DNA of 64,000 bases, taken from contig AP026970.1 of the NCBI GenBank assembly GCA_027924025.1, forward strand, positions 1,138,501-1,202,500, given 5' to 3'. This DNA is from Comamonadaceae bacterium OS-4. GTDB lineage: Bacteria; Pseudomonadota; Gammaproteobacteria; Burkholderiales; Burkholderiaceae_C. Shown in pieces: positions 1 to 64,000 of the stretch. A program made the translations under genes and the position numbers. Under the pieces are notes generated by a model. It did no database searches and had not been told where the DNA came from. It saw only the letters and a list, made by a program, of their open reading frames with translations. Position 1 is the stretch's first letter. Each line of letters opens with the position of its first letter.

Positions 1-317
1 AGCAGAATGCTTTGGCTGGCGTTCACGATGGCTTGCAGGCCGGAGCCGCACAGGCGGTTCACGTTGTAAGCCGGTGTCTCTTGTGCGCAGCCACCGTTGA
101 TGGCGGCCACACGGCTGAGGTACATGTCCTTGGGCTCGGTGTTCACCACATGGCCGAACACCACATGGCCCACGTCTTTGCCTTCGACGTTGGCGCGGGC
201 CAGCGACTCGCGCACCACTTGGGCAGCCAGATCGGTGGGGGGAATGTCTTTGAGGCTGCCACCAAAGGTACCAATGGCGGTGCGCACAGCGCTGACGACG
301 ACGACTTCACGGGACAT
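1..317 (-). CDS. acetyl-CoA acetyltransferase (thiolase), N-terminal part
   Basis: The gene runs off the left edge; only the first 105 or so codons are present. The N-terminus MSREVVVVSAVRTAIGTFGG is the standard thiolase start, and the motif NRLCGSGLQAI holds the nucleophilic cysteine that carries the acyl group. The family condenses or cleaves acetyl-CoA and acetoacetyl-CoA in beta-oxidation or polyhydroxybutyrate synthesis; which of these applies cannot be told from the N-terminus. An AGGAG-like sequence lies just upstream of the ATG. It is divergent from ppk2, with about 160 bp between the two starts that must hold both promoters. Confidence 0.88.
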   Translation of the reverse strand, partial: MSREVVVVSAVRTAIGTFGGSLKDIPPTDLAAQVVRESLARANVEGKDVGHVVFGHVVNTEPKDMYLSRVAAINGGCAQETPAYNVNRLCGSGLQAIVNASQSIL

Positions 318-476
318 ACAAGGCTCCTCTCAAAATAAAAATGGTTGCAGCAGCCAGTGTGCGCGGCTTGCAATACAGGCATCTTACGGTTCACTAGGTC
401 ATAGTTTTGTCATGAAATTGACATTAGAGGAGCCTACCCTCAGAGTGTCAAAAATCTGCCCGTTCAGGAGTTGCCC

Positions 477-1394
477 GTGAGTTCCAGTGAAGAAGAAATG
501 ATCCGTCGCATCCGCAGCGACATGTTGGACAGCTATGACGAAGAGCTGGAAATGGAGCTCGACGACCACAACCAAGACGAGCTGGCCGATGGCTTGAGCC
601 CCGAGCTGAGCGCGGAGCAAAAGAACGACCGCCGCACCTATTTCCGCGAGCTCTTTCGCATGCAGGGCGAGTTGGTCAAGCTGCAGGACTGGGTGGTCGC
701 CACCGGCCACAAGGTGGTGGTGATTTTCGAGGGCCGCGATGCGGCCGGCAAGGGCGGCGCCATCAAGCGCATTACCCAGCGCCTCAACCCCCGGGTGTGC
801 CGGGTGTCTGCATTACCCGCCCCCAACGACCGGGAGCGCACCCAGTGGTACTTCCAGCGCTATGTGAGCCACCTGCCTGCTGCCGGCGAGATCGTGCTGT
901 TTGACCGCAGCTGGTACAACCGCGCGGGTGTCGAACGCGTTATGGGCTTTTGCAATGACGAGCAGCTCGAAGAATTTTTCCGCACCGTACCCGAGTTCGA
1001 GAAGATGCTGGTGCGCTCCGGCATCCAGGTCATCAAATACTGGTTTTCCATCTCGGATGAAGAGCAGCACACCCGCTTTCTGGGTCGCATCCACGACCCG
1101 CTCAAGCAGTGGAAGTTGAGCCCCATGGACCTGCAGTCCCGCGTGCGTTGGGAGGCCTACACCCACGCCAAAGAAGCCATGTTGGAGCGCACCCACATTC
1201 CTGAGGCGCCCTGGTGGGTGGTGCAGGCCGTCGATAAAAAGAAGGCCCGCCTGAACTGCATTCACCATTTGCTGAGCCAGATGCCTTACGAAGAAATCCC
1301 TCACCCCCCGGTGGAGCTGCCGGAGCGGGTCCGCCATCAGGACTACGAGCGTCACCCGGTACCGGCAGAAATGTACGTGCCGGAGATTTACTAG
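477..1394 (+). CDS. ppk2: polyphosphate kinase 2 (PPK2 family)
   Basis: Predicted cytoplasmic enzyme of 305 residues that transfers phosphate between polyphosphate and nucleoside diphosphates. The Walker A-like loop GRDAAGKGGAIKRI lies near residue 85 and the lid/Walker B segment FDRSWYNRAGVERVMGF near residue 145, both diagnostic of PPK2. A single PPK2 domain of about 230 residues follows an acidic N-terminal tail, so this is a one-domain enzyme. I chose the GTG at 477 because AGGAG at 466-470 is correctly spaced for it; the in-frame TTG at 471 would touch the ribosome site. Its stop codon overlaps the stop of the convergent SDR gene. Confidence 0.93.
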   Translation: MSSSEEEMIRRIRSDMLDSYDEELEMELDDHNQDELADGLSPELSAEQKNDRRTYFRELFRMQGELVKLQDWVVATGHKVVVIFEGRDAAGKGGAIKRITQRLNPRVCRVSALPAPNDRERTQWYFQRYVSHLPAAGEIVLFDRSWYNRAGVERVMGFCNDEQLEEFFRTVPEFEKMLVRSGIQVIKYWFSISDEEQHTRFLGRIHDPLKQWKLSPMDLQSRVRWEAYTHAKEAMLERTHIPEAPWWVVQAVDKKKARLNCIHHLLSQMPYEEIPHPPVELPERVRHQDYERHPVPAEMYVPEIY

Positions 1395-2155
1395 CCCCGC
1401 ACATCCGCTACCGGTTGTTCGCCGAAATCCGGGCGGGCCAGATAGGCCAGCACGCGGCGTGCGGCCTCTTCGGGGCTGGTGAGCTGGCCATGGGTTTTCA
1501 GGCCTTCAAAGCTGCCCCGGTCGGGAAAGTGTGCCGCATCCGCGCCGCGCAGCTGGACTTGCATGTCAGTGTCTATCACCCCCGGGGCCAGTGAGCAGAC
1601 TTTTGCACCATGGGGAGTCAACGCTTCGTCCATGGCCAGGCAGCGGGTGAAATGGTCCATGCCCGCTTTGGCCGCGCAATAGCCGGCTTGCGAGGCCATG
1701 GCGCGCCGGCCCAGGCCAGACGACACATTCAGCACCTTGCGAGCGCCCTTCCAGTGTCGGGTGGCCCCGAGGAATGCCGCGCACAGTTGCATCGGCGCTT
1801 CCAGGCCCACGCGCAGGGCATGGGCCAGGTCTGCAGGGCTGCTGTCCCGCAACGGCACGAGGGCAGGAATGACACCTGCGTTGTTGATCAAGGTGGCGCT
1901 GGCAAAAAGCGTGGGGTCTTGGCTGCCCAGCCAGTCTTGCAGCCGCTGCGCAGCCGCTGCGCCATCCGCCAGATCTACCGGCCATTGGGCCAGCGCCGCA
2001 CCGGCTTGCTCGGCCGCGGCTTGCAAGGCGGGCTGGGTGTTGCGCGACAGGCACAGCAGATGGAGCCCCGGCTGCAGCAGCTGCTGCGCCATGGCCAGAC
2101 CCATGCCGCGCGATGCGCCGGTCAGGATGGTGAGATGCAGAGGGGATGTAGCCAT
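1391..2155 (-). CDS. short-chain dehydrogenase/reductase
   Basis: Classical SDR of 254 residues. The cofactor loop TGASRGMG sits at about residues 13-20, NNAGV near 90, and the catalytic pair is in YCAAK near 160 with an upstream serine in NVSSGLG. The arrangement resembles the sepiapterin-reductase/YueD-like branch, but the substrate cannot be inferred. The last codons overlap those of ppk2 head to tail: the two stop codons share two bases. Upstream, between this start and the end of the CorA-like gene, lies a copy of the dispersed two-hairpin repeat. Confidence 0.85.
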   Translation of the reverse strand: MATSPLHLTILTGASRGMGLAMAQQLLQPGLHLLCLSRNTQPALQAAAEQAGAALAQWPVDLADGAAAAQRLQDWLGSQDPTLFASATLINNAGVIPALVPLRDSSPADLAHALRVGLEAPMQLCAAFLGATRHWKGARKVLNVSSGLGRRAMASQAGYCAAKAGMDHFTRCLAMDEALTPHGAKVCSLAPGVIDTDMQVQLRGADAAHFPDRGSFEGLKTHGQLTSPEEAARRVLAYLARPDFGEQPVADVRG

Positions 2156-2170
2156 GGTCAGACGAATGAT

Positions 2171-2230
2171 TTGCTATGAATTCAGGAGCTATTTGCGCAT
2201 ATTTCATGAGCGCTAGAGGCCTAAAAGGCT
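2171..2230 (-). repeat. dispersed two-hairpin repeat, copy 1
   Basis: Read on the minus strand, this segment contains CTCTAGCGCTCATG, then ATATGCGCAAATAGCT, then TTCATAGCAA. These match the family seen at eight other intergenic sites in the window: an outer TAGCGC...GCGC arm pair and an inner AGCTA...ATAGC arm pair. It fills the gap between the SDR start and the stop of the CorA-like gene. It contains no convincing open reading frame. Confidence 0.75.
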
Positions 2231-2239
2231 TGTAGTCCT

Positions 2240-3253
2240 CTAGTCCCGCGGCTTGCGCAAGGCAATGTAGGCCGCAATCGCGGTGAAGCTGACGATGAGC
2301 GCCACGATCCACCAGAAGCCATGAGGGTGGTCCGCCAGCGGGATACCGCCCACGTTCATACCCAGCAAGCCGGCAATGATGTTGATGGGCAGGGCCAGCA
2401 CGGTCACGATGGTCAGTACAAACAGGCTGCGGTTGTTGGCCTCGGCCACGCGACCGGCAATGTCTTCCTGCAGCAACTTGATGCGCTCTTGCAGCGTAGC
2501 CATGTCGCTCAGGGCCACGTTGAACTCTTCGGTGGACTGGCGCAGGTCGCCCAGGTCTTCCTCGCCAATCCACTCCGGCGGCTTGCGCAGCAGGCGAAAC
2601 AGGGCGGCAGGCTCCGGGGCCAGCAAGCGCTGCAGCCGCACCAGCAGCCGGCGCAAGGCACCGAGGTTGGCGCGCTTGGTTTCCAGCCGGCCGGCCAGGA
2701 GGTTGTCCTCAATGTCGTCCACCCGCGCCGTGGTGTTGCGCACAATGTTGATCAGCACATCACCTTGGTCGTGCATCAGGTGTACCAGCAAAGCCACCGA
2801 CGACATCAGCTTCTCGCCCCGGCGCACGGCGTCGCGCAAGCGGTCTATGGAGCGCAGCGGCTGCAGGCGGGCACTGACCACCAGCCGCGGCCCAACCGAC
2901 AACCACAGGGTGGAAATGTCCGACGGCTCAAACGCAAAGTCGTAATGCACATCGTTGACCACGGCGACCAGCATGTCGTCATCGAGCTCCACGCGGGTGG
3001 AGCGGGAGCCGTCGGTCAGGGATTCATGGAACAGGTCCGACAGCTGCAGGTTGTCTTTGAGCCATTTAGCGCTCGCTGTGTGCGACAGGTTGAAATGCAG
3101 CCACACAAAGCCGCCCGGCTCGGCCGGCGGGTTCTGCAGCCACTGCAGTGCCTCGTCGCTGCCGGTGGGCGTTCCGGTACCGTGTTCGTCGAACACAAAT
3201 CCGTAGATCAGGCCGCTGGGGTCTGCACCGTAATTCTGGGCGGGTGGGGTCAT
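2240..3253 (-). CDS. CorA/ZntB-family divalent metal transporter
   Basis: A 337-residue inner-membrane protein. The cytoplasmic N-terminal funnel domain fills residues 1-275 or so; two transmembrane helices follow, and the first ends with the signature GMN (in GLLGMNVGG), which forms the ion selectivity filter. The short C-terminal tail after the second helix is typical. The N-terminal layout, with SGLIYGFVFD followed by WLHFNLSH, is closer to the zinc transporter ZntB than to magnesium CorA, so zinc is the better guess. The start at 3253 avoids overlap with the upstream Nudix gene; a longer reading frame exists but would run 88 bases into that gene. Confidence 0.85.
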   Translation of the reverse strand: MTPPAQNYGADPSGLIYGFVFDEHGTGTPTGSDEALQWLQNPPAEPGGFVWLHFNLSHTASAKWLKDNLQLSDLFHESLTDGSRSTRVELDDDMLVAVVNDVHYDFAFEPSDISTLWLSVGPRLVVSARLQPLRSIDRLRDAVRRGEKLMSSVALLVHLMHDQGDVLINIVRNTTARVDDIEDNLLAGRLETKRANLGALRRLLVRLQRLLAPEPAALFRLLRKPPEWIGEEDLGDLRQSTEEFNVALSDMATLQERIKLLQEDIAGRVAEANNRSLFVLTIVTVLALPINIIAGLLGMNVGGIPLADHPHGFWWIVALIVSFTAIAAYIALRKPRD

Positions 3254-3311
3254 CGGTGGGCGGGGCGTTGAGGCTGCTCGGGGGGAGCGCACATGGTAGC
3301 GCGTGTCTGTG

Positions 3312-4190
3312 TCACAGTAGGTCCAGGCCTTGCGCCAGCGAGGCGACGGCGTCTTGCGTGAAGGCACCGGCCTGAATCTGCTCCAGCGTCTCTGCAGCAC
3401 TCAGGCAGACAAAGCCGGCGACTTCGCCGTCTTGGTTGGTGGGCGCCCAGTCATCCGCACAGGCTAAGTTGTAGACCAGCAGGGTTTCGTCGTGCCAGCC
3501 GCCGGTGTCCACGCGGGCCGTGCGCACCAGCCCGGCATCGTGCAGGGTGTGGGTGTCTCCCAAGATGACGCCGGCTTCTTCTTGCAACTCGCGCAAGGCG
3601 CAGCCTAGGGGCGACTCGCCGGCAGGCAATCCACCCGCGGTCACGTTGTCCAGCAGGCCGGGGTCGGTGGCTTTGGTCAGCGAGCGCCGCCCGCACCACA
3701 GGCGCCCATCCGGGGTGAAACCATTGATGTGCACCGCATGGCTGCGCATGCCCAGAAAGCGAAAGCCGGCGCGCTCCACCGCCAGCAGCGGCGGGCTTCC
3801 ATCGTTTGGCGGAACCAGACAATCGTGGTGCCAGAAGGCAAAGGCTTCATTGCGCCAGCCGTGCACCAGGCCGCGCGCATGGCATTGCTCCAGGGCGGCT
3901 TGCAGCACTGCGCTGCGTTGCTGCTCGCTCCATGCCAAGGCATGCCAATGCAGGCCGGCGGTGTCTTCGTTTGTTGTGAATTGGCAGTCTGGCAAAAGTG
4001 TCGCAAGAAGTCCGGCCCGTTCTGGCTCCATGCAGCCCAGTTGCAATGCCTTTGCAGGGCCGCCGCTGATCCAGAAGGTCTGCAGATGAAGCGGTGGTTC
4101 GGCCTTGGCGTGCCGGCCAGCGTCCGCCAGAAACTCGCGCTGGGTGGACGTCAGGGCGGCGGCAAAGGCCCGCGCTCCCGGCAGGCTCAT
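3312..4190 (-). CDS. Nudix hydrolase with N-terminal DUF4743-type domain
   Basis: The 292-residue protein has a complete Nudix box in the C-terminal half: G-x5-E-x7-REL-x-EEAGV, read as GGLPAGESPLGCALRELQEE and the residues after it. This box binds the metal used to hydrolyse nucleoside diphosphates linked to another group. The N-terminal 120 residues match the layout of DUF4743 proteins (thiamine-pyrophosphokinase-related Nudix enzymes). The start at 4190 begins 11 bases after the stop of recJ, which points to one transcript rpfE-like, recJ, nudix, corA-like. An upstream start at 4253 would overlap recJ. Confidence 0.85.
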   Translation of the reverse strand: MSLPGARAFAAALTSTQREFLADAGRHAKAEPPLHLQTFWISGGPAKALQLGCMEPERAGLLATLLPDCQFTTNEDTAGLHWHALAWSEQQRSAVLQAALEQCHARGLVHGWRNEAFAFWHHDCLVPPNDGSPPLLAVERAGFRFLGMRSHAVHINGFTPDGRLWCGRRSLTKATDPGLLDNVTAGGLPAGESPLGCALRELQEEAGVILGDTHTLHDAGLVRTARVDTGGWHDETLLVYNLACADDWAPTNQDGEVAGFVCLSAAETLEQIQAGAFTQDAVASLAQGLDLL

Positions 4191-4201
4191 ACCCTGCAGG
4201 C

Positions 4202-5911
4202 TCACACCTGCGCGCCTTCCACCAGAAAGCGAACGCGGCGCACGCCGTTCCACTCGTCGGCATCGAGCCTAAAGGCCAGCGTGACCTTGGGAGGCAAGGG
4301 CTCGGTGTGGCCGAACCAAATGCCGTCCACCGGTTGGCCCTGGTGCTTGAGCTTGAGCGAAAGGTGTTTTTCACCCACCAGGCGTTGGGATACGACCTCG
4401 ACCTCTTCGCTAAAGGTGGGGGCGGCAAAGCCTTGGCCCCACACCTCTTTGTGCAGCGCGTCTACCAGGTCCACCCTGCGGTATTCGGCGGCCAGTGGGC
4501 CGTCGGTTTCCATGCGGCGGGTCAGTGTGGCGGCGTCCAGCCACTCTTGGGCGACTTCGTTCATGCCGTTCTCGAAGTCGTCAAAAAACTCCTCGGCCAC
4601 GGTGCAGCCGGCCGCCATGGCGTGGCCGCCGAACTTTAAGATGACACCGGGATAGCGCTTGGCCACCAGGTCCAGCGCGTCGCGCAAGTGAAAGCCTGGA
4701 ATACTGCGACCCGAGCCCTTGAGCTCGTGCTCTTTGCCTTCTGCAGCGCTGGCGGCAAACACAAAGGTGGGGCGGTGCAACTTGTCTTTGATCCGGCTGG
4801 CCACGATACCGACCACGCCTTCATGAAAGTCGGGGTCGAAGACGCAAATCGCCGGGGGCGGCTCATCGCCCTCGTCAAACAGGCTCTCAGCAATCGCGAA
4901 GGCCTGCTCGCGCATGTCGCCCTCAATTTCGCGGCGCTCGCGGTTGATGCCGTCCAGCATTTTGGCCAGCTCATCCCCACGAGCGGGGTCGTCCGTCAGC
5001 AGGCATTCGATGCCAAGCGTCATGTCGCTCAAACGGCCGGCGGCGTTGATGCGTGGCCCGAGGGCAAAGCCGAAATCGAAGGTGGTGGCCACCTCCGCTT
5101 TGCGGCCTGCTGCTATAAAAAGGCTAGCTAATCCTGCAGGCATGGCGTGGGCGCGCACCCGTTTTAAGCCTTGGGCCACAAGGCGGCGGTTGTTGGCGTC
5201 GAGCTTGACCACATCGGCCACCGTACCCAACGCTACCAAGGGCAGCAGGGTGTCGAGCTTGGGTTGGGTGGTGGCATCAAACACGCCGCGCTTGCGCAGC
5301 TCTGAGCGCAGGGCCAGCAGGGTGTAAAACATCACGCCCACCCCGGCCATGGACTTGCTCTCAAAGGTGCAGCCCGGCTGGTTGGGGTTGACGATCACAT
5401 CCGCATCGGGCAACTGGCTGCCTGGCAAATGGTGGTCGGTGACCAGCACTTGCAGGCCCAGCGCCTTGGCGCGGGCCACACCGTCCACGCTGGCGATGCC
5501 GTTGTCCACGGTGATGAGTACATCGGCGCCGGATTGCTTGACACGCTCGCTGATCGGCGCGGTCAGGCCATACCCATCAACTACACGATCGGGCACCAAA
5601 TAGTCGACATGGCGTCCGCCCAAGAGCCGCAGGCCGCGCACGGCGACCGCACAGGCGGTGGCGCCATCGCAGTCGTAGTCGGCAACCACGCAGAGTTTCA
5701 GGTTGTTGGCAAACGCATCGGCCAGCAAGGTGGCGGCCCGGTCAACGCCCAACATGCCCGAGGGGGGAAGTAGCTTGCCCAACGCGTCATCGAGCTCGTC
5801 TTTGCCGGTGACACCGCGGGCGGCATACAGGCGGGCCAGCAGCGGGTGCAGTCCGGCCTGCTCCAGCGCCCACGCTGCGCGGGGGGGAATGTCTCGGGGA
5901 ACAATTTTCAT
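4202..5911 (-). CDS. recJ: single-stranded-DNA-specific exonuclease RecJ
   Basis: Cytoplasmic 5'-3' exonuclease of 569 residues acting in recombination and mismatch repair. DHH-domain motifs are visible in order: ADYDCDGATA, TVDNGIAS and VTDHHLPG; the DHHA1 motif GGHAMAAG is near residue 440, and the C-terminal OB-like domain completes the family length. The start MKIVPRDIP at 5911 is 4 bases after the stop of the RpfE-like gene, so the two are probably co-transcribed. The stretch 5110-5135 encodes LASLFIAAG with bases that resemble the inner hairpin of the dispersed repeat, without changing protein length. Confidence 0.95.
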   Translation of the reverse strand: MKIVPRDIPPRAAWALEQAGLHPLLARLYAARGVTGKDELDDALGKLLPPSGMLGVDRAATLLADAFANNLKLCVVADYDCDGATACAVAVRGLRLLGGRHVDYLVPDRVVDGYGLTAPISERVKQSGADVLITVDNGIASVDGVARAKALGLQVLVTDHHLPGSQLPDADVIVNPNQPGCTFESKSMAGVGVMFYTLLALRSELRKRGVFDATTQPKLDTLLPLVALGTVADVVKLDANNRRLVAQGLKRVRAHAMPAGLASLFIAAGRKAEVATTFDFGFALGPRINAAGRLSDMTLGIECLLTDDPARGDELAKMLDGINRERREIEGDMREQAFAIAESLFDEGDEPPPAICVFDPDFHEGVVGIVASRIKDKLHRPTFVFAASAAEGKEHELKGSGRSIPGFHLRDALDLVAKRYPGVILKFGGHAMAAGCTVAEEFFDDFENGMNEVAQEWLDAATLTRRMETDGPLAAEYRRVDLVDALHKEVWGQGFAAPTFSEEVEVVSQRLVGEKHLSLKLKHQGQPVDGIWFGHTEPLPPKVTLAFRLDADEWNGVRRVRFLVEGAQV

Positions 5912-5915
5912 GGGC

Positions 5916-6860
5916 TTACAGGGTCCGCAGCAATTCAGCAGGTGAAGGGGTGGTGAAGCGGCGTTGGATGCGGTTCCACCAGGCCGTATTTTGCAACTCA
6001 AAGCCTGCGGCCATGCGCTCGCCGCACAGCGTCAGCTCCAGGGGCTGGCCCGCTTTGGCTTGGCGCAGCAGCAGGCCGATCAGGCTGCTGTCGAGTTGCT
6101 GCCACGCTTGAACCCAGGCGTGGGCGTCGTCGCGCAGCGCCGCAGCCTCCAGGCTGTGTTGCACCGACATGGTGTCTGATTTGTCGACCGCACCCGGGGG
6201 CAGGGTTCCGGTCCCGCTGATCCAGAAGGAGTTGACGGTGAGCCGCCGCTGCGCGGCCCGTGCGTCATTCACCGGGTGGCGGTACAGCAGCATCTGCATC
6301 TCGTTTTGGAGGCGGCGCAGGCTGCGGGCCTGGGCCACGCGGGGCATCCAGCGGTCCACTTTGGCGCCACAAGCCCGCGCTAGCGAGGCAGTGGGCAGGT
6401 CGCACAAGATCTCGCCATGGGCCAGCCAGGTGCTGTGGTTCAGCGGGTGCAGGGTGATGCCGTCTTCGGCAAAGTAGGGCTGCATGGCTTCCCGCAGCGC
6501 ATCGATTTCGTGGACATCCAAGGCTAGCGTATCGGGGTGGTCCATGGCCACGTGGTCCGCGTTGATTTGCCAGTGGCAGGGGGTGATCCAGGCCCAGCCG
6601 GTGTCGCCATGGTTGCGGGTCAGGCCGAGTTGGCGGGCATCCAGCGCAGCCCAGGGCAGCAAGCCGTCTACCCCCGGCAAATTCAGGCTTTTGGCGTGCA
6701 CCCGCTCGTGCAGGGGGGACAGCGAGTCCTCGTTCCCGAGCACCGGAGGCGTGGGGGTCAACAGCCCCAGCAGTTCTGCCAGATAGGGAAGTTCGAGCCG
6801 GGGCATTGCGTCCTGGCATTGGGGTCCTGCCGGTGCTGCAAAAGGGATAAGGGTGTGCAT
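5916..6860 (-). CDS. RpfE-like protein (often annotated phosphoglycerate-mutase-like)
   Basis: A 314-residue protein with no signal peptide or membrane segment. Recognisable stretches are LPWAALDARQLGL, WAWITPCHWQ and NSFWISGTGTLP, which I associate with the RpfE/apgM-like proteins encoded next to recJ in Xanthomonas and Burkholderiales; the function is not established. The start MHTLIPFAAP at 6860 was chosen because the longer frame upstream would run across the divergent lolC start. It heads the rpfE-like-recJ-nudix set and shares a 60-base divergent promoter region with lolC. Confidence 0.65.
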   Translation of the reverse strand: MHTLIPFAAPAGPQCQDAMPRLELPYLAELLGLLTPTPPVLGNEDSLSPLHERVHAKSLNLPGVDGLLPWAALDARQLGLTRNHGDTGWAWITPCHWQINADHVAMDHPDTLALDVHEIDALREAMQPYFAEDGITLHPLNHSTWLAHGEILCDLPTASLARACGAKVDRWMPRVAQARSLRRLQNEMQMLLYRHPVNDARAAQRRLTVNSFWISGTGTLPPGAVDKSDTMSVQHSLEAAALRDDAHAWVQAWQQLDSSLIGLLLRQAKAGQPLELTLCGERMAAGFELQNTAWWNRIQRRFTTPSPAELLRTL

Positions 6861-6920
6861 GGGCAGGATTGTCCCGCATGGATGCCACAATCCGCCGGTT
6901 GAAGCACTTTGTAACCTTCC

Positions 6921-8177
6921 ATGCAACTCCCCTTTGAGCTGACGATCGGCTGGCGCTATACCCGTGCCGGTCGCGCCACCCGGCGCAACGGCTTTATCTC
7001 CTTCATCTCGGGCGTGTCCATGCTGGGCATTGCTTTGGGCGTGGCCGCGCTCATCATCGTGCTGAGCGTGATGAACGGCTTTCAGAAAGAAGTGCGCGAC
7101 CGCATGCTCGGTGTGGTGTCCCACATCGAGGTCTATGCCGCGGACGGCCAGGCCTTGCCCAATGTGGCGACCACCCTGGCCCAGGCCAAAGAGAACCCGC
7201 AGGTCATTGGCGCCGCCCCCTTCATTGCGGCGCAGGCCCTGATTGCGCGGGGTGAAGACATGAAGGGCGCCATCGTGCGCGGGATCGACCCCGCACTGGA
7301 GCCCGAGGTGAGCGACTTTGCCACCGGCGCGCAGCAGCAGGCCTTGAACCAGTTGGTGCCGGGCGAATTCGGCGTGGTGTTAGGAGGCGAGTTGGCCCGC
7401 AGCTTGGGTGTGCGGGTAGGCGACAAGGTCACGCTGGTGGCGCCTAGCGGCCAGGTGACCCCGGCCGGCGTAGTGCCGCGCTTGAAGCAAATGAACGTGG
7501 TGGGCACCTTTGATTCCGGCCACTATGAGTACGACTCCGCACTGGTGTTGGTGCATTGGGAAGACGCGGCCCGCATCTTCCGGCTCGAAGGCCCGAGCGG
7601 TGTGCGCCTCAAGCTCAAAGACTTGCACCAGGCGCGCGAAGTGGCGGACCAGCTCGCCCGCAGCCTGAGCGGCAACCTGGTATTGCGCGACTGGACCCGT
7701 CAGAACCGCAGCTGGTTTGCGGCAGTGCAGGTCGAGAAACGGATGATGTTCATCATCCTGACCCTCATCGTAGCGGTGGCGGCCTTTAACTTGGTGTCCA
7801 CCCTGGTGATGACGGTGACCGACAAGCGGGCTGACATCGCCATCCTGCGCACCCTCGGCGCAAGCCCGGGCAGCATCATGGGCATTTTTGTGGTGCAGGG
7901 CGCGATGGTGGGGGTCATTGGCACCCTGGCGGGCCTGTTGCTGGGGCTGGGCGTGGCCTTCAATATTGATGTGATCGTGCCCGCGCTGGAGCAAGCGCTG
8001 GGTGCGAGCTTTTTGCCCAAAGATATTTACCTGATCAGCCGCATGCCGAGCGAGCCGCAACAGAGCGACATCCTGCCGATCACGGTGATCTCTCTCCTGA
8101 TGGCGTTTGTGGCCACCCTCTACCCGAGCTGGCGTGCCAGCCGGGTGAACCCTGCGGAGGCCTTGCGCTATGAGTAA
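6921..8177 (+). CDS. lolC: lipoprotein-releasing ABC transporter permease LolC/LolE
   Basis: Inner-membrane permease of 418 residues that extracts mature lipoproteins and hands them to LolA. The N-terminal signature [14 protein letters not shown], a first helix at about 25-50 followed by a periplasmic domain of about 220 residues, and three C-terminal helices starting near residue 275 fit the MacB/FtsX fold. [14 protein letters not shown] is the coupling-helix region. It overlaps lolD by 8 bases. Only one permease gene is present, so it may act as a homodimer (LolF type) or have a partner elsewhere. Confidence 0.92.
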
Positions 8178-8943
8178 CCCGATGTCATCCGTAGAACAAG
8201 CGCTCGCCGCTGCGCAATACCAGCAGGTGGCCGATTTGGCAGGCTCACTCAAAGCAGCCGCCCCGCTGGGCGAGCTGGTGCTCCAAGCACGCGGCTTGAC
8301 CAAGCGGTTTCAGGAAGGCCGGCTCGATGTCACCGTGTTGCACGGGGTTGACCTGCAGGTGCACCGGGGCGAAACGCTGGCGATTGTGGGGGCCTCCGGC
8401 TCCGGCAAGAGCACCTTGCTGCACCTCATGGGCGGGCTCGATGCGCCCACCAGTGGCAGCGTCGATTTGCTGGGGCAAAGCCTGGCCGAGCTCAGCCCCG
8501 CCGCGCAGGGCCGCTTGCGCAACCGGCACCTCGGGTTTGTGTACCAGTTTCACCACCTCTTGCCCGAATTCAGCGCGCTGGATAACGTGGCCATGCCTTT
8601 GACAATTCGGCGTGTAGCGCCCGCAGAAGCTGCGCAAGCTGCTACAAAAATGCTAGCGATTGTCGGCTTGGAGCACCGCTTGAACCACCGGCCTGCCGAG
8701 CTCTCGGGCGGCGAACGCCAGCGGGTGGCGATTGCGCGGGCGCTGGTCACCCGGCCCGATTGCGTGCTGGCCGACGAGCCCACCGGCAACCTCGACCGCA
8801 GCACCGCTGACGGCGTGTTTGAGCTGATGCTGCAGCTCGCGCGGGAGCAGGGGACCGCCTTTGTGCTGGTCACCCACGACGCTACGCTGGCCGCGCGCTG
8901 CAGCCGCCAGTTGCGTTTGGTATCGGGCCGCTTGGTCGACTGA
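8170..8943 (+). CDS. lolD: lipoprotein-releasing ABC transporter ATPase LolD
   Basis: A 257-residue ATPase that powers LolC/E. Walker [10 protein letters not shown] is near residue 74, the Q-loop is in [12 protein letters not shown], the signature is [15 protein letters not shown] and Walker B is [11 protein letters not shown], with the switch histidine in LVTHD. The N-terminus is about 30 residues longer than in most LolD proteins; the ATG at 8182 is a possible alternative start. Codons 148-164 (8611-8660) use a base sequence that matches the dispersed two-hairpin repeat, although the encoded residues align in length with ordinary LolD. Confidence 0.94.
8611..8660 (+). repeat. sequence resembling the dispersed repeat, embedded in lolD
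   Basis: Within the lolD reading frame the segment reads TGTAGCGC, a 14-base gap, TGCGCAAGCTGCTA, five A residues, then TGCTAGCGAT. Order and spacing follow the intergenic family (TAGCGC, gap, TGCGCAAG, GCTA, A-run, TAGC). It is translated as part of a helical region ahead of the ABC signature. Whether it is a true repeat copy or a chance likeness cannot be decided from one genome. Confidence 0.45.
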
Positions 8944-9061
8944 CCCCCACGCTTGCAGTTTCCTGACGGATGGGGCGCTGTGCGGCGGTGCCAAGGGTAG
9001 ACGCCGATTGGCGTTTGCCGGCCCGGCCTCTAAGCTGCCGCCACTTGAGTCGGGGAACACC

Positions 9062-10270
9062 ATGAAACAACGTTGGAAACTGCAGGCACTGATCTGCCTT
9101 GGCGTGATCGCACTGGCTTGCCTGCCGGGCGCCCACGCGCAAACGCCCAAGCCTTTGCGCATCGGTTTGATTGGCCCCTTCAGTGGGCCGTCCTCGGATT
9201 TTGGGAATCCGATGCTCAACGGGGCCAAGCTGGCGCTGGATGAAATCAATGCCGCCGGTGGCTACCTCGGGCGACCGATTGAGTTTGTGATCAAAGACGA
9301 CACCGCCAACCCCGATGTGGGCTTGCAGCACTCGCAGGAGTTGGTGCAAGACGGTGTGGTCGGCACCATCGGCTTTTGCAATACCGGTGTGGCCATGAAG
9401 TCGCTGGAGGTGTTTCAACAAGCCCGCTCCCCGCTGATCGTGCCCTGCGCAACAGGCACCCCGATCACCGCCAAGTACCCCGCAGCAGAGAGCTACATCT
9501 TCCGCACCTCCGCGCGGGACGGCATCCAGGCGCCGTTTGTGGTGAACGACATCGTGGCGCGGGGCTGGACCAAAGTGGCGATCCTGGCCGACAAAACCGC
9601 TTACGGCGAGGGGGGCTTGGCAGACGTCACCAAAGCGCTGGCCGCCAAACAACTGCAGCCGGTGTACGTGGGGCGCTTTGACACCGGTGTGAAAGACCTG
9701 CAACCCGAGCTCAAGGCCGCCCAGGCCGCCGGTGCCAATGTGGTGTTCAGCTACACGGTCGGCCCCGAAAACGCGGTCATTGCCAAAAGCCGCCAGGCCC
9801 TTAAGTGGAATGTGCCGCAGGTGGGTGCATGGCCGTTGTCTTTTCCGTTCTTTTTGGACGGCGCAAAAGACGCTGCCGAAGGCGCACTCATGGCCCAGAC
9901 CTTTATTGCCGAGCCTAGCAACGAGCGTCGCATCTCTTTTCTAACCGCCTACAACCGCAAATACGGCACCCGCAAGATCGCCGTGCCCATGGCCGCTGCG
10001 CAGGCCTATGACACGGTGTATTTGCTGGCCTACGCCATCCTCTCGATCCGCAATGGCGATTTGTCGGGCCCCTCGGTGAAAAACGCACTGGAGAACTTGC
10101 CCCGGGTCTACTATGGGGTGACAGCGACCCACGAGCGCCCTTTTAGTAAAGACGACAAAGACGCCATCACCAGCAATATGCTGGTGATGGGCCTGGTCAA
10201 AAATGGGGCGGTCACTTTTGCCTACCCTGAAGACCGCACCCGCAACCTTTTTGTGCAACGCAAGCAATGA
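9062..10270 (+). CDS. branched-chain-amino-acid-type ABC transporter substrate-binding protein
   Basis: Periplasmic binding protein of 402 residues with a clear signal peptide (MKQRW..LACLPGAHA, cleavage after AHA near residue 27). The mature start LRIGLIGPFSGPSSDFGNPM and the later VAILADKTAYGEGG are typical of LivK/Peripla_BP_6 proteins, which bind amino acids, amides or aromatic acids. No permease or ATPase genes flank it, so it is an orphan receptor. It starts 118 bp after lolD; a frame upstream of 9062 has no leader character. The ligand cannot be named. Confidence 0.87.
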   Translation: MKQRWKLQALICLGVIALACLPGAHAQTPKPLRIGLIGPFSGPSSDFGNPMLNGAKLALDEINAAGGYLGRPIEFVIKDDTANPDVGLQHSQELVQDGVVGTIGFCNTGVAMKSLEVFQQARSPLIVPCATGTPITAKYPAAESYIFRTSARDGIQAPFVVNDIVARGWTKVAILADKTAYGEGGLADVTKALAAKQLQPVYVGRFDTGVKDLQPELKAAQAAGANVVFSYTVGPENAVIAKSRQALKWNVPQVGAWPLSFPFFLDGAKDAAEGALMAQTFIAEPSNERRISFLTAYNRKYGTRKIAVPMAAAQAYDTVYLLAYAILSIRNGDLSGPSVKNALENLPRVYYGVTATHERPFSKDDKDAITSNMLVMGLVKNGAVTFAYPEDRTRNLFVQRKQ

Positions 10271-10286
10271 GCCGTTTGATACCACC

Positions 10287-11132
10287 ATGCGCTGGGTAGA
10301 CACCCATGTCCACCTCGATGCTCCCGAGTTCGATGCGGACCGCAGCGCCGTGCGCGAGAGTGCCCGCCAAGCGGGTGTCGCGCATTGTGTGATTCCGGCG
10401 GTAGAGCGCAGCAACTTTGACACAGTGCGCCTGCTGGCGCACCACGGTGGCGACAGCTATTGTTTGGGTATCCACCCTTTGTATGTCGCGGGTGCCAGCG
10501 ATACCGATCTGCTCGCCCTGGACGAAGCGCTCAGCGCCAACGCCGCGGACCCGCGACTGGTGGCCGTGGGTGAAATCGGGCTCGACTATTTTGTCCCCGC
10601 CCTGTGCAAAAGCCCCTTGCGTGAGTGGCAAGAGGTGGTCTACCGCCAGCAGCTCAAGCTGGCCCGCGCACATGGCTTGCCGGTGGTGCTGCATGTGCGC
10701 AAGTCTTCAGACCGGCTGCTCAAGCACCTGCGCGAGGTGGCCGGCCCGCAAGGCCGGTGGCAGGGCATTGCCCATGCGTTCAATGGCAGCGAGGTGCAGG
10801 CGGCGGAGTTCATCAAGTTGGGTTTCAAGCTCGGGTTTGGGGGCGCGGTCACCTATGAGCGGGCTTTGCAGTTGCGCCATCTGGCCCGCACCTTGCCCCT
10901 GGACGCGCTGGTGCTCGAGACCGATGCCCCCGACATCCAGCCGCACTGGCTCTACACCACTGCCGAGCAGCGCGCAGCCGGTGTGCCGCAGGGGCGCAAT
11001 GCGCCTGCCGAGTTGCCGCGCATCGCGCAGTGCATTGCCGAGCTGCGTGGCATTCCCCTTGAAACACTGGCGCAGGCCGCGTTAAGTAACAGTCTGATGG
11101 CCCTGCCGAAGCTAGGGGCGCTGCTGGTATAA
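10287..11132 (+). CDS. TatD-family metal-dependent hydrolase (DNase)
   Basis: A 281-residue TIM-barrel metal hydrolase. Metal ligands are visible in order: the HxH in WVDTHVHLD at the N-terminus, the glutamate in GEIGLDYF near residue 95, histidines in VLHVRKS and AHAFNGS, and the aspartate in ETDAPD. TatD proteins have 3'-5' DNase activity and act in DNA repair or peroxide stress. The ATG at 10287 lies 16 bases after the preceding gene and gives the usual N-terminus; the frame extends further upstream but inside that gene. Confidence 0.9.
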   Translation: MRWVDTHVHLDAPEFDADRSAVRESARQAGVAHCVIPAVERSNFDTVRLLAHHGGDSYCLGIHPLYVAGASDTDLLALDEALSANAADPRLVAVGEIGLDYFVPALCKSPLREWQEVVYRQQLKLARAHGLPVVLHVRKSSDRLLKHLREVAGPQGRWQGIAHAFNGSEVQAAEFIKLGFKLGFGGAVTYERALQLRHLARTLPLDALVLETDAPDIQPHWLYTTAEQRAAGVPQGRNAPAELPRIAQCIAELRGIPLETLAQAALSNSLMALPKLGALLV

Positions 11133-11138
11133 ATCCCC

Positions 11139-11897
11139 ATGGCACGAAAAGCACCGATCACATTCCCCGAAGTTAATTTCTCCGAAGAAGGCCCCATCCG
11201 CCACCTGCATCTAGGCAGCGAATGGATACAAGGCTCCATGCTGGTAGACGCACCCACCGTATTGGTGCACGAGTACATCCAGCGCATGATGGCGTGGCTG
11301 CTCTTTGTAGACCCCCAGACCGTCAAAAAGCGCCAGGCACTGCAGCTGGGGTTGGGCGCTGGCTCGCTGACCAAGTTCTGCCACAAAGAACTCAAGATGA
11401 AGACCACCGCCATCGAGCTCAACCCCCAGGTGCTGCACGCCTGCCGCGGCTGGTTCAAGCTGCCCGCAGACAACAGTCGCATGCAAGTGGTGCTGGCTGA
11501 CGCCGCAGAAGAAATTAAACAAGAAAAATGGCTGGGTGCGGTGGATGCGCTGCAAGTCGATCTGTATGACGAGGAAGCAGCCGCCCCGGTGCTCGACAGC
11601 GCTGCGTTTTATGCCGACTGCCGCGCTACGCTTACCGAAGAGGGTTGCATGACGGTCAACCTGTTCGGTCGCTCGTCGAGCTTTGACAACAGCGTCGACA
11701 AAATTGCGGAGGCCTTTGGCGAAGATGCCATCTGGGCCTTCAAGTCCACCCGTGAGGGCAACACCGTGGTGATGGCCCAGCGCACCCCCAGCCGCCCCAA
11801 GCGCGCGCTGATGCAGGAGCGCGCCGAGTTCATCCAAAGCGAGTGGGGCCTGCCTGCTGACAAGTGGGTCCGCGTGTTTAAACCGGTGAAGTCATGA
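11139..11897 (+). CDS. spermidine-synthase-like methyltransferase-fold protein
   Basis: A 252-residue protein of the spermidine-synthase (PABS) superfamily. The nucleotide-binding motif LQLGLGAGSLTKF is near residue 70, followed by AIELNPQVL and, near 145, DALQVDLYDEEAA. True spermidine synthases have a Gly-Gly-Gly-Asp gate that is not seen here, so aminopropyl transfer is doubtful. Its TGA overlaps the ATG of the following GspE-like gene (ATGA), which suggests translational coupling; TatD ends 6 bases upstream. Confidence 0.78.
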   Translation: MARKAPITFPEVNFSEEGPIRHLHLGSEWIQGSMLVDAPTVLVHEYIQRMMAWLLFVDPQTVKKRQALQLGLGAGSLTKFCHKELKMKTTAIELNPQVLHACRGWFKLPADNSRMQVVLADAAEEIKQEKWLGAVDALQVDLYDEEAAAPVLDSAAFYADCRATLTEEGCMTVNLFGRSSSFDNSVDKIAEAFGEDAIWAFKSTREGNTVVMAQRTPSRPKRALMQERAEFIQSEWGLPADKWVRVFKPVKS

Positions 11898-13684
11898 GCC
11901 CTAGCCCCAAAAAAGCCAGTTCCTCCGCGGTTTCTTACAACGGCCCCTTGGACTGGCGCTTGCTGGTGGAGTGGCTCAAGCAAGACAAAGTGATCGCAGA
12001 AGAAGAGGCCGTGCGCACCATTGCCCGCTGCTCGCAGGCCGAGAGTGCGCAGCATCCGTTGGTCCGGCTCGCCGCCGTGTCGATGCGCCGGGCGGCAGAC
12101 CAAAAGCCGCTCGACATTGAGATGCTCACCCAATGGTTGTCGCTGCGCGCGGCACTGGATTACCTGCGTATCGATCCGCTCAAGGTCGATGTGGGCAAGG
12201 TGGCCGATGCCATGGGTGCCGCCTATGCCGAGCGCCACAAAATCTTGCCTGTTGTCGTCACCCCCAGCGAGATCACGGTGGCCACGTCGGAGCCGTTCAT
12301 TACCGATTGGGTGGCGGAGGTGGAGCGCCAGAGCCGCCGCAGCGTCAAGCGCGTGGTGGCCAGCCCGCAGGAGATTACCCGCTACACCGCCGAGTTTTAT
12401 GCACTGGCCAAAAGCGTGCGGGCTGCCAACAAAACCGGCTCCAACAACGGCGCCAGTTTCGAGCAGCTGGTGGAGTTGGGCAAGAGCAACAAGCAGCTCG
12501 ACGCCAACGACCAGGGCGTGGTGCAGGTGGTGGACTGGCTCTGGCAATACGCCTTCGACCAGCGCGCCAGCGACATCCACCTCGAGCCACGGCGAGAGCA
12601 GGGCGTGATCCGCTTCCGCATCGATGGCGTGTTGCACCCCGTGTACCAAATGCCCATGGGCGTGCTCAACGCCATGACCGCCCGCATCAAGCTGCTGGGC
12701 CGCATGGACGTGATTGAAAAGCGCCGCCCGCAAGATGGCCGCATTAAAACCCGCAACCCGCGTGGTGATGAAATTGAAATGCGTATCTCCACCTTGCCTA
12801 CCGCGTTTGGCGAGAAGATGGTGATGCGGATTTTTGATCCCGACAACGCGGTCAAAGACCTCGATGCCTTGGGCTTCAGCAGCCACGACGCGACCCGCTG
12901 GGAGCAGCTGGTCAAGCGCCCGCACGGCATCATTCTGGTGACCGGGCCCACGGGCTCGGGCAAAACCACCACGCTGTACTCCACCCTCAAGCGGGTGGCT
13001 ACGGAAGAGGTGAATGTGAGCACCGTGGAAGACCCTATCGAAATGATTGAGCCGTCTTTCAACCAGACGCAGGTGCAGCCGCAGCTGGACTTCGGTTTCC
13101 CGCAGGGTCTGCGTGCCCTCATGCGGCAGGACCCGGACATCATCATGGTGGGCGAAATCCGCGACTTGGAGACGGCTGAAATGGCGGTGCAGGCCGCACT
13201 GACAGGCCACTTGGTGTTTTCCACGCTTCACACGAACGACGCGCCTTCTGCCGTAACGCGCTTGATGGAGCTGGGCATCCCCCCGTATCTCATCAACGCC
13301 ACACTCCTGGGGGTGTTGGCCCAGCGCTTGGTGCGCACGCTGTGCAAGCAATGCAAGGTGCGTGACGAAGAAGCCACGCGCGAGGCCTTGGGCGAAATGG
13401 TCAAGCCATGGCAAATCAACGGGGGCTACAAGCCTTATAAAGCCGTGGGCTGTGTGGACTGCCGAATGACGGGCTACATGGGACGCATGGGTTTGTACGA
13501 ATTGCTTGTGGTCACAGAAGGGTTCAAATCGCGGGTCAGTGGCGAGCCGGGCATTGATGCCCTGCGCCGTCAAGCCATTGTGGACGGCATGCGGCCGCTG
13601 CGTTTGGCAGGGGCTCTGCGTGTGTCGGAAGGCGTCACCGTCATGGAGGAAGTGATGTCTGCCACCCCGCCGCTCACCGGCTAA
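11894..13684 (+). CDS. GspE/PilB-type secretion or pilus ATPase (orphan)
   Basis: A 596-residue traffic ATPase. An N-terminal T2SSE_N-type region (residues 10-170) precedes the catalytic core with Walker A GPTGSGKTTT near 352, the Asp box around VEDPIE, Walker B IIMVGEIRD, and the His box STLHTND. A C-terminal zinc-finger-like set is reduced to CKQC and CVDC. Such ATPases polymerise pseudopili or type IV pili at the inner membrane. No gspD, gspF, pilC or pilin gene lies nearby, so its partners must be elsewhere. It overlaps the spermidine-synthase-like gene by 4 bases. Confidence 0.88.
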   Translation: MSPSPKKASSSAVSYNGPLDWRLLVEWLKQDKVIAEEEAVRTIARCSQAESAQHPLVRLAAVSMRRAADQKPLDIEMLTQWLSLRAALDYLRIDPLKVDVGKVADAMGAAYAERHKILPVVVTPSEITVATSEPFITDWVAEVERQSRRSVKRVVASPQEITRYTAEFYALAKSVRAANKTGSNNGASFEQLVELGKSNKQLDANDQGVVQVVDWLWQYAFDQRASDIHLEPRREQGVIRFRIDGVLHPVYQMPMGVLNAMTARIKLLGRMDVIEKRRPQDGRIKTRNPRGDEIEMRISTLPTAFGEKMVMRIFDPDNAVKDLDALGFSSHDATRWEQLVKRPHGIILVTGPTGSGKTTTLYSTLKRVATEEVNVSTVEDPIEMIEPSFNQTQVQPQLDFGFPQGLRALMRQDPDIIMVGEIRDLETAEMAVQAALTGHLVFSTLHTNDAPSAVTRLMELGIPPYLINATLLGVLAQRLVRTLCKQCKVRDEEATREALGEMVKPWQINGGYKPYKAVGCVDCRMTGYMGRMGLYELLVVTEGFKSRVSGEPGIDALRRQAIVDGMRPLRLAGALRVSEGVTVMEEVMSATPPLTG

Positions 13685-13736
13685 CCTTGCAGATTTTGAT
13701 GCAAAATCATTACAACTTATAACTAGGAGACAGACA

Positions 13737-14225
13737 GTGAATATCAAAAGTCAAAAAGACTTTTTCTCGGGACTCATGTTCACCGCAGTAGGGGCTGCAT
13801 TTGCTGTAGGCGCCAGCACCTACAGCATTGGTACCGGCGCTCGCATGGGCCCCGGCTACTTCCCCCTCGTGCTCGGAGTGCTCCTTGCCATCATTGGCAT
13901 CGCAGTCACCTTCACCTCGCTGGTAGTAGAAACCGAAGACGGCGACAAGATCGGCAAATTCGCCTGGAAGCCGCTCTTCTTCATCATCAGCGCCAACCTG
14001 GTGTTCGGAGCCTGCATCGGCGGCCTGCCGGTCATTGGCTTGAAACCTCTGGGCCTGATCGTCGGCATCTACCTGCTCACCTACATCGCCAGCCACGCAG
14101 GTGAAGAACACAACGTCAAGGAAGTCGCCATTCTGGCCACCATCCTTGCGCTCTTGAGCTACGTGGCCTTCATCGTTCTCCTCAAACTGCAGTTCCCGGT
14201 CTGGCCTGCTTACTTCACCGCCTAA
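13737..14225 (+). CDS. tctB: tripartite tricarboxylate transporter small subunit TctB
   Basis: A 162-residue inner-membrane protein with four predicted helices (about residues 9-28, 40-58, 78-100 and 128-150) and the family phrase GARMGPGYFPLVLG near residue 35. It is the small membrane subunit of a secondary carboxylate uptake system. The start is GTG at 13737, decided by AGGAGA at 13725-13730. It is followed after 34 bp by tctA; no periplasmic TctC/Bug receptor gene is adjacent. Confidence 0.92.
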   Translation: MNIKSQKDFFSGLMFTAVGAAFAVGASTYSIGTGARMGPGYFPLVLGVLLAIIGIAVTFTSLVVETEDGDKIGKFAWKPLFFIISANLVFGACIGGLPVIGLKPLGLIVGIYLLTYIASHAGEEHNVKEVAILATILALLSYVAFIVLLKLQFPVWPAYFTA

Positions 14226-14259
14226 GCCACGACTGAACCATCGACAGGAACTGCACACC

Positions 14260-15771
14260 ATGGAACTCTTTGACAACCTCGCCCTCGGCTTTGGCGTGGC
14301 CTTCACCGGCCAGAACCTGATTTATGCCTTCATCGGCTGTCTACTCGGTACTTTGATCGGCGTTTTGCCCGGCATCGGCCCCTTGGCGACGATCGCCATG
14401 CTCTTGCCTGCGACCTATGCGCTCCCCCCGGTAGCTGCCTTGATCATGCTGGCCGGCATCTACTACGGCGCCCAGTACGGTGGATCGACCACCGCGATTC
14501 TGGTGAACCTGCCCGGCGAGTCGTCTTCGGTGGTGACCGTGATTGACGGTTACCAGATGGCCCGTAATGGCAGAGCCGGTCCTGCGCTGGCAGCAGCGGG
14601 CCTGGGTTCTTTCTTTGCCGGTTGCGTGGGCACCTTGATCCTGGCGGCCTTTGCAGGCCCCTTGACCGAGCTGGCCTTCAAGTTCGGCCCTGCCGAATAC
14701 TTCAGCCTGATGATTCTGGGCTTGATCGGTGCGGTGGTGCTGGCCTCGGGCTCCTTGCTCAAGGCGATTGCCATGATCGTTCTGGGCCTCTTGCTGGGCA
14801 TGGTGGGCACCGACGTGAACTCCGGGGTGGCCCGCTTCAGCTTTGATATTGCAGAGTTGACCGACGGTATCGGCTTTATCGTGATCGCCATGGGCGTGTT
14901 CGGCTACGGCGAGATCATCAGCAACCTGGCCAAGAGCGAGAGTGAGCGTGAGGTGTTCACCGCTTCCGTCTCCGGACTGATGCCTACCAAGCAAGACTTC
15001 AAGGACATGTTCCCGGCGGTCCTGCGCGGCACAGCCCTGGGCTCTGCCCTGGGTATCCTGCCCGGTGGGGGTGCGGTGATGGCAGCCTTTGCAGCCTACA
15101 CCCTGGAGAAGAAGACCCAACTGCGTCCCGGGGAAGTACCTTTCGGCAAGGGCAACATCCGTGGTGTGGCAGCGCCTGAAGCGGCTAACAACGCAGGCTC
15201 CCAGACGTCCTTCATCCCGCTCCTGACCCTGGGTATCCCGCCCAACGCGGTGATGGCCTTGATGGTGGGTGCGATGACGATCCACAACATCCAGCCCGGA
15301 CCACAGGTGATGACATCCAACCCCGAGCTCTTCTGGGGTCTGATTGCTTCCATGTGGATCGGCAACCTGATGCTGGTGATCCTGAACCTGCCACTCATCG
15401 GCATCTGGATCAAGCTCTTGTCCGTGCCTTACCGCTGGCTCTTCCCCTCTATCGTGCTGTTCTGTGCGATCGGGGTGTATTCAACCAACAACAACACTTT
15501 CGATATCTGGATGGTGGGTCTGTTCGGGGTGATCGGGTATCTGTTCATCAAGCTGGGCACTGAGCCTGCTCCGCTGCTCTTGGGATTCATTCTGGGGCCG
15601 ATGATGGAGGAGTATTTGCGCCGGGCACTGTTGCTCAGCCGTGGCGACTGGAGTGTGTTTGTCACTCGTCCGCTCTCAGCCAGCCTGTTGGTGGCGGCTC
15701 TGGCTCTTCTGGTGGTGGTGATGCTGCCGTCCATCAAGGCTAAGCGGGAAGAGGCGTTTGTGGAGGATTGA
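14260..15771 (+). CDS. tctA: tripartite tricarboxylate transporter large permease TctA
   Basis: A 503-residue inner-membrane permease with about eleven helices. Signature regions are GVLPGIGPLATIAMLLP near residue 35, YYGAQYGGSTTAILVNLPGE near 75, and the second-half repeat GILPGGGAVMAAFAAYTLEK near 270. It carries carboxylates inward with cation symport when loaded by a Bug-type receptor. It forms an operon with tctB and ends in a strong terminator 24 bp downstream. The substrate depends on the missing receptor. Confidence 0.95.
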   Translation: MELFDNLALGFGVAFTGQNLIYAFIGCLLGTLIGVLPGIGPLATIAMLLPATYALPPVAALIMLAGIYYGAQYGGSTTAILVNLPGESSSVVTVIDGYQMARNGRAGPALAAAGLGSFFAGCVGTLILAAFAGPLTELAFKFGPAEYFSLMILGLIGAVVLASGSLLKAIAMIVLGLLLGMVGTDVNSGVARFSFDIAELTDGIGFIVIAMGVFGYGEIISNLAKSESEREVFTASVSGLMPTKQDFKDMFPAVLRGTALGSALGILPGGGAVMAAFAAYTLEKKTQLRPGEVPFGKGNIRGVAAPEAANNAGSQTSFIPLLTLGIPPNAVMALMVGAMTIHNIQPGPQVMTSNPELFWGLIASMWIGNLMLVILNLPLIGIWIKLLSVPYRWLFPSIVLFCAIGVYSTNNNTFDIWMVGLFGVIGYLFIKLGTEPAPLLLGFILGPMMEEYLRRALLLSRGDWSVFVTRPLSASLLVAALALLVVVMLPSIKAKREEAFVED

Positions 15772-15794
15772 TTTCGGCTGCAACGCTTTCCAGC

Positions 15795-15821
15795 AAAAGG
15801 CACCCTTGGGTGCCTTTTTTT
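15795..15821 (+). terminator. intrinsic terminator after tctBA
   Basis: An 11-bp perfect inverted repeat (AAAAGGCACCC and GGGTGCCTTTT) with a 2-base loop, followed by more T residues. It sits just after the tctA stop and closes the tctBA transcript. Confidence 0.9.
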
Positions 15822-15941
15822 GTGGGCGACAGGAGTGCCTTAACGTTTCACTGGGTTAAGCCGCAAGGCGGGCGCTGCGTGCTGTGCGGGGGAATAGACT
15901 GGCCCGACCGGTTTCCGGCATCCTTCCTGGCAGGGGGTTTT

Positions 15942-16394
15942 ATGGCCAATCGCGTTACCCGTTTTCTTCGAACAGTGTTCGGCGCGTTGGCGCTATGGGG
16001 TTTGTTGGCCTTAGGCGCCGCGCCGCTGGCGCATGCACAGGCGAGCAAAGACGAAACCGCGGTCATCGCGGTGATCCAGCAGCAGTTGGATGCGTTTGCG
16101 GCGGACGATGCCGAGCAGGCGTTCAAGTATGCAGCCCCCAGCATCAAGGCTATGTCGGGCAATGCCCAAAACTTCATGAGCCTGGTGAAGACGCGATACG
16201 GCGTGGTGTACCGGCACGCAAACGCTGCGTTCCTGAAGCCTGTCATTCGGGGGAGTGCAGCCCTCGTGAAGGTGCGTCTGACGGACGAAAACGGCGTGGT
16301 TTGGATGGCGGCTTACACCCTCGAGCTGCAGAAAAGCAAGCAATGGTTGATCAGCGGCTGCCAACTTCTAGGTGAGCAGGGCACTTTTGTATGA
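15942..16394 (+). CDS. secreted DUF4864-type protein
   Basis: A 150-residue protein with a signal peptide (hydrophobic stretch FGALALWGLLALGAAPLAHA, cleavage near residue 30). The mature part begins DETAVIAVIQQQLDAFAADD and has a small alpha/beta fold of the NTF2-like kind seen in DUF4864. A purine-rich site at 15931-15937 supports the ATG at 15942. The function is unknown; it stands alone between the tctA terminator and the DUF3422 gene. Confidence 0.75.
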   Translation: MANRVTRFLRTVFGALALWGLLALGAAPLAHAQASKDETAVIAVIQQQLDAFAADDAEQAFKYAAPSIKAMSGNAQNFMSLVKTRYGVVYRHANAAFLKPVIRGSAALVKVRLTDENGVVWMAAYTLELQKSKQWLISGCQLLGEQGTFV

Positions 16395-16447
16395 ATTCGT
16401 CCGCGGGCTAGCGCCGGCAGGCTGCTCTATGATCTGGTAACGCTGCA

Positions 16448-17767
16448 ATGCAGCATGCCTTCATCGAAGCCGCCATGACACAGCTACCTTCCCAGCACGG
16501 CCTGCGCCTTTCGCTGCACAACGAAGTCCATGCCCGCCCGCCCGAACCCATGGGCATGCCCATGGCGCTTTCGCATGTCGTCATGGCCTGCAACGCCAGT
16601 CAACGCGATGCCAGCCGCGCGCACATGGCCGTACTGGCCCGCGACCACCACCTGCCGGCACCTGAGGAAGGCTCCATCCACATGCGCATGGATTTCGGCC
16701 CCTTCAAGGTGCGCTGGGAACTGCATACCGAGTTTGTCACTTGGACCTTCATGCGCAGCATTGCTGCCCAAGGTGGCACCGAGCGTGACCCCGAAGTTGC
16801 ACTGGACGTAGTGCCCCAACAGTGGTTTGCCGAGCTGCCCGGCGAGTGCTTGGCCTGCCTGCACCTGTGGGTGTTGCCCGCCAAGGAAGAAACGGTAATG
16901 CCCTGGCTGCGCCATGTGCTGCACGAAGAAACGCTGGTGGCCTCCACGGTGGCCGATGGCTTGGGCGAGGTGTACACCGATTTTTCGGTACATGCCGATG
17001 GCTTCTCCCGCATGGTGCTGCTGGCCGGTGGCATGACGCCACGCCGCCTGGGCCGTTTGGTGCAGTGCCTGCTGGAGATCGAGACTTACCGCATGGCCGC
17101 CTTGCTGGGCCTGCCCGCAGCGCGCGAAGCCTCGCACGTGCTGGCCAGCGCAGAACGTGAACTCGCGGAATTGGCCCAAGCCATCCGCTCCGCCACCCGC
17201 AATGACGAGCCGATGTTGCTCGACCGCCTGACCCGGCTGGCTGGGCAAGTGGAAAGCCAGCACGCGGCTACCCATTCGCGCTTCTCGGCCAGTGCGGCCT
17301 ACTTTGAGCTGGTGGACAAGCGCATTGAAGATATTGCCGAGTCGCGCTTGGCGGGCATGCAAACCATCCGTGAATTCATGGACCGGCGCCTCACCCCGGC
17401 GCGCAGCACCTGTGCCTGGTCTAGCCGGCGGCAGGATGCGCTGTCGCAGCGCGTGTCCCGCATCAGCAACCTGCTGCGCACGCGGGTAGAGATCGAGCAG
17501 CAGCAAAGCAGTCAGGCGCTGCTGGCCACCATGAATACCCGCCAGGGCCTGCAGCTGCAGTTGCAGTCCACCGTGGAGGGGCTCTCGGTCGCGGCCATCA
17601 CCTACTACATCGTCGGTCTGGTGAGCTACATGGCCAAGGCGGCCTCTCACCACGGCTGGCTCTTGAGCCCTGAGGTCACCGCGGCGGCTGCCATTCCGGT
17701 GGTGGCAGGCAGCGTGTGGTGGTCTTTGCGGCGCTTGCACCACCGGCTGTTCACATCGGTGTCATAA
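16448..17767 (+). CDS. DUF3422 family membrane protein
   Basis: A 439-residue protein matching DUF3422 by its N-terminal LHNEVHARPPEPM motif and the long central cytoplasmic part with helices near 215-380. Two C-terminal hydrophobic segments (about 378-398 and 408-426) anchor it in the inner membrane, in the manner of CorA-like proteins but without a GMN motif. No function is established for the family. The start could be 16448 or the ATG at 16475; neither has a strong ribosome site. Confidence 0.8.
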   Translation: MQHAFIEAAMTQLPSQHGLRLSLHNEVHARPPEPMGMPMALSHVVMACNASQRDASRAHMAVLARDHHLPAPEEGSIHMRMDFGPFKVRWELHTEFVTWTFMRSIAAQGGTERDPEVALDVVPQQWFAELPGECLACLHLWVLPAKEETVMPWLRHVLHEETLVASTVADGLGEVYTDFSVHADGFSRMVLLAGGMTPRRLGRLVQCLLEIETYRMAALLGLPAAREASHVLASAERELAELAQAIRSATRNDEPMLLDRLTRLAGQVESQHAATHSRFSASAAYFELVDKRIEDIAESRLAGMQTIREFMDRRLTPARSTCAWSSRRQDALSQRVSRISNLLRTRVEIEQQQSSQALLATMNTRQGLQLQLQSTVEGLSVAAITYYIVGLVSYMAKAASHHGWLLSPEVTAAAAIPVVAGSVWWSLRRLHHRLFTSVS

Positions 17768-17915
17768 GCGCATGGAAGATTCCTATGGGGTGTGGGGCGG
17801 GCTTATAGGTTTTGCCAATCTACTCCATTGGATCAATCAACCCTGAACATGGCAAAGAAGGCCTAAGATTCACCCCGTTCACTTCACGAACAACCTATTT
17901 CTACAGGAAGTCACC

Positions 17916-18479
17916 ATGTCTTTGATCAACACGCAAATCCAAGCTTTCAAGAACGAAGCTTTCCATAACGGCAAGTTCATCACCGTGTCCAACGAGTCCA
18001 TCAAGGGCAAGTGGAATGTGTTCATTTTCATGCCCGCAGCTTTCACTTTCAACTGCCCCACCGAAGTGGAAGACGCAGCTGACAACTACGCTGAATTCCA
18101 AAAGGCCGGTGCCGAAGTGTTCATCGTGACCACCGACACCCACTTCGCACACAAGGTGTGGCACGAAACTTCCCCCGCAGTGGGCAAGGCCAAGTTCCCC
18201 CTGATCGGCGACCCCACACACGCCCTGACACGCGCTTTTGACGTGCATATCGACGAAGAAGGCCTGGCACTGCGCGGCACCTTCATCATCAACCCCGAAG
18301 GCGTCATCAAGACTGCTGAAGTGCACTCCAACGAAATCGCTCGCGACGTCAAGGAAACTGTGCGTAAGTTGAAGGCTGCCCAGTACACCGCCGCTAACCC
18401 AGGCCAAGTGTGCCCAGCCAAGTGGAACGAAGGCTCCAAGACCATCGCTCCTTCCATCGACCTGGTCGGCAAGATCTAA
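17916..18479 (+). CDS. ahpC: alkyl hydroperoxide reductase subunit C (peroxiredoxin)
   Basis: A 187-residue 2-Cys peroxiredoxin that reduces H2O2 and organic peroxides. The peroxidatic cysteine is Cys47 (FTFNCPTE) and the resolving cysteine is Cys166 (VCPAKW), both at the standard positions. AGGA at 17904-17907 serves the ATG. Codon use is strongly biased toward C-ending codons, as expected for an abundant protein. A hairpin terminator separates it from ahpF, whose product regenerates it. Confidence 0.97.
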   Translation: MSLINTQIQAFKNEAFHNGKFITVSNESIKGKWNVFIFMPAAFTFNCPTEVEDAADNYAEFQKAGAEVFIVTTDTHFAHKVWHETSPAVGKAKFPLIGDPTHALTRAFDVHIDEEGLALRGTFIINPEGVIKTAEVHSNEIARDVKETVRKLKAAQYTAANPGQVCPAKWNEGSKTIAPSIDLVGKI

Positions 18480-18520
18480 ATCACCGGCACCCGTCGGTAG
18501 AGCGGCGCAAGCCGCTCACC

Positions 18521-18570
18521 AGCCGGACAGCGTCCTGCGGCATGTGCCGCGGGCCGTCCGGCTTTTTTTT
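18521..18570 (+). terminator. intrinsic terminator between ahpC and ahpF
   Basis: Arms AGCCGGAC (18521-18528) and GTCCGGCT (18556-18563) enclose a GC-rich 27-base loop that can itself pair (GCGGCA with TGCCGC), followed by eight T residues. It likely makes ahpC transcripts far more abundant than ahpCF read-through. Confidence 0.88.
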
Positions 18571-18575
18571 ACCTG

Positions 18576-18635
18576 AAATATGGCTGTAGCCCACACACAA
18601 TGTGCGCTAGCAGCTACTAAATAGATAGCAAACAA
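18576..18635 (+). repeat. dispersed two-hairpin repeat, copy 2
   Basis: Contains TGTAGCCCACA, ATGTGCGCTAGCAGCTAC and GATAGCAAAC in the family order. It lies between the ahpC terminator and ahpF and occupies the ahpF leader, ending about 10 bases before the ATG. Confidence 0.75.
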
Positions 18636-18644
18636 GGAATCACC

Positions 18645-20201
18645 ATGTTAGACGACACCCTCAAATCCCAACTCGGCGCTTACCTGGAGCGCGTCACGCT
18701 GCCGATCGAGATGGTGGCGTCCTTGGGTGACGACGACAACTCCGCGCAAATGCGCGACCTGCTGCAAACCATCCAGAGTTTGCGCAGCGACAAGATCACC
18801 GTGGCATTTGACGGTACCGATGCCCGTAAGCCATCCTTTAGCCTCAAGCGCGCTGGCACTGACACCAGCCTGCGCTTTGCCGGCTTGCCCCTCGGCCACG
18901 AATTCACCTCGCTGGTGCTGGCCCTGCTGTGGAGCGGCGGCCACCCACCCAAGGTCGAACAAGACGTGATCGACCAGATCAAGGGCCTGGACGGCGACTT
19001 CAATTTCGAGGTCTATATGTCCTTGACTTGCCACAACTGCCCGGACGTAGTGCAGGCCCTGAGCCTCATGGCCATCCTGAACCCCAAGGTCAAAACCACG
19101 GTCATCGAAGGCGGCGCTTTCCAAGACGAAGTGAACGCCCGCGAAATCATGGCGGTGCCCAGCGTCTACCTGAACGGCGCTTTGTTTGGCAACGGCCGCA
19201 TGTTGGTCGAAGAAATTGTGGCCAAGCTCGACACCGGCGCGGCCGACAAAGACGCTGCCAAGCTGTCCGCCAAAGATGCGTTTGACGTGCTCATCGTCGG
19301 TGGTGGCCCTGCTGGTGCGGCAGCTGCGGTGTACGCTGCCCGCAAAGGCATCCGCGTGGGTGTGGCGGCCGAGCGCTTTGGCGGCCAGACCAACGACACC
19401 ATGGCCATTGAGAACTACCCCTCGGTGCAAGAAACCGATGGCCCCAAGTTCGCCGCTGCCCTGGAAGCCCAGACCCGCTCGTACGGCGTGGACATCATGA
19501 ACCTGCAGCGCGCCGACAAAATCGTGCCCGCTGCAGAAGCCGGTGGTTTGACCGAAGTGGTGCTGGCCAACGGCGGCTCGCTCAAGGCCAAGACCGTGAT
19601 CTTGTCCACCGGCGCCCGCTGGCGCAATGTGAACGTGCCCGGCGAAGCCGAGTACAAAAACAAAGGCGTGGCCTACTGCCCGCACTGCGACGGCCCCTTG
19701 TTCAAGGGCAAAGACGTGGCGGTGATCGGCGGTGGCAACTCCGGCATCGAAGCCGCTATCGATTTGGCCGGTGTGGTGAAGTACGTGACGGTGATTGAGT
19801 TTGCCGACCAACTGAAGGCCGATGCCGTGCTGGTTAAAAAGCTGCACAGCTTGCCCAACGTGACCGTGCACACCAACGCCCAAACCACCGAGATCACCGG
19901 TGCCGATGGCAAGGTCAACGGCCTCAAGTACAAAGACCGCGCCACCGGCGTGGAGCACCACGTGGCGCTCGAAGGCGTGTTCGTGCAAATCGGCCTGGTG
20001 CCCAATACTGAGTTTTTGAAGGGCGTGGTGGACCTGAGCAAGTTCGGCGAAATCGTGGTGGACGCCAAGGGCCACACCAACGTGCCTGGCGTGTTTGCCG
20101 CAGGCGACTGCACCACCGTGCCCTACAAGCAAATCGTGATTGCAGCCAGCGAAGGCTCCAAGGCCGCGCTGAGCGCGTTTGATCACTTGATCAGGCACTG
20201 A
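18645..20201 (+). CDS. ahpF: alkyl hydroperoxide reductase subunit F
   Basis: A 518-residue flavoprotein that passes electrons from NADH to AhpC. The N-terminal double thioredoxin domain has Cys129 and Cys132 (TCHNCPD); the FAD site is [10 protein letters not shown] near residue 222; the redox-active pair is Cys345/Cys348 (YCPHCDGP); the NAD site is [10 protein letters not shown]. All four cysteines fall at the canonical positions. The ATG directly follows a copy of the dispersed repeat. Confidence 0.97.
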
Positions 20202-20226
20202 GCTTTTTGAGCTGCCGTTTCCAAGT

Positions 20227-20252
20227 AAAAGAGGGCTGCAGCCCTCTTTTTT
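20227..20252 (+). terminator. intrinsic terminator after ahpF
   Basis: Perfect 10-bp arms AAAAGAGGGC and GCCCTCTTTT with the loop TGCA, followed by further T residues. It closes the ahpF transcript 25 bases after the stop codon. Confidence 0.9.
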
Positions 20253-20253
20253 A

Positions 20254-20283
20254 TTGCGCGAGCAGCTATAAAAAAGATAGTGC
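20254..20283 (+). repeat. dispersed two-hairpin repeat, copy 3 (3' half only)
   Basis: Only the second half is present: TTGCGCGAGCAGCTATA, an A-run, then GATAG. The first arm is missing because the ahpF terminator occupies that place. Confidence 0.6.
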
Positions 20284-20516
20284 TCTCTTAATGCGCAGAT
20301 GAAATCAAGCATTGCTGAGCATTTGCTGAATCTTGCTCAACATCAAAGGCCGTCATTCACAAGCAAGCTTGCAAGGTTTGTTGGTATTTTCGTGGGTAGG
20401 CATTCGTTGCCAACCACCCAAAGTCAGTTATAAATTAAGCACTTAAATAAAATGCCGGGAGGCGGTCATGTTGAGTTGCAAAGTTGTTCATAAGACCTGT
20501 TTGACGTCCATAACAC
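20284..20516. other. noncoding stretch ahead of the gene cassettes, possible attI-like region
   Basis: No open reading frame is convincing here. The segment is more AT-rich than its surroundings and ends at an integron-type core site. Unlike the two attC sites downstream, the sequence before that core does not fold back on itself with a matching GTCTAAC, so it could be an attI-like site or a junction left after cassette loss. No integrase gene is present in the window. Confidence 0.35.
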
Positions 20517-20523
20517 GTTAGAC
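20517..20523 (+). other. integron core recombination site (left boundary of cassettes)
   Basis: GTTAGAC fits the GTTRRRY core at which integron integrases cut. It lies 7 bases before the first cassette ORF, the usual position for the upstream junction of a cassette. Confidence 0.6.
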
Positions 20524-20529
20524 CGCTAT

Positions 20530-21018
20530 ATGCTCTCTCCTACCGTTACCTGTGACGCTCGCGTACTAATTAACAGCGAAGTGGTAGCAACGGTCGTCTC
20601 TGTTAGGAGCGACGAAGACGGCACGCTATACCTTGATGCTGGTTGGAGACGATCGTTGGTCTTCGAATCGTTCGTGCAGAATTTGGTGTCCCGATTACCC
20701 TCCGCCCAGGCAAGAATCGATGGTACGAGCGAAAGCTTTGAAACAGGCCCCGGTTCTTGGAGTTGGGGGCCTCTTGGCCATCCCGGCGACGGCGAGTTCG
20801 AGAGTCGTCCGGTAAGGCCTCTTGTCGTCCACGTCATTGCCGCGCCAGACAAAACGGTTGTCACCCTCGAAGGACAAAGCGAACCGGGTCGTGCCCTATA
20901 CAAGGGAGTTCCTGACCCCGAGCATCCTGCCCCGCTACCGCCCTGGTACTTTACGGTCCAGATCTCCTTGTCACAAGCGGCAGTGCAAAGTCTTTCTGGG
21001 AATGGCGGTGTACAGTGA
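20530..21018 (+). CDS. gene-cassette protein of unknown function (cassette 1)
   Basis: A 162-residue protein with no family that I recognise. It has no signal peptide and no membrane segment. The N-terminal half alternates hydrophobic residues (SVRSDEDGTLYLDAGW), suggesting beta-strands; the middle is rich in Gly, Ser and Pro; the C-terminal strand is WYFTVQISLSQAAVQ. The start lies 6 bases after an integron core and there is no ribosome site, as is common in cassettes. It ends 18 bases before attC site 1. Confidence 0.7.
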   Translation: MLSPTVTCDARVLINSEVVATVVSVRSDEDGTLYLDAGWRRSLVFESFVQNLVSRLPSAQARIDGTSESFETGPGSWSWGPLGHPGDGEFESRPVRPLVVHVIAAPDKTVVTLEGQSEPGRALYKGVPDPEHPAPLPPWYFTVQISLSQAAVQSLSGNGGVQ

Positions 21019-21036
21019 CTGAAACGACTATCCGCA

Positions 21037-21103
21037 GCCTAACCCATCATTCCACCGGACATGAGCGAAAAGTCGCCCAGGCCGGTGAATTCAGACGTTA
21101 GGC
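21037..21103 (+). other. attC recombination site of cassette 1
   Basis: A 67-bp imperfect palindrome bounded by GCCTAAC (21037-21043) and its exact complement GTTAGGC (21097-21103). Inner matching arms include CACCGG with CCGGTG. This is the R''/L''...L'/R' architecture of an integron attC site. Confidence 0.85.
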
Positions 21104-21118
21104 GTTGGGAGGCAACAC

Positions 21119-21496
21119 GTGCCAGCAGACATTGATTTTCTTGGTGAATTTCTCGTTCGCAACTTCCGCAACACCGCTACTGGCTGTGTGCGAGGACTGT
21201 GTCGAGAGGAGTTTGATTCACCGGGCCACCGCGAGTATCAAGAGTTGATCCAAATGCTGTCCGATGAGCAGAAGGAAATTCTGCAGAAGGTCGTCAAGTA
21301 TTGTGTCGAGGGGGCACTAAACGACACACTCTATCGGTTGGATGCGGAGCTCAACAAGAAGAAGGCAAGGATTCAGATCCTCATTGACAGTGAGCCGTTG
21401 GCAACCGCCGGCGCTCCCTCAACGCTTCACTCCCGACTTTGGGGTCCGCAAGGCTGGTTGATTCGATATCAACAAGTGAGTGGTCCTTCAAAGTGA
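21119..21496 (+). CDS. gene-cassette protein of unknown function (cassette 2)
   Basis: A 125-residue protein that I do not recognise. It begins with GTG at 21119, served by GGGAGG at 21107-21112. The predicted content is helical (residues 10-90), with the charged helix SDEQKEILQKVVKYCVEG and the later LNKKKARIQIL. There is no signal peptide or membrane helix. It follows attC site 1 directly and ends 22 bases before attC site 2, so it is the second cassette of the array. Confidence 0.72.
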   Translation: MPADIDFLGEFLVRNFRNTATGCVRGLCREEFDSPGHREYQELIQMLSDEQKEILQKVVKYCVEGALNDTLYRLDAELNKKKARIQILIDSEPLATAGAPSTLHSRLWGPQGWLIRYQQVSGPSK

Positions 21497-21518
21497 GGCT
21501 GATCCCTCTACCAGGGAC

Positions 21519-21629
21519 GCCTAACCCGTCGCTCAACTGGACCCGCGACGGCACGCCGCCTACGGGCCTCATTTCATTCTGGCCCTTCGACGTCTTGCCG
21601 TCGCGGGCCGGTTAGCTCGAACGTCAAGC
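21519..21629 (+). other. attC recombination site of cassette 2, right core degenerate
   Basis: Starts with GCCTAAC at 21519 and folds on long arms: CCCGCGACGGCA (21542-21553) pairs with TGCCGTCGCGGG (21596-21607), and TCAACTGG pairs imperfectly with CCGGTTAGCT. The right core is GTCAAGC instead of GTTRRRY, so this terminal site may be poorly active. The total is about 111 bp. Confidence 0.78.
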
Positions 21630-21669
21630 ATAAAGATCCAAGGTACTCGTTACGGACTCTAGGAGCCCC

Positions 21670-22317
21670 ATGCCCAAACTCCGCGTAGAAAGTTTCACCA
21701 TCTCCCTGGACGGCTTCGGTGCCGGGCCTGACCAGGATTTGAACAATCCTCTGGGCATTGGCGGCACGGCCTTGCATGGCTGGGCGATTCCCACCAGTAC
21801 GTTTCAGAAAAACCTGTTCGGCAACGACAGTGGTGAGACGGGGGTGGACGAAGACTTTGCGGCGCGTGGCTTTCAGAATGTGGGTGCCTGGATTCTGGGG
21901 CGCAACATGTTCGGCCCGGTGCGCGGCCCGTGGCCGGACGAGAGTTGGCGCGGGTGGTGGGGCGACAACCCGGTGTACCACGTGCCGGTGTTTGTGCTGA
22001 CGCACCATGCGCGCCCATCGCTCGTCATGGAGGGTGGCACCACTTTCCACTTCGTGACCGAAGGCCCTGTGGTTGCGCTGGAGCGTGCCCGTGCGGCAGC
22101 GGGTGGCAAAGACGTGCGCGTAGGCGGTGGCGTCAATACCATTCAGCAATACCTGCGCCTCGGCTTGATTGACGAGATGCACATTGCCATTTCGCCCGTG
22201 CTGTTGGGCGCTGGCGAGCGGCTGTTGGAGGGTGTTGATCTGCCCGCATTGGGTTACACCTGCACGCAGCATGTGGCGTCTGCCCGCGCGACGCACATCG
22301 TGTTGTCCAAGCAGTGA
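21670..22317 (+). CDS. RibD C-terminal-domain/dihydrofolate-reductase-like protein
   Basis: A 215-residue protein of the RibD-C family. It begins with the strand VESFTISLDGFGAG, has WILGRNMFGPVRGPW near residue 78, and ends with VGGGVNTIQQYLRLGLIDEMHI, the typical NADPH-binding and dimer region. The family contains pyrimidine reductases and stand-alone reductases of unknown substrate. It is transcribed away from the cassette array; its TGA overlaps the GTG of the next gene. Confidence 0.85.
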   Translation: MPKLRVESFTISLDGFGAGPDQDLNNPLGIGGTALHGWAIPTSTFQKNLFGNDSGETGVDEDFAARGFQNVGAWILGRNMFGPVRGPWPDESWRGWWGDNPVYHVPVFVLTHHARPSLVMEGGTTFHFVTEGPVVALERARAAAGGKDVRVGGGVNTIQQYLRLGLIDEMHIAISPVLLGAGERLLEGVDLPALGYTCTQHVASARATHIVLSKQ

Positions 22318-22814
22318 GCTGGCCTGTGGCGCGCTTGGGGGCAAGTGCAATGGTTCTGCTGCTGCCGGCCCTCAGCAACGCAGCACCCACCCATTGCACA
22401 TCCGCCGAAGAGGTGGTGTTCAGCTGCCCGCTGCAGCGCACGGCCAAGGTGGTGTCGGTGTGTGCGTCGCTGCGGTTGCTGGCCAGCCCAAGCAAGGGCC
22501 ATCTGGTCTACCGCTTTGGCAAGCTGGGGGCTGTGGAACTGGAATTTCCCAAAGACAAGGCTGGCTCGCTCGCCAAGTTTGTGCACTCGCACTACTTCCG
22601 CGCCCAGACGGACCGCACGCAGCTGCGGTTCACCTCGGGCGATTTCACCTATGAGCTGTTTGACGAATACGAGCAGGGCGCCAAGCCCCCCAGCGCGGTA
22701 GGCGTTCGTGTCATTCAAGAGCGCAAGGGGCAGGTCACCCAGCTGGCCTGCGGCAAGAGCGTGACCGCGCATTGGAATCTGATTGACGGCGCTGTACCCG
22801 TGAATGACGACTAA
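22314..22814 (+). CDS. hypothetical secreted protein
   Basis: A 166-residue protein with an N-terminal signal peptide (AMVLLLPALSNA, cleavage near residue 24). The mature part has five cysteines spread over its length and no motif that I recognise. The GTG start overlaps the previous stop in GTGA, so translation is probably coupled to the RibD-like gene. Confidence 0.65.
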   Translation: MSWPVARLGASAMVLLLPALSNAAPTHCTSAEEVVFSCPLQRTAKVVSVCASLRLLASPSKGHLVYRFGKLGAVELEFPKDKAGSLAKFVHSHYFRAQTDRTQLRFTSGDFTYELFDEYEQGAKPPSAVGVRVIQERKGQVTQLACGKSVTAHWNLIDGAVPVNDD

Positions 22815-22890
22815 CGCCACGCGCAGGCCCGATATCGGAATGCGGTGACAATGCGCCCCTGATTCCCCAGAGCCGCATCTCCCCATTCCC

Positions 22891-23868
22891 GTGCCCGTAC
22901 GTATCTACCTCGCCCCCATGGAGGGGCTTCTCGACTTTGTGTTGCGCGACATCCTGACCCGTGTGGGCGGGGTGGAGAAGTGCGTGTCGGAGTTCATCCG
23001 CATCACACACTCGCTGATGTCCGAGAAGGCTCTCCTTCGCACCGTACCCGAGCTGGAATTCGGCGCGCGCACCTTTGCAGGCGTGCCAGTATGGCCGCAG
23101 CTGCTGGGCTCAGACGCACCCTGCATGGCAGAGAACGCAGCACGCCTGGCCGAGATGGGCTCGCCCGGCATTGACCTGAACTTCGGCTGCCCGGCCAAGG
23201 TGGTCAACCGCCATGGCGGTGGTGCCACGCTGCTGCAAGACCCCGAAATTCTTCACACCATCGTGGCTGCCGTGCGCGCTGCGGTGCCGGCCCATATTCC
23301 CTTGACGGCCAAGATGCGGCTGGGCTACAACGACGACAGCTTGGCCCTCGACTGCGCCCGTGCGCTGGAGGCCGGGGGCGCTGCCGAAATCGTGGTGCAC
23401 GCCCGCACCAAAGCCCAGGGCTACCGCCCGCCCGCTTACTGGGACCGCGTGGCCGATGTGCGGGGTGCGGTGCAGGTGCCGGTGGTGGTGAATGGCGAAA
23501 TCTGGAATGTGCAAGACGCCCAAGCCGCCGTGGCGCAAAGCGGCTGCCAAACGCTGATGCTGGGCCGCGGCATCGTGGCCCGCCCTGCGCTGGCCCGCAG
23601 CATTCTGGCGGCCATGGGCACCGCGCCTGACAGTATTGCCCAGCCGGGTGAGGACTGGACGTGGCAAGACCTGGGTCCGCTCATGCACGCTTTCTGGCAA
23701 GTGGCCAGCACCCGCCTGGAGCAAAAGCAGCAGGCCGGTCGCGTAAAACAGTGGCTCAACCTGCTGCGCCGCCACTACCCCGAAGCGCAGGTCGCTTTTG
23801 ACGAAATGCGCACGCTGGTCAAGCCCGGCGATGTGGATGCGTGGATACGCCGTTCTATCCCTGTTTAA
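22891..23868 (+). CDS. dusC: tRNA-dihydrouridine(16) synthase DusC
   Basis: A 325-residue flavoenzyme that reduces uridine in the tRNA D-loop with NADPH. Motifs are the FMN-site start YLAPMEGLLD, the catalytic cysteine in LNFGCPAKVVNRHGGGA near residue 100, and the phosphate-binding VVVNGEIW and MLGRG. The sequence GLLDFVLRDILT and the SEFIRITHS stretch favour DusC over DusA or DusB. The start is GTG at 22891. Confidence 0.9.
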   Translation: MPVRIYLAPMEGLLDFVLRDILTRVGGVEKCVSEFIRITHSLMSEKALLRTVPELEFGARTFAGVPVWPQLLGSDAPCMAENAARLAEMGSPGIDLNFGCPAKVVNRHGGGATLLQDPEILHTIVAAVRAAVPAHIPLTAKMRLGYNDDSLALDCARALEAGGAAEIVVHARTKAQGYRPPAYWDRVADVRGAVQVPVVVNGEIWNVQDAQAAVAQSGCQTLMLGRGIVARPALARSILAAMGTAPDSIAQPGEDWTWQDLGPLMHAFWQVASTRLEQKQQAGRVKQWLNLLRRHYPEAQVAFDEMRTLVKPGDVDAWIRRSIPV

Positions 23869-23870
23869 GA

Positions 23871-23931
23871 GCCAAATCGGCCTTTAGCCCAGACGATATA
23901 TGCGTGAGTAGCTATTTATTTGATAGCAAAA
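23871..23931 (+). repeat. dispersed two-hairpin repeat, copy 4
   Basis: Contains AAATCGGCCTTTAGCCCAG, ATATGCGTGAGTAGCTATT and TGATAGCAAA. Together with copy 5 it brackets the two small secreted-protein genes that follow, both copies in the same orientation. Confidence 0.78.
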
Positions 23932-23975
23932 CCTCTGCTATAACTCCGAGCAGTCAAAGTAGCTGGGAGGTTCAG

Positions 23976-24440
23976 GTGCACACAATAAAACACTGGTATG
24001 TCCAGTACAGGCAAATGGCAGCCGTGGTGCTGGCGATGGGGCTGACGACAGCCCTGGCGCACCAGCCACCAGCCACCATTGCGCGGCAGATCGATGCGCA
24101 GCTCAAGCGCTGCGTTCAGACACTCCGCTGTGACGTGAGCGCCTGCGCCACAGGTGGTGGACTCAAGAGCTGCTACAACGCGGTGACACAGGTGTGGGAG
24201 CAAAAGCTCGCTCGCATCGACGAAACGCTGTCCCTGCGCGGCGGTTGGTGCGCCGCACACTGGGCCGGGCTGCAAGAGGCCTACGCGGGCTTCTCCGAGA
24301 AGGCCATGCAAAGCCGCACCTGGGCGAATTCGCCTTACAACACCGATGACGATTTCATCCTCCTGACCTTGCAGCAACGCTATGAAATGGCTTATGCCGT
24401 ACTCAATAACTACGAATGCAAAGGCAAGAAAGCACCATGA
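23976..24440 (+). CDS. small secreted or membrane-anchored protein, unknown
   Basis: A 154-residue protein with an N-terminal hydrophobic segment (MAAVVLAMGLTTALA, residues 14-28) that may be a signal peptide or an anchor. The mature part has six or seven cysteines, among them RCDVSACA and GGLKSCY, and is mostly helical, ending in a tail rich in Lys. GTG at 23976 is chosen because GGGAGG lies at 23965-23970. Its TGA overlaps the ATG of the next gene, so the two form a pair. I recognise no family. Confidence 0.65.
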   Translation: MHTIKHWYVQYRQMAAVVLAMGLTTALAHQPPATIARQIDAQLKRCVQTLRCDVSACATGGGLKSCYNAVTQVWEQKLARIDETLSLRGGWCAAHWAGLQEAYAGFSEKAMQSRTWANSPYNTDDDFILLTLQQRYEMAYAVLNNYECKGKKAP

Positions 24441-24739
24441 CCCGATGCACCACGCGTATCAGCGCGTTGACGATGTGGGTGGCTTTGACCCTCACCACCA
24501 GCGCGGCATGGGCAGCCGATGCTTTGCCCGCCGACGTGCTGGCGTTCGCACAGCGCCAAGCGAGCTGCTACCACTTCCGGGGTGAGGAGGGCTACAACGC
24601 CGCCCGCCGTCGCGAACTCAGCCGCGCGGTGCATAAATACTGCGATGGTGCGGACCGCATTGAGGCCGACTTGCGCGCGAAGTATCAAGATAAGCCCGCC
24701 GTGCTGGATGCGCTGCGCAAGGCCGCTCTGCCGGACTAG
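24437..24739 (+). CDS. small secreted protein, unknown
   Basis: A 100-residue protein with a signal peptide (MTRCTTRISALTMWVALTLTTSAAWA) and a helical mature part containing two cysteines (QASCYHF and HKYCDGA), which could form one disulfide. Its layout echoes the preceding protein: a Cys-containing helical domain ending in a charged tail. It is coupled to that gene through an ATGA overlap. Confidence 0.65.
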   Translation: MTRCTTRISALTMWVALTLTTSAAWAADALPADVLAFAQRQASCYHFRGEEGYNAARRRELSRAVHKYCDGADRIEADLRAKYQDKPAVLDALRKAALPD

Positions 24740-24740
24740 C

Positions 24741-24800
24741 TAAATCAGCCTTTAGCCCAGACCGATTAAGTGCGGTGTGCTATCTAATTCATAGCAAACT
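24741..24800 (+). repeat. dispersed two-hairpin repeat, copy 5
   Basis: Contains AAATCAGCCTTTAGCCCAG, a diverged middle with TAAGTGCGG, then TGCTATCTAATTCATAGCAA. Its first 20 bases match copy 4 almost exactly (AAATCNGCCTTTAGCCCAGA). Confidence 0.75.
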
Positions 24801-24814
24801 GCACTGGGCTGTGT

Positions 24815-25669
24815 TCAGCCCCACAAACTCTCTATCGGGCCCTCCGGCACAAAGCGCCGGTTGCGCACCAGCATGCGGGTGGGGCCGGGCAGGGCGCGTG
24901 CTTGCACCGAGTGCCGCGGATCGCCGGGGTAGCTCAGCACGGTAGTGCCGTTTTCTTCAAAATTCTCGGGGAGCACGCAGGGTGGCAGCTGTGCCTGCGC
25001 CGCCTGGATGGCGTCGGCCGCGGTGGCATAGCGGGCCAAGTGCCCCAGGCTCATGATCTGGGGCGGCGCCATTTCGATTTCCTGGCGGTAGTAGCGTTGC
25101 AGGGCCTCTACTGGTTTGAGCCAAATGCTGGCGGTGGTCTCGTGGTTGTCATGGCTGGCGATCTGGTCGCTGGGGGCCATGGCCAAAAAGAAACGGGTGT
25201 CAAACCGCTTTTTGCTTAGGGCCGCCATACGTGGCGTGATCCAGCGGCTCCAGGGCACCAGGGCGGTGGCATTGAGGCTGGCAGCGGGTGCGGCCAGCCA
25301 TGCCTGCCAATCAGCGGGCGACACGCCGGCCGGCCGGTGGGCGGCTGCGCTCAAGAGCACGCCCGCTTCTTCAAATAACTCGCGCAGGGCCGCCACATAC
25401 AAGGCGGCGGCAGTGTCGTGGTGCAACTCGGGTTCGCCCAAGCGGTGGGCGAGTGCGGTGGCGGGTTCATTCAGGGCGGCTAGGGCGGCGGGGCTGCTGT
25501 CGTGCGCGTCCAGCTTGCCGCCGGGGAACACATAGGCCTCGCCAAAGGTGTCTGAGAGGCCGCTGCGCTTCATCAAAAAAACTTCAAGGCCTTCAGGCGT
25601 GTCGCGCAGCAGCACCACAGTGGATGCGTCGCGCGCAGCGCCGGAGGTGGGTTCGAGCATGTCTTGCAT
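24815..25669 (-). CDS. Nudix hydrolase, long-insert type
   Basis: A 284-residue protein. The Nudix motif is split by an insertion: FPGGKLDAHD near residue 50, then ALRELFEEAGVLL near 100. This matches the NUDT7/NUDT19-like CoA-diphosphatase branch, in which an insert separates the glycines from the REXXEE part. The ATG at 25669 is preferred over an upstream TTG. The substrate (CoA or acyl-CoA) is an inference from the branch only. Confidence 0.8.
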   Translation of the reverse strand: MQDMLEPTSGAARDASTVVLLRDTPEGLEVFLMKRSGLSDTFGEAYVFPGGKLDAHDSSPAALAALNEPATALAHRLGEPELHHDTAAALYVAALRELFEEAGVLLSAAAHRPAGVSPADWQAWLAAPAASLNATALVPWSRWITPRMAALSKKRFDTRFFLAMAPSDQIASHDNHETTASIWLKPVEALQRYYRQEIEMAPPQIMSLGHLARYATAADAIQAAQAQLPPCVLPENFEENGTTVLSYPGDPRHSVQARALPGPTRMLVRNRRFVPEGPIESLWG

Positions 25670-25788
25670 GGGACTGTCTTTTCTCTTTTGTTTTTTAGTG
25701 AGCAACTGCTTGAATTAAAGTACCAGCAGCTAACTACGGGCCTACGGAGTTGCCCTTAGCCTGATCCAACCATTTGAGGAGACACAGC

Positions 25789-26700
25789 ATGGCATTAGAT
25801 TTCACAGGCCGCGTGGCCATCGTAACGGGCGCAGGCGGCGGCTTGGGTCGCCAACATGCGCTGGCCCTGGCCGCACGCGGCGCCAAAGTGGTGGTGAACG
25901 ACTTGGGCGGCGCGCGCGACGGCTCCGGTGGCTCGCTCTCCGCGGCTGAGTCGGTCGTGGCCGAGATCCGCGCGGCGGGTGGCGAGGCCATGGCGAATGG
26001 CGCGTCGGTCACAGACTTTGAGGCCGTGCAGGCCATGGTGCAGCAGGCCATAGATGCTTGGGGCCGGGTGGACATTCTGGTCAACAACGCCGGCATCCTG
26101 CGCGACAAGAGCTTTGCCAAGATGGAGATTGCTGACTTTCGCACCGTGGTGGACGTGCACCTCATGGGCGCGGTGCACTGCTGCAAGGCCGTGTGGCCGC
26201 ACATGAACGAGCAAAAATATGGCCGCATTCTCATGACGACCTCCAGCTCCGGCCTGTATGGCAACTTCGGCCAGAGCAACTATGGCGCGGCCAAGCTGGC
26301 GCTGGTGGGCCTGATGCAAACGCTGGCCTTGGAAGGCGCCAAAAACAACATCCACGTCAACAGCCTGGCCCCCACGGCCGCCACCCGGATGACCGAAGGC
26401 CTGATGCCGCCCCAAGTGCTGGCCGCCCTCAAGCCCGAAGCCGTGGTGCCCGCCATGTTGGTGCTGGTGTCTGAGGACGCGCCCACCCGTACCACGCTGT
26501 GCGCCGGCGCCGGCAGCGTGGAGGCCGCGCACATCACCCTCACACAAGGCGCGTGGATCGGGCTGGATGCGCAAGCGCCTGAAACCCTGGCCGCCAACCT
26601 GCGCCAAGTGCTTGCCCGCGCGGGCGACATGGTGCCGGAGAGCGGCGCTGCGCAGGGCAGCCAAGAGGTGACCCGCGCCTTGTCTCACCTGGCCGGATAA
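25789..26700 (+). CDS. SDR dehydrogenase, (3R)-hydroxyacyl-CoA dehydrogenase (MFE-2) type
   Basis: A 303-residue SDR. The cofactor loop is TGAGGGLG; the NDLGGARDG motif right after the second strand is typical of the dehydrogenase part of peroxisomal multifunctional enzyme type 2 and its bacterial stand-alone forms. The catalytic tyrosine is in QSNYGAAKLAL and the serine in TTSSSGLYGN. A tail of about 60 residues beyond the classical SDR length agrees with that group. GAGGA at 25776-25780 sets the ATG at 25789. A role in acyl-CoA metabolism is inferred. Confidence 0.85.
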   Translation: MALDFTGRVAIVTGAGGGLGRQHALALAARGAKVVVNDLGGARDGSGGSLSAAESVVAEIRAAGGEAMANGASVTDFEAVQAMVQQAIDAWGRVDILVNNAGILRDKSFAKMEIADFRTVVDVHLMGAVHCCKAVWPHMNEQKYGRILMTTSSSGLYGNFGQSNYGAAKLALVGLMQTLALEGAKNNIHVNSLAPTAATRMTEGLMPPQVLAALKPEAVVPAMLVLVSEDAPTRTTLCAGAGSVEAAHITLTQGAWIGLDAQAPETLAANLRQVLARAGDMVPESGAAQGSQEVTRALSHLAG

Positions 26701-26721
26701 CAACCGACCGATCTGCTGGCC

Positions 26722-27969
26722 CTAGCTTAGCGGGCTGGCAGCGGTCAAGGTTGCAGAGCCGGTGGACGCGGCCTCGCGCGGCGACTCTGCTTGCACCTGG
26801 GCCAAGGCGCGTTGCTCGGTGTCGTCGAGCACTTGCTGTGCGGACGAGCTGCCGGGCACCCAGTGCGAAACGCCCAAGCCAAACACCGGCTGGAAGTGGT
26901 GCCCGCCCGCTTGCGGATCGCTCAGGAGCAGGCGGCTAGACACCAGGGCCTTCAACCTGAACATCATGCGGTCTACCTCTTGGGGCCGGTTGGCATGGGT
27001 AATCACCATCACAAAGCAGCGCGGGTGGTACAGGCCCACCACATAGCGGAAGCCCACCGCCCTGCGCACGCGGGCTGCCACGGCGGTCAATATCTGCTGG
27101 TCAATCGCGTGCCCGGCTGACTCGCTCATGGAATACAAGTTCCGCAAATGCAGGGCCACTACCGCACAGCCCACGCCGGCGCGTTCGGCCCGCCAAAGGG
27201 CATCGTCGACTTTGGTGAGCAACACCGAGCCGGTGGGCAAGCCCGTGGCCCGGTCAAAACCCACGATGTCGCTGGCGCGCCGCTTGAGCCGGCTGTTGGC
27301 CTGGTTGCGCCGCATGGACAAGCGGATGCCCATCAAAAAGTGCACCAGCGCGCACAGTGCAATCACGGCTTTGCCAGCGACCGGAATAGCCGTAGGCCAC
27401 AGCGCGCAGGTGTAAAGGCCGACCACCATCACCGCCAGAAAGCCGCACGCCACCGCCATCCAACGGGCCAGGTCGTCGCCCAGCCGGTAGGCTCGCACAC
27501 TGGCATGCAGTGCAAACAAGACACCGGTGGTGCACACCACCGCAGAAATCCACAAGGGGTTGAGGCTGCCGGTGCTGATAAGCCCCAGGCCAATAAGCGC
27601 CTGCAAGGCTGCCACGCTCACCATGGCTGCAGCGCCCCAGTTGATGGTGACATAGAGCATCCGGTCGACCAGCGCTACGCCCAGCCAGACGCCCAAGTAC
27701 CACAGCACCAGCGCACCGCTGAGGGGGCTGATGATGCTCTGCACCGTTTGCAACGTCTGGGGGGAGAGCTCGGGGAACAAGGCCAAAGGCAGGCCACTGC
27801 CGACCACGCCGGAGCCCCCGAGCACGAGCACATAAGACAAGGCGCGCCAGGCGCCCGGGTTGTTGTTGCTCAAAATTTCACCCACTGCCCCGCAGCTCAG
27901 GGTCAGCAGGCCCCCGAGCAAACATGACCAGATGATGATTTCGGTAACGCCCATGGCCCCATTATTCAT
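26722..27969 (-). CDS. membrane protein with a degenerate GGDEF domain
   Basis: A 415-residue protein. The N-terminal half has about six or seven transmembrane helices; the C-terminal 170 residues keep the GGDEF-domain frame (FDRATGLPTGSVLLTKVDDAL at its start). The catalytic GGDEF signature is replaced by a segment reading VVGLYHPRCFVMVI, so cyclase activity is very unlikely. It may sense and bind rather than synthesise c-di-GMP. The start is MNNGAMG at 27969 or the inner ATG at 27954; neither has a good ribosome site. Confidence 0.75.
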   Translation of the reverse strand: MNNGAMGVTEIIIWSCLLGGLLTLSCGAVGEILSNNNPGAWRALSYVLVLGGSGVVGSGLPLALFPELSPQTLQTVQSIISPLSGALVLWYLGVWLGVALVDRMLYVTINWGAAAMVSVAALQALIGLGLISTGSLNPLWISAVVCTTGVLFALHASVRAYRLGDDLARWMAVACGFLAVMVVGLYTCALWPTAIPVAGKAVIALCALVHFLMGIRLSMRRNQANSRLKRRASDIVGFDRATGLPTGSVLLTKVDDALWRAERAGVGCAVVALHLRNLYSMSESAGHAIDQQILTAVAARVRRAVGFRYVVGLYHPRCFVMVITHANRPQEVDRMMFRLKALVSSRLLLSDPQAGGHHFQPVFGLGVSHWVPGSSSAQQVLDDTEQRALAQVQAESPREAASTGSATLTAASPLS

Positions 27970-28111
27970 GTTTGTGCCCAAGCGCAAAACCTTGAAATGG
28001 CGGTAAACAACGCTATCTCGGCCCTCATACCCCGGGGAAACCGCTGCTCTGCACGTTTCATGCGCCTGTGGTACCTTTGCCCCCCGTTTGATTTCTGAAG
28101 GACCTTTGGTC

Positions 28112-29653
28112 ATGGATAACACACAAGAGGCCTTCAGCGCCCTGACTCCCGAACGGCTCCGCGGGATCCGCCGCGGGCTGGAAAAAGAAAGCCTGCGCGC
28201 ACTCCCTAGCGGCAGCTTGGCGATGACGCCGCACCCCACGGCCATGGGCTCGGCCCTGACGCATCCGCACATCACCACCGACTTCAGTGAGTCGCAGGTA
28301 GAGCTGATCACCGGTGTGCATGCCCAGCCTGAAGACTGCCTGCAAGAGCTCACCGATGTGCAGCGCTTTACCCTGCAAAGCATGGGCGAAGAGCGGCTGT
28401 GGGTGTCGAGCATGCCATGTTGTTTGCCGGATGACGATGCGATTCCGCTAGGCCAATATGGCAGCTCGAATGTGGGCCGCTCCAAAACCGTGTACCGCAT
28501 GGGCTTGGGCAACCGCTATGGCCGGCGCATGCAAACCATCTCGGGCATTCACTACAACTGGTCGATGCCGGATGTGTCCAGCGAAGCGTATTTCGGGTTG
28601 ATCCGCAATTTCCGGCGCCATGCGTTTTTGTTGTTGTATTTGTTTGGCGCCTCGCCTGCGGTGTGCTCTACCTTTGTGGCGGGCCGCCAGCACCAGCTGC
28701 AGCCCTTGAGCGAAGGCACCATGTATTTGCCCTATGCCACTTCGCTGCGCATGGGGCGGCTGGGCTACCAGAGTGACGCGCAATCGTCGCTTGCGGTGAG
28801 CTACAACAGCCTGGAGGGCTACGGCCACTCTTTGCAAGGCGCTTTGACCCAGGCTTACCCGGCCTACGAGGCCATTGGTGTGCAAGGCCCTGACGGTGCC
28901 TACCGCCAGCTGGGGACCAGCCTGCTGCAAATCGAGAACGAGTTTTACGGCACCATTCGCCCCAAGCGGGTCACGTTCCCGGGCGAGCGGCCGCTGCACG
29001 CGCTGCGCGAGCGCGGCGTCGAATATGTGGAAGTGCGGCTGATGGACCTCGATCCCTTTGAGTTGGTGGGTATCAACAGCAGCACCATGCGCTTTATTGA
29101 TGTGTTTTTGCTGCACAGCCTGGGCACCGCCAGCCCTGACGATTCGCCCGCCGAGATCACAGCGCTGGCGCGCAACCAACAAGACGTGGCTGAGCGAGGC
29201 CGCCAACCCGGTTTGCTATTGCAGCGCGACGGGCAGCCGGTCACCCTGGTCGATTGGGGGCGCGATCTATTGGCCCAGATGCAGCCTTTTGCGCAGGCAC
29301 TCGATGCGGCCCATGGCAACACGCTGTACACCGCTGCATTGCAAGCGGCCACGGTGGGGCTGGATCAGCCGGATACCCTGCCATCCGCCCGGGTGCTGCA
29401 GGCGATGCAAAACGACCATGGGGGTTCGTTCTCGGCCTTCGTGCTGGCGCAAAGCAACCGCACGCGGGATGCGATGCTGGCGCAGGCCTTGCCTGCCGAG
29501 CAGCAGGCTCTCTTTGAGCAAGAGTCCGCGGTGTCGTGGAGCGACCAGCGCGCCATCGAGGCGGCAGACACCATGCCGTTTGATGTCTACCTTAAAGAGT
29601 TTTTGGCACCCCACCGCTTGTTGGCAGGGCGCCGCAGCACAGCAGCGGCTTAA
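28112..29653 (+). CDS. gshA: glutamate-cysteine ligase
   Basis: A 513-residue class I enzyme (gammaproteobacterial type) that makes gamma-glutamylcysteine, the first step of glutathione synthesis. Signature stretches are RGLEKESLRA near residue 20, TTDFSESQVELIT near 60, GQYGSSNVGRSKTVYR near 115 and the conserved ISGIHYNWS. A GAAGGA site upstream fits the ATG at 28112. The stop codon overlaps that of the convergent phasin-like gene by two bases. Confidence 0.95.
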   Translation: MDNTQEAFSALTPERLRGIRRGLEKESLRALPSGSLAMTPHPTAMGSALTHPHITTDFSESQVELITGVHAQPEDCLQELTDVQRFTLQSMGEERLWVSSMPCCLPDDDAIPLGQYGSSNVGRSKTVYRMGLGNRYGRRMQTISGIHYNWSMPDVSSEAYFGLIRNFRRHAFLLLYLFGASPAVCSTFVAGRQHQLQPLSEGTMYLPYATSLRMGRLGYQSDAQSSLAVSYNSLEGYGHSLQGALTQAYPAYEAIGVQGPDGAYRQLGTSLLQIENEFYGTIRPKRVTFPGERPLHALRERGVEYVEVRLMDLDPFELVGINSSTMRFIDVFLLHSLGTASPDDSPAEITALARNQQDVAERGRQPGLLLQRDGQPVTLVDWGRDLLAQMQPFAQALDAAHGNTLYTAALQAATVGLDQPDTLPSARVLQAMQNDHGGSFSAFVLAQSNRTRDAMLAQALPAEQQALFEQESAVSWSDQRAIEAADTMPFDVYLKEFLAPHRLLAGRRSTAAA

Positions 29654-30222
29654 ACCACGACTGCCGCTTCTACAACAGCAGCGGCTTTGCGCACGCGGGG
29701 GGCGGCCTTGCGCACTGCCTTTTTCACCACGCGCTTGGCGCCTGCAGCCTTGGCTTTGACTTTCGAGCCGGCGAGGCGGATAGCCAGGTCGCTGCTCTTG
29801 GCTTCCAGCTTGGCGGCCACTTTGTTCACAGCCACCACGGCAGGCACTGCGGCGTTGGCCACGGTGCCCAGTGTGCTCAGGCCGGTGGTTTGCTCAAAAC
29901 GGGTGGCGTTCACTGCCACTTGTTCCAGGCTCTTGCCGGCCAGCTCGACGGCTTTGTCTACGGCAGCGTCTGCACCGTCAGTGGTAAACGTCACGCCTTG
30001 CACGTAGTAGCCGGTGAGCTTTTTCTGGGCGTTGAGGGCGTTACGGCGAACTTCGCCGCTGATGCGCTTGCCGGCTTTTTGCACAGCGGCAGACCAGGTT
30101 TTTTCAACGTAGCTGGCGGCGCGGGCATTGCCCACGCGGTAGGCATTGATTACGTTTTTGGCGGTGTTGCCGTAGGTGGTGATCAGGTCATTGGTGGCGA
30201 GGGTGAGGGTGGTCGTGCGCAT
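29650..30222 (-). CDS. phasin-like protein with a basic, Ala/Lys-rich tail
   Basis: A 190-residue protein with two parts. Residues 1-120 form amphipathic helices like those of polyhydroxyalkanoate granule proteins (phasins). Residues 150-185 are a histone H1-like tail with repeated Lys/Ala pairs (KVKAKAAGAKRVVKKAVRKA). This build resembles PhaM, which ties PHB granules to DNA, but I cannot establish homology from motifs alone. AGGAG upstream sets the ATG at 30222. It is abundant-looking in codon use. Confidence 0.6.
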   Translation of the reverse strand: MRTTTLTLATNDLITTYGNTAKNVINAYRVGNARAASYVEKTWSAAVQKAGKRISGEVRRNALNAQKKLTGYYVQGVTFTTDGADAAVDKAVELAGKSLEQVAVNATRFEQTTGLSTLGTVANAAVPAVVAVNKVAAKLEAKSSDLAIRLAGSKVKAKAAGAKRVVKKAVRKAAPRVRKAAAVVEAAVVV

Positions 30223-30392
30223 GTGCAGCTCCTGCAAAGTGAAATCGTGAGGGAATACTTGGATTCTCAAGATCCCCCCTAGTGAAGGCACCTTAAATAC
30301 CGCCTGTTTCCTAGGGGCGGCTGTCTAAGCGGCGCGCGGCGGCCACATACGGGACAATGCAGGGTTTAGCGACAGGCAGAAAGACACACGGC

Positions 30393-31406
30393 ATGGCAAT
30401 TCAGTGGTTCCCGGGGCATATGCACCTGACCCGCAAGGCGATTCAAGAGCGCATCAAAGAGATCGATGTGGTGATTGAACTGCTGGACTCCCGCTTGCCC
30501 GGGTCGAGTGCCAACCCCATGCTTGCCGAGCTCACCGCAGGCAAGCCCGCGCTCAAGGTACTCAACAAGCAAGACCTGGCAGACCCCGAGCGCACCGCGC
30601 TCTGGCTGGCCCACTACAACGCGATGCCTGGCGTGCGCGCCCTGCCGCTGGATGCGAGCATGAGCACCCCCGCCAAAGCGCTGGTGGCTGCCTGTCACGA
30701 ACTGGCCCCCAACCGGGGCGGCATGGCCAAGCCGATGCGGGTGCTGATTTGCGGCATTCCCAACGTGGGCAAGTCCACGCTGATCAACACCCTCAAGGGC
30801 AAGCGCGCCGCGAAAACCGGCGACGAGGCCGGCGTCACCAAGATCGAGCAGCGCATCACCATCGCGGACGACTTTTACCTTTACGACACGCCCGGGGTGC
30901 TGTGGCCCCGCATCATCGTGGCCAAGAGCGGCTACAACCTCGCGGCCAGCGGCGCCATCGGCAAAAACGCCTTTGATGAAGAAGAGGTGGCCCTCGAGCT
31001 GCTGGACTACCTGCGCCAGCACTATCCCGCCACATTGGAAGCGCGCTACAAGCTCACCGGCGTGGCCGAGCAAACCGACGAGCAGCTGCTGGACGCTATC
31101 GGCCGCAAGCGCGGTGCCTTGCAGTCGGGCGGGCGCATCAATCTCAACAAAGCCGCCGAGATCGTGATCCACGATTTCCGCAGCGCGGTGCTGGGCCGCA
31201 TCACCCTGGAGACGCCGGAGCAGTTTGCCCAGTTGCTGGCCGAGGGCAAGCAGATCGACGCCGAGCGCCAGATGAAGAAAGACGCCATCGAGATGGCCCG
31301 CCTGATCCGCCTCAAAAAGGTCAAGCGCCCCGCTCAGCCCCGCCACAGCGACGAGCGGGAGGCAGCTGCCGGCCCAGGTGCTGCACCAGAGCCTGAGGCC
31401 GAATAA
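30393..31406 (+). CDS. ylqF: ribosome biogenesis GTPase YlqF/RbgA
   Basis: A 337-residue circularly permuted GTPase that acts in late assembly of the 50S subunit. The G4 motif NKQD comes before G1 (GIPNVGKST near residue 128) and G3 (DTPG), as the permutation requires. The N-terminus IQWFPGHM is diagnostic for this family. The C-terminal ANTAR-like helical domain is followed by a tail rich in Glu and Ala. ATG at 30393. Confidence 0.93.
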   Translation: MAIQWFPGHMHLTRKAIQERIKEIDVVIELLDSRLPGSSANPMLAELTAGKPALKVLNKQDLADPERTALWLAHYNAMPGVRALPLDASMSTPAKALVAACHELAPNRGGMAKPMRVLICGIPNVGKSTLINTLKGKRAAKTGDEAGVTKIEQRITIADDFYLYDTPGVLWPRIIVAKSGYNLAASGAIGKNAFDEEEVALELLDYLRQHYPATLEARYKLTGVAEQTDEQLLDAIGRKRGALQSGGRINLNKAAEIVIHDFRSAVLGRITLETPEQFAQLLAEGKQIDAERQMKKDAIEMARLIRLKKVKRPAQPRHSDEREAAAGPGAAPEPEAE

Positions 31407-31470
31407 GAGTCAAATGAGCCTGTGGCGCATGATTTACCTGCGCTGGTAGCTATGATTTTTATAGCAATCG
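31407..31470 (+). repeat. dispersed two-hairpin repeat, copy 6
   Basis: Contains TCAAATGAGCCTGTGGCGCAT, a middle CTGCGCTGGTAGCTATGA, and TTTTATAGCAA. It separates ylqF from the SRAP gene and ends 4 bases before that gene's ATG. Confidence 0.72.
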
Positions 31471-31474
31471 CCTG

Positions 31475-32206
31475 ATGTGCACCAACTTCATTCCCTCCGC
31501 CCGGACTGACTTATTAGACAAGCGCTTGGGCACGGTGGCCCCAGCCGCACCCGGCTGGCCGGCAGAAACCTACCCCGGATATAACGCCCCGGTGGTGGTG
31601 CGCAGTTCCGGTGGGGCAGCGGTGCAGCTGGCTCAGTTCGGGCTGGTGCCACCCTGGAGCAAAGACGCCCGCCACGCCCGTGAGTTGGCCCGCGGCACCT
31701 ATAACGCCCGCAGCGAGACGGTGGCTATCAAGCCCAGCTTTCGCCACGCCTGGGCGGCTCGCCAGTGGGCGCTGGTGCCGATGGAGTGCTTTTTTGAACC
31801 CTGCTGGGAAGACGCTGCCAGCCAAGGCGGCCGGGCCACCCGCTGGCGGATGGCCATGCACGACCAAGCGCCGTTTGCGGTAGCCGGCCTGTGGGAGCGT
31901 TGGACCGACAAAGCCAGTGGCGAGCAAGCCGACAGCTTTACCTTGCTCACGGTCAATGCCGAGGGCCATCCGGTGATGGGCCGGATGCACCGCCCCGGGG
32001 ATGAAAAGCGCATGCCGGTGATCGTGCCCGCTGCGCATTACGCCGATTGGCTGCATGCCAGCCCGCAGCAGGCGATGGCGTTCATGACCCGCTTTCCCGC
32101 CGAGCAAATGCACGCAGAGCCGGCCCCGGTGTCGCGTGCAGCGCCTGCAGCTGCGCGCAACGCCAAACCCCAGATTCCTCCGCCAGAAAACTTGTCTTTG
32201 TTTTAG
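31475..32206 (+). CDS. SOS-response-associated peptidase (SRAP/YedK, HMCES-like)
   Basis: A 243-residue protein that crosslinks to abasic sites in single-stranded DNA through its second residue. Cys2 is present (MCTNF), as are the asparagine in TYNARSETV near 72, the glutamate in MECFFEPCWE near 107, and the histidine in GRMHRPGDEKRMPVI near 170, which together form the active site. The family protects replication forks from abasic-site breakage. The start must be exact because Cys2 is catalytic after Met removal. Confidence 0.92.
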   Translation: MCTNFIPSARTDLLDKRLGTVAPAAPGWPAETYPGYNAPVVVRSSGGAAVQLAQFGLVPPWSKDARHARELARGTYNARSETVAIKPSFRHAWAARQWALVPMECFFEPCWEDAASQGGRATRWRMAMHDQAPFAVAGLWERWTDKASGEQADSFTLLTVNAEGHPVMGRMHRPGDEKRMPVIVPAAHYADWLHASPQQAMAFMTRFPAEQMHAEPAPVSRAAPAAARNAKPQIPPPENLSLF

Positions 32207-32228
32207 GCGGTGGTGGCGGTGGCCGGGC

Positions 32229-33131
32229 TCAGCGGAGCTCGGTCTCTAGCGTGTCCCACAACTCTTTGTCTGCCAAAGGCGTTTCGGGCGAAAGCGTGGG
32301 GTTGGCGATGCGGATCACTCGCCGGCCCGAGAGACTCAGGTCCGCGAGGATGCTTTTCTTGAAGATCAGATAGCGCTTTTGGAACTTGCCACTGCGCATC
32401 AATGACTTCAAGCCTTCTTCGACCCGCTGGGCCAGCTTTTCGCCTTCGGGGGAGCGGGTGAAGAAAAAGTAGCGGGGCAGGGGGTAGTAGAGCAGCAGCT
32501 TTCTTTCTACCGCGAGGTCGGGGTAGCTGCCTATGTTGGAGGCCAGCTCTGCGCTGATTTCATTCACGCCGCGCGAAAACAGGTCATACCGCCCCGCGCT
32601 CAACATGGGGAACAGGCTCTCATACGTCGGGGCGGTGACCACCTCCAGGCCGGCGTTGCGCAAGATGTCCACATCGATCCAGCTCGCCGCCTGCCCGATG
32701 GTGAACTGCCGCAGCTCGTTGGTACTGCGAATGCCGCTGAAGGCGGGTTGATTGACTTCCTTGATCAAAAACAGGCGGTAGCCGGTCAGGCCCTTGTCCA
32801 GGGGCAAGCGGATGGGTAAGAGCTTGCGCTCGCGTTCCTGGCTGGTGGTGCGCGCCATGACGGAAATGTCTTGGCTGTTGCTCAGCTGCAATTCTGCGCG
32901 CGCAGGCGTCATGACTTTGGGGGCTGGCTGCATCTGGAACGGCCCCCACTTGGGGCGTGTTTCTTCCAGGGCGAGCTGCAACACATCCCAATAAAACTGC
33001 ATGCGCACGTCCGAGCCGCTCTCGGGGGGCGGATAGGTGTATTGCATGGGCGATGTCGCCCCAGCTGCAGGCTGCAGCCACACGGTGAGTGATATGCCAA
33101 CGACGGCTAGTGCTTTGAAGAGTCGCAGCAT
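32229..33131 (-). CDS. periplasmic solute-binding-like protein
   Basis: A 300-residue protein with a signal peptide (MLRLFKALAVVGISLTVW, cleavage near residue 25). The rest resembles SBP_bac_3-type receptors: YWDVLQLALEET, GYRLFLIKE and a C-terminal FQKRYLIFKKS. Such orphan receptors are frequent in this family and may feed a transporter or a sensor. AGGAG at the correct distance sets the ATG at 33131; the longer frame upstream crosses the uspA promoter region. The ligand is unknown. Confidence 0.72.
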   Translation of the reverse strand: MLRLFKALAVVGISLTVWLQPAAGATSPMQYTYPPPESGSDVRMQFYWDVLQLALEETRPKWGPFQMQPAPKVMTPARAELQLSNSQDISVMARTTSQERERKLLPIRLPLDKGLTGYRLFLIKEVNQPAFSGIRSTNELRQFTIGQAASWIDVDILRNAGLEVVTAPTYESLFPMLSAGRYDLFSRGVNEISAELASNIGSYPDLAVERKLLLYYPLPRYFFFTRSPEGEKLAQRVEEGLKSLMRSGKFQKRYLIFKKSILADLSLSGRRVIRIANPTLSPETPLADKELWDTLETELR

Positions 33132-33278
33132 CTCTACGCTCCTTGTATTTTGAAGAACAGTGTAGCGCGCTCGTGTGACAGCCGGTGTCCGCCGGGCCGG
33201 CGCCTCTCTGTGACTTGGATCAAGAACGCCCATGCCGCCTTCCCGCACAGTGAGGGCATTGATTCACAGGAGGCCCCC

Positions 33279-33716
33279 ATGTTCAAACACATTCTTTTGG
33301 CAACCGACGGCTCTGCGTCTGCAGAGCATGCGTCCCGCATGGCGGTGGATTTGGCCCGCACCCACGGCGCCAAGCTTACTGCCTTGTATGTGGCAGACCC
33401 CTACCCCTATATCGGCATCGGCGAGCTCAATCCGGCTGGTCTGCAGGCCTATGCGGCAGCCGGCCAGCAGCTCGCCGCCCAAGCCCATGCGCATGTGGAT
33501 GCCCTGTGCCGTGAGGGGGCTACGGTGGCGCTCGATGTCCGCTTGGTGGAAGATGTCACCGCCGTGAGCGGTATCGTGCAAACGGCAGAGACGCTGGGCG
33601 TCGACCTGATCGTGATCGGCTCCAACGGGCGCTCGGGTATTGAACGCCTGGTGCTCGGCAGTGTGGCGGCCAAAGTGGTCGCCCAAAGTTCGGTGCCGGT
33701 ACTGGTAGCGCGCTAA
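33279..33716 (+). CDS. universal stress protein UspA family
   Basis: A 145-residue single-domain Usp. The N-terminal strand FKHILLATDGS and the ATP-binding motif G-x2-G-x9-G-S (GSNGRSGIERLVLGSVA near residue 115) are both intact, so this is the ATP-binding subgroup. CAGGAGG at 33267-33273 is a full Shine-Dalgarno sequence. A hairpin with arms AGCACGCT and AGCGTGCT lies just downstream (33729-33755) but lacks a T-run. Confidence 0.93.
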   Translation: MFKHILLATDGSASAEHASRMAVDLARTHGAKLTALYVADPYPYIGIGELNPAGLQAYAAAGQQLAAQAHAHVDALCREGATVALDVRLVEDVTAVSGIVQTAETLGVDLIVIGSNGRSGIERLVLGSVAAKVVAQSSVPVLVAR

Positions 33717-33815
33717 CCCTGACCGCACAGCACGCTGCGCCTTGACGAGCGTGCTTGAAAAAGGCCCGAGGGGCTCCAGTTAACCGGCTAGTGCAACGCC
33801 GCTGACGGAGAGCTT

Positions 33816-34655
33816 GTGGCCTTTTTGATTTTTTGCCTTGCAGCGTTGTTGCTGCTGATCGGGCTGCTGGGGTATCCGCGCTGGATGCGCTGGCGGCGCG
33901 AGCGCCTGCAACAGCAACCATTCCCGCCCGGGTGGCGCAAACACCTGCGCAAGCGCGTTCCCTTGTTTGCCCGCTTGCCGGCAGACTTGCAGCTGCAGCT
34001 CAAAAAGCACATCCAGGTCTTTGTGGCCGAAAAAACCCTTATCGGTTGCGATGGTTTGCAGGTGACTGAAGAAATGCGGGTCGTGGTCGCCGCCAACGCC
34101 TGCCTGCTGCTGCTTAACCGCACCCGTGGGTTGCCGGCGGACTACTTTGCCGGAGTGCGCCAGATACTGCTGTACCCGGCCGCTTTTGTCGTGCAGCGCA
34201 AGCACACCGATGCAGCCGGTGTGCAGCACGCTGAGCAGCGCTCTTTGGCGGGCGAAAGCTGGTCGGAAGGGCAGGTCATCCTGTCGTGGCAAGACGTGCT
34301 CCAGGGCGCTGCCGATGCGCACGATGGCCGCAACGTCGTCATCCATGAATTCGCCCACCAGCTGGACCAGGAAAACGGCCAGGCGATCGGCGCACCCTTG
34401 CCACTGCCCGGTGATGCGGATCACCACCCCGCCCGCTGGAGGGCGGTGTTTACCGCCGCCTACGAGCGCCTGCAAGGCGAGGCCTTCATGCGCGAGCAGG
34501 TGCTGCTGGATCACTATGGCGCGCAAGACCCGGCGGAGTTTTTCTCGGTCGCCACCGAAGCTTTTTTTGAGCAAGGTGCGGCCTTGCGCAGTTACGACGC
34601 CGCGCTCTACCGCGAGTTGCAGGGCTATTTCAAGGTAGACCCCTCTGCCTGGTGA
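33816..34655 (+). CDS. mtfA: MtfA-like zinc metallopeptidase (M90)
   Basis: A 279-residue protein with the zinc motif HEFAHQLD near residue 180 and a third ligand glutamate in FFSVATEAFFE near 245. MtfA binds the repressor Mlc in enterobacteria and has aminopeptidase activity. Unlike E. coli MtfA, this one starts with a hydrophobic segment (residues 2-18), which suggests a membrane anchor. GTG at 33816 is supported by the purine-rich site just upstream. Confidence 0.87.
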   Translation: MAFLIFCLAALLLLIGLLGYPRWMRWRRERLQQQPFPPGWRKHLRKRVPLFARLPADLQLQLKKHIQVFVAEKTLIGCDGLQVTEEMRVVVAANACLLLLNRTRGLPADYFAGVRQILLYPAAFVVQRKHTDAAGVQHAEQRSLAGESWSEGQVILSWQDVLQGAADAHDGRNVVIHEFAHQLDQENGQAIGAPLPLPGDADHHPARWRAVFTAAYERLQGEAFMREQVLLDHYGAQDPAEFFSVATEAFFEQGAALRSYDAALYRELQGYFKVDPSAW

Positions 34656-34727
34656 GCGGGTGGCCCGGTAAGCCGCGCGTCAACATGCCACGGGCCGGCA
34701 CGGCACAATGCTTGCTCCGTAAGGCCT

Positions 34728-35402
34728 ATGTCGACCTCCACACCCCCCAACGCCCCAGAAAAGCCCCCGCGCGGGCCGGTTGAACTGCCCTCTGCCTTGC
34801 AGGGGGAGGTGCAGCAGCACACCTGGTTTGAGGATGCGCAGGCCATTTTTACCGGCACCTTGTTTGTGAGCCTGGCGCTGATTTTGTTCGGCCAGGCGGG
34901 ACTACTGACCGGCGGCACTGCGGGGGCGGCGTTTGTGCTGCACTACGCGACCGGCGTCAGCCTGGGCAAGCTGTTCTTTTTGATCAACCTGCCGTTTTAC
35001 TGGTTTGCCTGGCAGCGCATGGGCCGGGAGTTCACCATCAAAACCTTTGTGGCCATCAGCTTCCTGTCTGCCATGGCCGAATGGTCGCCGCGCTTGTTTG
35101 CCATCGAGCGGCTGCACCCCGCTTATGCGGCCGTGCTGGGTGGCCTGCTGCTGGGGTCGGGGTGCTTGTTTCTGGCGCGGCACCGGGCCAGTTTGGGGGG
35201 CGCCACCATTGTGTCGCTGTACCTGCAGCGTTCACGCGGTTGGCGGGCCGGCATGGTGCAAATGGGCATGGACTGCACCATCGTGCTGCTGGCGCTCACC
35301 GTGGTCGACCCGGTGCGCGTCGCCTATTCGGTGCTGGCGGCGGTGGTCATGAACCTGTTTATTGCGGTCAACCACCGACCGGGCCGCTACGCGGTGCTCT
35401 AG
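34728..35402 (+). CDS. YitT family membrane protein
   Basis: A 224-residue protein with five predicted membrane helices and a polar N-terminal tail. The YitT (DUF161) pattern is clear: GQAGLLTGGTAGAAFVLHYATG near residue 58 and FFLINLPFYWFAW near 88. The function of the family is unknown. Its stop lies 3 bases from that of the convergent DsbG-like gene. Confidence 0.82.
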   Translation: MSTSTPPNAPEKPPRGPVELPSALQGEVQQHTWFEDAQAIFTGTLFVSLALILFGQAGLLTGGTAGAAFVLHYATGVSLGKLFFLINLPFYWFAWQRMGREFTIKTFVAISFLSAMAEWSPRLFAIERLHPAYAAVLGGLLLGSGCLFLARHRASLGGATIVSLYLQRSRGWRAGMVQMGMDCTIVLLALTVVDPVRVAYSVLAAVVMNLFIAVNHRPGRYAVL

Positions 35403-35405
35403 CCT

Positions 35406-36050
35406 TTAGTTCACACCCAAGAACTCAGCCAGCGCTGCCGTTTGCATGGCACCGGCATTGGTCACCACTTGGCCGGTTTTGACATTCTTGGCCACCATGT
35501 AGGGCACTGACTCGACCGCCAGCGCATTGAACAGCACCGTGTTGGCCTTGATGATGGCTTCCACCTCCGGCGGCACGGATGCCGGCAACGGTGTGCCACC
35601 GCTGCCGGCGAGCAACGATGCCTCATGCGCTGCCATGAATTCGGCGGGGTTGGCGGCGGTCAATATCGCCGCACCCTGCGGTGCGCTCTTGCCGTTGATA
35701 AACGACACCGGAATCCAGACAAACTTGGCCTTGGGCAGCAAGGCCTGTGATTCCGTCCACAAATGGCCGCAATGCGGGCACTGGGGGTCAAACAGTACAT
35801 AAGCCGGGTTGGCCGCCATCAGCGCGCCCACAGTAAAGCCTTTGCCCTCGGCTGCAATCTTGTCGTAGGCCTGCGCGGCGCTCAGGGCCCCGGCTTTGGC
35901 ACCGGGCGCTGCTGTCTCGTCTTTTTTGTCGCCGCAACCGGCCAGGCTGCCCAAGCCCAACAAGGCGGGCAGTGCCATCAGGTGCAAGCGGCTGCGCTGG
36001 GGCAGGGGGGGCGAAGTGAGGGCGGAAGACGAGAGGGACTGGATGGTCAT
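35406..36050 (-). CDS. DsbG/DsbC-like thioredoxin-fold lipoprotein
   Basis: A 214-residue exported protein. The leader carries the lipobox LAGC near residue 38, and GDKKDE follows, so it is probably a lipoprotein. The thioredoxin-fold part has the active-site pair CPHC (DPQCPHCGHLW near residue 92) and a cis-proline context SVPYMV. This is the motif set of DsbC/DsbG thiol-disulfide proteins, but the dimerisation domain is short. The ATG at 36050 lies 67 bp from the nearest DnaA-box element. Confidence 0.78.
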   Translation of the reverse strand: MTIQSLSSSALTSPPLPQRSRLHLMALPALLGLGSLAGCGDKKDETAAPGAKAGALSAAQAYDKIAAEGKGFTVGALMAANPAYVLFDPQCPHCGHLWTESQALLPKAKFVWIPVSFINGKSAPQGAAILTAANPAEFMAAHEASLLAGSGGTPLPASVPPEVEAIIKANTVLFNALAVESVPYMVAKNVKTGQVVTNAGAMQTAALAEFLGVN

Positions 36051-36116
36051 GTTGTAGCAGCGTGTAAAAGTTTCAGCGCGGGTAGAGTCGTGAAAAGCGG
36101 CATTGGTTCCCGCAGT

Positions 36117-36224
36117 GACTACTTTACAGGCAACGGTGCCAAAGCCCCTGTTTGTGCGGGTTTTGTCGGTTGTAAACAAAGTTATCCACAGAGTGGCGCA
36201 CAGTTTTGAGGGGTAATTCGGGCT
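36117..36224 (+). repeat. DnaA-box repeat element, copy A (diverged)
   Basis: The perfect DnaA box TTATCCACA is at 36182-36190. GCGG-G-TTT lies 26 bases before it and GGGGTAA 28 bases after it, exactly as in copies B-D. The upstream part (ACAGGCA at 36126-36132) also aligns without gaps to copy B. It lacks the T-run after GGGGTAA. It lies in the 470-bp gap between the DsbG-like gene and the GGDEF gene. Confidence 0.7.
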
Positions 36225-36331
36225 TCTGGGGCGTCGCTTTTCACGTCTACACCGATTCGTCGCAAGTGCTAACACAAAACTTTCCCTCATTGACAAAACG
36301 CCGTTTTTTCTTATTGGCGAATTTTCAAAAT

Positions 36332-36440
36332 GCCTAAAAAACAGGCATCGTGTTGCAGCCCAATGCTGGCGCGGATTTGGCGGCTTGTGCCTAGGGTTAT
36401 CCACAACGTGGCCCACACGGGAATGGGGTAAGTTTTTTTC
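36332..36440 (+). repeat. DnaA-box repeat element, copy B
   Basis: Starts with a small hairpin GCCT...AGGC (36332-36346), continues with TGGCGCGGATTT and GGCTTGTG, has the box TTATCCACA at 36397-36405, then CCCACA and GGGGTAAGTTTTTTT from 36425. It ends about 80 bp before the GGDEF gene start. Confidence 0.85.
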
Positions 36441-36521
36441 CTTGTAGTTGTTCCGAAGGGCATCCTCTGCCATAGTGAAGGCAGAGGAAAACGATTAACT
36501 ACAACGCGGGACGGCCATCAC

Positions 36522-38084
36522 ATGCCAAACCGGATACGTGTGCGGCGCAGTGTGTCATTGCGGCGCGCGCTGCGGATGCTGGTCATCTTCAGTGTGCTGC
36601 CGACGGTGCTGATCTGCGCTTGGCTGGCATACAGCAACTACCAATTGCAACGGGAGGGCTTTGAGCAACAGACCGTGCTCTTGGCGCGTGCGATCCAGGC
36701 AGAGATTGAGCGGGAGCTCGCCGCCATCGAGTCGGGCCTCAAGGTCATGGCCACCGCCCCGGAGTTGGCACGTGGCGATCTCAAGGGTTTTCATCAGCAC
36801 GCCACCAACAACACCGTGGCGCCTGACATGGCGCTCAACTATGTGTTGACGGACGCCAAGGGCCTGCAGGTGCTCAACACCCTGTTCCCTTACGGCGCGG
36901 CCTTGCCCAAAACCGGCACACCCACTCAGCTCCAGCAGGTGTTTACCCAGCGCCAGACGGTGCTCACGGACCTGTTTAAAGGCGTGACGACGCAAGCGCA
37001 CATCATGGCGGTGGGGGTGCCGGTCGTGGTCAATGACAAGGTCGTTTACAGCCTGAACATGGGTCTGACGCCCGATTACATCAACCGCCTGATCGCCCAG
37101 CGCCCGCTGCCGGACGGCTGGCTCATCGCGGTGCTGGACAGCAGCCGCACGATCGTGGGTCGGTCGCGCGACCCCTTGAAATTCATGGGCCAGCCGGTCG
37201 GGCTCAAGGTGCAGCAGGCCATGGACGGCCATTCATCCGGCTTTTTGGAGTCGGTGACCAAAGACAATGTGCCGGCATTCACCGGGTTCAGCACCTCAGA
37301 CCGCTGGGGCTGGACGGTGGTGGCAGCAGCACCGCAGAGCAGCCTGTATGACGACTTGTTTGCCCAGCTCGCCCAGGTGCTGGGTGGCCTGGTGTTCGCC
37401 TTGGCGCTGGGTTTTTGGCTGGCGCGGCGGGCGGGCGCCAAGGTGCTGTCATCGGTGCAGCAGCTCAATGACACGGCGCTCGCACTCGGGCGAGGGGAAG
37501 ATGTGAGCCCGCCCAGCCTGGAGCTGCAAGAGGCCCAAGCCGTGGGCACTGCCATGCTGCAGGCGGCGGATGCCATGCGCAAAGTCAAGTTTTTCGCCCA
37601 GCACGATGCACTGACCGAGCTGCCCAACCGCCTGCTGTTTGATGAACTGGCGCAGCGCAGCATTCTGAGCGCCATGCGGCACCACGGCGAGCTGGCGCTT
37701 TTGGCCATGGACCTCGATGGTTTCAAAAAGGTCAACGACACCCTGGGCCACTCCATCGGCGACGAGGTACTCAAAACCGTGGCGCAGCTTATCGGCTACA
37801 CCATCCGGGCGTCGGATGTTGCGGCTCGCATCGGTGGGGATGAGTTCATTGTGTTGCTCGACGGGGTGAGCCAAGCCGATGCTCTGCAGACAGCCGACCG
37901 CCTGGTGCATGCCCTGTGCCAGCCGTATTACGGGGTGGATGTGCCGCTGGGTGTGAGCATCGGTCTTGCCATGTACCCCCACCACGGCTCAGATTTGAAA
38001 ACCCTCATGCTCGCGGCAGACAGTGCCATGTACGCCGCCAAAGCTGCGGGCAAGGGGCAGACCCGTATTGCCACGCCAGAGTAG
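36522..38084 (+). CDS. diguanylate cyclase with periplasmic sensor domain
   Basis: A 520-residue inner-membrane protein. One helix at about 20-38 is followed by a periplasmic dCache-like sensor (40-275), a second helix (about 285-305), a HAMP-like linker and a GGDEF domain. The active site ARIGGDEFIVLL is intact, and RASD lies five residues before it, giving a complete I-site for product inhibition. The substrate-binding helix reads DALTELPNR. It should make c-di-GMP in response to a periplasmic ligand. DnaA-box elements flank it on both sides. Confidence 0.92.
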   Translation: MPNRIRVRRSVSLRRALRMLVIFSVLPTVLICAWLAYSNYQLQREGFEQQTVLLARAIQAEIERELAAIESGLKVMATAPELARGDLKGFHQHATNNTVAPDMALNYVLTDAKGLQVLNTLFPYGAALPKTGTPTQLQQVFTQRQTVLTDLFKGVTTQAHIMAVGVPVVVNDKVVYSLNMGLTPDYINRLIAQRPLPDGWLIAVLDSSRTIVGRSRDPLKFMGQPVGLKVQQAMDGHSSGFLESVTKDNVPAFTGFSTSDRWGWTVVAAAPQSSLYDDLFAQLAQVLGGLVFALALGFWLARRAGAKVLSSVQQLNDTALALGRGEDVSPPSLELQEAQAVGTAMLQAADAMRKVKFFAQHDALTELPNRLLFDELAQRSILSAMRHHGELALLAMDLDGFKKVNDTLGHSIGDEVLKTVAQLIGYTIRASDVAARIGGDEFIVLLDGVSQADALQTADRLVHALCQPYYGVDVPLGVSIGLAMYPHHGSDLKTLMLAADSAMYAAKAAGKGQTRIATPE

Positions 38085-38094
38085 CGCATTAGCA

Positions 38095-38121
38095 TAAAAA
38101 AACCCCGTTAAAAACGGGGTT
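38095..38121 (-). terminator. intrinsic terminator (minus-strand direction)
   Basis: Perfect 9-bp arms AACCCCGTT and AACGGGGTT (38101-38121) with a 3-base loop. The run of seven A residues before it reads as a T-tail on the minus strand, so it stops transcripts coming from the DUF6172 gene. It lies 16 bases after the GGDEF gene stop and may also serve that gene weakly. Confidence 0.78.
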
Positions 38122-38129
38122 GTGAGACT

Positions 38130-38238
38130 GCCTATTTTTTAGGCGTCGTGTTGAAAGCCAAGCCTGGCGCGGATTTCGCGGCTTGTGAACACGCTTATCC
38201 ACACAGCAACCCACAGGCGACAGGGGTAAGTTTTTTTC
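38130..38238 (+). repeat. DnaA-box repeat element, copy C
   Basis: Hairpin GCCTA...TAGGC (38130-38144), TGGCGCGGATTTCGCGGCTTG, box TTATCCACA at 38195-38203, CCCACAGGCG, then GGGGTAAGTTTTTTT from 38223. Spacing is identical to copies B and D. It lies between the terminator and the DUF6172 stop codon, so it would be part of that gene's 3' leader-out RNA. Confidence 0.87.
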
Positions 38239-38294
38239 AACTTTATTTGCCCCGCGCGCAGTGAATGGGCCCGCTGAGTGTGCTAGCCCTGGCC

Positions 38295-38621
38295 TTACTC
38301 TTCCAAAAAGTTGGCAATCGTGGCGGCTGCCGACGGGTCGCGCGGCTTGCGCACCCCGTGCTTGGCCAGAATTTCAATATAGAACTGCGTACCGCCCTCT
38401 TTGGCAGCGGCGTCGATCAGGCCGATCAACTCGGCCGGATGGGCCACGACAGCGGTTTGCTCGGTGGCACCAAAGCGGCAGTCAAAGTCCCAAAAATCCA
38501 CGCCCTCGGGCAGCGCCCGGTTGCGTTCGCGCTTCATGTATTTGCGGATTTCGTGTTTGGTGGCGTCCAACAGGCGATCGGGGTGCTTGCCTTCAACATG
38601 GAGGGGAAATGTCTTTTTCAT
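38295..38621 (-). CDS. DUF6172-like small protein
   Basis: A 108-residue cytoplasmic protein. It starts MKKTFPLHVEGKHPDRLLDATKHEIRKY and is basic in its first half (KYMKRERNRALP), with a conserved-looking VDFWDFDCRFG segment. I associate this build with DUF6172, a family without known function. AAGGA upstream sets the ATG at 38621. It is divergent from the exonuclease gene. Confidence 0.68.
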   Translation of the reverse strand: MKKTFPLHVEGKHPDRLLDATKHEIRKYMKRERNRALPEGVDFWDFDCRFGATEQTAVVAHPAELIGLIDAAAKEGGTQFYIEILAKHGVRKPRDPSAAATIANFLEE

Positions 38622-38696
38622 GGGGAAATCCTTGTGCGCCGCGCCGCTCTGTGGGCTGCGGGCAAAACTGTGAGGCCAACCAGTGGCAGGTGGGCG

Positions 38697-39314
38697 ATGA
38701 TACGCCCCATGCAACAAAACCCCCGCGAACAGCACGCCACCCCCCACAAAGACGCCATTGCCCTGCTGCCCGAATTTGCCCGTTTGGGCCTGGACCGCAT
38801 CACCCTGGTAAACGAGGGCGCGCAAGCCCATGCCGCTCTGGCCGCTCTGCGCCAAGCCCGCGCCTGGGGCTTTGATACCGAGTCCAAACCTACCTTCAAA
38901 GTCGGCGAAGTCTCCGACGGGCCTCATGTATTGCAACTCTCCACGCCTGAGCGGGCCTGGGTGTTTCAGCTGCACGACCCCGAGTGCCGCGCGGTGGCTG
39001 CCGCGCTTATGGCGCTGCCCGGTATTGCCAAGGCCGGTTTTGGCCTGGGTGATGACCGCAAGCGCATTCTTCACAAGCTGGGGGTAGAACCGGTGGGTGT
39101 GTTGGAGCTCAATGGGGTGTTCCGCGAACGCGGCTACCGCAAAGACATGGGGGTCAAAGGTGCCGTGGCGGTGTTGTTTGGGCAGCGCTTCATCAAGAGC
39201 AAAAAGGCTGCCACCAGCAACTGGGCGGCGCCCCGGCTCACAGAGTCGCAGCTGGTCTATGCCGCCAACGACGCTTACGCCGCCATCCGGGTGTTTAACG
39301 CGCTCGGGCTTTAG
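38697..39314 (+). CDS. 3'-5' exonuclease, RNase D-like (DEDDy)
   Basis: A 205-residue single-domain exonuclease. ExoI motif GFDTES is near residue 60, ExoII is in FGLGDDRK near 120, and ExoIII YAANDAYAAIRV near 192 has the Y-x3-D of the DEDDy class. It lacks the HRDC domains of full RNase D, so it acts on RNA or DNA ends of unknown kind. Start choices are 38697 or 38709. Its stop overlaps the stop of the convergent DUF938 gene by two bases. Confidence 0.85.
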   Translation: MIRPMQQNPREQHATPHKDAIALLPEFARLGLDRITLVNEGAQAHAALAALRQARAWGFDTESKPTFKVGEVSDGPHVLQLSTPERAWVFQLHDPECRAVAAALMALPGIAKAGFGLGDDRKRILHKLGVEPVGVLELNGVFRERGYRKDMGVKGAVAVLFGQRFIKSKKAATSNWAAPRLTESQLVYAANDAYAAIRVFNALGL

Positions 39315-39943
39315 GCCGCAGGCTTTGCGGGGCGGCCCCACACCAGCAACAGGTTATGGGCGGGCAGGGCGTGGCGGGCTTGTAGCTGCAGGCCGGCCTG
39401 TGCCGCAACGGCTGCCACATCGGCCAGTTGTCGGATGCCAAAACTCGGGTCATGGGCTCGCAGGCTGTCATCGAATTCGAGATTGCTCTGGGTAGGTGGC
39501 ACGCCGGCCTCAAAGTAGGGCCCGTAGGTCACCAGCACTCCGCCGGGCGCCAGAGAGGCGGCGGCACCCCGCATCAGGGCTGCGCATGCGGCCCACGGCG
39601 CAATATGCAGCATGTTGATGCACAACACCAGGTCATACGGCCCCGCCCATGTGGCGCCTTCGGCAAACCACGGCTCGCGGCAGACATCGAGCTGCTGGGC
39701 CACTTCGATATTGGCCAAATCCGCCTCGGTGGCGCGTACCTCGATATTGTAGAGCGCGCCGCGGTGCACCTCGGTGGGCTGCCAGGCCCACTGCGGCAGG
39801 TGCTGCGCAAACCACACCACATGCTGCCCGGTGCCCGAGGCAATCTCCAGCGCCCGGCCACTGGCAGGCAGCAGGGTTTGCAGCACGTCCAGAATCGGGT
39901 GCTTGTTGCGTTCGGCAGACGGGCTGTGGTCGGGTTGCGCCAT
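39311..39943 (-). CDS. DUF938 SAM-dependent methyltransferase
   Basis: A 210-residue class I methyltransferase. It begins with SPSAERNKHPILDVLQ, the DUF938 hallmark, then the SAM loop ALEIASGTGQHVVWFA near residue 32 and DLVLCINMLHIAPW near 105, with GGVLVTYGPY near 135. The substrate is unknown. It starts 10 bases after the stop of the preceding minus-strand small gene, so the two are likely co-transcribed. Confidence 0.87.
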   Translation of the reverse strand: MAQPDHSPSAERNKHPILDVLQTLLPASGRALEIASGTGQHVVWFAQHLPQWAWQPTEVHRGALYNIEVRATEADLANIEVAQQLDVCREPWFAEGATWAGPYDLVLCINMLHIAPWAACAALMRGAAASLAPGGVLVTYGPYFEAGVPPTQSNLEFDDSLRAHDPSFGIRQLADVAAVAAQAGLQLQARHALPAHNLLLVWGRPAKPAA

Positions 39944-39953
39944 GGAGCGTGGC

Positions 39954-40202
39954 TTAGTGGGTCACAAACTCGTAGCTGACTTCTTCGCTCTCGACCATGT
40001 CGAGAATGTCGTTGAGTTCGTCTTCGCTCTCGGTGCTGCTCCAGGTGTCTTCAGGGTCCGCTGCGAACAAAGGCTCGATGGCGATGTCCAGGAACTGGCC
40101 GTTGGGCAGGCTCAGTACCGGGGTGCCTTCAGAAGTTTCTACCAGTGCCCAGTCATCGGGTACCGACATTTCCAGCTTGATGGTGACGTTGAGTTTTTTC
40201 AT
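39954..40202 (-). CDS. small acidic protein, unknown
   Basis: An 82-residue protein with one beta-rich half (KLNVTIKLEMSVPDDWALVE) and an acidic C-terminal half (SEDELNDILDMVESEEVSYE). It has no cysteine, no signal peptide and no family that I recognise. AAGGA sets the ATG at 40202. A copy of the DnaA-box element lies about 133 bp upstream of its start. Confidence 0.65.
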   Translation of the reverse strand: MKKLNVTIKLEMSVPDDWALVETSEGTPVLSLPNGQFLDIAIEPLFAADPEDTWSSTESEDELNDILDMVESEEVSYEFVTH

Positions 40203-40334
40203 GGAAAAGTCCTTGTGTTTGTCGTTCAGTGAGGCGGCGAGGTTACCTCATCGGGGGTTCCGGGTCGGTGGGGACCGGACAGCCGGTTCCCCCATACCAC
40301 AGCTTTTTGCCTTTAAAAACAATGCTCTACGCGC

Positions 40335-40443
40335 TGCCTTATTTTTGGGCAGGCTTGTCAAAGCCAATGCTGGCGCGGATTTCGCGGCTTGTGAACACGC
40401 TTATCCACACAACAGCCCACAGGCGCTTGGGGTAAGTTTTTTT
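40335..40443 (+). repeat. DnaA-box repeat element, copy D
   Basis: Hairpin CTGCC...GGCAG (40335-40352), TGGCGCGGATTTCGCGGCTTG, box TTATCCACA at 40401-40409, CCCACAGGCG, then GGGGTAAGTTTTTTT from 40429. It follows the stop codon of the next minus-strand gene by a few bases. Confidence 0.87.
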
Positions 40444-40448
40444 ATTAA

Positions 40449-41285
40449 TTAATTGTTCACAATGTCCGCGGCGACCACTTCCATCGGGTAATACTTTTCA
40501 AAAACAGCGCGCAAGCTGCCGTCGCGCGCGCTTTTCACCATCGCGTTGCTGAGCAGATCCATATCGGTCTGGCTCAGCGTCTGGCGCGAAAGGTAGGCCC
40601 CTACCCGGGATTTGGGCAGTCCGATGACCGGGCTGAAACGAAATTCGCCACTCTGCGCCACGTCCGGCGTGATTTGCAGTGCCGAGTGCAGCAGGGTGGG
40701 CGGCAAGATCGTGAAGTCCACCCGGCCTGCACGCAGCATGCGGCCCACAGAGGCCAGGTCATTGACAAAGTCCACCCGGTTGTCGTCGGTCAGCCTTTGT
40801 ACCAAGGCATCGTATTCATCACCCCAGCTATAGCTGCGCACCAAGGCGCCGCGTAGCTTGGACCGCTCTGCCAGCGAGCGAAGGTCTTTGGGGGGCAGGG
40901 GCGCGGTACTCAGCGTGATCAAGGTGGGGGTGAGGTTGACCAAGTGCACAAATTGCGCCTTTTGGTCCCGCTCCTGGTTTTGGGAGGCGGGGATCAAAAT
41001 GTCGGCCTGGTGCGAGACAAAGGTCATTGAATCCGCCCGGGCGCGCGGCACTACCGGGAACTGGAGCTGGCAACCGGCCTTGCGACTGACTTCGCGCAGC
41101 CAGTCGGGATAGACGCCGGAGACATGCTCACCCGTGACCTTGACATTGAAGCCCGTCGGTGCCGCCGGCACCACGATGACCCTTGAGCACACCGCATGGC
41201 TGAGAGTTGCACCCAAGGTCATCGCTGCGCTCAGTGCAAGGCGCAGCCAACAGGTTCTTCCGCCGGGAAAAAGTGTAGAGCCCAT
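40449..41285 (-). CDS. periplasmic solute-binding-like protein
   Basis: A 278-residue protein with a signal peptide (LRLALSAAMTLGATLSHA, cleavage near residue 31). The mature part follows SBP_bac_3 order: GVYPDWLREVSRKAGCQLQF near 60, GRMLRAGRVDFTILP near 185, and a C-terminal FEKYYPMEV. It is the second such orphan receptor in the window, after the one at 32229-33131. The start is ATG at 41285 or GTG at 41294. TTAATTAATT overlaps its stop. Confidence 0.7.
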   Translation of the reverse strand: MGSTLFPGGRTCWLRLALSAAMTLGATLSHAVCSRVIVVPAAPTGFNVKVTGEHVSGVYPDWLREVSRKAGCQLQFPVVPRARADSMTFVSHQADILIPASQNQERDQKAQFVHLVNLTPTLITLSTAPLPPKDLRSLAERSKLRGALVRSYSWGDEYDALVQRLTDDNRVDFVNDLASVGRMLRAGRVDFTILPPTLLHSALQITPDVAQSGEFRFSPVIGLPKSRVGAYLSRQTLSQTDMDLLSNAMVKSARDGSLRAVFEKYYPMEVVAADIVNN

Positions 41286-41322
41286 GACGGCCACTATACA
41301 CAGACTGCGCCAGCGTCGCGGG

Positions 41323-41766
41323 CTACTTCACCGGCAAGTGCATTTGCACCCAACGCACGATATCGGCCTGCCCCATCGCCCCGGGTTGGCGGGCGACTTC
41401 GCGGCCGTTCACAAACAGCGCAAGGGTGGGAATGCTGCGGATCTGGAATCGGGCGCCCAGCGCCTGCTCGGCCTCGGTATCCACTTTGGCCACCCGGATG
41501 TGCGGCTCCAGCTGGCGGGCAGCCGCGGCATAGGCGGGCGCCATCTGCCGGCAAGGCCCGCACCACGGCGCCCAAAAGTCCACCAACAGCGGGATGTGGC
41601 TGCGGTGCAAATGCGTGTCCAAAGAGGCAGTCGTCAGGTCGACCGGCTTGCCGGTGAACAACGGGGCTTTGCAGCTGCCGCAGTCGGGCGCACTGGACAT
41701 GTGGTCTGCCTTCACCCGGTTGGTGGTGTGGCAGTGGGGGCAAACGATATGGAGTGCTTCGGTCAT
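41323..41766 (-). CDS. trxC: thioredoxin 2
   Basis: A 147-residue thioredoxin with an N-terminal zinc ribbon. The zinc cysteines are CPHC near residue 9 and CGSC near 30; the active site is FWAPWCGPCRQMAP near residue 65; RSIPTLALF holds the cis-proline. This matches TrxC, which is induced by oxidative stress in other bacteria. The ATG at 41766 gives the normal N-terminus directly before the zinc ribbon. Confidence 0.93.
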   Translation of the reverse strand: MTEALHIVCPHCHTTNRVKADHMSSAPDCGSCKAPLFTGKPVDLTTASLDTHLHRSHIPLLVDFWAPWCGPCRQMAPAYAAAARQLEPHIRVAKVDTEAEQALGARFQIRSIPTLALFVNGREVARQPGAMGQADIVRWVQMHLPVK

Positions 41767-41851
41767 GCAGGCTAGCTGGCGGCACGGGGCCAAAACTCAA
41801 GCGCCCGAGGTGCAAGGCTTAGGCGTTTCACCCTAAGAAACAACAGGTACT

Positions 41852-41892
41852 AGGGTTAACCCTTGCATCAAGTCTAGGGTTAACCCTATACT
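41852..41892 (+). promoter_or_regulatory. sigma70-like promoter with two copies of a palindromic operator
   Basis: The 12-bp perfect palindrome AGGGTTAACCCT occurs at 41852-41863 and again at 41876-41887, 24 bp centre to centre, both preceded by CT. A -35-like TTGCAT (41863-41868) and a -10-like TATACT (41887-41892) are separated by 18 bp, so one palindrome sits before the -35 and the other between -35 and -10. The layout fits repression by a dimeric regulator; the regulator is not identified. Confidence 0.7.
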
Positions 41893-41931
41893 GCAGTGCA
41901 ACATCACTTGTTTTTACTTAAGGAGCCCACC

Positions 41932-42195
41932 ATGGCCAGCACGACTCTTCACAGCATTTCTCTGCCCCGCGACGCACAACCCACCGTGGGCGCCTCCTTG
42001 CAGGCGCTGTGGGTGGCCGGCAAAAACCTGGTGGTGGCTTTGAGCCAAGCCGCTTTTGGCCGCGCATCCGGTGCCGGTCAGACCCGCCTGGAGCAGGCCG
42101 AAGAGCTGCGCACTTTTGCGGCCAGCATCCAGAAGTCGGACCCTGACTTTGCCTTGGACCTGTTTGCCGCTGCAGACCGCCACGAAGGCCTGTAA
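41932..42195 (+). CDS. small protein of unknown function under operator control
   Basis: An 87-residue protein with a Ser/Thr-rich N-terminus (MASTTLHSISLPRD), a short hydrophobic stretch (LWVAGKNLVVALSQAAFG, residues 23-40) that could contact membrane, and a helical acidic tail (QAEELRTFAASIQKSD). It has no cysteines and no family that I recognise. AGGAG at 41921-41925 is ideally spaced. It is preceded by the tandem palindrome operator and probably forms a one-gene unit. Confidence 0.75.
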   Translation: MASTTLHSISLPRDAQPTVGASLQALWVAGKNLVVALSQAAFGRASGAGQTRLEQAEELRTFAASIQKSDPDFALDLFAAADRHEGL

Positions 42196-42255
42196 GCCTT
42201 CGCGGCCCACGCGCCCACCCCGGCTGTGCTGGCCGGGTGGAGCGTGGGGTTCCCC

Positions 42256-43311
42256 TTACATCGTGGGGTAATCGGTGTAGCCCTTGGCGCCGGGCGTGTA
42301 GTAGGTGTTGCTGTCAGGCGTGTTCAACGCCGCACCGGCTTTCACCCGTTCCGGCAGGTCCGGGTTGGCAATGTAGGCATTGCCGAAGGCCACCGCATCC
42401 AACTTTCCGTCTTTGATCGCTTGCTCAGCCTCTTCAGCGCTGTAGCCCATATTGCCGATCAGCACGCCCTTGTAGTTCGCGCGCGCCACCGACATGACGT
42501 CGGCCTTTTGCACGCCGAAGAAATCCGCACGCATCATGTGCAGGTAAGCCAGCTTGAAGCTGTTGAGCTTGTCCGCCAAGAAGGTGGTCAGGCCCACCGG
42601 GTCGCTGTCGATCATGCTGTTGAAGCTGTTCAGGGGCGACAGGCGCACACCCACGCGGTCGGAGCCAATGGCGTCGCTCACCGCAGTCAGCACCTCAAAC
42701 AAGAAACGTGCACGGTTTTCTACCGAGCCGCCATAGGCGTCGGTGCGCTGGTTGCAGCCGTCGCGCAAGAACTGGTCGATCAGGTAGCCGTTGGCGCCGT
42801 GCACTTCCACACCGTCAAAACCGGCGGCGATGGCGTTTTTGGCGCCTTGGGCAAAAGCGGCCACGATCTCTTTGATTTCTTCCACCGTCAGCGCGTGGGG
42901 CGCTACGTGGGGCACTTTGCCTTCAGGGGTGTGGATCTCGCCTTCAATGGCCAGCGCGCTGCTGGAGACGGTGCGCGCACCGCCATTGATGCCGGGGTGG
43001 GCTGCGCGACCTGCGTGCCAGATTTGCATGAAGATGCGGCCGCCCTTGGCGTGGACTGCGTCGGTGGTCTTCTTCCAGCCGGCGATTTGTTCTGCGGAGT
43101 ACACACCGGGCTCGGCCACAAAGGCAGAGGTGCCCTCTGTCACCATGGTGCATTCGGTGATCAGCAGGCCGCCGCTGGCGCGCTGGGCGTAGTACTCGGC
43201 CATCAAATCATTGGGCAGGTGCTCCATGCCCGCGCGGGTGCGGGTCAGTGGCGCGAGGACGAAACGGTTGGGCAGTGTCAGCGCGCCGACTTGGAGGGGG
43301 GAGAAAAGCAT
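42256..43311 (-). CDS. Old Yellow Enzyme family NADH:flavin oxidoreductase
   Basis: A 351-residue FMN enzyme of the NemA/xenobiotic reductase group. It starts LFSPLQVGALTLPNRFVLAP, carries the substrate-binding pair in IWHAGRAAHP (H-A-G type) near residue 100, and the barrel motifs FDGVEVHGANGYLIDQFL near 180 and AFGNAYIANPDL near 315. Enzymes of this family reduce activated alkenes, nitroesters or N-ethylmaleimide. The ATG at 43311 gives the standard N-terminus. Confidence 0.92.
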   Translation of the reverse strand: MLFSPLQVGALTLPNRFVLAPLTRTRAGMEHLPNDLMAEYYAQRASGGLLITECTMVTEGTSAFVAEPGVYSAEQIAGWKKTTDAVHAKGGRIFMQIWHAGRAAHPGINGGARTVSSSALAIEGEIHTPEGKVPHVAPHALTVEEIKEIVAAFAQGAKNAIAAGFDGVEVHGANGYLIDQFLRDGCNQRTDAYGGSVENRARFLFEVLTAVSDAIGSDRVGVRLSPLNSFNSMIDSDPVGLTTFLADKLNSFKLAYLHMMRADFFGVQKADVMSVARANYKGVLIGNMGYSAEEAEQAIKDGKLDAVAFGNAYIANPDLPERVKAGAALNTPDSNTYYTPGAKGYTDYPTM

Positions 43312-43413
43312 GTTCAAAAACCTGTAAACGTAACAACAAGGGGCGCGAGTGTGGCACCGGGGCAATAAGCCCGATGCGGTGGGGTTACTCGGTTTCGGGG
43401 TAGCGCGTGGGGT

Positions 43414-43974
43414 TTAACGCAGGGCCAGTGCCGCATCGCGCACCCGGGCCAGCAGCCGGTGCCGGATCAAGCCGCTCACCGGCCGTATCAGGTACCAATA
43501 GGGGGTGAACCGCAGCAGGGCCGCACGGTCGGTGCACCACACCCGCGTCTCGGTCAGCAGCCAGGTGCCGCCGCCGGCATCGGCTTGGGTGCTGAAGTTC
43601 AGCAGCAGCTTGGCGCAGCCGGGCTTGGCAAATGCCGCAAACCCGTCGGCCCCCGCCACTGGCAACTGGCCGTAGTCTGCCTGCCAAAACCGGCCTGTCA
43701 GGCCCAGGGCGACCTCAGCATCGCCATCGCGCCCGAGCAGGGTGAAGTTGTCGATCCCGAAAGGGGGCTGGTCTTTCAAGCGGCTACTGCCGCCCAGGGC
43801 GCCCCGCAGCCGGTCGGGCAGCTCGCGCAGCTGGATGAATCGGCGCGCCCACGGGTCTTCGCTCACGCCGGGCTGCAGCACCGCGTCCATCAAGGCGGCA
43901 GGGCTGGCCTGGGTGAGCAAACGGTGTTTCTCGCTGAACTGGTAGCGCGGCATGAGCCGCTCCATCAACTGCAT
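43414..43974 (-). CDS. hypothetical protein, DUF2867/SRPBCC-like
   Basis: A 186-residue protein with alternating strands and long helices and no signal peptide. The pattern (PRYQFSEKHRLLTQASPAALM at the start, FGIDNFTLLGRDGD in the middle, RFTPYWYLIRPVSGLIRHRLL at the end) recalls START-like lipid-binding folds. I am not certain of the family. The frame runs to a TTG at 43995, but the ATG at 43974 avoids overlap with the GST stop. Confidence 0.55.
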   Translation of the reverse strand: MQLMERLMPRYQFSEKHRLLTQASPAALMDAVLQPGVSEDPWARRFIQLRELPDRLRGALGGSSRLKDQPPFGIDNFTLLGRDGDAEVALGLTGRFWQADYGQLPVAGADGFAAFAKPGCAKLLLNFSTQADAGGGTWLLTETRVWCTDRAALLRFTPYWYLIRPVSGLIRHRLLARVRDAALALR

Positions 43975-43981
43975 CCGACGC

Positions 43982-44605
43982 TTACTTGGCTGCAAACTGC
44001 GCGTAATAGGCCTTGATGGCCGGTGTTTCGCCCATGCGCTGCATGTGTGCGTTCAGGGCCGGGGCCACGCGCTCCACCAAATCGGTGGGCACATGGTCGA
44101 AGCGGCCGGAGTTGAGGGCGCGCACATCCACCCACACTTTCAGGTCCGCCACAGTCAGGCGGCCATCGGCAAAAAACTCGCCGCCCTGGGCTTGCAGGCG
44201 CTGCTGCAACCAAGCCAGGTACACCGGCATCGAGCCGTTGACCAGAGCCAGGCGCGCTGCCTTTTGCTCTTCACCGCTCATGCGGAAGGTGGGCCCCATT
44301 TTGGCGCCGGCTTCTTCCACCACGTAGGTCACTTCGTCGCAGTACAGCGCCTGCAGCGGATCGGTGGGGTACAGGCCGGCAAGCTTGCCCGCAAAGCGCA
44401 AGAGCGCATCGCTTTGGGTGAACTGGGTGCCATCCACATCCAGCGTGGGCACTTGGCCGAACGGGGTGGCTTTGCGGACCTCTGCAAACTCAGGAAAGGT
44501 AAAGCGATGGTCATCAAACGCCACACCACCGATGTGCAGGGCCAGGCGCACAGGTTCGGCGCGACCACCGTGCATATCGAAGTAGCTGAGTTTCAGTTGG
44601 GGCAT
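43982..44605 (-). CDS. glutathione S-transferase
   Basis: A 207-residue GST of the sigma-like type. The thioredoxin-like N-domain begins KLSYFDMHGGRAEPVRLALH, with the catalytic Tyr at residue 8, and holds the cis-proline and glutathione-binding pair in GQVPTLDVDG followed by QSDAL. The all-helical C-domain ends with INxF-like AIKAYYAQFAAK. It detoxifies electrophiles or serves a lyase role; the substrate is unknown. It is probably co-transcribed with the downstream unknown gene, 7 bases away. Confidence 0.88.
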   Translation of the reverse strand: MPQLKLSYFDMHGGRAEPVRLALHIGGVAFDDHRFTFPEFAEVRKATPFGQVPTLDVDGTQFTQSDALLRFAGKLAGLYPTDPLQALYCDEVTYVVEEAGAKMGPTFRMSGEEQKAARLALVNGSMPVYLAWLQQRLQAQGGEFFADGRLTVADLKVWVDVRALNSGRFDHVPTDLVERVAPALNAHMQRMGETPAIKAYYAQFAAK

Positions 44606-44704
44606 GGTGTTGTCCTTGTAGGGGGTAAAAATTGGGGGGCTGCACAGCGGCAGCGCAGCGCACGTGGCATTCTATGCAGGTGGCACTGCCGCCCTCGGTT
44701 AGGG

Positions 44705-44768
44705 CATCAAAAAGCCCTCAGGCGCTCTCATAACGTGCGCTAGTAGCTATTAAAATCGTAGCAAACAA
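44705..44768 (+). repeat. dispersed two-hairpin repeat, copy 7
   Basis: Contains AAAAGCCCTCAGGCGCTC, AACGTGCGCTAGTAGCTATT and ATCGTAGCAAAC. It fills most of the gap between the divergent GST and M14 peptidase genes and ends 22 bases before the peptidase start. Confidence 0.75.
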
Positions 44769-44790
44769 GTTTTACAGCCAAAGCATTGAC

Positions 44791-45741
44791 ATGACCCTCT
44801 CCCGTTTCTATCCCTTGGGTACCCCCGGCCAGCCTTGGGGCCCTGCCGAGGTGCAACAGTGGCGCGAGCGCCAAGTGCGCCAGCGCAGCTATGCTGACGA
44901 CGTGCTGGCTGCGGTAGAGCAGCTGCGCAACCAGTGGGATGTGGAGTGCTATGGCGAAGTGGTGTACACCGATGCCGCGCTGGGTGAAGAGCGGTTCCCC
45001 CTCATGGCCTTGCGCAGCCGCAGTTGGAGCAGTGCGTTGCCCACCGTGCTGGTCACCGGTGGGGTGCACGGTTACGAGACCAGTGGTGTGCATGGTGCGT
45101 TGCGCTTTGCAGCGGAGCACGCTGCGGCCTTTGCCGGCCGGGTGAACCTGCTGGTCGCGCCCTGCGTGAGCCCTTGGGCCTATGAGCGCATCCAGCGCTG
45201 GAATTTTGATGCGCTGGACCCCAACCGCAGCTTCCGTACATACAGCCCCGCCCAAGAGAGCGCTGCCCTGATGCGCCTGGTGGCGCCGCTGCTGGGGCAG
45301 TTTGCCGCCCACATCGACCTGCACGAAACCACCGACACCGACGAAAGCGAGTACCGCCCCGCCGTAGCCGCGCGCGATGGCAAACCGTTTGAGCCCGCCA
45401 CCATCCCTGATGGCTTCTATCTGGTGGATGACACCGCCAACCCCCAGCCCGCATTCCAGCAGGCCATCCTGCGCGCTGTGGAGCAGGTCACCCACATTGC
45501 GCCTGCCGACGCCGAGGGCGGCCTGATCGGCACCCCGCTGGAGGCGCCCGGTGTGATTGCCTATGACCTAAACGGCTGGGGCCTGTGCACCGGCATCACC
45601 GGGGCGCGCTACACCAGCATCACCGAGGTCTACCCCGACAGCCCCCGTGCCAACCCCGAGCAGTGCATTGCCGCGCAAGTGGCGGCGGTGGGGGCGGCGT
45701 TGGGGGCGGCGTTGGGCTTTGTGATCGCCGCTTCAAGCTAA
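44791..45741 (+). CDS. M14-family metallocarboxypeptidase/desuccinylase-like protein
   Basis: A 316-residue zinc enzyme. The first zinc pair is in GGVHGYETSG (H-x2-E) near residue 90 and the third ligand in HIDLHETTDTDE near 172; DPNRSFR near 147 holds the substrate-binding arginine and TEVYPD near 270 the catalytic glutamate. This order matches M14 enzymes related to AstE/AspA, which act on small N-acyl amino acids or peptides. It appears cytoplasmic because no leader is visible. Confidence 0.82.
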   Translation: MTLSRFYPLGTPGQPWGPAEVQQWRERQVRQRSYADDVLAAVEQLRNQWDVECYGEVVYTDAALGEERFPLMALRSRSWSSALPTVLVTGGVHGYETSGVHGALRFAAEHAAAFAGRVNLLVAPCVSPWAYERIQRWNFDALDPNRSFRTYSPAQESAALMRLVAPLLGQFAAHIDLHETTDTDESEYRPAVAARDGKPFEPATIPDGFYLVDDTANPQPAFQQAILRAVEQVTHIAPADAEGGLIGTPLEAPGVIAYDLNGWGLCTGITGARYTSITEVYPDSPRANPEQCIAAQVAAVGAALGAALGFVIAASS

Positions 45742-45776
45742 TTTGGCCGGGGCATCACGCCCCAGCGTCTGCGCAT

Positions 45777-46202
45777 TCAGCCTTTGCTCAGCTCAAATGC
45801 GCCCAGCGGCTGGGCACGGCCGTTGAGGATGGCGTCTACCCGATGGTGGCCGGGGTAGTGTTTGCGGGTGGTCATGTCGGCCAGCGATATTTTCTTGCCC
45901 ACCCTTTGGGTTTCGTGCGGGGCCAAGTCCAGCGTTTTGAGCTTGAACACTTTGGCGCGCGCCTGGCCATTGGCCTTGACGTAGTGCACCGCAAAGTCCA
46001 CCAGCACCTGCTGGGGTAATGCGGTGGTGTTGGTCACGTCAAAGGTCACGTTCAGCGAACCGCCCATCACTGCCTGCGGCGGCGTGATGGCAGGCTGGCT
46101 CACCACTGCGTTGGCTGTCTCTCCAAAGCCCAGTGCCGCCAGCGCACCGGGTTCGCCGCGCTTGACTGCGGAACGCAGCGCGTTCGGGCGCTTAGCCGCG
46201 GT
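45777..46202 (-). pseudogene. 5'-truncated DNA alkylation repair (AlkC-type) gene
   Basis: The frame is open from 46202 to 45777 without an ATG near its start. It encodes the end of a HEAT-like repeat (ALRSAVKRGEPGALAALGF) and then a complete Ig-like C-terminal domain (VHYVKANGQ, KVFKLKTLDLAPHE, TTRKHYPGHH). These match the last 140 residues of DNA alkylation repair proteins of the AlkC type, which number about 370. The catalytic HEAT repeats are absent because udk occupies their place, with its last codons overlapping the remnant in another frame. It could express a stub from the GTG at 46106. Confidence 0.75.
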
Positions 46203-46836
46203 CTAGCTCTTTGATGAGCGTCTTCACCTTGGTGGTGATGATGTCTACCGCCGGGTCGTTGGCGCCGTGGGGCAGGATGACGTGGGCGTGCCGCTTGGTG
46301 GGCTCGATGAACTGCTTGTGCATCGGGCGCACGGTTTCCAGGTACTGGGCGATGACGCTCTCGGTGCTGCGGCCGCGCTCGGTAATGTCGCGCTGCAGGC
46401 GGCGGATAAAGCGCACATCGGCCGCGGTGTCCACAAAAATTTTCAGCGACATCATCTTGCGCAGCTCGGGGTCAAACAGCGCAAACAGGCCCTCAATCAC
46501 GATCACCGGTGCCGGGTTCACCACCACGGTGCTGGGTGCGCGGTTGTGGGTCACAAAATCGTAGGTCGGCATGTCGATGGCCTCACCGCGGCGCAGTGCC
46601 TGCATGTGCTGCACCATCAGCGGCCAGTCGAAGGCGTCGGGGTGGTCGTAATTGGTTTTGACGCGCTCTTCAGGCGCCAAGTGGGTCTGGTCGCAGTAAT
46701 AGTCGTCCTGGTAGACCACAGATGCCATGCCCGGCCCGATAGAGGCCAGCACCTCGCGGGTCACGGTCGATTTGCCGCTGCCACTGCCCCCGGCAACGCC
46801 GATCACGAAAGGTTTGTTATTAGATTTTTGGGGCAT
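46192..46836 (-). CDS. udk: uridine kinase
   Basis: A 214-residue P-loop kinase that phosphorylates uridine and cytidine. Walker A GGSGSGKST is near residue 16, YQDDYY near 42, YDHPDAFDWPL near 63 and RRLQRDITERGRS near 148, all hallmarks of Udk. The ATG at 46836 gives the usual N-terminus. The 3' end abuts the alkylation-repair remnant. Confidence 0.95.
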   Translation of the reverse strand: MPQKSNNKPFVIGVAGGSGSGKSTVTREVLASIGPGMASVVYQDDYYCDQTHLAPEERVKTNYDHPDAFDWPLMVQHMQALRRGEAIDMPTYDFVTHNRAPSTVVVNPAPVIVIEGLFALFDPELRKMMSLKIFVDTAADVRFIRRLQRDITERGRSTESVIAQYLETVRPMHKQFIEPTKRHAHVILPHGANDPAVDIITTKVKTLIKELDRG

Positions 46837-46962
46837 GGTTTTTAGGGGTTCCGGACGACAAAGCGCGCTATTTTACGAGCCCGGCCCAGTTTGGCCCAAC
46901 AGGCCCTAGCCGTAATCGGTTACATCCAAAAAGAATGGTTGTTTTGCAAACGCCTCCGTAGA

Positions 46963-48144
46963 ATGGAAAACAGAAGCTGCACCCCGAATAGCCGCCAACC
47001 CACACCCAGCCAGCCCATGCAGCCCCTTCCCGATCTATCGGTCAGTGACCGTTTGGTGGTCAACCAAACCGGCTTTGCCTTGTGGGTGGCATCGTTCCGC
47101 CAAACCCTGCACACCACGCCAGCCGGCTGGTTTGTGGCTGCCTGGATGTCATGGGGGCGTGTGCCCGACAAAAACCTGCTCCTCTGGCTGGTGCTTTTCT
47201 TTGTGGTGTGGATGATGGGCTTGCTGTCGATCGACCGCGCCCTTAAAGAAGGCTGTGACCAGCAGACCCACGGCCCGCGCCTGCGGCTCATGGCGGCGCT
47301 GGACGGCATGGCGTGGGGCTTGCTGGCTTGGCTACTCGCGGGGCATGATGCGCTGTTGGACGCCATCATGGTCGCGCTGCTGTGCGGGGTGAGTGCCGTC
47401 AACGCGCAGGTGTATGTGTCTTACATCCGCGGCTACTACCTGCAAAGCGGGCTGATGTGGGGCATCTCGGTGCTGGGGCTGGCGCGCTACGCCAACCAGC
47501 AATACAGCGTGGACCTGATCGTGGCGTTCAGCGTGTTTCAGGTGCTCATGTTTTATCACTCCAGCCGCATTTCCAACCGTGTGCGGGAGGGCATTGCCCT
47601 GCAACTGTCCAATGCCGCGCTGGCCCAACAACTGCGCGGCCTGCTCACCAAAGTGCGCATCGATGCCGCCACCGACGCGCTCACCGGGCAGGGCAACCGC
47701 CGCGCGCTCGACGCACTGCTCAAACAACAATTGGAGTTCTCGGTCAGCACCGGCCAGCCTTTTTCGATCTTGATGCTGGATATCGATTTCTTCAAAAAAA
47801 TCAACGACATCCACGGTCACCTGGTGGGCGACGAAGCGCTGCGCTCCTTTGCACAGCGCGTCCGCGAGGGCCTGCGCCAAGGCGATGTGTGCACCCGCTA
47901 TGGTGGTGAAGAGTTTTTGATCGTGCTGCCCCTGACCCCCTTGCAGACTGCGCTGGAAGTGGCCGAGCGCCTGCGCCTCGCTGTAGAGGCCGAGCTGCTG
48001 CCCACCACACCGCCGCTGGCCATAACGGTGTCCATTGGCGCTGCCACCTACAAGGCCGGGCAAACTGTTGATGCGCTCATGGCCGCTGCGGATGCAGCCT
48101 TGTACATGGCCAAACGCAGCGGGCGAAACCAGGTCCAGAGCTAA
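46963..48144 (+). CDS. membrane diguanylate cyclase (GGEEF)
   Basis: A 393-residue protein. Five or six membrane helices occupy residues 40-190, then a short linker and a GGDEF-class domain with TRYGGEEFLIVLP intact and RQGD five residues before it (I-site present). The domain start reads DALTGQGNRRALD. No periplasmic sensor domain is large enough to name. The start may be 46963 or the ATG at 47017; the region between has no strong ribosome site. Confidence 0.88.
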   Translation: MENRSCTPNSRQPTPSQPMQPLPDLSVSDRLVVNQTGFALWVASFRQTLHTTPAGWFVAAWMSWGRVPDKNLLLWLVLFFVVWMMGLLSIDRALKEGCDQQTHGPRLRLMAALDGMAWGLLAWLLAGHDALLDAIMVALLCGVSAVNAQVYVSYIRGYYLQSGLMWGISVLGLARYANQQYSVDLIVAFSVFQVLMFYHSSRISNRVREGIALQLSNAALAQQLRGLLTKVRIDAATDALTGQGNRRALDALLKQQLEFSVSTGQPFSILMLDIDFFKKINDIHGHLVGDEALRSFAQRVREGLRQGDVCTRYGGEEFLIVLPLTPLQTALEVAERLRLAVEAELLPTTPPLAITVSIGAATYKAGQTVDALMAAADAALYMAKRSGRNQVQS

Positions 48145-48164
48145 GGCCCGGCTGCTGCCGCGTG

Positions 48165-48443
48165 CTAACCGGCCAGCAAGCGCGCGCTCACCTCGGCGGC
48201 ATCGGGTGTTTGGAACTGCATGTTGTGCTGGTCCGTGAGTGGGCCACCACCGGGCTCCATGCCGCCGGCTTCGTCGTAGCCCATGGCTTTGAACTTCCAG
48301 ACCGCGCCAATCTTTTTGAGCGACCCCACATGCGCGCCATCGGCGGTGTGCACCGCCAGCACATCGGCATTCACCGGCAGCAACTGCAAAGGGCCAGCCA
48401 CAGGGCCATCGGGCAGATGGATGAATTTCGGGGTCAGAGGCAT
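48165..48443 (-). CDS. small hypothetical protein
   Basis: A 92-residue protein with strand-rich sequence (LQLLPVNADVLAVHTADG, VWKFKAMGYD) and a Gly/Pro turn (GGMEPGGGPLTD). It has no cysteine and no leader. I do not recognise a family. It lies alone, convergent with the GGEEF gene and followed upstream by a copy of the dispersed repeat. Confidence 0.6.
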   Translation of the reverse strand: MPLTPKFIHLPDGPVAGPLQLLPVNADVLAVHTADGAHVGSLKKIGAVWKFKAMGYDEAGGMEPGGGPLTDQHNMQFQTPDAAEVSARLLAG

Positions 48444-48460
48444 GGTTACGGGTCGTTTTT

Positions 48461-48521
48461 GAATGAAAAGAGCTTCTAGCCCAGATAGATATTGCGCAAA
48501 TAGCTATGAAAAGTATAGCGT
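48461..48521 (+). repeat. dispersed two-hairpin repeat, copy 8
   Basis: Contains AAAAGAGCTTCTAGCCCAG, ATTGCGCAAATAGCTATGA and AGTATAGCG in family order. It lies between the divergent small gene and the NYN-domain gene. Confidence 0.78.
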
Positions 48522-48595
48522 TTGCAAAGCTAGAAGATCAGAGAAAACGGCTCGGCCCGGGTAGTACGATGCCCTAAAACTCAGGGGAAAAGACT

Positions 48596-49354
48596 ATGGC
48601 TACCAATACCAACCAAAAGCTTGCCGTGCTGATAGATGCGGACAACGCGCAGGCGTCCGTCATCCAAGAGCTGTTGGCCGAAGTGTCGCGCTACGGTACC
48701 GCCACCATCAAGCGCGCCTATGGCGACTGGACGACCACCAACCTTAAGGGTTGGAAAGAGGTGCTGCACAAAATGGCTATCCAGCCGATACAGCAGTTCA
48801 GCTACACCAGCGGAAAAAACTCCACTGATGCGTCACTGATCATCGACGCCATGGATGTGCTGCACGACGACACGGTGGACGGCTTCTGTTTGGTCAGCAG
48901 CGACAGCGACTTCACTCGCCTGGCCACCCGCATCCGCGAAGAAGGCAAAGTGGTTTATGGCTTTGGCGAACGCAAAACGCCTGAGCCCTTTGTGGCGGCG
49001 TGCGACAAGTTCATTTACACGGAAATTTTGCGTGTAGAGCCTGCGCCTGAAAAAGATGCACCCAAAGTTGAACCAGTTGCTGTTGCCGATGTGCGCAAGC
49101 TTCAGCCCATGATCATTGCGGCTATCGATGCCCACGCGAGGGAAGATGGATGGGCTTCGCTTGGGGGTGTGGGCAGCCATATCGGGAAAATCAACCCCGC
49201 TTTCGACGCACGCAACTACGGCTTCAAAAAGCTAAGCGAACTAGTCCGTTCGCTTAACTACCTAGAAATAAAGGAACTGCCCTTGGTGCGGCCGGACGGT
49301 GTCACCGTGTCGAATGTGCAGATTCGGTTGAAACGGGTCCGTACCACGGCCTGA
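48596..49354 (+). CDS. NYN-domain ribonuclease with C-terminal LOTUS/OST-HTH domain
   Basis: A 252-residue cytoplasmic protein. The NYN (PIN-like) domain covers residues 8-150 with the acidic metal site in AVLIDADNAQ near 13, KNSTDASLIIDAMD near 75 and LVSSDSDFTRL near 100. Residues 165-250 form a winged-helix OST-HTH (LOTUS) domain (WASLGGVGSHIGK and YGFKKLSELVRS). This pairing is the LabA/MARF1-like arrangement, which binds and cuts RNA. The targets are unknown. Confidence 0.88.
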   Translation: MATNTNQKLAVLIDADNAQASVIQELLAEVSRYGTATIKRAYGDWTTTNLKGWKEVLHKMAIQPIQQFSYTSGKNSTDASLIIDAMDVLHDDTVDGFCLVSSDSDFTRLATRIREEGKVVYGFGERKTPEPFVAACDKFIYTEILRVEPAPEKDAPKVEPVAVADVRKLQPMIIAAIDAHAREDGWASLGGVGSHIGKINPAFDARNYGFKKLSELVRSLNYLEIKELPLVRPDGVTVSNVQIRLKRVRTTA

Positions 49355-49374
49355 ACGCAACTTTATTTCACCAC

Positions 49375-49701
49375 CTAAGCCTGCCAAACCCCAAACCCGG
49401 CCGATTGCAGGTCTATGGCGACTTCTATTTCTTTGTTCACCGCGTCGTCGTAGCTCATGGGGTTGAAGCCTTCAAACAAGTCGGGCAGCAGGCGCAGGCC
49501 GTATTGCTGGGCGAAGCGGTTGGCTTGGATGCCGGCTTTATGTTTGTCGAAGCGCACATCCGGGTCCAGCCCGGTCATGCCCACGTACACGCAAGGCTTG
49601 CCGTCCACATAGCCCGGGTTGTTTTTGCGAAAGCGGGGCTCCAGCAGCACGTCTTTGTGCAGCTCAATCACATACACGTGGTGGTGCTTGCGGCGGGCCA
49701 T
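49375..49701 (-). CDS. GIY-YIG-like small protein
   Basis: A 108-residue protein with the strand pair HVYVIEL (residues 8-14) and CVYVGMTG (about 37-44), followed by a basic helix (RFDKHKAGIQANRFAQQYG). This is the layout of GIY-YIG nuclease domains, although the canonical G-I-Y and Y-I-G residues are altered to V-Y-V and Y-V-G. Activity is uncertain. It sits 22 bases after the start side of the next minus-strand gene and may share its transcript. Confidence 0.6.
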   Translation of the reverse strand: MARRKHHHVYVIELHKDVLLEPRFRKNNPGYVDGKPCVYVGMTGLDPDVRFDKHKAGIQANRFAQQYGLRLLPDLFEGFNPMSYDDAVNKEIEVAIDLQSAGFGVWQA

Positions 49702-49723
49702 GGGGCAGGTTGCCTCAGCGCGG

Positions 49724-50659
49724 TTACAGCACCCAGTGCGTTTGCAGCATCTGCGCGGGGGAGCGGGGCTCGTCGGGGTCGGTCACCAGGGTGATCTGCC
49801 AGCCTCCGACTGCGGCTTGGGCGGCAATGCCTTCGACCTTGGGGGCGCCGGCCAGCAGCTGCAGCTTTACTTGCCCGTCGGGCGTGACGAGGCCGATGGC
49901 GGAGCCGACGCAGGCGCCGTCGTGGTAGCTGTCGTCGGTGCTCTCGGCCACCGCGCAAAAGGCCCAGGCGCCGCCGTACAGGGGCGTGCCATCGGTCAGG
50001 CTCAGAGGCACACCGTCCACCTCGCCCAAGTCCATGGTCTGCACATGGTGGGGGGCGGGCGGCTGGGGCTGCAGGCCTGCCAGCCAAGGGGCAATGTGGT
50101 TCCACTCGTAGCGAATGCACGCGCTCAAGGCGTTGCCCTTGTTGCCCCGCTGCAGCAAGAGCAACTCGTTGCCCAGCAGAAAAGCGCCTTCGATGTTCAG
50201 GTCAGCAAACCGCTCGCGCAGCGGCGCATACAGCAGTGCCAGATCTACGATGCCTGCCTCCCCAGCGGGGTTGCCCTGTGCATCCAGCGGTAGCAGCACA
50301 GCGGTTTCGCGCTTGGGCTTGGAGCCAGACCCCAAGGCCAGCAGGGCCCCGTGGGCGTGGCCGGGCAGGGGCGGCAGCTGGGCCAGGGTTTCGAGGTCGG
50401 GCTTGGCTTTTTTGCGCGCGCCCTTGTCGTGCGGCAAGTCGCCCTCCAGCAGCCGCAGCAGCGCGCCGGGTGCGTGCATGGCGCTGCTGTCAAACACGCC
50501 CAGGTGCACCTCGTCGTCCGCCACCACATACAGGCGATCGCCCACGCGCACCAAGCCGCTGGCCGCACTCAAGTGCGCCACACCACGGGGGTGGTCTGCC
50601 GGGTTAAGCGTTAGTTCGCGCAGCAACTGTGGAGTGAGGGTGGCGATGGCTTGGGGCAT
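49724..50659 (-). CDS. hypothetical protein, DUF6929-like beta-propeller
   Basis: A 311-residue protein made of repeating strand pairs (DRLYVVADDEVHLGVFD, FLLGNELLLLQRGNKG, AWAFCAVAESTDDSYHDG), consistent with a beta-propeller. It has no signal peptide. I associate this pattern with DUF6929 proteins of unknown role. Its start lies just beside a copy of the dispersed repeat. Confidence 0.62.
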   Translation of the reverse strand: MPQAIATLTPQLLRELTLNPADHPRGVAHLSAASGLVRVGDRLYVVADDEVHLGVFDSSAMHAPGALLRLLEGDLPHDKGARKKAKPDLETLAQLPPLPGHAHGALLALGSGSKPKRETAVLLPLDAQGNPAGEAGIVDLALLYAPLRERFADLNIEGAFLLGNELLLLQRGNKGNALSACIRYEWNHIAPWLAGLQPQPPAPHHVQTMDLGEVDGVPLSLTDGTPLYGGAWAFCAVAESTDDSYHDGACVGSAIGLVTPDGQVKLQLLAGAPKVEGIAAQAAVGGWQITLVTDPDEPRSPAQMLQTHWVL

Positions 50660-50692
50660 GCGGCAGTATAGAACGCACTATTGCCAGATCTA

Positions 50693-50757
50693 AGCGAAAT
50701 ATGCCTCTAGCGCTCGTGGAATATGCGCGAGCAGCTACTAAAAGCGTAGCAAACCGG
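50693..50757 (+). repeat. dispersed two-hairpin repeat, copy 9
   Basis: Contains AAATATGCCTCTAGCGCTCG, AATATGCGCGAGCAGCTAC and AGCGTAGCAAAC. This copy is the closest to the family consensus. It lies between the DUF6929-like and DUF924 genes. Confidence 0.8.
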
Positions 50758-50768
50758 CTGCCGAAAAC

Positions 50769-51308
50769 CTAGAACGAAGACCCCGGCTCACTCAAGAAAG
50801 CCAGCTCCTCGGGCGTGGAGGTGCGGCCCAGGAGGGCGTTGCGGTGGGGGTAGCGGCCGAAGCGGTCGATGATCTCTTTGTGGCGCAGCTCAAAGCCCAG
50901 GGTGTCTTCCATGCCCGGCTGCGAAAACAGGGTCACGGCTTGCGCGTGCACCAGCGCGGACTCGCTGTGCATGTAGGGCATGTAGGCAAAGCTGCGCTGC
51001 GCCAGGGGCAGGCTGCGGTCCTGCCCGCTGGCCACCAGCTCTTGCGCCAGCACCAGGGCCAGCGCGTCCTGCGCAAAGGCGCGGGCGGTGTCGCGGTACA
51101 CATTGCGCGAGAACTGGTCCAGCACCAACACCTCCGCCAACCGCCCCTCGGGCGTGGCGCGCCAGGCAAACAGCTCACACCGCGCCGCAGCCTGCAGCGT
51201 GGCGCCGAAGCGGGTGCGGATGGCTTCGTCCAAGGCAGCGTCTTTGGCGAAGTGCTGCTTGGGGGTTAGCTCTTCGAACCAAAAGTGGAGGATTGTTCGG
51301 TGTTGCAT
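50769..51308 (-). CDS. DUF924 family protein
   Basis: A 179-residue protein with the DUF924 start HRTILHFWFEELTPKQHF and the central VLVLDQFSRNVYRDTARAFAQDALAL, then FAYMPYMHSESALVH. These helical TPR-like proteins are widespread and have no confirmed function. This is the last high-GC gene before the AT-rich island; its start is 32 bases from the island's first stop codon. Confidence 0.85.
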   Translation of the reverse strand: MQHRTILHFWFEELTPKQHFAKDAALDEAIRTRFGATLQAAARCELFAWRATPEGRLAEVLVLDQFSRNVYRDTARAFAQDALALVLAQELVASGQDRSLPLAQRSFAYMPYMHSESALVHAQAVTLFSQPGMEDTLGFELRHKEIIDRFGRYPHRNALLGRTSTPEELAFLSEPGSSF

Positions 51309-51340
51309 CGGTATCCTAGAAATAGAGAACGAAGCAGCGC

Positions 51341-52531
51341 TTATTCGAAGAACGAAAAGTCAGGCGTCCCAATACGGCTGAAGTATGTTCCAAGGCGTTC
51401 AACAAGCGATGGAAGAAATTCTGGTGCGACAGATGCAAATGGTTTTGACTCTGCTAGCTTTTTTCCATTTTCAGACTGTCTCTCTATAGTCATGATCTTG
51501 TCAAAACGCACAAAATAAGGGCCGCGGAAACTTCCGTCAGTTAGTCTCATTTGGTGAAGAAAATGGCAATTGGACTTACTGCGATGTTGGATGAGAGATC
51601 CTAGACTGTTCTTAGTACTCTTAAGTTTTTCCTCCCATTTCTGTACGGCTTCTTTATTCGCATCCTCCTTAGGCTTTTCCGCTTGAGTAGCGGAGTATTT
51701 ACCATAGCGATCATTCCAGTCCGCCGATATATCTTCACAGACCGCGATTTGGTAAGTCTCTTTGTTGCTTCCTGGGTTGTCTGCTAAATCGCATCGCGGA
51801 GTAATTACTATTCCTACGCTAGAGGGTTGATTCGTGTATTCGGAGATATCCACAAGATCACCGGTACGCAATCCTTGGCGTACCGGAGGCACAAAATACC
51901 ACTCTTCAGATAGGGCCTTTTGCCCATTTTTTGCGAGTAGCGCCGCATAAACATGTGATGCCATGTGCCGAGTTACAGCTTCTGTGACGATTGCGTCCGG
52001 ATCGACTTTCTTATCCAACCAAAACTTCCATCGTGGCCATATTGATTTTGAAAATAGCGCAGCCATTTCACTCTTGATGGTCTCTTCGGCTGCCCGGATG
52101 GTCAAGATCATCGGAGCACTTGCCGTCAGTTGGGCGAGGACCTTTTTGCTTCCGTCACCATCCTCCAACTTTTCGATTACTACGACTTCTGGTCCACGCT
52201 TTTCCTTCGATATAGCATCCCCCGGCTGTCCTGTGTAGATAATTACGATCGCAAGCTCACTCTTTTCGAGCGCCTCTACTACGTCATTCCCATCCGAGTT
52301 AGCCTCTTTGTGGTTGCCACCCGTTGCTAAGCCGAGATCAACTATGGCTGCGTCAAAGTCGGAATTGGCAATCAGATCAATCGCTCCTTTTTTTGTTGAG
52401 ACGAATGTTTCCCTCAACGTGAATCCGTTTGATTCAGCCGCCAGTACATTGTGCTGATCTATTTGTAGCTTCCAAGTTTTCGTTTCATGTTCGTCATCTT
52501 CGACAATTAGTAGTCGGATAGATTTGTCCAT
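51341..52531 (-). CDS. response-regulator protein with unrecognised C-terminal domain
   Basis: A 396-residue protein. Residues 1-130 form a receiver domain with all key residues in place: acidic pair Asp12/Asp13 (LLIVEDD), phospho-acceptor Asp65 (AIVDLGL), Thr100 (IIYTG) and Lys121 (VVIEK). Residues 130-190 are a helical linker. The C-terminal 200 residues have no DNA-binding helix-turn-helix that I can see; they carry VGIVITPRCDLADN, a charged coil (KPKEDANKEAVQKWEEKL) and a strand-rich end. It follows the ATPase/kinase gene by 18 bp, so the pair is one operon. Codon use is AT-richer than the neighbours. It is probably the output protein of that kinase. Confidence 0.8.
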   Translation of the reverse strand: MDKSIRLLIVEDDEHETKTWKLQIDQHNVLAAESNGFTLRETFVSTKKGAIDLIANSDFDAAIVDLGLATGGNHKEANSDGNDVVEALEKSELAIVIIYTGQPGDAISKEKRGPEVVVIEKLEDGDGSKKVLAQLTASAPMILTIRAAEETIKSEMAALFSKSIWPRWKFWLDKKVDPDAIVTEAVTRHMASHVYAALLAKNGQKALSEEWYFVPPVRQGLRTGDLVDISEYTNQPSSVGIVITPRCDLADNPGSNKETYQIAVCEDISADWNDRYGKYSATQAEKPKEDANKEAVQKWEEKLKSTKNSLGSLIQHRSKSNCHFLHQMRLTDGSFRGPYFVRFDKIMTIERQSENGKKLAESKPFASVAPEFLPSLVERLGTYFSRIGTPDFSFFE

Positions 52532-52549
52532 TTTTCTCGTCCCTGAAAA

Positions 52550-54748
52550 TTACATTGCCTTAGGCATATCGATTAGAAAGGTTGTATCGGTTGCGTTGCT
52601 AACAAATTGCAGGTCGCCTTTGCTTGCTCGGCATGCTTCGCGAGCAATGGTTAAGCCAATTCCAGTACCATCACTCTTTAGGCTAAAACCGGCTGAGAAC
52701 AGGCGCGGAATATATTCCTCGTCAATGTGGGGGCCATTGTTTGTTACAGCAATAAGAATTCGGGCTGCACTAGTAGTACCAGAAATGCGTATTTCGCGAT
52801 CGCCGTCCTTCTTTGTACTAACCCAATAAATTGCGTTTTCCAATAAATTAAGTAATGCTGCTTGCATATCCTCAGGATATCCGTAAGCAATCAATGCATC
52901 CGTTACTGAGGGTTGAACGCCAATGTTTGCTTTTTCAATACTATTTTGCAATAACTCAATGGTGTTTTCAACAACCGCTTGGACCTTGAAGTTGCTCGGT
53001 CGCCCACGGCGCCGACCAGAAATAGGGTCTAGCTGTTTGAAGAGCTTTCCCAGACTCTTGGCTCCCTGGGTAATGATTTCAAGATGTTGAGGCAGTTGGT
53101 TTCGCGCTAGCTCCCCTCTAGGGGTATTTGCCAACAGCGCATCACGTTGCTCGCCTAGGAGGCGAGTTGATGCTGCAAGTGGATTTAGAAATCTCCTACC
53201 TTCGTGAATTACTCGTGCGACCAACAAACCAAGTGCTGAGCGAGACTGTAATAATTTCTGATATGCATCCAATTCCTCTAGGGAATCCGTCAGTGCTTTC
53301 TGATCTCGTTCGATAGCCCGCAAAATCGTTGGTTGGTCTTTGGCAGGAATCGAAGCGATTGCTTTCCTTGTATTTTGCAGATTCGCCAGATCCTTCACTC
53401 TGCTGACATCCCCTGCAATCTTTCGACTTAAACCCGCATTTTCTCTGAAGGCCAACCGCCGCTCTTCTACATGGATTAGTACTCCTTGCAGTAAGTTTTT
53501 TAGTCTTTCAAATGCCCCGTTGTGCTCGAGCCCTTCGCGGCTACTTCTTTCTATTAATTGGGACGTCACCTCATCTTGAATCGTGACGCGTCCTGAAACT
53601 TGGGTAAGGCCCAATTTCTTCGACGGGTTTTGCACGCGTTGCCGTTCGAGTTCGAGCCAATCGTTTTCAGGCTCCCCGTATGGCCGAATCCTGAATCGAT
53701 TTCGAAAGATGGAAATACCCGCGTTATCTGTAAGTATGTTTCTCGCTGCACGGATGCCAATTTTTTCAAAATCAAGGCCCATTCTAGTAAACAGAGCCTC
53801 AACGGACTCCGATTCCCGATCGTAGACATTGATTCCGACATCTATCGCTCCACATGACATTTCATCGGCAAGCAGGGGCGCCCCCGGAACTTTCAATGCA
53901 ATGGGCTTGTCGTCACCCTTCACGATTGAAAACAGGCCTTCGAAATCACCTAATTCTGAAAATCTGCCTTGGAGTCGATAGTCCGCATATTCATGAATGC
54001 GAAAGGGAACTATAAGCGTCGACGTTAATGACGTAGGCTCCTGATTTGGATCGAGCAGGTTTGAGTTCATCTCACTCATCAAAGTTGATCCGTCAAATCC
54101 GGATGTTTCAACTTTTATGGCCGACAGATCTAAATGAATTTCAAATTTCTCTGTTTCGTCTGATGGCGTTGCTACTCGCCGCAACTCCCTAATTAATCCT
54201 TCTATCTTTTTTTGAGTCCAAACGTCTCGCAAATTTTCTATTTGTAGCTCGACTCCTGTGTGGAGCGAAGTGCTTTTCTCACAAAATTCATTAACGATGG
54301 GGATTTCGAGTTCATCCAAGTACTTGTCCGAAGAAAACTGATCCCAATCGATTTCAACCGTCACTTGACTATAGATGTCCGGTTCGACTTGGGATGTGGT
54401 GATCAGTTTCGTTCTGGTTCCTAGTCTTGAAGCTGCAAAGCGACCTATACCCTTTGCTCCAAGTAGTCTGCGGCCACCTGGGCTAGTGATGCGTTTCAGT
54501 TTCTCGTCTGTCGCCGGCTCGAACCAACGATTTACGACGTCATCATATGTCATGCCATGGCCATGATCTTGGACAATGATTCTTCCAAATGGGTGCTCGC
54601 CACCTTTGGGAATGATGGTTATTCCAACAGCAGGTGAGTCAGCATCGAAGGCATTCTTAACTAGTTCAATTAATGCTGCCTCTGGGCCGCTAATTAGTTG
54701 GTCTCCAATAGTTCGAACAATTCTTGCGCGTGGTCTAAGTATTGCCAT
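52550..54748 (-). CDS. double GHKL ATPase: Hsp90/MORC-like N-domain plus histidine-kinase core
   Basis: A 732-residue cytoplasmic protein without membrane helices. The N-terminal ATPase has the N-box IELVKNAFDAD (Glu28, Asn32, Asp35), the G1 box VQDHGHGM and the G2 box LLGAKGIGRFAASRLG, as in Hsp90, MutL and MORC proteins. A middle region of about 300 residues has coiled-coil-like helices. The C-terminal kinase core has an H-box-like VIHEGRRFLNPL with His515, an N-box NLLENAIYW near 636, a weak G1 NNGPHI and a G2 GTGIGLTIARE near 695. It is the upstream member of an operon with the receiver protein. A similar build occurs in bacterial conflict systems; the trigger is unknown. Confidence 0.82.
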   Translation of the reverse strand: MAILRPRARIVRTIGDQLISGPEAALIELVKNAFDADSPAVGITIIPKGGEHPFGRIIVQDHGHGMTYDDVVNRWFEPATDEKLKRITSPGGRRLLGAKGIGRFAASRLGTRTKLITTSQVEPDIYSQVTVEIDWDQFSSDKYLDELEIPIVNEFCEKSTSLHTGVELQIENLRDVWTQKKIEGLIRELRRVATPSDETEKFEIHLDLSAIKVETSGFDGSTLMSEMNSNLLDPNQEPTSLTSTLIVPFRIHEYADYRLQGRFSELGDFEGLFSIVKGDDKPIALKVPGAPLLADEMSCGAIDVGINVYDRESESVEALFTRMGLDFEKIGIRAARNILTDNAGISIFRNRFRIRPYGEPENDWLELERQRVQNPSKKLGLTQVSGRVTIQDEVTSQLIERSSREGLEHNGAFERLKNLLQGVLIHVEERRLAFRENAGLSRKIAGDVSRVKDLANLQNTRKAIASIPAKDQPTILRAIERDQKALTDSLEELDAYQKLLQSRSALGLLVARVIHEGRRFLNPLAASTRLLGEQRDALLANTPRGELARNQLPQHLEIITQGAKSLGKLFKQLDPISGRRRGRPSNFKVQAVVENTIELLQNSIEKANIGVQPSVTDALIAYGYPEDMQAALLNLLENAIYWVSTKKDGDREIRISGTTSAARILIAVTNNGPHIDEEYIPRLFSAGFSLKSDGTGIGLTIAREACRASKGDLQFVSNATDTTFLIDMPKAM

Positions 54749-55402
54749 TCAGTGTTTCCTTGAAAAGATTCAATAGAGTTAATTCGCTAAGTCAATTTTC
54801 AAACAGCATAGCCCACTGATATTTGTCATGGATTACTCAATCCAAGTTTGTCGTTTCTCCGAGCTTCCAACTATTTCCTGCGGTTTGTAGAGAATATCCT
54901 ACAGTGCATCACATCAAACTAATGTGCGTATATGATTTATTCTCGATCCGCTTGTGAATCAAAATATAATGTTTTTGACCAGAAGTCAGAGCTGCCAGTG
55001 GCTAAGACGCGCGATTTGTTTGGACAATGCTTTTATTCCAGCTTCGTAATTCAGTTCAATGCACTTAGCTTCTAGTGCGAAGCTCAACGCTTTAAACCCA
55101 CGCGCTCCGTTCAATATGATATGTTCTTGGCGCTTCACACCCTTCATCCTGCTTCGGGCGGCTCATTTTCCAAGTGCTTTGATGTCGATATCCTCAATAG
55201 GGGCAGCGAAGATCTGTGCATTTGGGGAATAGAATTCTTAGTTCGAGTAGCAAGCGCCTACTCGTTCGGAAATAAATGGGGAATCCCACAATATTGAACA
55301 GTCCCACACTCGCCAAATCTTCCGCCGCAGAATAAGTCGACGAAGGTTGTTTGTTCGGACATCATTGGCGTATTCCAGATTATCCGAGTGAAGGCTGGAC
55401 GA
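54749..55402. other. AT-rich noncoding and decayed stretch upstream of the kinase gene
   Basis: No intact gene fits here. The part next to the kinase (54749-54980) is AT-rich and must hold the operon promoter on the minus strand; I could not settle on -35 and -10 boxes. The part from 54986 to 55362 holds frame-shifted coding remains on the minus strand, one of them a cytosine methyltransferase start. Composition is clearly lower in GC than glnS, which follows. Confidence 0.6.
54986..55362 (-). pseudogene. decayed coding region starting with a C5-cytosine methyltransferase fragment
   Basis: From the ATG at 55362 a frame of 34 codons reads MSEQTTFVDLFCGGRFGE and stops at 55258. FVDLFCGG is motif I (SAM binding) of C5-cytosine DNA methyltransferases, but the following GGF-EG glycines are broken (GRFGEC). 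Further along on the same strand, short frames continue across shifts (KGVKRQEHIILNG, then CIELNYEAGIKALSK). The rest of the enzyme, including the catalytic Pro-Cys loop, is gone. It looks like what is left of a restriction-modification or solitary methylase gene. Confidence 0.6.
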
Positions 55403-57226
55403 TTACTTGCCCCAAGAATCCTTCAATCCCACCGCCAAGTTAAACACCGGCTTGTCTGTCTTGTGGTCCACGCGGTCGGCCACAAAGTAGCCGTGGCGTT
55501 CAAACTGGAACTTCTGGTCGGGCTGCGCGTTGGCCAGTGATGGCTCCACGATGGCGGTCACTACTTTCAGGCTGTTGGGGTTCAGGCTTTCCAGGAAGTC
55601 TTTGCCGCCCGCGTCGGGCTGGGCGTCGCTGAACAGGCGGTCGTACATGCGCACTTCCGCGTGCACGCCGTCGGCCACGCCCACCCAGGTGATGGCGGCT
55701 TTCACCTTCACCAGGTCGGCGCCGGGGGTGCCGCTCTTGGTGTCGGGCACCACGGTGGCCAGCACTTCGGTAATCACGCCATTGGCGTCTTTGGTGCAGC
55801 CGGTGCACTCGATCACGTGGCCGCCCTTCAGGCGCACTTTGTTGCCGGGGAACAGGCGCTTGTAGCCCTTGGGGGGCACTTCTTCAAAGTCTTCGCGCTC
55901 GATCCACACCTCTTTGCCGATGGTGAAGTGGCGCACCGGTGATTCGGTTCCTTCGGGTGGGTGGGGCAGGGCAGGCATGCTGCACGCGTCCAGATAAGCG
56001 TCGCCACCTTGGGCGGCAAACACCTCGCCCCAGTTGGTCAGCACCAGCTTCACGGGGTTCAGCACGGCCATGCCACGGTGGGCAGTGTTTTCCAGGTCTT
56101 CGCGCAGGCAGCCTTCGAGGGTGCTGTAGTCGATCCAGCTGTCGCTCTTGGTCACGCCAATGCGTTCGGCAAACAGTTGGATGGCGGCGGGCGTGTAGCC
56201 ACGGCGGCGCAGGCCGACGATGGTTGGCATGCGCGGGTCGTCCCAGCCGCTGACCTTGCCTTCATTCACCAGCGCGGCCAGCTTGCGTTTGCTGGTGATC
56301 ACATAGGTGAGGTTCAGGCGGGCAAACTCATATTGCTTGGGCGCGGGGGCTGCCAGCAGGCCGCTCTCGCACAAGCGGTCCATCAGCCAGTCGTAAAACG
56401 GGCGCTGGTCTTCAAACTCCAGCGTGCAGATGCTGTGGGTGATTTGCTCCAGTGCGTCCTCAATCGGATGCGCAAAGGTGTACATGGGGTAGATGCACCA
56501 TGTGTCGCCCGTGTTGTGGTGCGTGGCGCGGCGGATGCGGTAGATGGCCGGGTCGCGCATGTTGATGTTGGGGCTGGCCATGTCGATCTTGGCGCGCAGC
56601 ACCATCGATCCATCCTCGTGCTTGCCATCGCGCATTTCGCGGAAGCGGGCCAGGTTTTCAGCGGGCGTGCGGCTGCGGAATGGGCTGTCCACACCGGGCT
56701 TGCCGAAGTCGCCTCGGTTCACGCGCATTTGCTCGGGCGTTTGCTCGTCTACATAGGCGTGGCCGGCTTCAATCAGCGCCTCGGCGGCGCGGTACATAAA
56801 GTCAAAGTAGTCGCTGGCCTGGTAGGGGGCCACGCTGTAGTCGCCCTGGCTGCCGTTCCAGTCAAAGCCCAGCCACTTCACCGCGTCGATGATGCTGTTG
56901 ACGTACTCGGTGTCTTCTTTTTCGGGGTTGGTGTCGTCAAAACGCAGGTGGCACACGCCACCGTAGTCGCGCGCCAGCCCGAAGTTAATGCAGATGCTCT
57001 TGGCGTGGCCTACGTGCAGGTAGCCGTTGGGCTCGGGCGGAAAGCGGGTGCGGATTTTGGCGGGGTCGGGCTCGCCGGCAGCGTGGTGCGCGGCGTCGCC
57101 GGGGGTGCCGGCCCAGCGGCGCTGGGCGTAGGTGCCTTTTTCGAGGTCAGATTCGATGATCTGGCGCAAAAAGTTGCTGGGCTTGACGGAATCAGTAGCT
57201 GTGTTCGCGGGGGTGGGGGTGCTCAT
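55403..57226 (-). CDS. glnS: glutaminyl-tRNA synthetase
   Basis: A 607-residue class I synthetase that charges tRNA-Gln. The HIGH-type motif is PNGYLHVGHAK near residue 67 and the KMSKS-type motif is VITSKRK near 310, with the GlnRS-specific FDDTNPEKED near 95 and the C-terminal beta-barrel anticodon domain (GNKVRLKGGHVIECTG). The length is normal for bacterial GlnRS plus a polar N-terminal tail. Return to GC-rich codons marks the end of the accessory island. Confidence 0.96.
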   Translation of the reverse strand: MSTPTPANTATDSVKPSNFLRQIIESDLEKGTYAQRRWAGTPGDAAHHAAGEPDPAKIRTRFPPEPNGYLHVGHAKSICINFGLARDYGGVCHLRFDDTNPEKEDTEYVNSIIDAVKWLGFDWNGSQGDYSVAPYQASDYFDFMYRAAEALIEAGHAYVDEQTPEQMRVNRGDFGKPGVDSPFRSRTPAENLARFREMRDGKHEDGSMVLRAKIDMASPNINMRDPAIYRIRRATHHNTGDTWCIYPMYTFAHPIEDALEQITHSICTLEFEDQRPFYDWLMDRLCESGLLAAPAPKQYEFARLNLTYVITSKRKLAALVNEGKVSGWDDPRMPTIVGLRRRGYTPAAIQLFAERIGVTKSDSWIDYSTLEGCLREDLENTAHRGMAVLNPVKLVLTNWGEVFAAQGGDAYLDACSMPALPHPPEGTESPVRHFTIGKEVWIEREDFEEVPPKGYKRLFPGNKVRLKGGHVIECTGCTKDANGVITEVLATVVPDTKSGTPGADLVKVKAAITWVGVADGVHAEVRMYDRLFSDAQPDAGGKDFLESLNPNSLKVVTAIVEPSLANAQPDQKFQFERHGYFVADRVDHKTDKPVFNLAVGLKDSWGK

Positions 57227-57342
57227 TCGCAGATTTTAGACGCCGCATCTCGCGTCTCGTCCCGCGGGGGTGCCTGGATGGCTTGTGTAAGCGGAGTTCG
57301 TTACTATGTGCTTGTTACATTTTTAACAATTTATAGGATCTG

Positions 57343-58269
57343 ATGGCTGACTCCAAAGGCATTGCTGTGAGCTCGTATTTCGCGGAAGACCTGGCTCGCC
57401 TGTACGAGCAGTCGCCCCTGCATGTCGTGTTGTATGACCCGCAAGACATGGTGCGCTACGCGAACCCGTCGCACTGCATTGACTTTGCCATGGCGCGGGA
57501 TGTGCCGATCTCGTGGTCCGACATGATGCGCCACAGCTATGCCAACAAGGTGGGCGCCGCTATCCAGACCGACGACATTGAAGCGTGGCTGATCTCTGCC
57601 AAGGCGCGGCGCGGCAAGCTGCCGTTTCGCTGTTTTGAGGCCGACCTGCGCAGCGGCCAGTGGATGTACATCACCGAAACCATGGACGAGCAGGGTTGGA
57701 TGTTGAGCGTGGGCTTTGACATTACGGCCCTGCGCACCAACGACCGCTCGTTGCGCCAAGCGCGCGATGGCGCTTTGCGCGCCGCTCAGGTGGACGCACT
57801 CACCGGTGTGAGCAGCCGCGCCCATGTGCTCGAGCAGCTTGATTTGCGGCTCAATCAGTTGCGCGGCAACCAGCAGCCTTGCGGTTTGGTGTTGCTGGAC
57901 CTGGATTACTTTAAAAAGATCAACGACACCTATGGCCACAACGCGGGGGACGAGGTCTTGCAGCGGTTTGCCCGCTTGGTGGTGAGTTCGCTGGGGCGCA
58001 ACGACGGGTTTGGCCGTATCGGGGGCGAGGAGTTTTTGCTGCTCTTCCCCCAAGCCACCCCCGCCGAGACTGAGGCCAAGGTGCAAGCCATCCTGGAGCT
58101 GGTGCGCGAGTCGTCGCCCCTGCCCGAGGTGCCACGCTTTCACCACACCTGCTCTGCAGGCCTGACAATGCTGGATCCGGCCCTGAGCAGCATTGAAAAC
58201 ATGCGCAATGCCGACCGCGCGCTTTACGCCGCCAAGGCCGCAGGCCGTGACCGGCTGATGTGGGCCTGA
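57343..58269 (+). CDS. cytoplasmic PAS-GGEEF diguanylate cyclase
   Basis: A 308-residue soluble protein. Residues 15-130 form a PAS-like sensor (SPLHVVLYDPQDMVRYANPSH), then DALTGVSSRAHVLEQ opens the cyclase domain; the active site GRIGGEEFLLLFP is intact. The residues five positions before it read GRND, so the RxxD inhibitory site is missing and product feedback should be weak. It is divergent from glnS. Confidence 0.9.
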   Translation: MADSKGIAVSSYFAEDLARLYEQSPLHVVLYDPQDMVRYANPSHCIDFAMARDVPISWSDMMRHSYANKVGAAIQTDDIEAWLISAKARRGKLPFRCFEADLRSGQWMYITETMDEQGWMLSVGFDITALRTNDRSLRQARDGALRAAQVDALTGVSSRAHVLEQLDLRLNQLRGNQQPCGLVLLDLDYFKKINDTYGHNAGDEVLQRFARLVVSSLGRNDGFGRIGGEEFLLLFPQATPAETEAKVQAILELVRESSPLPEVPRFHHTCSAGLTMLDPALSSIENMRNADRALYAAKAAGRDRLMWA

Positions 58270-58291
58270 GCCCCGCCTGGCTGTCGGCCGC

Positions 58292-59191
58292 TCAGGGCGC
58301 GGGCGGCGCAACCTCACGCACCGAGGGCAGCGCAAAGTCGATGCTGCGGTAGCCGTCCATGCGCAGGGTGGTTTGCCAGCCACCCCAGTCTGCCAGCGTG
58401 TCGTAATGGCGGCCTGTGCGTTTGCCTTGCACATCGGTGTATTCGCTCAATAGCTGCCAGCCGTTCGCAGGGCGGCCTGCAGCGTCAAAGGGTGCGGTGT
58501 CTACATAAAGCTGGTTCAGCACCTCGCCCGCCACGCCGGGGCGGCTGTAGCTGATGAGCTTGAGGCCGTACCACTGCCCGGGTTGCAGGGCCACGTTTAG
58601 CAAGGGGCGCAGCACCACATAGTCGTACAGCGGGTGGGTGAGCTCTTTGGCAAAACGGGTGATGCCGCTGGGCCCGCTGGGGCCAAAGGTCATCATGGTG
58701 CTGGAGGCGGCGTCGCCATCCTTCTCGCTATGGCGCCCGCCGCGGATCTTGAGGGTGACTTGCGCATTCAGCGGCGTGAGCGGCTCATGCACCCGCACAT
58801 AGACCGTGAACTCTTGATTGCGCACATCGTGCGGGCTGCTGAGGTAGCCGCGCTGGGTCTTCCAGGTGAACTGCTGCTGGCCGCCGCTGGCAAACAGGTG
58901 CAGGCGCGCGGTGTAGCCATTACCGCCGCTGCTGTAGGTGAGCGGTGTGGCAGGCAGGCTCCAGTAGCGTAGGCCGCCCTCTTGTGCGGCGGTAGCGGCG
59001 CCTTTGTAGTCGAAGCCAAAGCGCTTGTCGGTGTTGGGGTTGCCAGTGCCCAGCGCTAGCGTGCTGCCGCCGGACTGGGCGGGCAGCAGGGCTTGCACAC
59101 CATCTGCATCCAAAGCGTTGCCATGTGCGGCTGCGCGTGCGCCCAGAAGGGTGGCTAGCAACAGGGTGGCGATTGCTAGTTGGTGGCGCAT
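58292..59191 (-). CDS. hypothetical secreted protein
   Basis: A 299-residue protein with a signal peptide (RHQLAIATLLLATLLGARAAA, cleavage near residue 23). The mature part is beta-rich (YTARLHLFASGGQQQFTWK, QVTLKIRGGRHSEKDGD, WYGLKLISYSR), suggesting a jelly-roll like those of carbohydrate-binding or lyase-like secreted proteins. I do not recognise a catalytic motif. It starts 1 base after the glsA stop, so the two genes share a transcript. Confidence 0.68.
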   Translation of the reverse strand: MRHQLAIATLLLATLLGARAAAHGNALDADGVQALLPAQSGGSTLALGTGNPNTDKRFGFDYKGAATAAQEGGLRYWSLPATPLTYSSGGNGYTARLHLFASGGQQQFTWKTQRGYLSSPHDVRNQEFTVYVRVHEPLTPLNAQVTLKIRGGRHSEKDGDAASSTMMTFGPSGPSGITRFAKELTHPLYDYVVLRPLLNVALQPGQWYGLKLISYSRPGVAGEVLNQLYVDTAPFDAAGRPANGWQLLSEYTDVQGKRTGRHYDTLADWGGWQTTLRMDGYRSIDFALPSVREVAPPAP

Positions 59192-59192
59192 G

Positions 59193-60122
59193 TCAGGTGT
59201 GGTTCCAGCCGGTGAGCTGCACCAGGCGCTCCAGGGCAAATGCACCGAGCACCGAGTTGCCTTTGGCGTCCAGCTCGGGCGCCCAAACCGCCACCGTGCC
59301 GACGCCGGGGGCAATAGCCACAATGCCGCCGCCCACCCCGGTTTTGACCGGCAGGCCGATGCGGTAGGCAAAGTCGCCTGCGGCGTCATAGGCACCGCAG
59401 GTGAGCAGCAGGGCGTTGACGCGGCGGGCCTCGTCGGGGCTTAAAAACTGTTCGTCCGGGCGGCCGTCGCGGCCGAGGTCGCGGCCTGCGTTGGCCAAAA
59501 ACATGGTGGCCTGGGCGAGCTGGGCACAGTTCATCTCGGTGGCGCACTGGCGGCAGTAGTTGTCGAGCACCAGTTCGGGCGGGTTGGCAAAGTTGCCATG
59601 GCTTTTCATGAAATAGGCCATGGCCATGTTGCGGTGGGCCGTGTCGCGCTCGCTTTTGGCGACGGCCGCGTTCCAGCTCAGATCGGGGTCATCGGTCAGG
59701 CGGCGCAGGGCACCCAAGAGCGCGTAGTCCAGGTGGGCGTAACGGGTGGTGAGGATGTCGGTAATCACCAAAGCGCCGGCATTGATAAACGGGTTACGCG
59801 GAATGCCGTGCTCGGTTTCGAGCTGCACCATCGAGTTAAACGCCGCGCCCGAAGGCTCGCGGCCCACGCGCTTCCACAGGTCTTCGCCGATGGCCTTGAG
59901 CGCCAGCACAAAGGTAAACAGCTTGGTAATGCTCTGCAGCGAGAACGGGGTGTGCGCATCGCCCACATGAAACGTGCTGCCGTCTACCAGCGCTACCGCC
60001 ATACCAAACTGCCGGGGCGGCACTTGGGCCAGCGCGGGAATGTAGTCGGCCACCTTGCCTTGGCCGAACAGGGCGCGGGCTTCGGTGTTGATTTGGGCCA
60101 GGGCGGTGGTGAGGGTGTGCAT
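59193..60122 (-). CDS. glsA: glutaminase
   Basis: A 309-residue serine-type glutaminase that converts glutamine to glutamate and ammonia. The S-x-x-K motif of the beta-lactamase-like fold is SLQSITKLF near residue 61; FNSMVQLE, NPFINAGAL and the later LPVKTGVGGGI are typical for GlsA. It leads a two-gene transcript with the secreted protein downstream. It lies about 2 kb from glnS, but a functional link between them is not implied. Confidence 0.94.
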   Translation of the reverse strand: MHTLTTALAQINTEARALFGQGKVADYIPALAQVPPRQFGMAVALVDGSTFHVGDAHTPFSLQSITKLFTFVLALKAIGEDLWKRVGREPSGAAFNSMVQLETEHGIPRNPFINAGALVITDILTTRYAHLDYALLGALRRLTDDPDLSWNAAVAKSERDTAHRNMAMAYFMKSHGNFANPPELVLDNYCRQCATEMNCAQLAQATMFLANAGRDLGRDGRPDEQFLSPDEARRVNALLLTCGAYDAAGDFAYRIGLPVKTGVGGGIVAIAPGVGTVAVWAPELDAKGNSVLGAFALERLVQLTGWNHT

Positions 60123-60183
60123 GGATTCATTCTAGGAGTGGCCTTGTGGTACATATGCAGGCCAACCATAGGGGGGATGCGCA

Positions 60184-61317
60184 ATGCACATCAAAGACGA
60201 TACAGGCACGGCAGATTTGTCGGTTGCGCTGCGCTTGCAAGACTTGACCGAGGCTGCCCGCGACGGCGTGATCACCGAGTCGCAGGCGCAGGCCTTGTGG
60301 CAGCGCTGGCGCCAAGGCGTGCAGCCGCACACTGCTGCACAGCGCGAGCCGGGCCGTGGGCTGCAGCCGGTGGCGGCGGGTCCGGGGTTCAGTTTTGTGA
60401 ATGTGCTGTATTACTTTGGCGGTTTGCTGGCCATCGGGGCGATGTCGCTGTTCATGACCCTGGGTTTTCAGCAAATGGGGCCCATGGCCTTGCTGTTGCT
60501 GGGCGTGGCCTACCTGTGGGCGGCGCTCAAGGTGGCAGACCATTTCAAGAGCCGGGGCCTGATGGTGCCGGCAGGCCTGCTGGCCACGCTGGCGGTGTTT
60601 TTGGTGCCCTTGATTGTGTGGAGCGGGCAGCACCTGATGGGCTGGTGGCCGCCCGGGGGCTCGGACTCGCTGGCCAGCTACCACACCCGGATTGACTGGC
60701 GCTGGCTGACCTTGGAGCTGGCTACCCTGGCAGCCGGTGTGGTGATGCTGTGGCGCTACCGCTTGCCCTTTATGGTGATGCCGCTGGCGCTCACGCTGTG
60801 GTACCTGAGCATGGATGTGGCCAACATGCTGCTCCTAGACCATCGCTGGGAGTGGGAGTTCATGCGGGACATGTCGCTGGTGTTTGGCATCGGCACGGTG
60901 GCGGTGGCCCTGTGGGTGGATATGCGGACCCGGCTCTCGCAGTCGGCCGAGTGGCGGCAGGATTTTGCGTTTTGGCTCTATATCTTTGGCACCACCATGT
61001 TCTGGTGTGGCCTGAGCCTCAACGACTCGGGCTCCGAGCTGGCCAAGCTGGGCTATTGCGCGCTGAATGTGGCCTTGGTGCTGGTGGGGGCTGCCATCGG
61101 GCGGCGCGTGTTCACCGTGTACGGTGCCTTTGGGGTGCTGCTGTATTTGGGGCACCTGTCGCACGAGGTGTTTCGAGATAGCTTTATGTTCCCATTGGCA
61201 CTCACCATGCTGGGCTTGGGCCTGGTGGCCCTGGGCGTTTGGTGGCAGCGCAACGAGGCTGCCATTGCCGCCCGGCTGAGTGCCTTTGTGCCGCGTGGTT
61301 TGCAACCCCGGCCTTGA
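60184..61317 (+). CDS. DUF2157-like membrane protein
   Basis: A 377-residue protein with a soluble N-terminal part (residues 1-65) and about ten membrane helices. The N-terminal helix pair (LQDLTEAARDGVITESQAQALWQRW) resembles the start of DUF2157 proteins, which precedes the membrane domain there too. The function is unknown. It ends at a shared terminator with the convergent livK-like gene. Confidence 0.7.
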   Translation: MHIKDDTGTADLSVALRLQDLTEAARDGVITESQAQALWQRWRQGVQPHTAAQREPGRGLQPVAAGPGFSFVNVLYYFGGLLAIGAMSLFMTLGFQQMGPMALLLLGVAYLWAALKVADHFKSRGLMVPAGLLATLAVFLVPLIVWSGQHLMGWWPPGGSDSLASYHTRIDWRWLTLELATLAAGVVMLWRYRLPFMVMPLALTLWYLSMDVANMLLLDHRWEWEFMRDMSLVFGIGTVAVALWVDMRTRLSQSAEWRQDFAFWLYIFGTTMFWCGLSLNDSGSELAKLGYCALNVALVLVGAAIGRRVFTVYGAFGVLLYLGHLSHEVFRDSFMFPLALTMLGLGLVALGVWWQRNEAAIAARLSAFVPRGLQPRP

Positions 61318-61362
61318 GCGAGCCCGTGCCCACGGGGGTAGGGCAGATTAGCGGACAGGCAT

Positions 61363-61394
61363 AAAAAAAGCGCACTGCAAGCAGTGCGCTTTTT
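61363..61394. terminator. bidirectional intrinsic terminator
   Basis: Perfect 14-bp arms AAAAAGCGCACTGC and GCAGTGCGCTTTTT around a 2-base loop, with an A-run on one side and a T-run on the other. It serves both the DUF2157-like gene (+) and the livK-like gene (-). Confidence 0.92.
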
Positions 61395-61436
61395 GCTGTG
61401 CATGGCAACTTGCGTTGCCATGCAACAGGTCCGTGA

Positions 61437-62573
61437 TTAGCGGATCACAGCGATGTCAGACAGCTTGCCGCCCTTGACGGTCTTCAGTGTCAAAGCGCCG
61501 TTCAGGATGTCGCCCTTGTTGTCAAAGGTGATGTTGCCTGTCACGCCCTTGTAGTCCTTGGTAGCTGCCAACACGGGCAGGTACTTGGCGGGGTCGGAAG
61601 AACCGGCCTTGACCATGGCGGCAACCATCAGGTTCACGCCGTCGTACACGTAGGGTGCGTACACCTGAACGTCTGTACCGAACTTGGCCTTGAATTTGGC
61701 CTTGAATGCGTCCATGCCGACCTTTTGCTGGCCTTCCACGCCACCGGCTTCCGCGCAGTAGACTTGGTTGTCAGCAATCGCGTCGCCACCCAACTTCACC
61801 AATTCGGTGGAGCAGATGCCGTCGCCGCCCATGAACTTGGCGTTGATGCCCAGGGACTTCATTTGACGCAGCATGGGGCCTGCAACAGCGTCCATACCGC
61901 CGAAGAACACGACGTCAGCTTTCTTGCCCTTGATGGTGGTCAGGATAGCGGAGAAGTCAGTGGCCTTGTCGGTCGTGAATTCTTTGGCAACCACGGTGCC
62001 GCCAGCAGCTTCAACAGCCTTGCTGAACTCTTGTGCAACGCCTTGGCCGTAAGCAGTACGGTCGTCGATCACGGCGATGGACTTGCCCTTCAGTTCTTTC
62101 ACAGCGTAACGGCCCAGTGTGCCGCCCAGTTGTGCGTCGTCAGCCACCAAACGGAAAGCTGTCTTGAAGCCTTGGCGTGTGTACTTGGGGTTGGTAGCGG
62201 AAGGAGAAACTTGGGGGATGCCAGCGTCAGAGTAGATGCTGGAAGCAGGGATGGTGGTGCCGGAGTTCAGGTGACCGACCACGCCGGAAACCTTGGCATC
62301 AGCCAGCTTCTGGGCAACAGCAGTACCTTGCTTGGGGTCAGCTGCGTCGTCTTCAGTCATCAAACGCAGAGTAACTTTTTTACCGCCGATGGTCACGCCA
62401 GCTGCGTTGAGTTCTTCAACGGCCAATTTGGCGCCGTTTTCGTTGTCCTTACCCAAGTGGGCGATCGCGCCGCTTGTAGGGCCAACGTGAGCGATAGTGA
62501 CAACCGCGTTTTGTGCGAAAGCCATTCCGGTGGTCAAGGCGATGGCTGCGGCTGCAACAATTTTCAACTTCAT
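61437..62573 (-). CDS. branched-chain-amino-acid ABC transporter substrate-binding protein
   Basis: A 378-residue periplasmic protein with a textbook signal peptide (MKLKIVAAAAIALTTGMAFA). The mature part starts NAVVTIAHVGPTSGAIAHLG and holds the ligand-binding GHLNSGTTIPAS, with IDDRTAYGQGVAQEF in the hinge region: a LivK/LivJ-type receptor for leucine, isoleucine and valine or related compounds. Strong bias to C-ending codons suggests high expression. The transporter genes are not adjacent. Confidence 0.93.
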   Translation of the reverse strand: MKLKIVAAAAIALTTGMAFAQNAVVTIAHVGPTSGAIAHLGKDNENGAKLAVEELNAAGVTIGGKKVTLRLMTEDDAADPKQGTAVAQKLADAKVSGVVGHLNSGTTIPASSIYSDAGIPQVSPSATNPKYTRQGFKTAFRLVADDAQLGGTLGRYAVKELKGKSIAVIDDRTAYGQGVAQEFSKAVEAAGGTVVAKEFTTDKATDFSAILTTIKGKKADVVFFGGMDAVAGPMLRQMKSLGINAKFMGGDGICSTELVKLGGDAIADNQVYCAEAGGVEGQQKVGMDAFKAKFKAKFGTDVQVYAPYVYDGVNLMVAAMVKAGSSDPAKYLPVLAATKDYKGVTGNITFDNKGDILNGALTLKTVKGGKLSDIAVIR

Positions 62574-62842
62574 AAAAACTCCAAATTAAAAAAGTGTGAA
62601 TAAATTTCTCACCGGGGCGAACATTAGCGCAAGTCTTGAAAGGTGAGCATCAGGCTTGTACTGATATGGTACTAGTATTTAAATCTCTAATGGAGCATGA
62701 ATTGATTTGCTCCCAAAACAGGGCTTCTCCCTCTGAAGCGAGGTTGGCTTTGGTGCCTCGGATGAACGAATGCACGGTTTTGGTGCGGATTGCATCTCAG
62801 AGAAAACCCCGGAGCGGAACCGGTTTTGGCCTTGGGGCCTGA

Positions 62843-63433
62843 TTAGTCGATCAGGGTGCGGGCAAAGGTGTTGATGGCGTCCACATCGGCCGGCAGTGCG
62901 GTGAAGTGAATGCCTTCGGTCAGCAGCGTGGTGCGCAGCCCGCGGTCTACCTCGCGGGCCTGGTCTTCATCCTGGAAGCGGCCGGTGTGCACGTATTTCT
63001 TGTCGCCGCGCTCCACCAGGATGTTGATGTTGTTGTGCTGGTGGTACCACTCCAGAATTTGTGCGCGGGTCTTGCCCACGTCGCAGATGTTCTCGGGGTA
63101 ATGCTCGTTGTAGTACAGCACTTGGGGGAGCGAGCACTCGGTGATCAGGAACTGCACCTGCCCGTCGAGCAGGTTGAGCATTTCGAACTGGCGCTGGGCA
63201 ATGAAGTACTGGTTTTTCAGCACCTCAAAGTTTTGTTGCCAGACCAGTGACTTGGCGTAGTCGGGAATGGTCTCCACCGTTTTGTGGTGGAGGTTCAGAA
63301 ACAGAATGATGGCTGCGGAGAACAGCGACTTGTCGCTACCCGGCCCCCCAATGATGTTGATGACCTTGGTGGGGTACATGCGCATCTTGCTCTCGGGCAA
63401 GGTGTTGGGTACGGTGGTGTAGCGCAAAGTCAT
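62843..63433 (-). CDS. P-loop NTPase of AAA_28 type with an altered Walker A
   Basis: A 196-residue protein. The Walker A position reads IIGGPGSDKSLFS (about residues 26-38), with Asp replacing the glycine directly before the invariant lysine. Downstream order is like that of AAA_28 proteins: a DYAKSLVW segment, the QRQFEMLNLL helix and the strand VQFLITECSL. GAGGAG at the correct distance sets the ATG at 63433. The partner gene upstream is a LivK-type receptor; no link is evident. Confidence 0.7.
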   Translation of the reverse strand: MTLRYTTVPNTLPESKMRMYPTKVINIIGGPGSDKSLFSAAIILFLNLHHKTVETIPDYAKSLVWQQNFEVLKNQYFIAQRQFEMLNLLDGQVQFLITECSLPQVLYYNEHYPENICDVGKTRAQILEWYHQHNNINILVERGDKKYVHTGRFQDEDQAREVDRGLRTTLLTEGIHFTALPADVDAINTFARTLID

Positions 63434-63465
63434 GGTGTTCTCCTCAGTGTTCTTTGCGGTGGGGC

Positions 63466-64000
63466 TTACCAGCTGTCAGAGCGCATCTGGGATTCCCAGA
63501 GCCCGCCTTTGCCACTGTAAACCCCAATCACGCCGTAGCGTTGCTCGCCTTTGTCATCCCATTTCATGGAGCCGGTTACTGGGGCATAGCCATCGAGCTT
63601 TTTGAGCATGGCAGTAATGTCAGCAGCCTTGCTCGACTCGGCACGCCGGATCGCTGCGGCCAGCACATGCATCGCGTCGTAGGTGTAGTGACCGGCGTAG
63701 GCGGGGTCTTTTTTGAACTTGGCGCGGTACTTGTCGAGGAAGGCGGCCCCTGCGGTGAATTCGCGGGCTTCCAGGATGGGCGAGGTCACAAACAAGCCCT
63801 TCATGCCGCCGCCGCCCTTGAGCATGTCTGGCGTTTTGGCGGTGTCTGCACCGAGGATGGTGATGCCGGTGTAGTCGAGTTTTTTGAGGGCTTCGATCAG
63901 GGCGACGACCTGGAAGTCGCTCACGGTGGTGACCAGCACCTGTATGTTTTCTGCCTTGAGCTTGGCGGCGAAGGCGTCGAAATCGACCGTCTTGTCGTCA
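63466..64000 (-). CDS. LivK-type ABC substrate-binding protein, C-terminal part
   Basis: The gene continues past the right edge; its last 178 codons are present. The stretch GITILGADTAKTPDM, the segment AHYTYDAMHVLAAAI (with a preceding AGH) and the ending GVIGVYSGKGGLWESQMR are typical of the C-terminal lobe of Peripla_BP_6 receptors. It lies 32 bp upstream of the P-loop NTPase gene on the same strand and may share its transcript. Confidence 0.85.
   Translation of the reverse strand, partial: DDKTVDFDAFAAKLKAENIQVLVTTVSDFQVVALIEALKKLDYTGITILGADTAKTPDMLKGGGGMKGLFVTSPILEAREFTAGAAFLDKYRAKFKKDPAYAGHYTYDAMHVLAAAIRRAESSKAADITAMLKKLDGYAPVTGSMKWDDKGEQRYGVIGVYSGKGGLWESQMRSDSW

What the first reader, a model, noticed from the sequence alone, without database searches (positions are those of the whole stretch)
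51341..54748. Two-gene island: dual GHKL ATPase kinase and a receiver protein with a novel output domain
A soluble 732-residue protein combines an Hsp90/MORC-type ATPase domain with a histidine-kinase core whose H-box keeps a histidine, and is encoded 18 bp upstream of a complete receiver domain joined to about 200 residues without a recognisable output domain. The pair sits in an AT-rich island between housekeeping genes, next to methyltransferase remains. MORC-like ATPases are common in anti-phage systems, and phosphorelay-controlled defence systems are known (for example Detocs). This layout differs from those I know: here the sensor may be the N-terminal ATPase clamp that senses DNA or a phage product and drives phosphotransfer.
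Basis: partly seen in the sequence, partly recalled or inferred. Interest (0 to 1): 0.75.

Follow-up and report, generated by a model that had tools for sequence, protein, structure and literature searches.

The report
Restriction-like two-component defence relay, orphaned copy
A horizontally acquired gene pair joins a MORC-type DNA-clamp ATPase fused to a histidine kinase with a receiver protein; relatives sit beside DNA methylases, on plasmids and viral contigs and sometimes next to nuclease genes, so it is probably the attack arm of an immune system that spares methylated DNA, here with its methylase already decayed.

Summary
K (52550-54748, -) is a soluble 732-aa protein modelled as a MORC ATPase module (1-435) plus a histidine-kinase core (504-732). 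R (51341-52531, -), 18 bp on, is a REC domain plus about 190 unclassified residues with an invariant Cys. The pair fills a variable gap between glnS and DUF924, beside a stub of a cytosine-5 methyltransferase. In 90 related loci, 84 have R beside K, 73 an m5C methyltransferase within 10 kb, 29 a Vsr. Remoter relatives in viral contigs and plasmids read methyltransferase - K - REC - HNH or metallo-beta-lactamase gene. Likeliest function: an R-M-like defence in which a MORC clamp senses unprotected DNA and a phosphorelay fires an effector. Bellieny-Rabelo et al. 2021 (PMC8011034) described a sister family (HEF_HK/Response_reg_2) beside C5 methylases; the window proteins miss both its Pfam models. 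New here: the sister clade, its output domain, and interchangeable methylases and effectors. Cautions: this copy has lost its methylase, and its kinase G1 box reads NNGPHI, as partly in its two nearest relatives. No bench data.

The parts
52550..54748 (-). K: MORC-type GHKL ATPase + transducer fused to a histidine-kinase DHp-CA core, 732 aa
53444..54748 (-). K residues 1-435, MORC ATPase-transducer module; E28, N32, D61, G63, G65, K99, G100, G102 identical in 91 of 91 sequences
53030..53239 (-). K residues 504-573, DHp hairpin with the likely phospho-acceptor H515 (codon 53204-53206)
   Evidence: H515 in 90 of 90 sequences that reach it; structure
52553..53005 (-). K residues 582-732, kinase catalytic (CA) domain; G1 box NNGPHI instead of DxGxG
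51341..52531 (-). R: receiver protein with unclassified output domain, 396 aa
52094..52531 (-). R residues 1-146, REC fold; acidic pair E11/D12, likely phospho-acceptor D65, T100, K121
   Evidence: D65 in 69 of 69 (A3) and 79 of 79; VIA-align Z 16.2
51344..51922 (-). R residues 204-396, output domain with the PxCD motif (P245, C247, D248) and a C-terminal RxGxPD motif
55216..55371 (-). relic of the 5' end of an m5C DNA methyltransferase (motif I, DLFCGxxFG), frame broken by a stop
51294..55402 (.). acquired island: nucleotide homology to congeners stops at about 51293 (DUF924 side) and about 55402 (glnS side)

Best explanation
K and R are the attack arm of a restriction-modification-like defence in which a two-component relay stands where a restriction enzyme would. 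A linked DNA methyltransferase marks the host genome (inferred). K dimerises through its MORC-type ATPase clamp, which closes on or along DNA and distinguishes unprotected incoming DNA (inferred). Clamp closure makes the kinase core phosphorylate H515 and pass the phosphate to D65 of R (residues shown, reaction inferred). Phosphorylated R then acts through its output domain against the invader or the cell (inferred). In other branches the same core is followed by a separate HNH nuclease or metallo-beta-lactamase-fold gene (gene order shown, action inferred). In this genome the methyltransferase has decayed to a stub, so the copy is an orphan that is probably silent, weakened, or working without self-marking.
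For: K and R are adjacent in 84 of 90 loci from many phyla, the commonest spacing being a 4-bp overlap (78 pairs), and co-diverge (Mantel r 0.91, 0 of 2,000 permutations as high, 57 loci). An m5C methyltransferase lies within 10 kb in 73 of 90 loci and in 51 of 58 loci of 15 kb or more, Vsr in 29 and an XRE regulator in 9; for comparison 59 of 100 whole genomes of the phylum have any PF00145 gene at all. By my count of the list, 55 of 90 same-strand runs hold nothing besides K, R, methyltransferase, Vsr, XRE or a HerA-like ATPase (commonest: K-R 24, methyltransferase-K-R 15). Among 79 viral-contig loci, 32 have an m5C and a further 34 a putative NPPY-type methyltransferase within two genes upstream or three downstream; that motif occurs in 5 of 104 ORFs further off. 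In 13 of these 79 a short receiver-like gene is followed by an HNH gene, in 3 by an MBL gene; Pfam confirms HNH for four of four tested and Lactamase_B for one of one. Annotated plasmids repeat this: Deinococcus gobiensis (methylase-HK-receiver-HNH), Burkholderia aenigmatica and Hymenobacter volaticus (methylase-HK-receiver-MBL); the receiver is annotated as such only in B. aenigmatica and read by eye in the other two. 56 of the 57 members of A4 match a PADLOC type II restriction-enzyme model, in window K through the ATPase domain. Sporadic and mobile: R in 4 of 398 phylum genomes including its own, 41 Campylobacter plasmid records, viral contigs.
Against: No phage, phosphotransfer or DNA-binding data. 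Seven of the 58 longer loci have no m5C methyltransferase within 10 kb, and their checked K residues are intact apart from the G1 variant in L030 and E516D in three, so linkage is not strict; 13 of 79 viral loci have no methyltransferase by my tests, and the Pseudanabaena plasmid locus has none annotated in the stretch read. K and methyltransferase distances correlate only moderately (r 0.42, also 0 of 2,000 permutations), less than expected if K had to read the same sequence as its methylase. The output domain has no recognised nuclease motif or family. The window K has D670N and G674H in the kinase ATP site, and window R alone of 79 has His at position 326, Pro in 73. The HNH and MBL loci are remote relatives (best-segment K identity to the window 22-29%), and the R profile recognises the receiver in only 8 of those 16, the rest being read by eye.
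Confidence: 0.55

Rival explanations
1. K-R is a signalling pair that regulates expression or activity of nearby R-M systems (the proposal of Bellieny-Rabelo et al. 2021) and does not attack DNA itself.
For: Tight association with m5C methyltransferases and Vsr; proposed in print (PMC8011034); scattered restriction-type families among the 41 operon-mates scanned (RE_HaeIII 1, RE_AspBHI_N 1, GmrSD_N 1, HNH 2, HNH_2 1, ResIII 2; 25 of 37 families shown).
Against: In 55 of 90 same-strand runs there is no gene that could be a separate restriction enzyme (opposite-strand neighbours and short contigs are not covered by this count). Scans of R and of its output domain show no DNA-binding output family. 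HNH or MBL genes directly follow the receiver gene in 16 of 79 viral loci, which fits an effector better than a regulon.
Confidence: 0.2
2. K-R with m5C methyltransferase and Vsr is a DNA-repair or chromosome-maintenance module (MutL/MORC-like clamp with Vsr for T:G mismatches at methylated sites).
For: Vsr in 29 of 90 loci; MORC/MutL-type ATPase.
Against: Sporadic distribution (1 of 198 relatives, 4 of 398 phylum genomes, own genome included), plasmid and viral carriage, a variable chromosomal spot, and 61 of 90 loci without Vsr in the stretch held.
Confidence: 0.08
3. This particular copy is already inert: a decaying remnant kept only by recency of acquisition.
For: Methyltransferase stub; G1-box D670N/G674H and position 326 of R (His; Pro in 73 of 79).
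Against: Both ORFs are full length; the other catalytic residues checked are kept; D670N is shared with Duganella L029 and Hydrogenophaga L030 (K 49% and 47% identical, clade support 1.0), so that change is old and was not acquired during decay here.
Confidence: 0.4

Closest known systems
HEF_HK (PF19191) / Response_reg_2 (PF19192) two-component-like pairs, Bellieny-Rabelo et al. 2021 (PMC8011034; parts 1-5 of 7 read)
   Same: N-terminal HATPase_c_3, DHp-like helices with conserved His, C-terminal HATPase_c; adjacent receiver-like gene; C5 methyltransferase and Vsr nearby; soluble. A profile of the window's output domain finds weak matches (E 2.5e-5 to 1.2e-4 per genome) beside HEF_HK genes in G374, G477 and G235.
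   Different: Window K and R hit neither model. At E<=0.1, 4 of 57 K in A4 hit HEF_HK (best 1.8e-6) and 1 of 69 R in A3 hits Response_reg_2 (2.1e-5), so it is a sister clade. Its receiver is nearer canonical REC (46 of 69 hit Response_reg at E<=0.1). The paper reports no other known domain on the receiver-like protein. It does list HNH_2 and other nuclease domains and N6/N4 methylases among neighbours; a methylase-kinase-REC-effector operon with interchangeable parts is not described in the parts I read.
MORC and paraMORC1-5 R-M systems, Iyer et al. 2008 (PMC2292703; passages)
   Same: GHKL+S5 module, Dcm and Vsr neighbours, sporadic distribution.
   Different: In the passages read none is fused to a histidine-kinase core, and the word 'receiver' does not occur in the main text; paraMORC3 carries a nuclease domain that K lacks.
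VcSduA / GHKL Shedu (paraMORC3) (PMC12137116; passages)
   Same: GHKL clamp proposed to control an effector; anti-phage activity shown there.
   Different: The effector is a fused DUF4263 nuclease, not a phosphorelay.
Detocs (recalled; paper not read)
   Same: Two-component phosphorelay used for phage defence.
   Different: Different sensor and effector as recalled; no methyltransferase, no MORC domain.
Mza systems (composition recalled; PADLOC MzaB hits 4 of 57 K weakly)
   Same: A MORC-Z1-PD-D/ExK-AIPR cassette lies within 10 kb of K-R in 11-13 of 90 loci.
   Different: K-R is a separate module that usually occurs without it.
Predicted HATPase/REC system in DefensePredictor (PMC13092281; passages and the Fig. 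6F legend only)
   Same: The legend's abbreviation list has HATPase and REC for predicted, unvalidated defence systems.
   Different: Identity with this family could not be checked here.

Membership tests
HEF_HK / Response_reg_2 pair | match to HEF_HK (PF19191) | tested here: not met
   window K: no hit at E<=1; own genome none, while 11 of 299 phylum genomes ring; 4 of 57 relatives hit
HEF_HK / Response_reg_2 pair | match to Response_reg_2 (PF19192) | tested here: not met
   window R: none; own genome none, but nothing rang anywhere in that genome search
HEF_HK / Response_reg_2 pair | HATPase_c_3 + HATPase_c in one soluble protein next to a receiver-like gene | tested here: met
HEF_HK / Response_reg_2 pair | linked C5 methyltransferase | tested here: inconclusive
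   only a relic in the window; 73 of 90 related loci
Two-component system | phospho-acceptor His in a DHp hairpin | tested here: met
   H515
Two-component system | complete N, G1 and G2 boxes | tested here: not met
   N634, N638, G694, G696, G698 kept; G1 reads NNGPHI (D670N, G674H); D in 86 of 89, G674 in 85 of 89
Two-component system | REC fold with acidic pair, Asp, Thr/Ser and Lys | tested here: met
Two-component system | phosphotransfer K to R | not testable with these tools
   needs purified proteins
MORC-type ATPase | GHKL site plus S5-like transducer arranged as in MORC | tested here: met
   Morc3 5ix2 Z 24.1, 3.0 A, 304 residues; Hsp90s and TRAP1 at Z 20-22 are close behind
paraMORC3 / GHKL Shedu | C-terminal nuclease domain (DUF4263 or PD-D/ExK) | tested here: not met
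   only HATPase families above cut-off in K; the C-terminal half is a kinase core
Type II R-M | methyltransferase | tested here: inconclusive
   stub only in the window
Type II R-M | restriction endonuclease domain | tested here: inconclusive
   none in K or R by Pfam; the output-domain fold was not searched on its own
Detocs | nucleoside-phosphorylase-type effector (recalled) | tested here: not met
   no such Pfam match in R
PemK/MazF toxin fold (output domain) | profile similarity | tested here: inconclusive
   hhalign probability 1.4%, P 0.04; fold search dominated by REC

The most novel reading that the evidence does not exclude
A broad, modular immune family in which DNA methylation marks self, a MORC clamp fused to a histidine kinase inspects DNA, and a phosphorelay, not a sequence-specific endonuclease, licenses interchangeable effectors (PxCD output domain, HNH nuclease, metallo-beta-lactamase-fold protein): restriction-modification whose restriction step is a signalling cascade. 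The window is an orphaned member of a sub-clade with an altered kinase ATP site.
Probability: 0.45. Interest if true: 0.85.

Novelty: new variant of a known kind. Interest (0 to 1): 0.62.

Why it matters
Two-component relays are usually read as gene-regulation devices. If the relay here carries a self/non-self decision made by a MORC clamp on DNA, it would link bacterial R-M, MORC-type DNA compaction and phosphorelay signalling in one machine, and would give a tractable bacterial model of how a MORC clamp senses DNA methylation. The annotated methylase-HK-receiver-HNH plasmid operon makes this directly testable.

Tried and rejected
PemK/MazF as the output fold: suggested by the order of secondary-structure elements; a profile comparison gave probability 1.4%. 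My first PemK alignment contained wrong-frame ORFs and was rebuilt. Not supported.

Pfam, PADLOC and NCBIfam on R: nothing beyond an Amidase_6 match at E 0.12, below cut-off. PDB sequence profile of the output domain: one chance hit at E 1.1.

A dying kinase as an explanation for the missing methylase: at first the G1-box change looked like local decay; D670N is shared with L029 and L030, so this was dropped as proof of decay.

Strict co-specificity of K and methylase: not supported (Mantel r 0.42 against 0.91 for K-R). A strict split 'm5C methylase with PxCD, NPPY methylase with HNH/MBL' was considered: 0 of 16 HNH/MBL loci have m5C and 15 have NPPY, but some PxCD loci have other amino-methylase candidates, one confirmed by Pfam (L211), so the split is not clean.

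Viral scan with R alone found nothing; phage records have no R match; no match in E. coli genomes with the Enterobacter pair. The intact m5C methyltransferase gene elsewhere in the genome (C1:3203010) was considered as a protector; it lies among other R-M-like genes, identified by eye only. My strict HNH pattern missed the Deinococcus protein and matched 12 of the 13 viral ones, not L246.

Rows dropped or chosen: L018 (Campylobacter, near L016/L017) was left out of the 90-locus count. A4 holds the window and 56 of 80 K proteins (long upstream ORF extensions, truncated or near-duplicate rows left out; all 90 restored). A3 holds the window and 68 of 80 R; A6 48 of those 69. Five near-duplicate loci and all without R or without a methyltransferase within 5 kb were left out of the Mantel test (57 used). 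41 of 55 unlabelled operon-mates were sent to Pfam. Congeners: 8 of the 26 genomes with a DUF924 match (of 41 searched) were read. The methyltransferase, Vsr, MORC, Z1 and AIPR labels are BLAST clusters containing the annotated genes of L010; XRE was labelled by eye. The first methyltransferase profile was built from 4 of the early finds.
Full report
What is there. On the - strand, K (52550-54748, 732 aa) is followed after 18 bp by R (51341-52531, 396 aa). The stretch is AT-rich against its surroundings. The window lies in a 4.07-Mb genome with two contigs. K is the only full-length match to itself in its own genome; the 13 other places match only its kinase half.

K. Pfam sees HATPase_c_3 at the N-terminus and HATPase_c at the C-terminus. 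Residues 11-215 resemble the BbrUII/HgiDII restriction enzymes (NCBIfam, E 2.5e-17, far below that family's cut-off). The AlphaFold model (pLDDT 86, pTM 0.64) has two parts: residues 1-435 match MORC3's ATPase-transducer module best (Z 24.1, 3.0 A, 304 aligned), with Hsp90s and TRAP1 close behind (Z 20-22), and residues 504-731 match complete DHp-CA cores such as HK853 (Z 21.4, 4.7 A, 218 aligned). H515 falls on HK853 H260 by the end points of that alignment. In 91 aligned sequences (window plus 90) the N-terminal site E28, N32, D61, G63, G65, K99, G100, G102 never varies; H515 is present in 90 of 90 that reach it. The C-terminal G1 box has D670 in 86 of 89 but N in the window, L029 (Duganella) and L030 (Hydrogenophaga), which form one clade with support 1.0; G674 is H, L and L there. 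From general knowledge of GHKL proteins (recalled) this Asp holds the adenine, so ATP use by the kinase half of this sub-clade is doubtful, while the MORC half looks fully competent.

R. No Pfam, PADLOC or NCBIfam model matches it significantly (only Amidase_6 at E 0.12, below cut-off), but its model is confident (pLDDT 91.9, pTM 0.86) and residues 5-143 align to a REC domain (ComE, Z 16.2). D65 is invariant in 69 of 69 and position 121 is K or R in 68 of 69. After a long helix comes an output domain of about 190 residues (204-396). P245 and C247 are invariant in 69 of 69 rows of A3 (77 and 79 of 79 in the alignment); D248 is D in 61 of 69; a final R-x-G-x-P-D motif is strong. It matches no Pfam family shared by more than two of 48 members and no PDB sequence. 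Its fold was not searched alone. In 398 phylum genomes a profile of it finds 9: four strong ones, including the window's own, and five weak ones of which three lie beside HEF_HK genes. That suggests, weakly, that the same output domain runs through both families.

Island. The gap between glnS and the DUF924 gene was read in eight congeners. It is about 20 bp in L171 and L176, 275 bp in L172, 0.7 kb in L169 (whose GlnS is 99% identical), 2.9 kb in L170, 2.7 kb in L173 with a long transposase-like ORF (by eye), 4.3 kb in L174, and in L175 several kilobases with a large methylase-like ORF (by eye) and a broken DUF924. Nucleotide homology to the window stops at about 51293 and 55402. Partial copies of DUF924 lie beside cargo in L170, L173, L174 and L175. 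This is a recurrent insertion spot.

Methyltransferase relic. Upstream of K, in its orientation, 55216-55371 encodes the motif-I N-terminus of an m5C methyltransferase of the 'DLFCGxGFGARGA' type seen near K-R in L054, L058, L059, L095 and L097. With default statistics the E-value is 1.1e-7 (best of 86 queries); the best of 100 random pieces is 2e-4. Without composition adjustment the contrast is smaller (5.8e-8 against 2.8e-6). Pfam does not detect it. The rest of the gene is not recognisable.

Relatives and neighbours. A single-sequence search finds R in 1 of 198 relatives and 4 of 398 phylum genomes, the window's own included. With 10 earlier loci this gives 90: R adjacent in 84, m5C methyltransferase within 10 kb in 73 (65 within 3 kb), Vsr 29, MORC 13, Z1 13, AIPR 11, XRE 9. 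Of 58 loci of 15 kb or more, 51 have the methyltransferase. As background, 59 of 100 phylum genomes carry any PF00145 gene. The nearest methyltransferase is upstream on the same strand in 46 of the 73, the order the window's relic also shows. The commonest same-strand runs are K-R (24) and methyltransferase-K-R (15). Pfam on 41 of the 55 other operon-mates gave scattered restriction or defence families, none in more than two of them. On plasmids, 47 records match K at E<=1e-40, 41 of them Campylobacter; examples are K-R beside a convergent dcm, vsr-methylase-K-R followed by an Mza-like cassette and K-R-vsr-methylase. The Enterobacter mori plasmid pair has no methyltransferase within the 18 kb read.

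Wider family. A viral-contig scan with the K alignment kept 80 of 82 loci, 79 with a K ORF by profile. Whether these contigs are free phages or prophages was not examined. Thirty-two have an m5C methyltransferase nearby and 34 more a putative NPPY-type one; 13 have none by these tests. The NPPY motif is a crude test: it hits 5 of 104 more distant ORFs. Pfam supports an amino-methyltransferase in three of three candidates sampled (L211, L228, L233), one below cut-off; L211 was flagged only by the wider pattern. In 75 of 79 the next gene is on the same strand within 60 bp; the R profile recognises it in 44. In 16 of the 79 a short receiver-like gene is followed by an HNH gene (13) or an MBL gene (3); 15 of these 16 have an NPPY-type gene and none an m5C one. 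The R profile sees the receiver in 8 of the 16; the others were read by eye. The K proteins of these 16 keep H515 and the N-terminal site; G1 is complete in 15. Annotated plasmid records show the same order in Deinococcus gobiensis, Burkholderia aenigmatica and Hymenobacter volaticus, with an intact HxDxDH motif in both MBL proteins; in Pseudanabaena the order is HK-receiver-MBL with an inserted transposase and no methylase annotated nearby, and in Klebsiella variicola the K gene is split.

Mechanism. Shown: conserved ATPase, His, Asp and output residues; gene order; co-divergence of K with R (r 0.91) and weaker co-divergence with the methyltransferase (r 0.42). Inferred: the clamp reads DNA, methylation spares the host, phosphate flows from K to R, and R or the next gene's product is the effector. 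The recurrent nuclease gene directly behind the receiver is the best reason to call this an attack arm and not a regulator. The moderate methylase correlation and methylase-free loci argue that K may respond to something other than one methylated motif, for example to a class of DNA structure or to lack of modification in general.

Comparison with print. Bellieny-Rabelo et al. 2021 describe the sister family and its C5-methylase and Vsr neighbours, and suggest control of R-M (PMC8011034, parts 1-5 of 7 read). Iyer et al. 2008 set out the MORC/paraMORC R-M systems (passages). A GHKL-Shedu protein has anti-phage activity (PMC12137116, passages). DefensePredictor names HATPase and REC in the legend of predicted, unvalidated systems (PMC13092281, passages). 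Ten text searches of an open-access library listed no experimental study of this family that I recognised; subscription papers and preprints are mostly not held there.

Verdict. A correct observation; a new variant of a published kind; a defence role likely; this copy probably orphaned.

Noticed in passing
L170, L173, L174, L175 (relatives of window 50694-51308): Partial copies of the DUF924 gene, its last 24-45 codons or first 39-75, lie beside cargo next to glnS; a recurrent insertion spot whose mechanism is unclear.
   Followed up: partly
window 50692-50754; L169, L170, L175: A 44-62 bp sequence just downstream of DUF924 recurs elsewhere in congeners (80-90% identity).
   Followed up: no
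L219, L222, L244, L256, L258, L267, L269, L270 and others, second gene after K: A ~240-320 aa protein family with a conserved H-x-D ... H-F-(Q/H)-x-G-G ... P-R pattern follows K and a receiver-like protein; a possible further effector class.
   Followed up: partly
L229:7667-8269: K and a receiver-like gene followed by a 201-aa protein with a 'GAYSHG...SC' pattern that looks peptidase-like by eye; no Pfam hit.
   Followed up: no
L010, L038, L057, L066, L102, L104: MORC-Z1-PD-D/ExK-AIPR (Mza-like) cassettes next to, or one or two genes from, K-R.
   Followed up: partly
L100:5330-10957: K directly followed by a 1,876-aa protein instead of R.
   Followed up: no
L283:5001-7271 (Klebsiella variicola plasmid): A K gene of the HNH/MBL branch split over three ORFs next to an N-6 methylase; the same PTS-glucitol neighbourhood as the Enterobacter mori K-R locus (L015).
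   Followed up: no
window 48596-49354: NYN-OST-HTH protein (NYN E 2.8e-40, OST-HTH E 5.3e-16) near the island.
   Followed up: no
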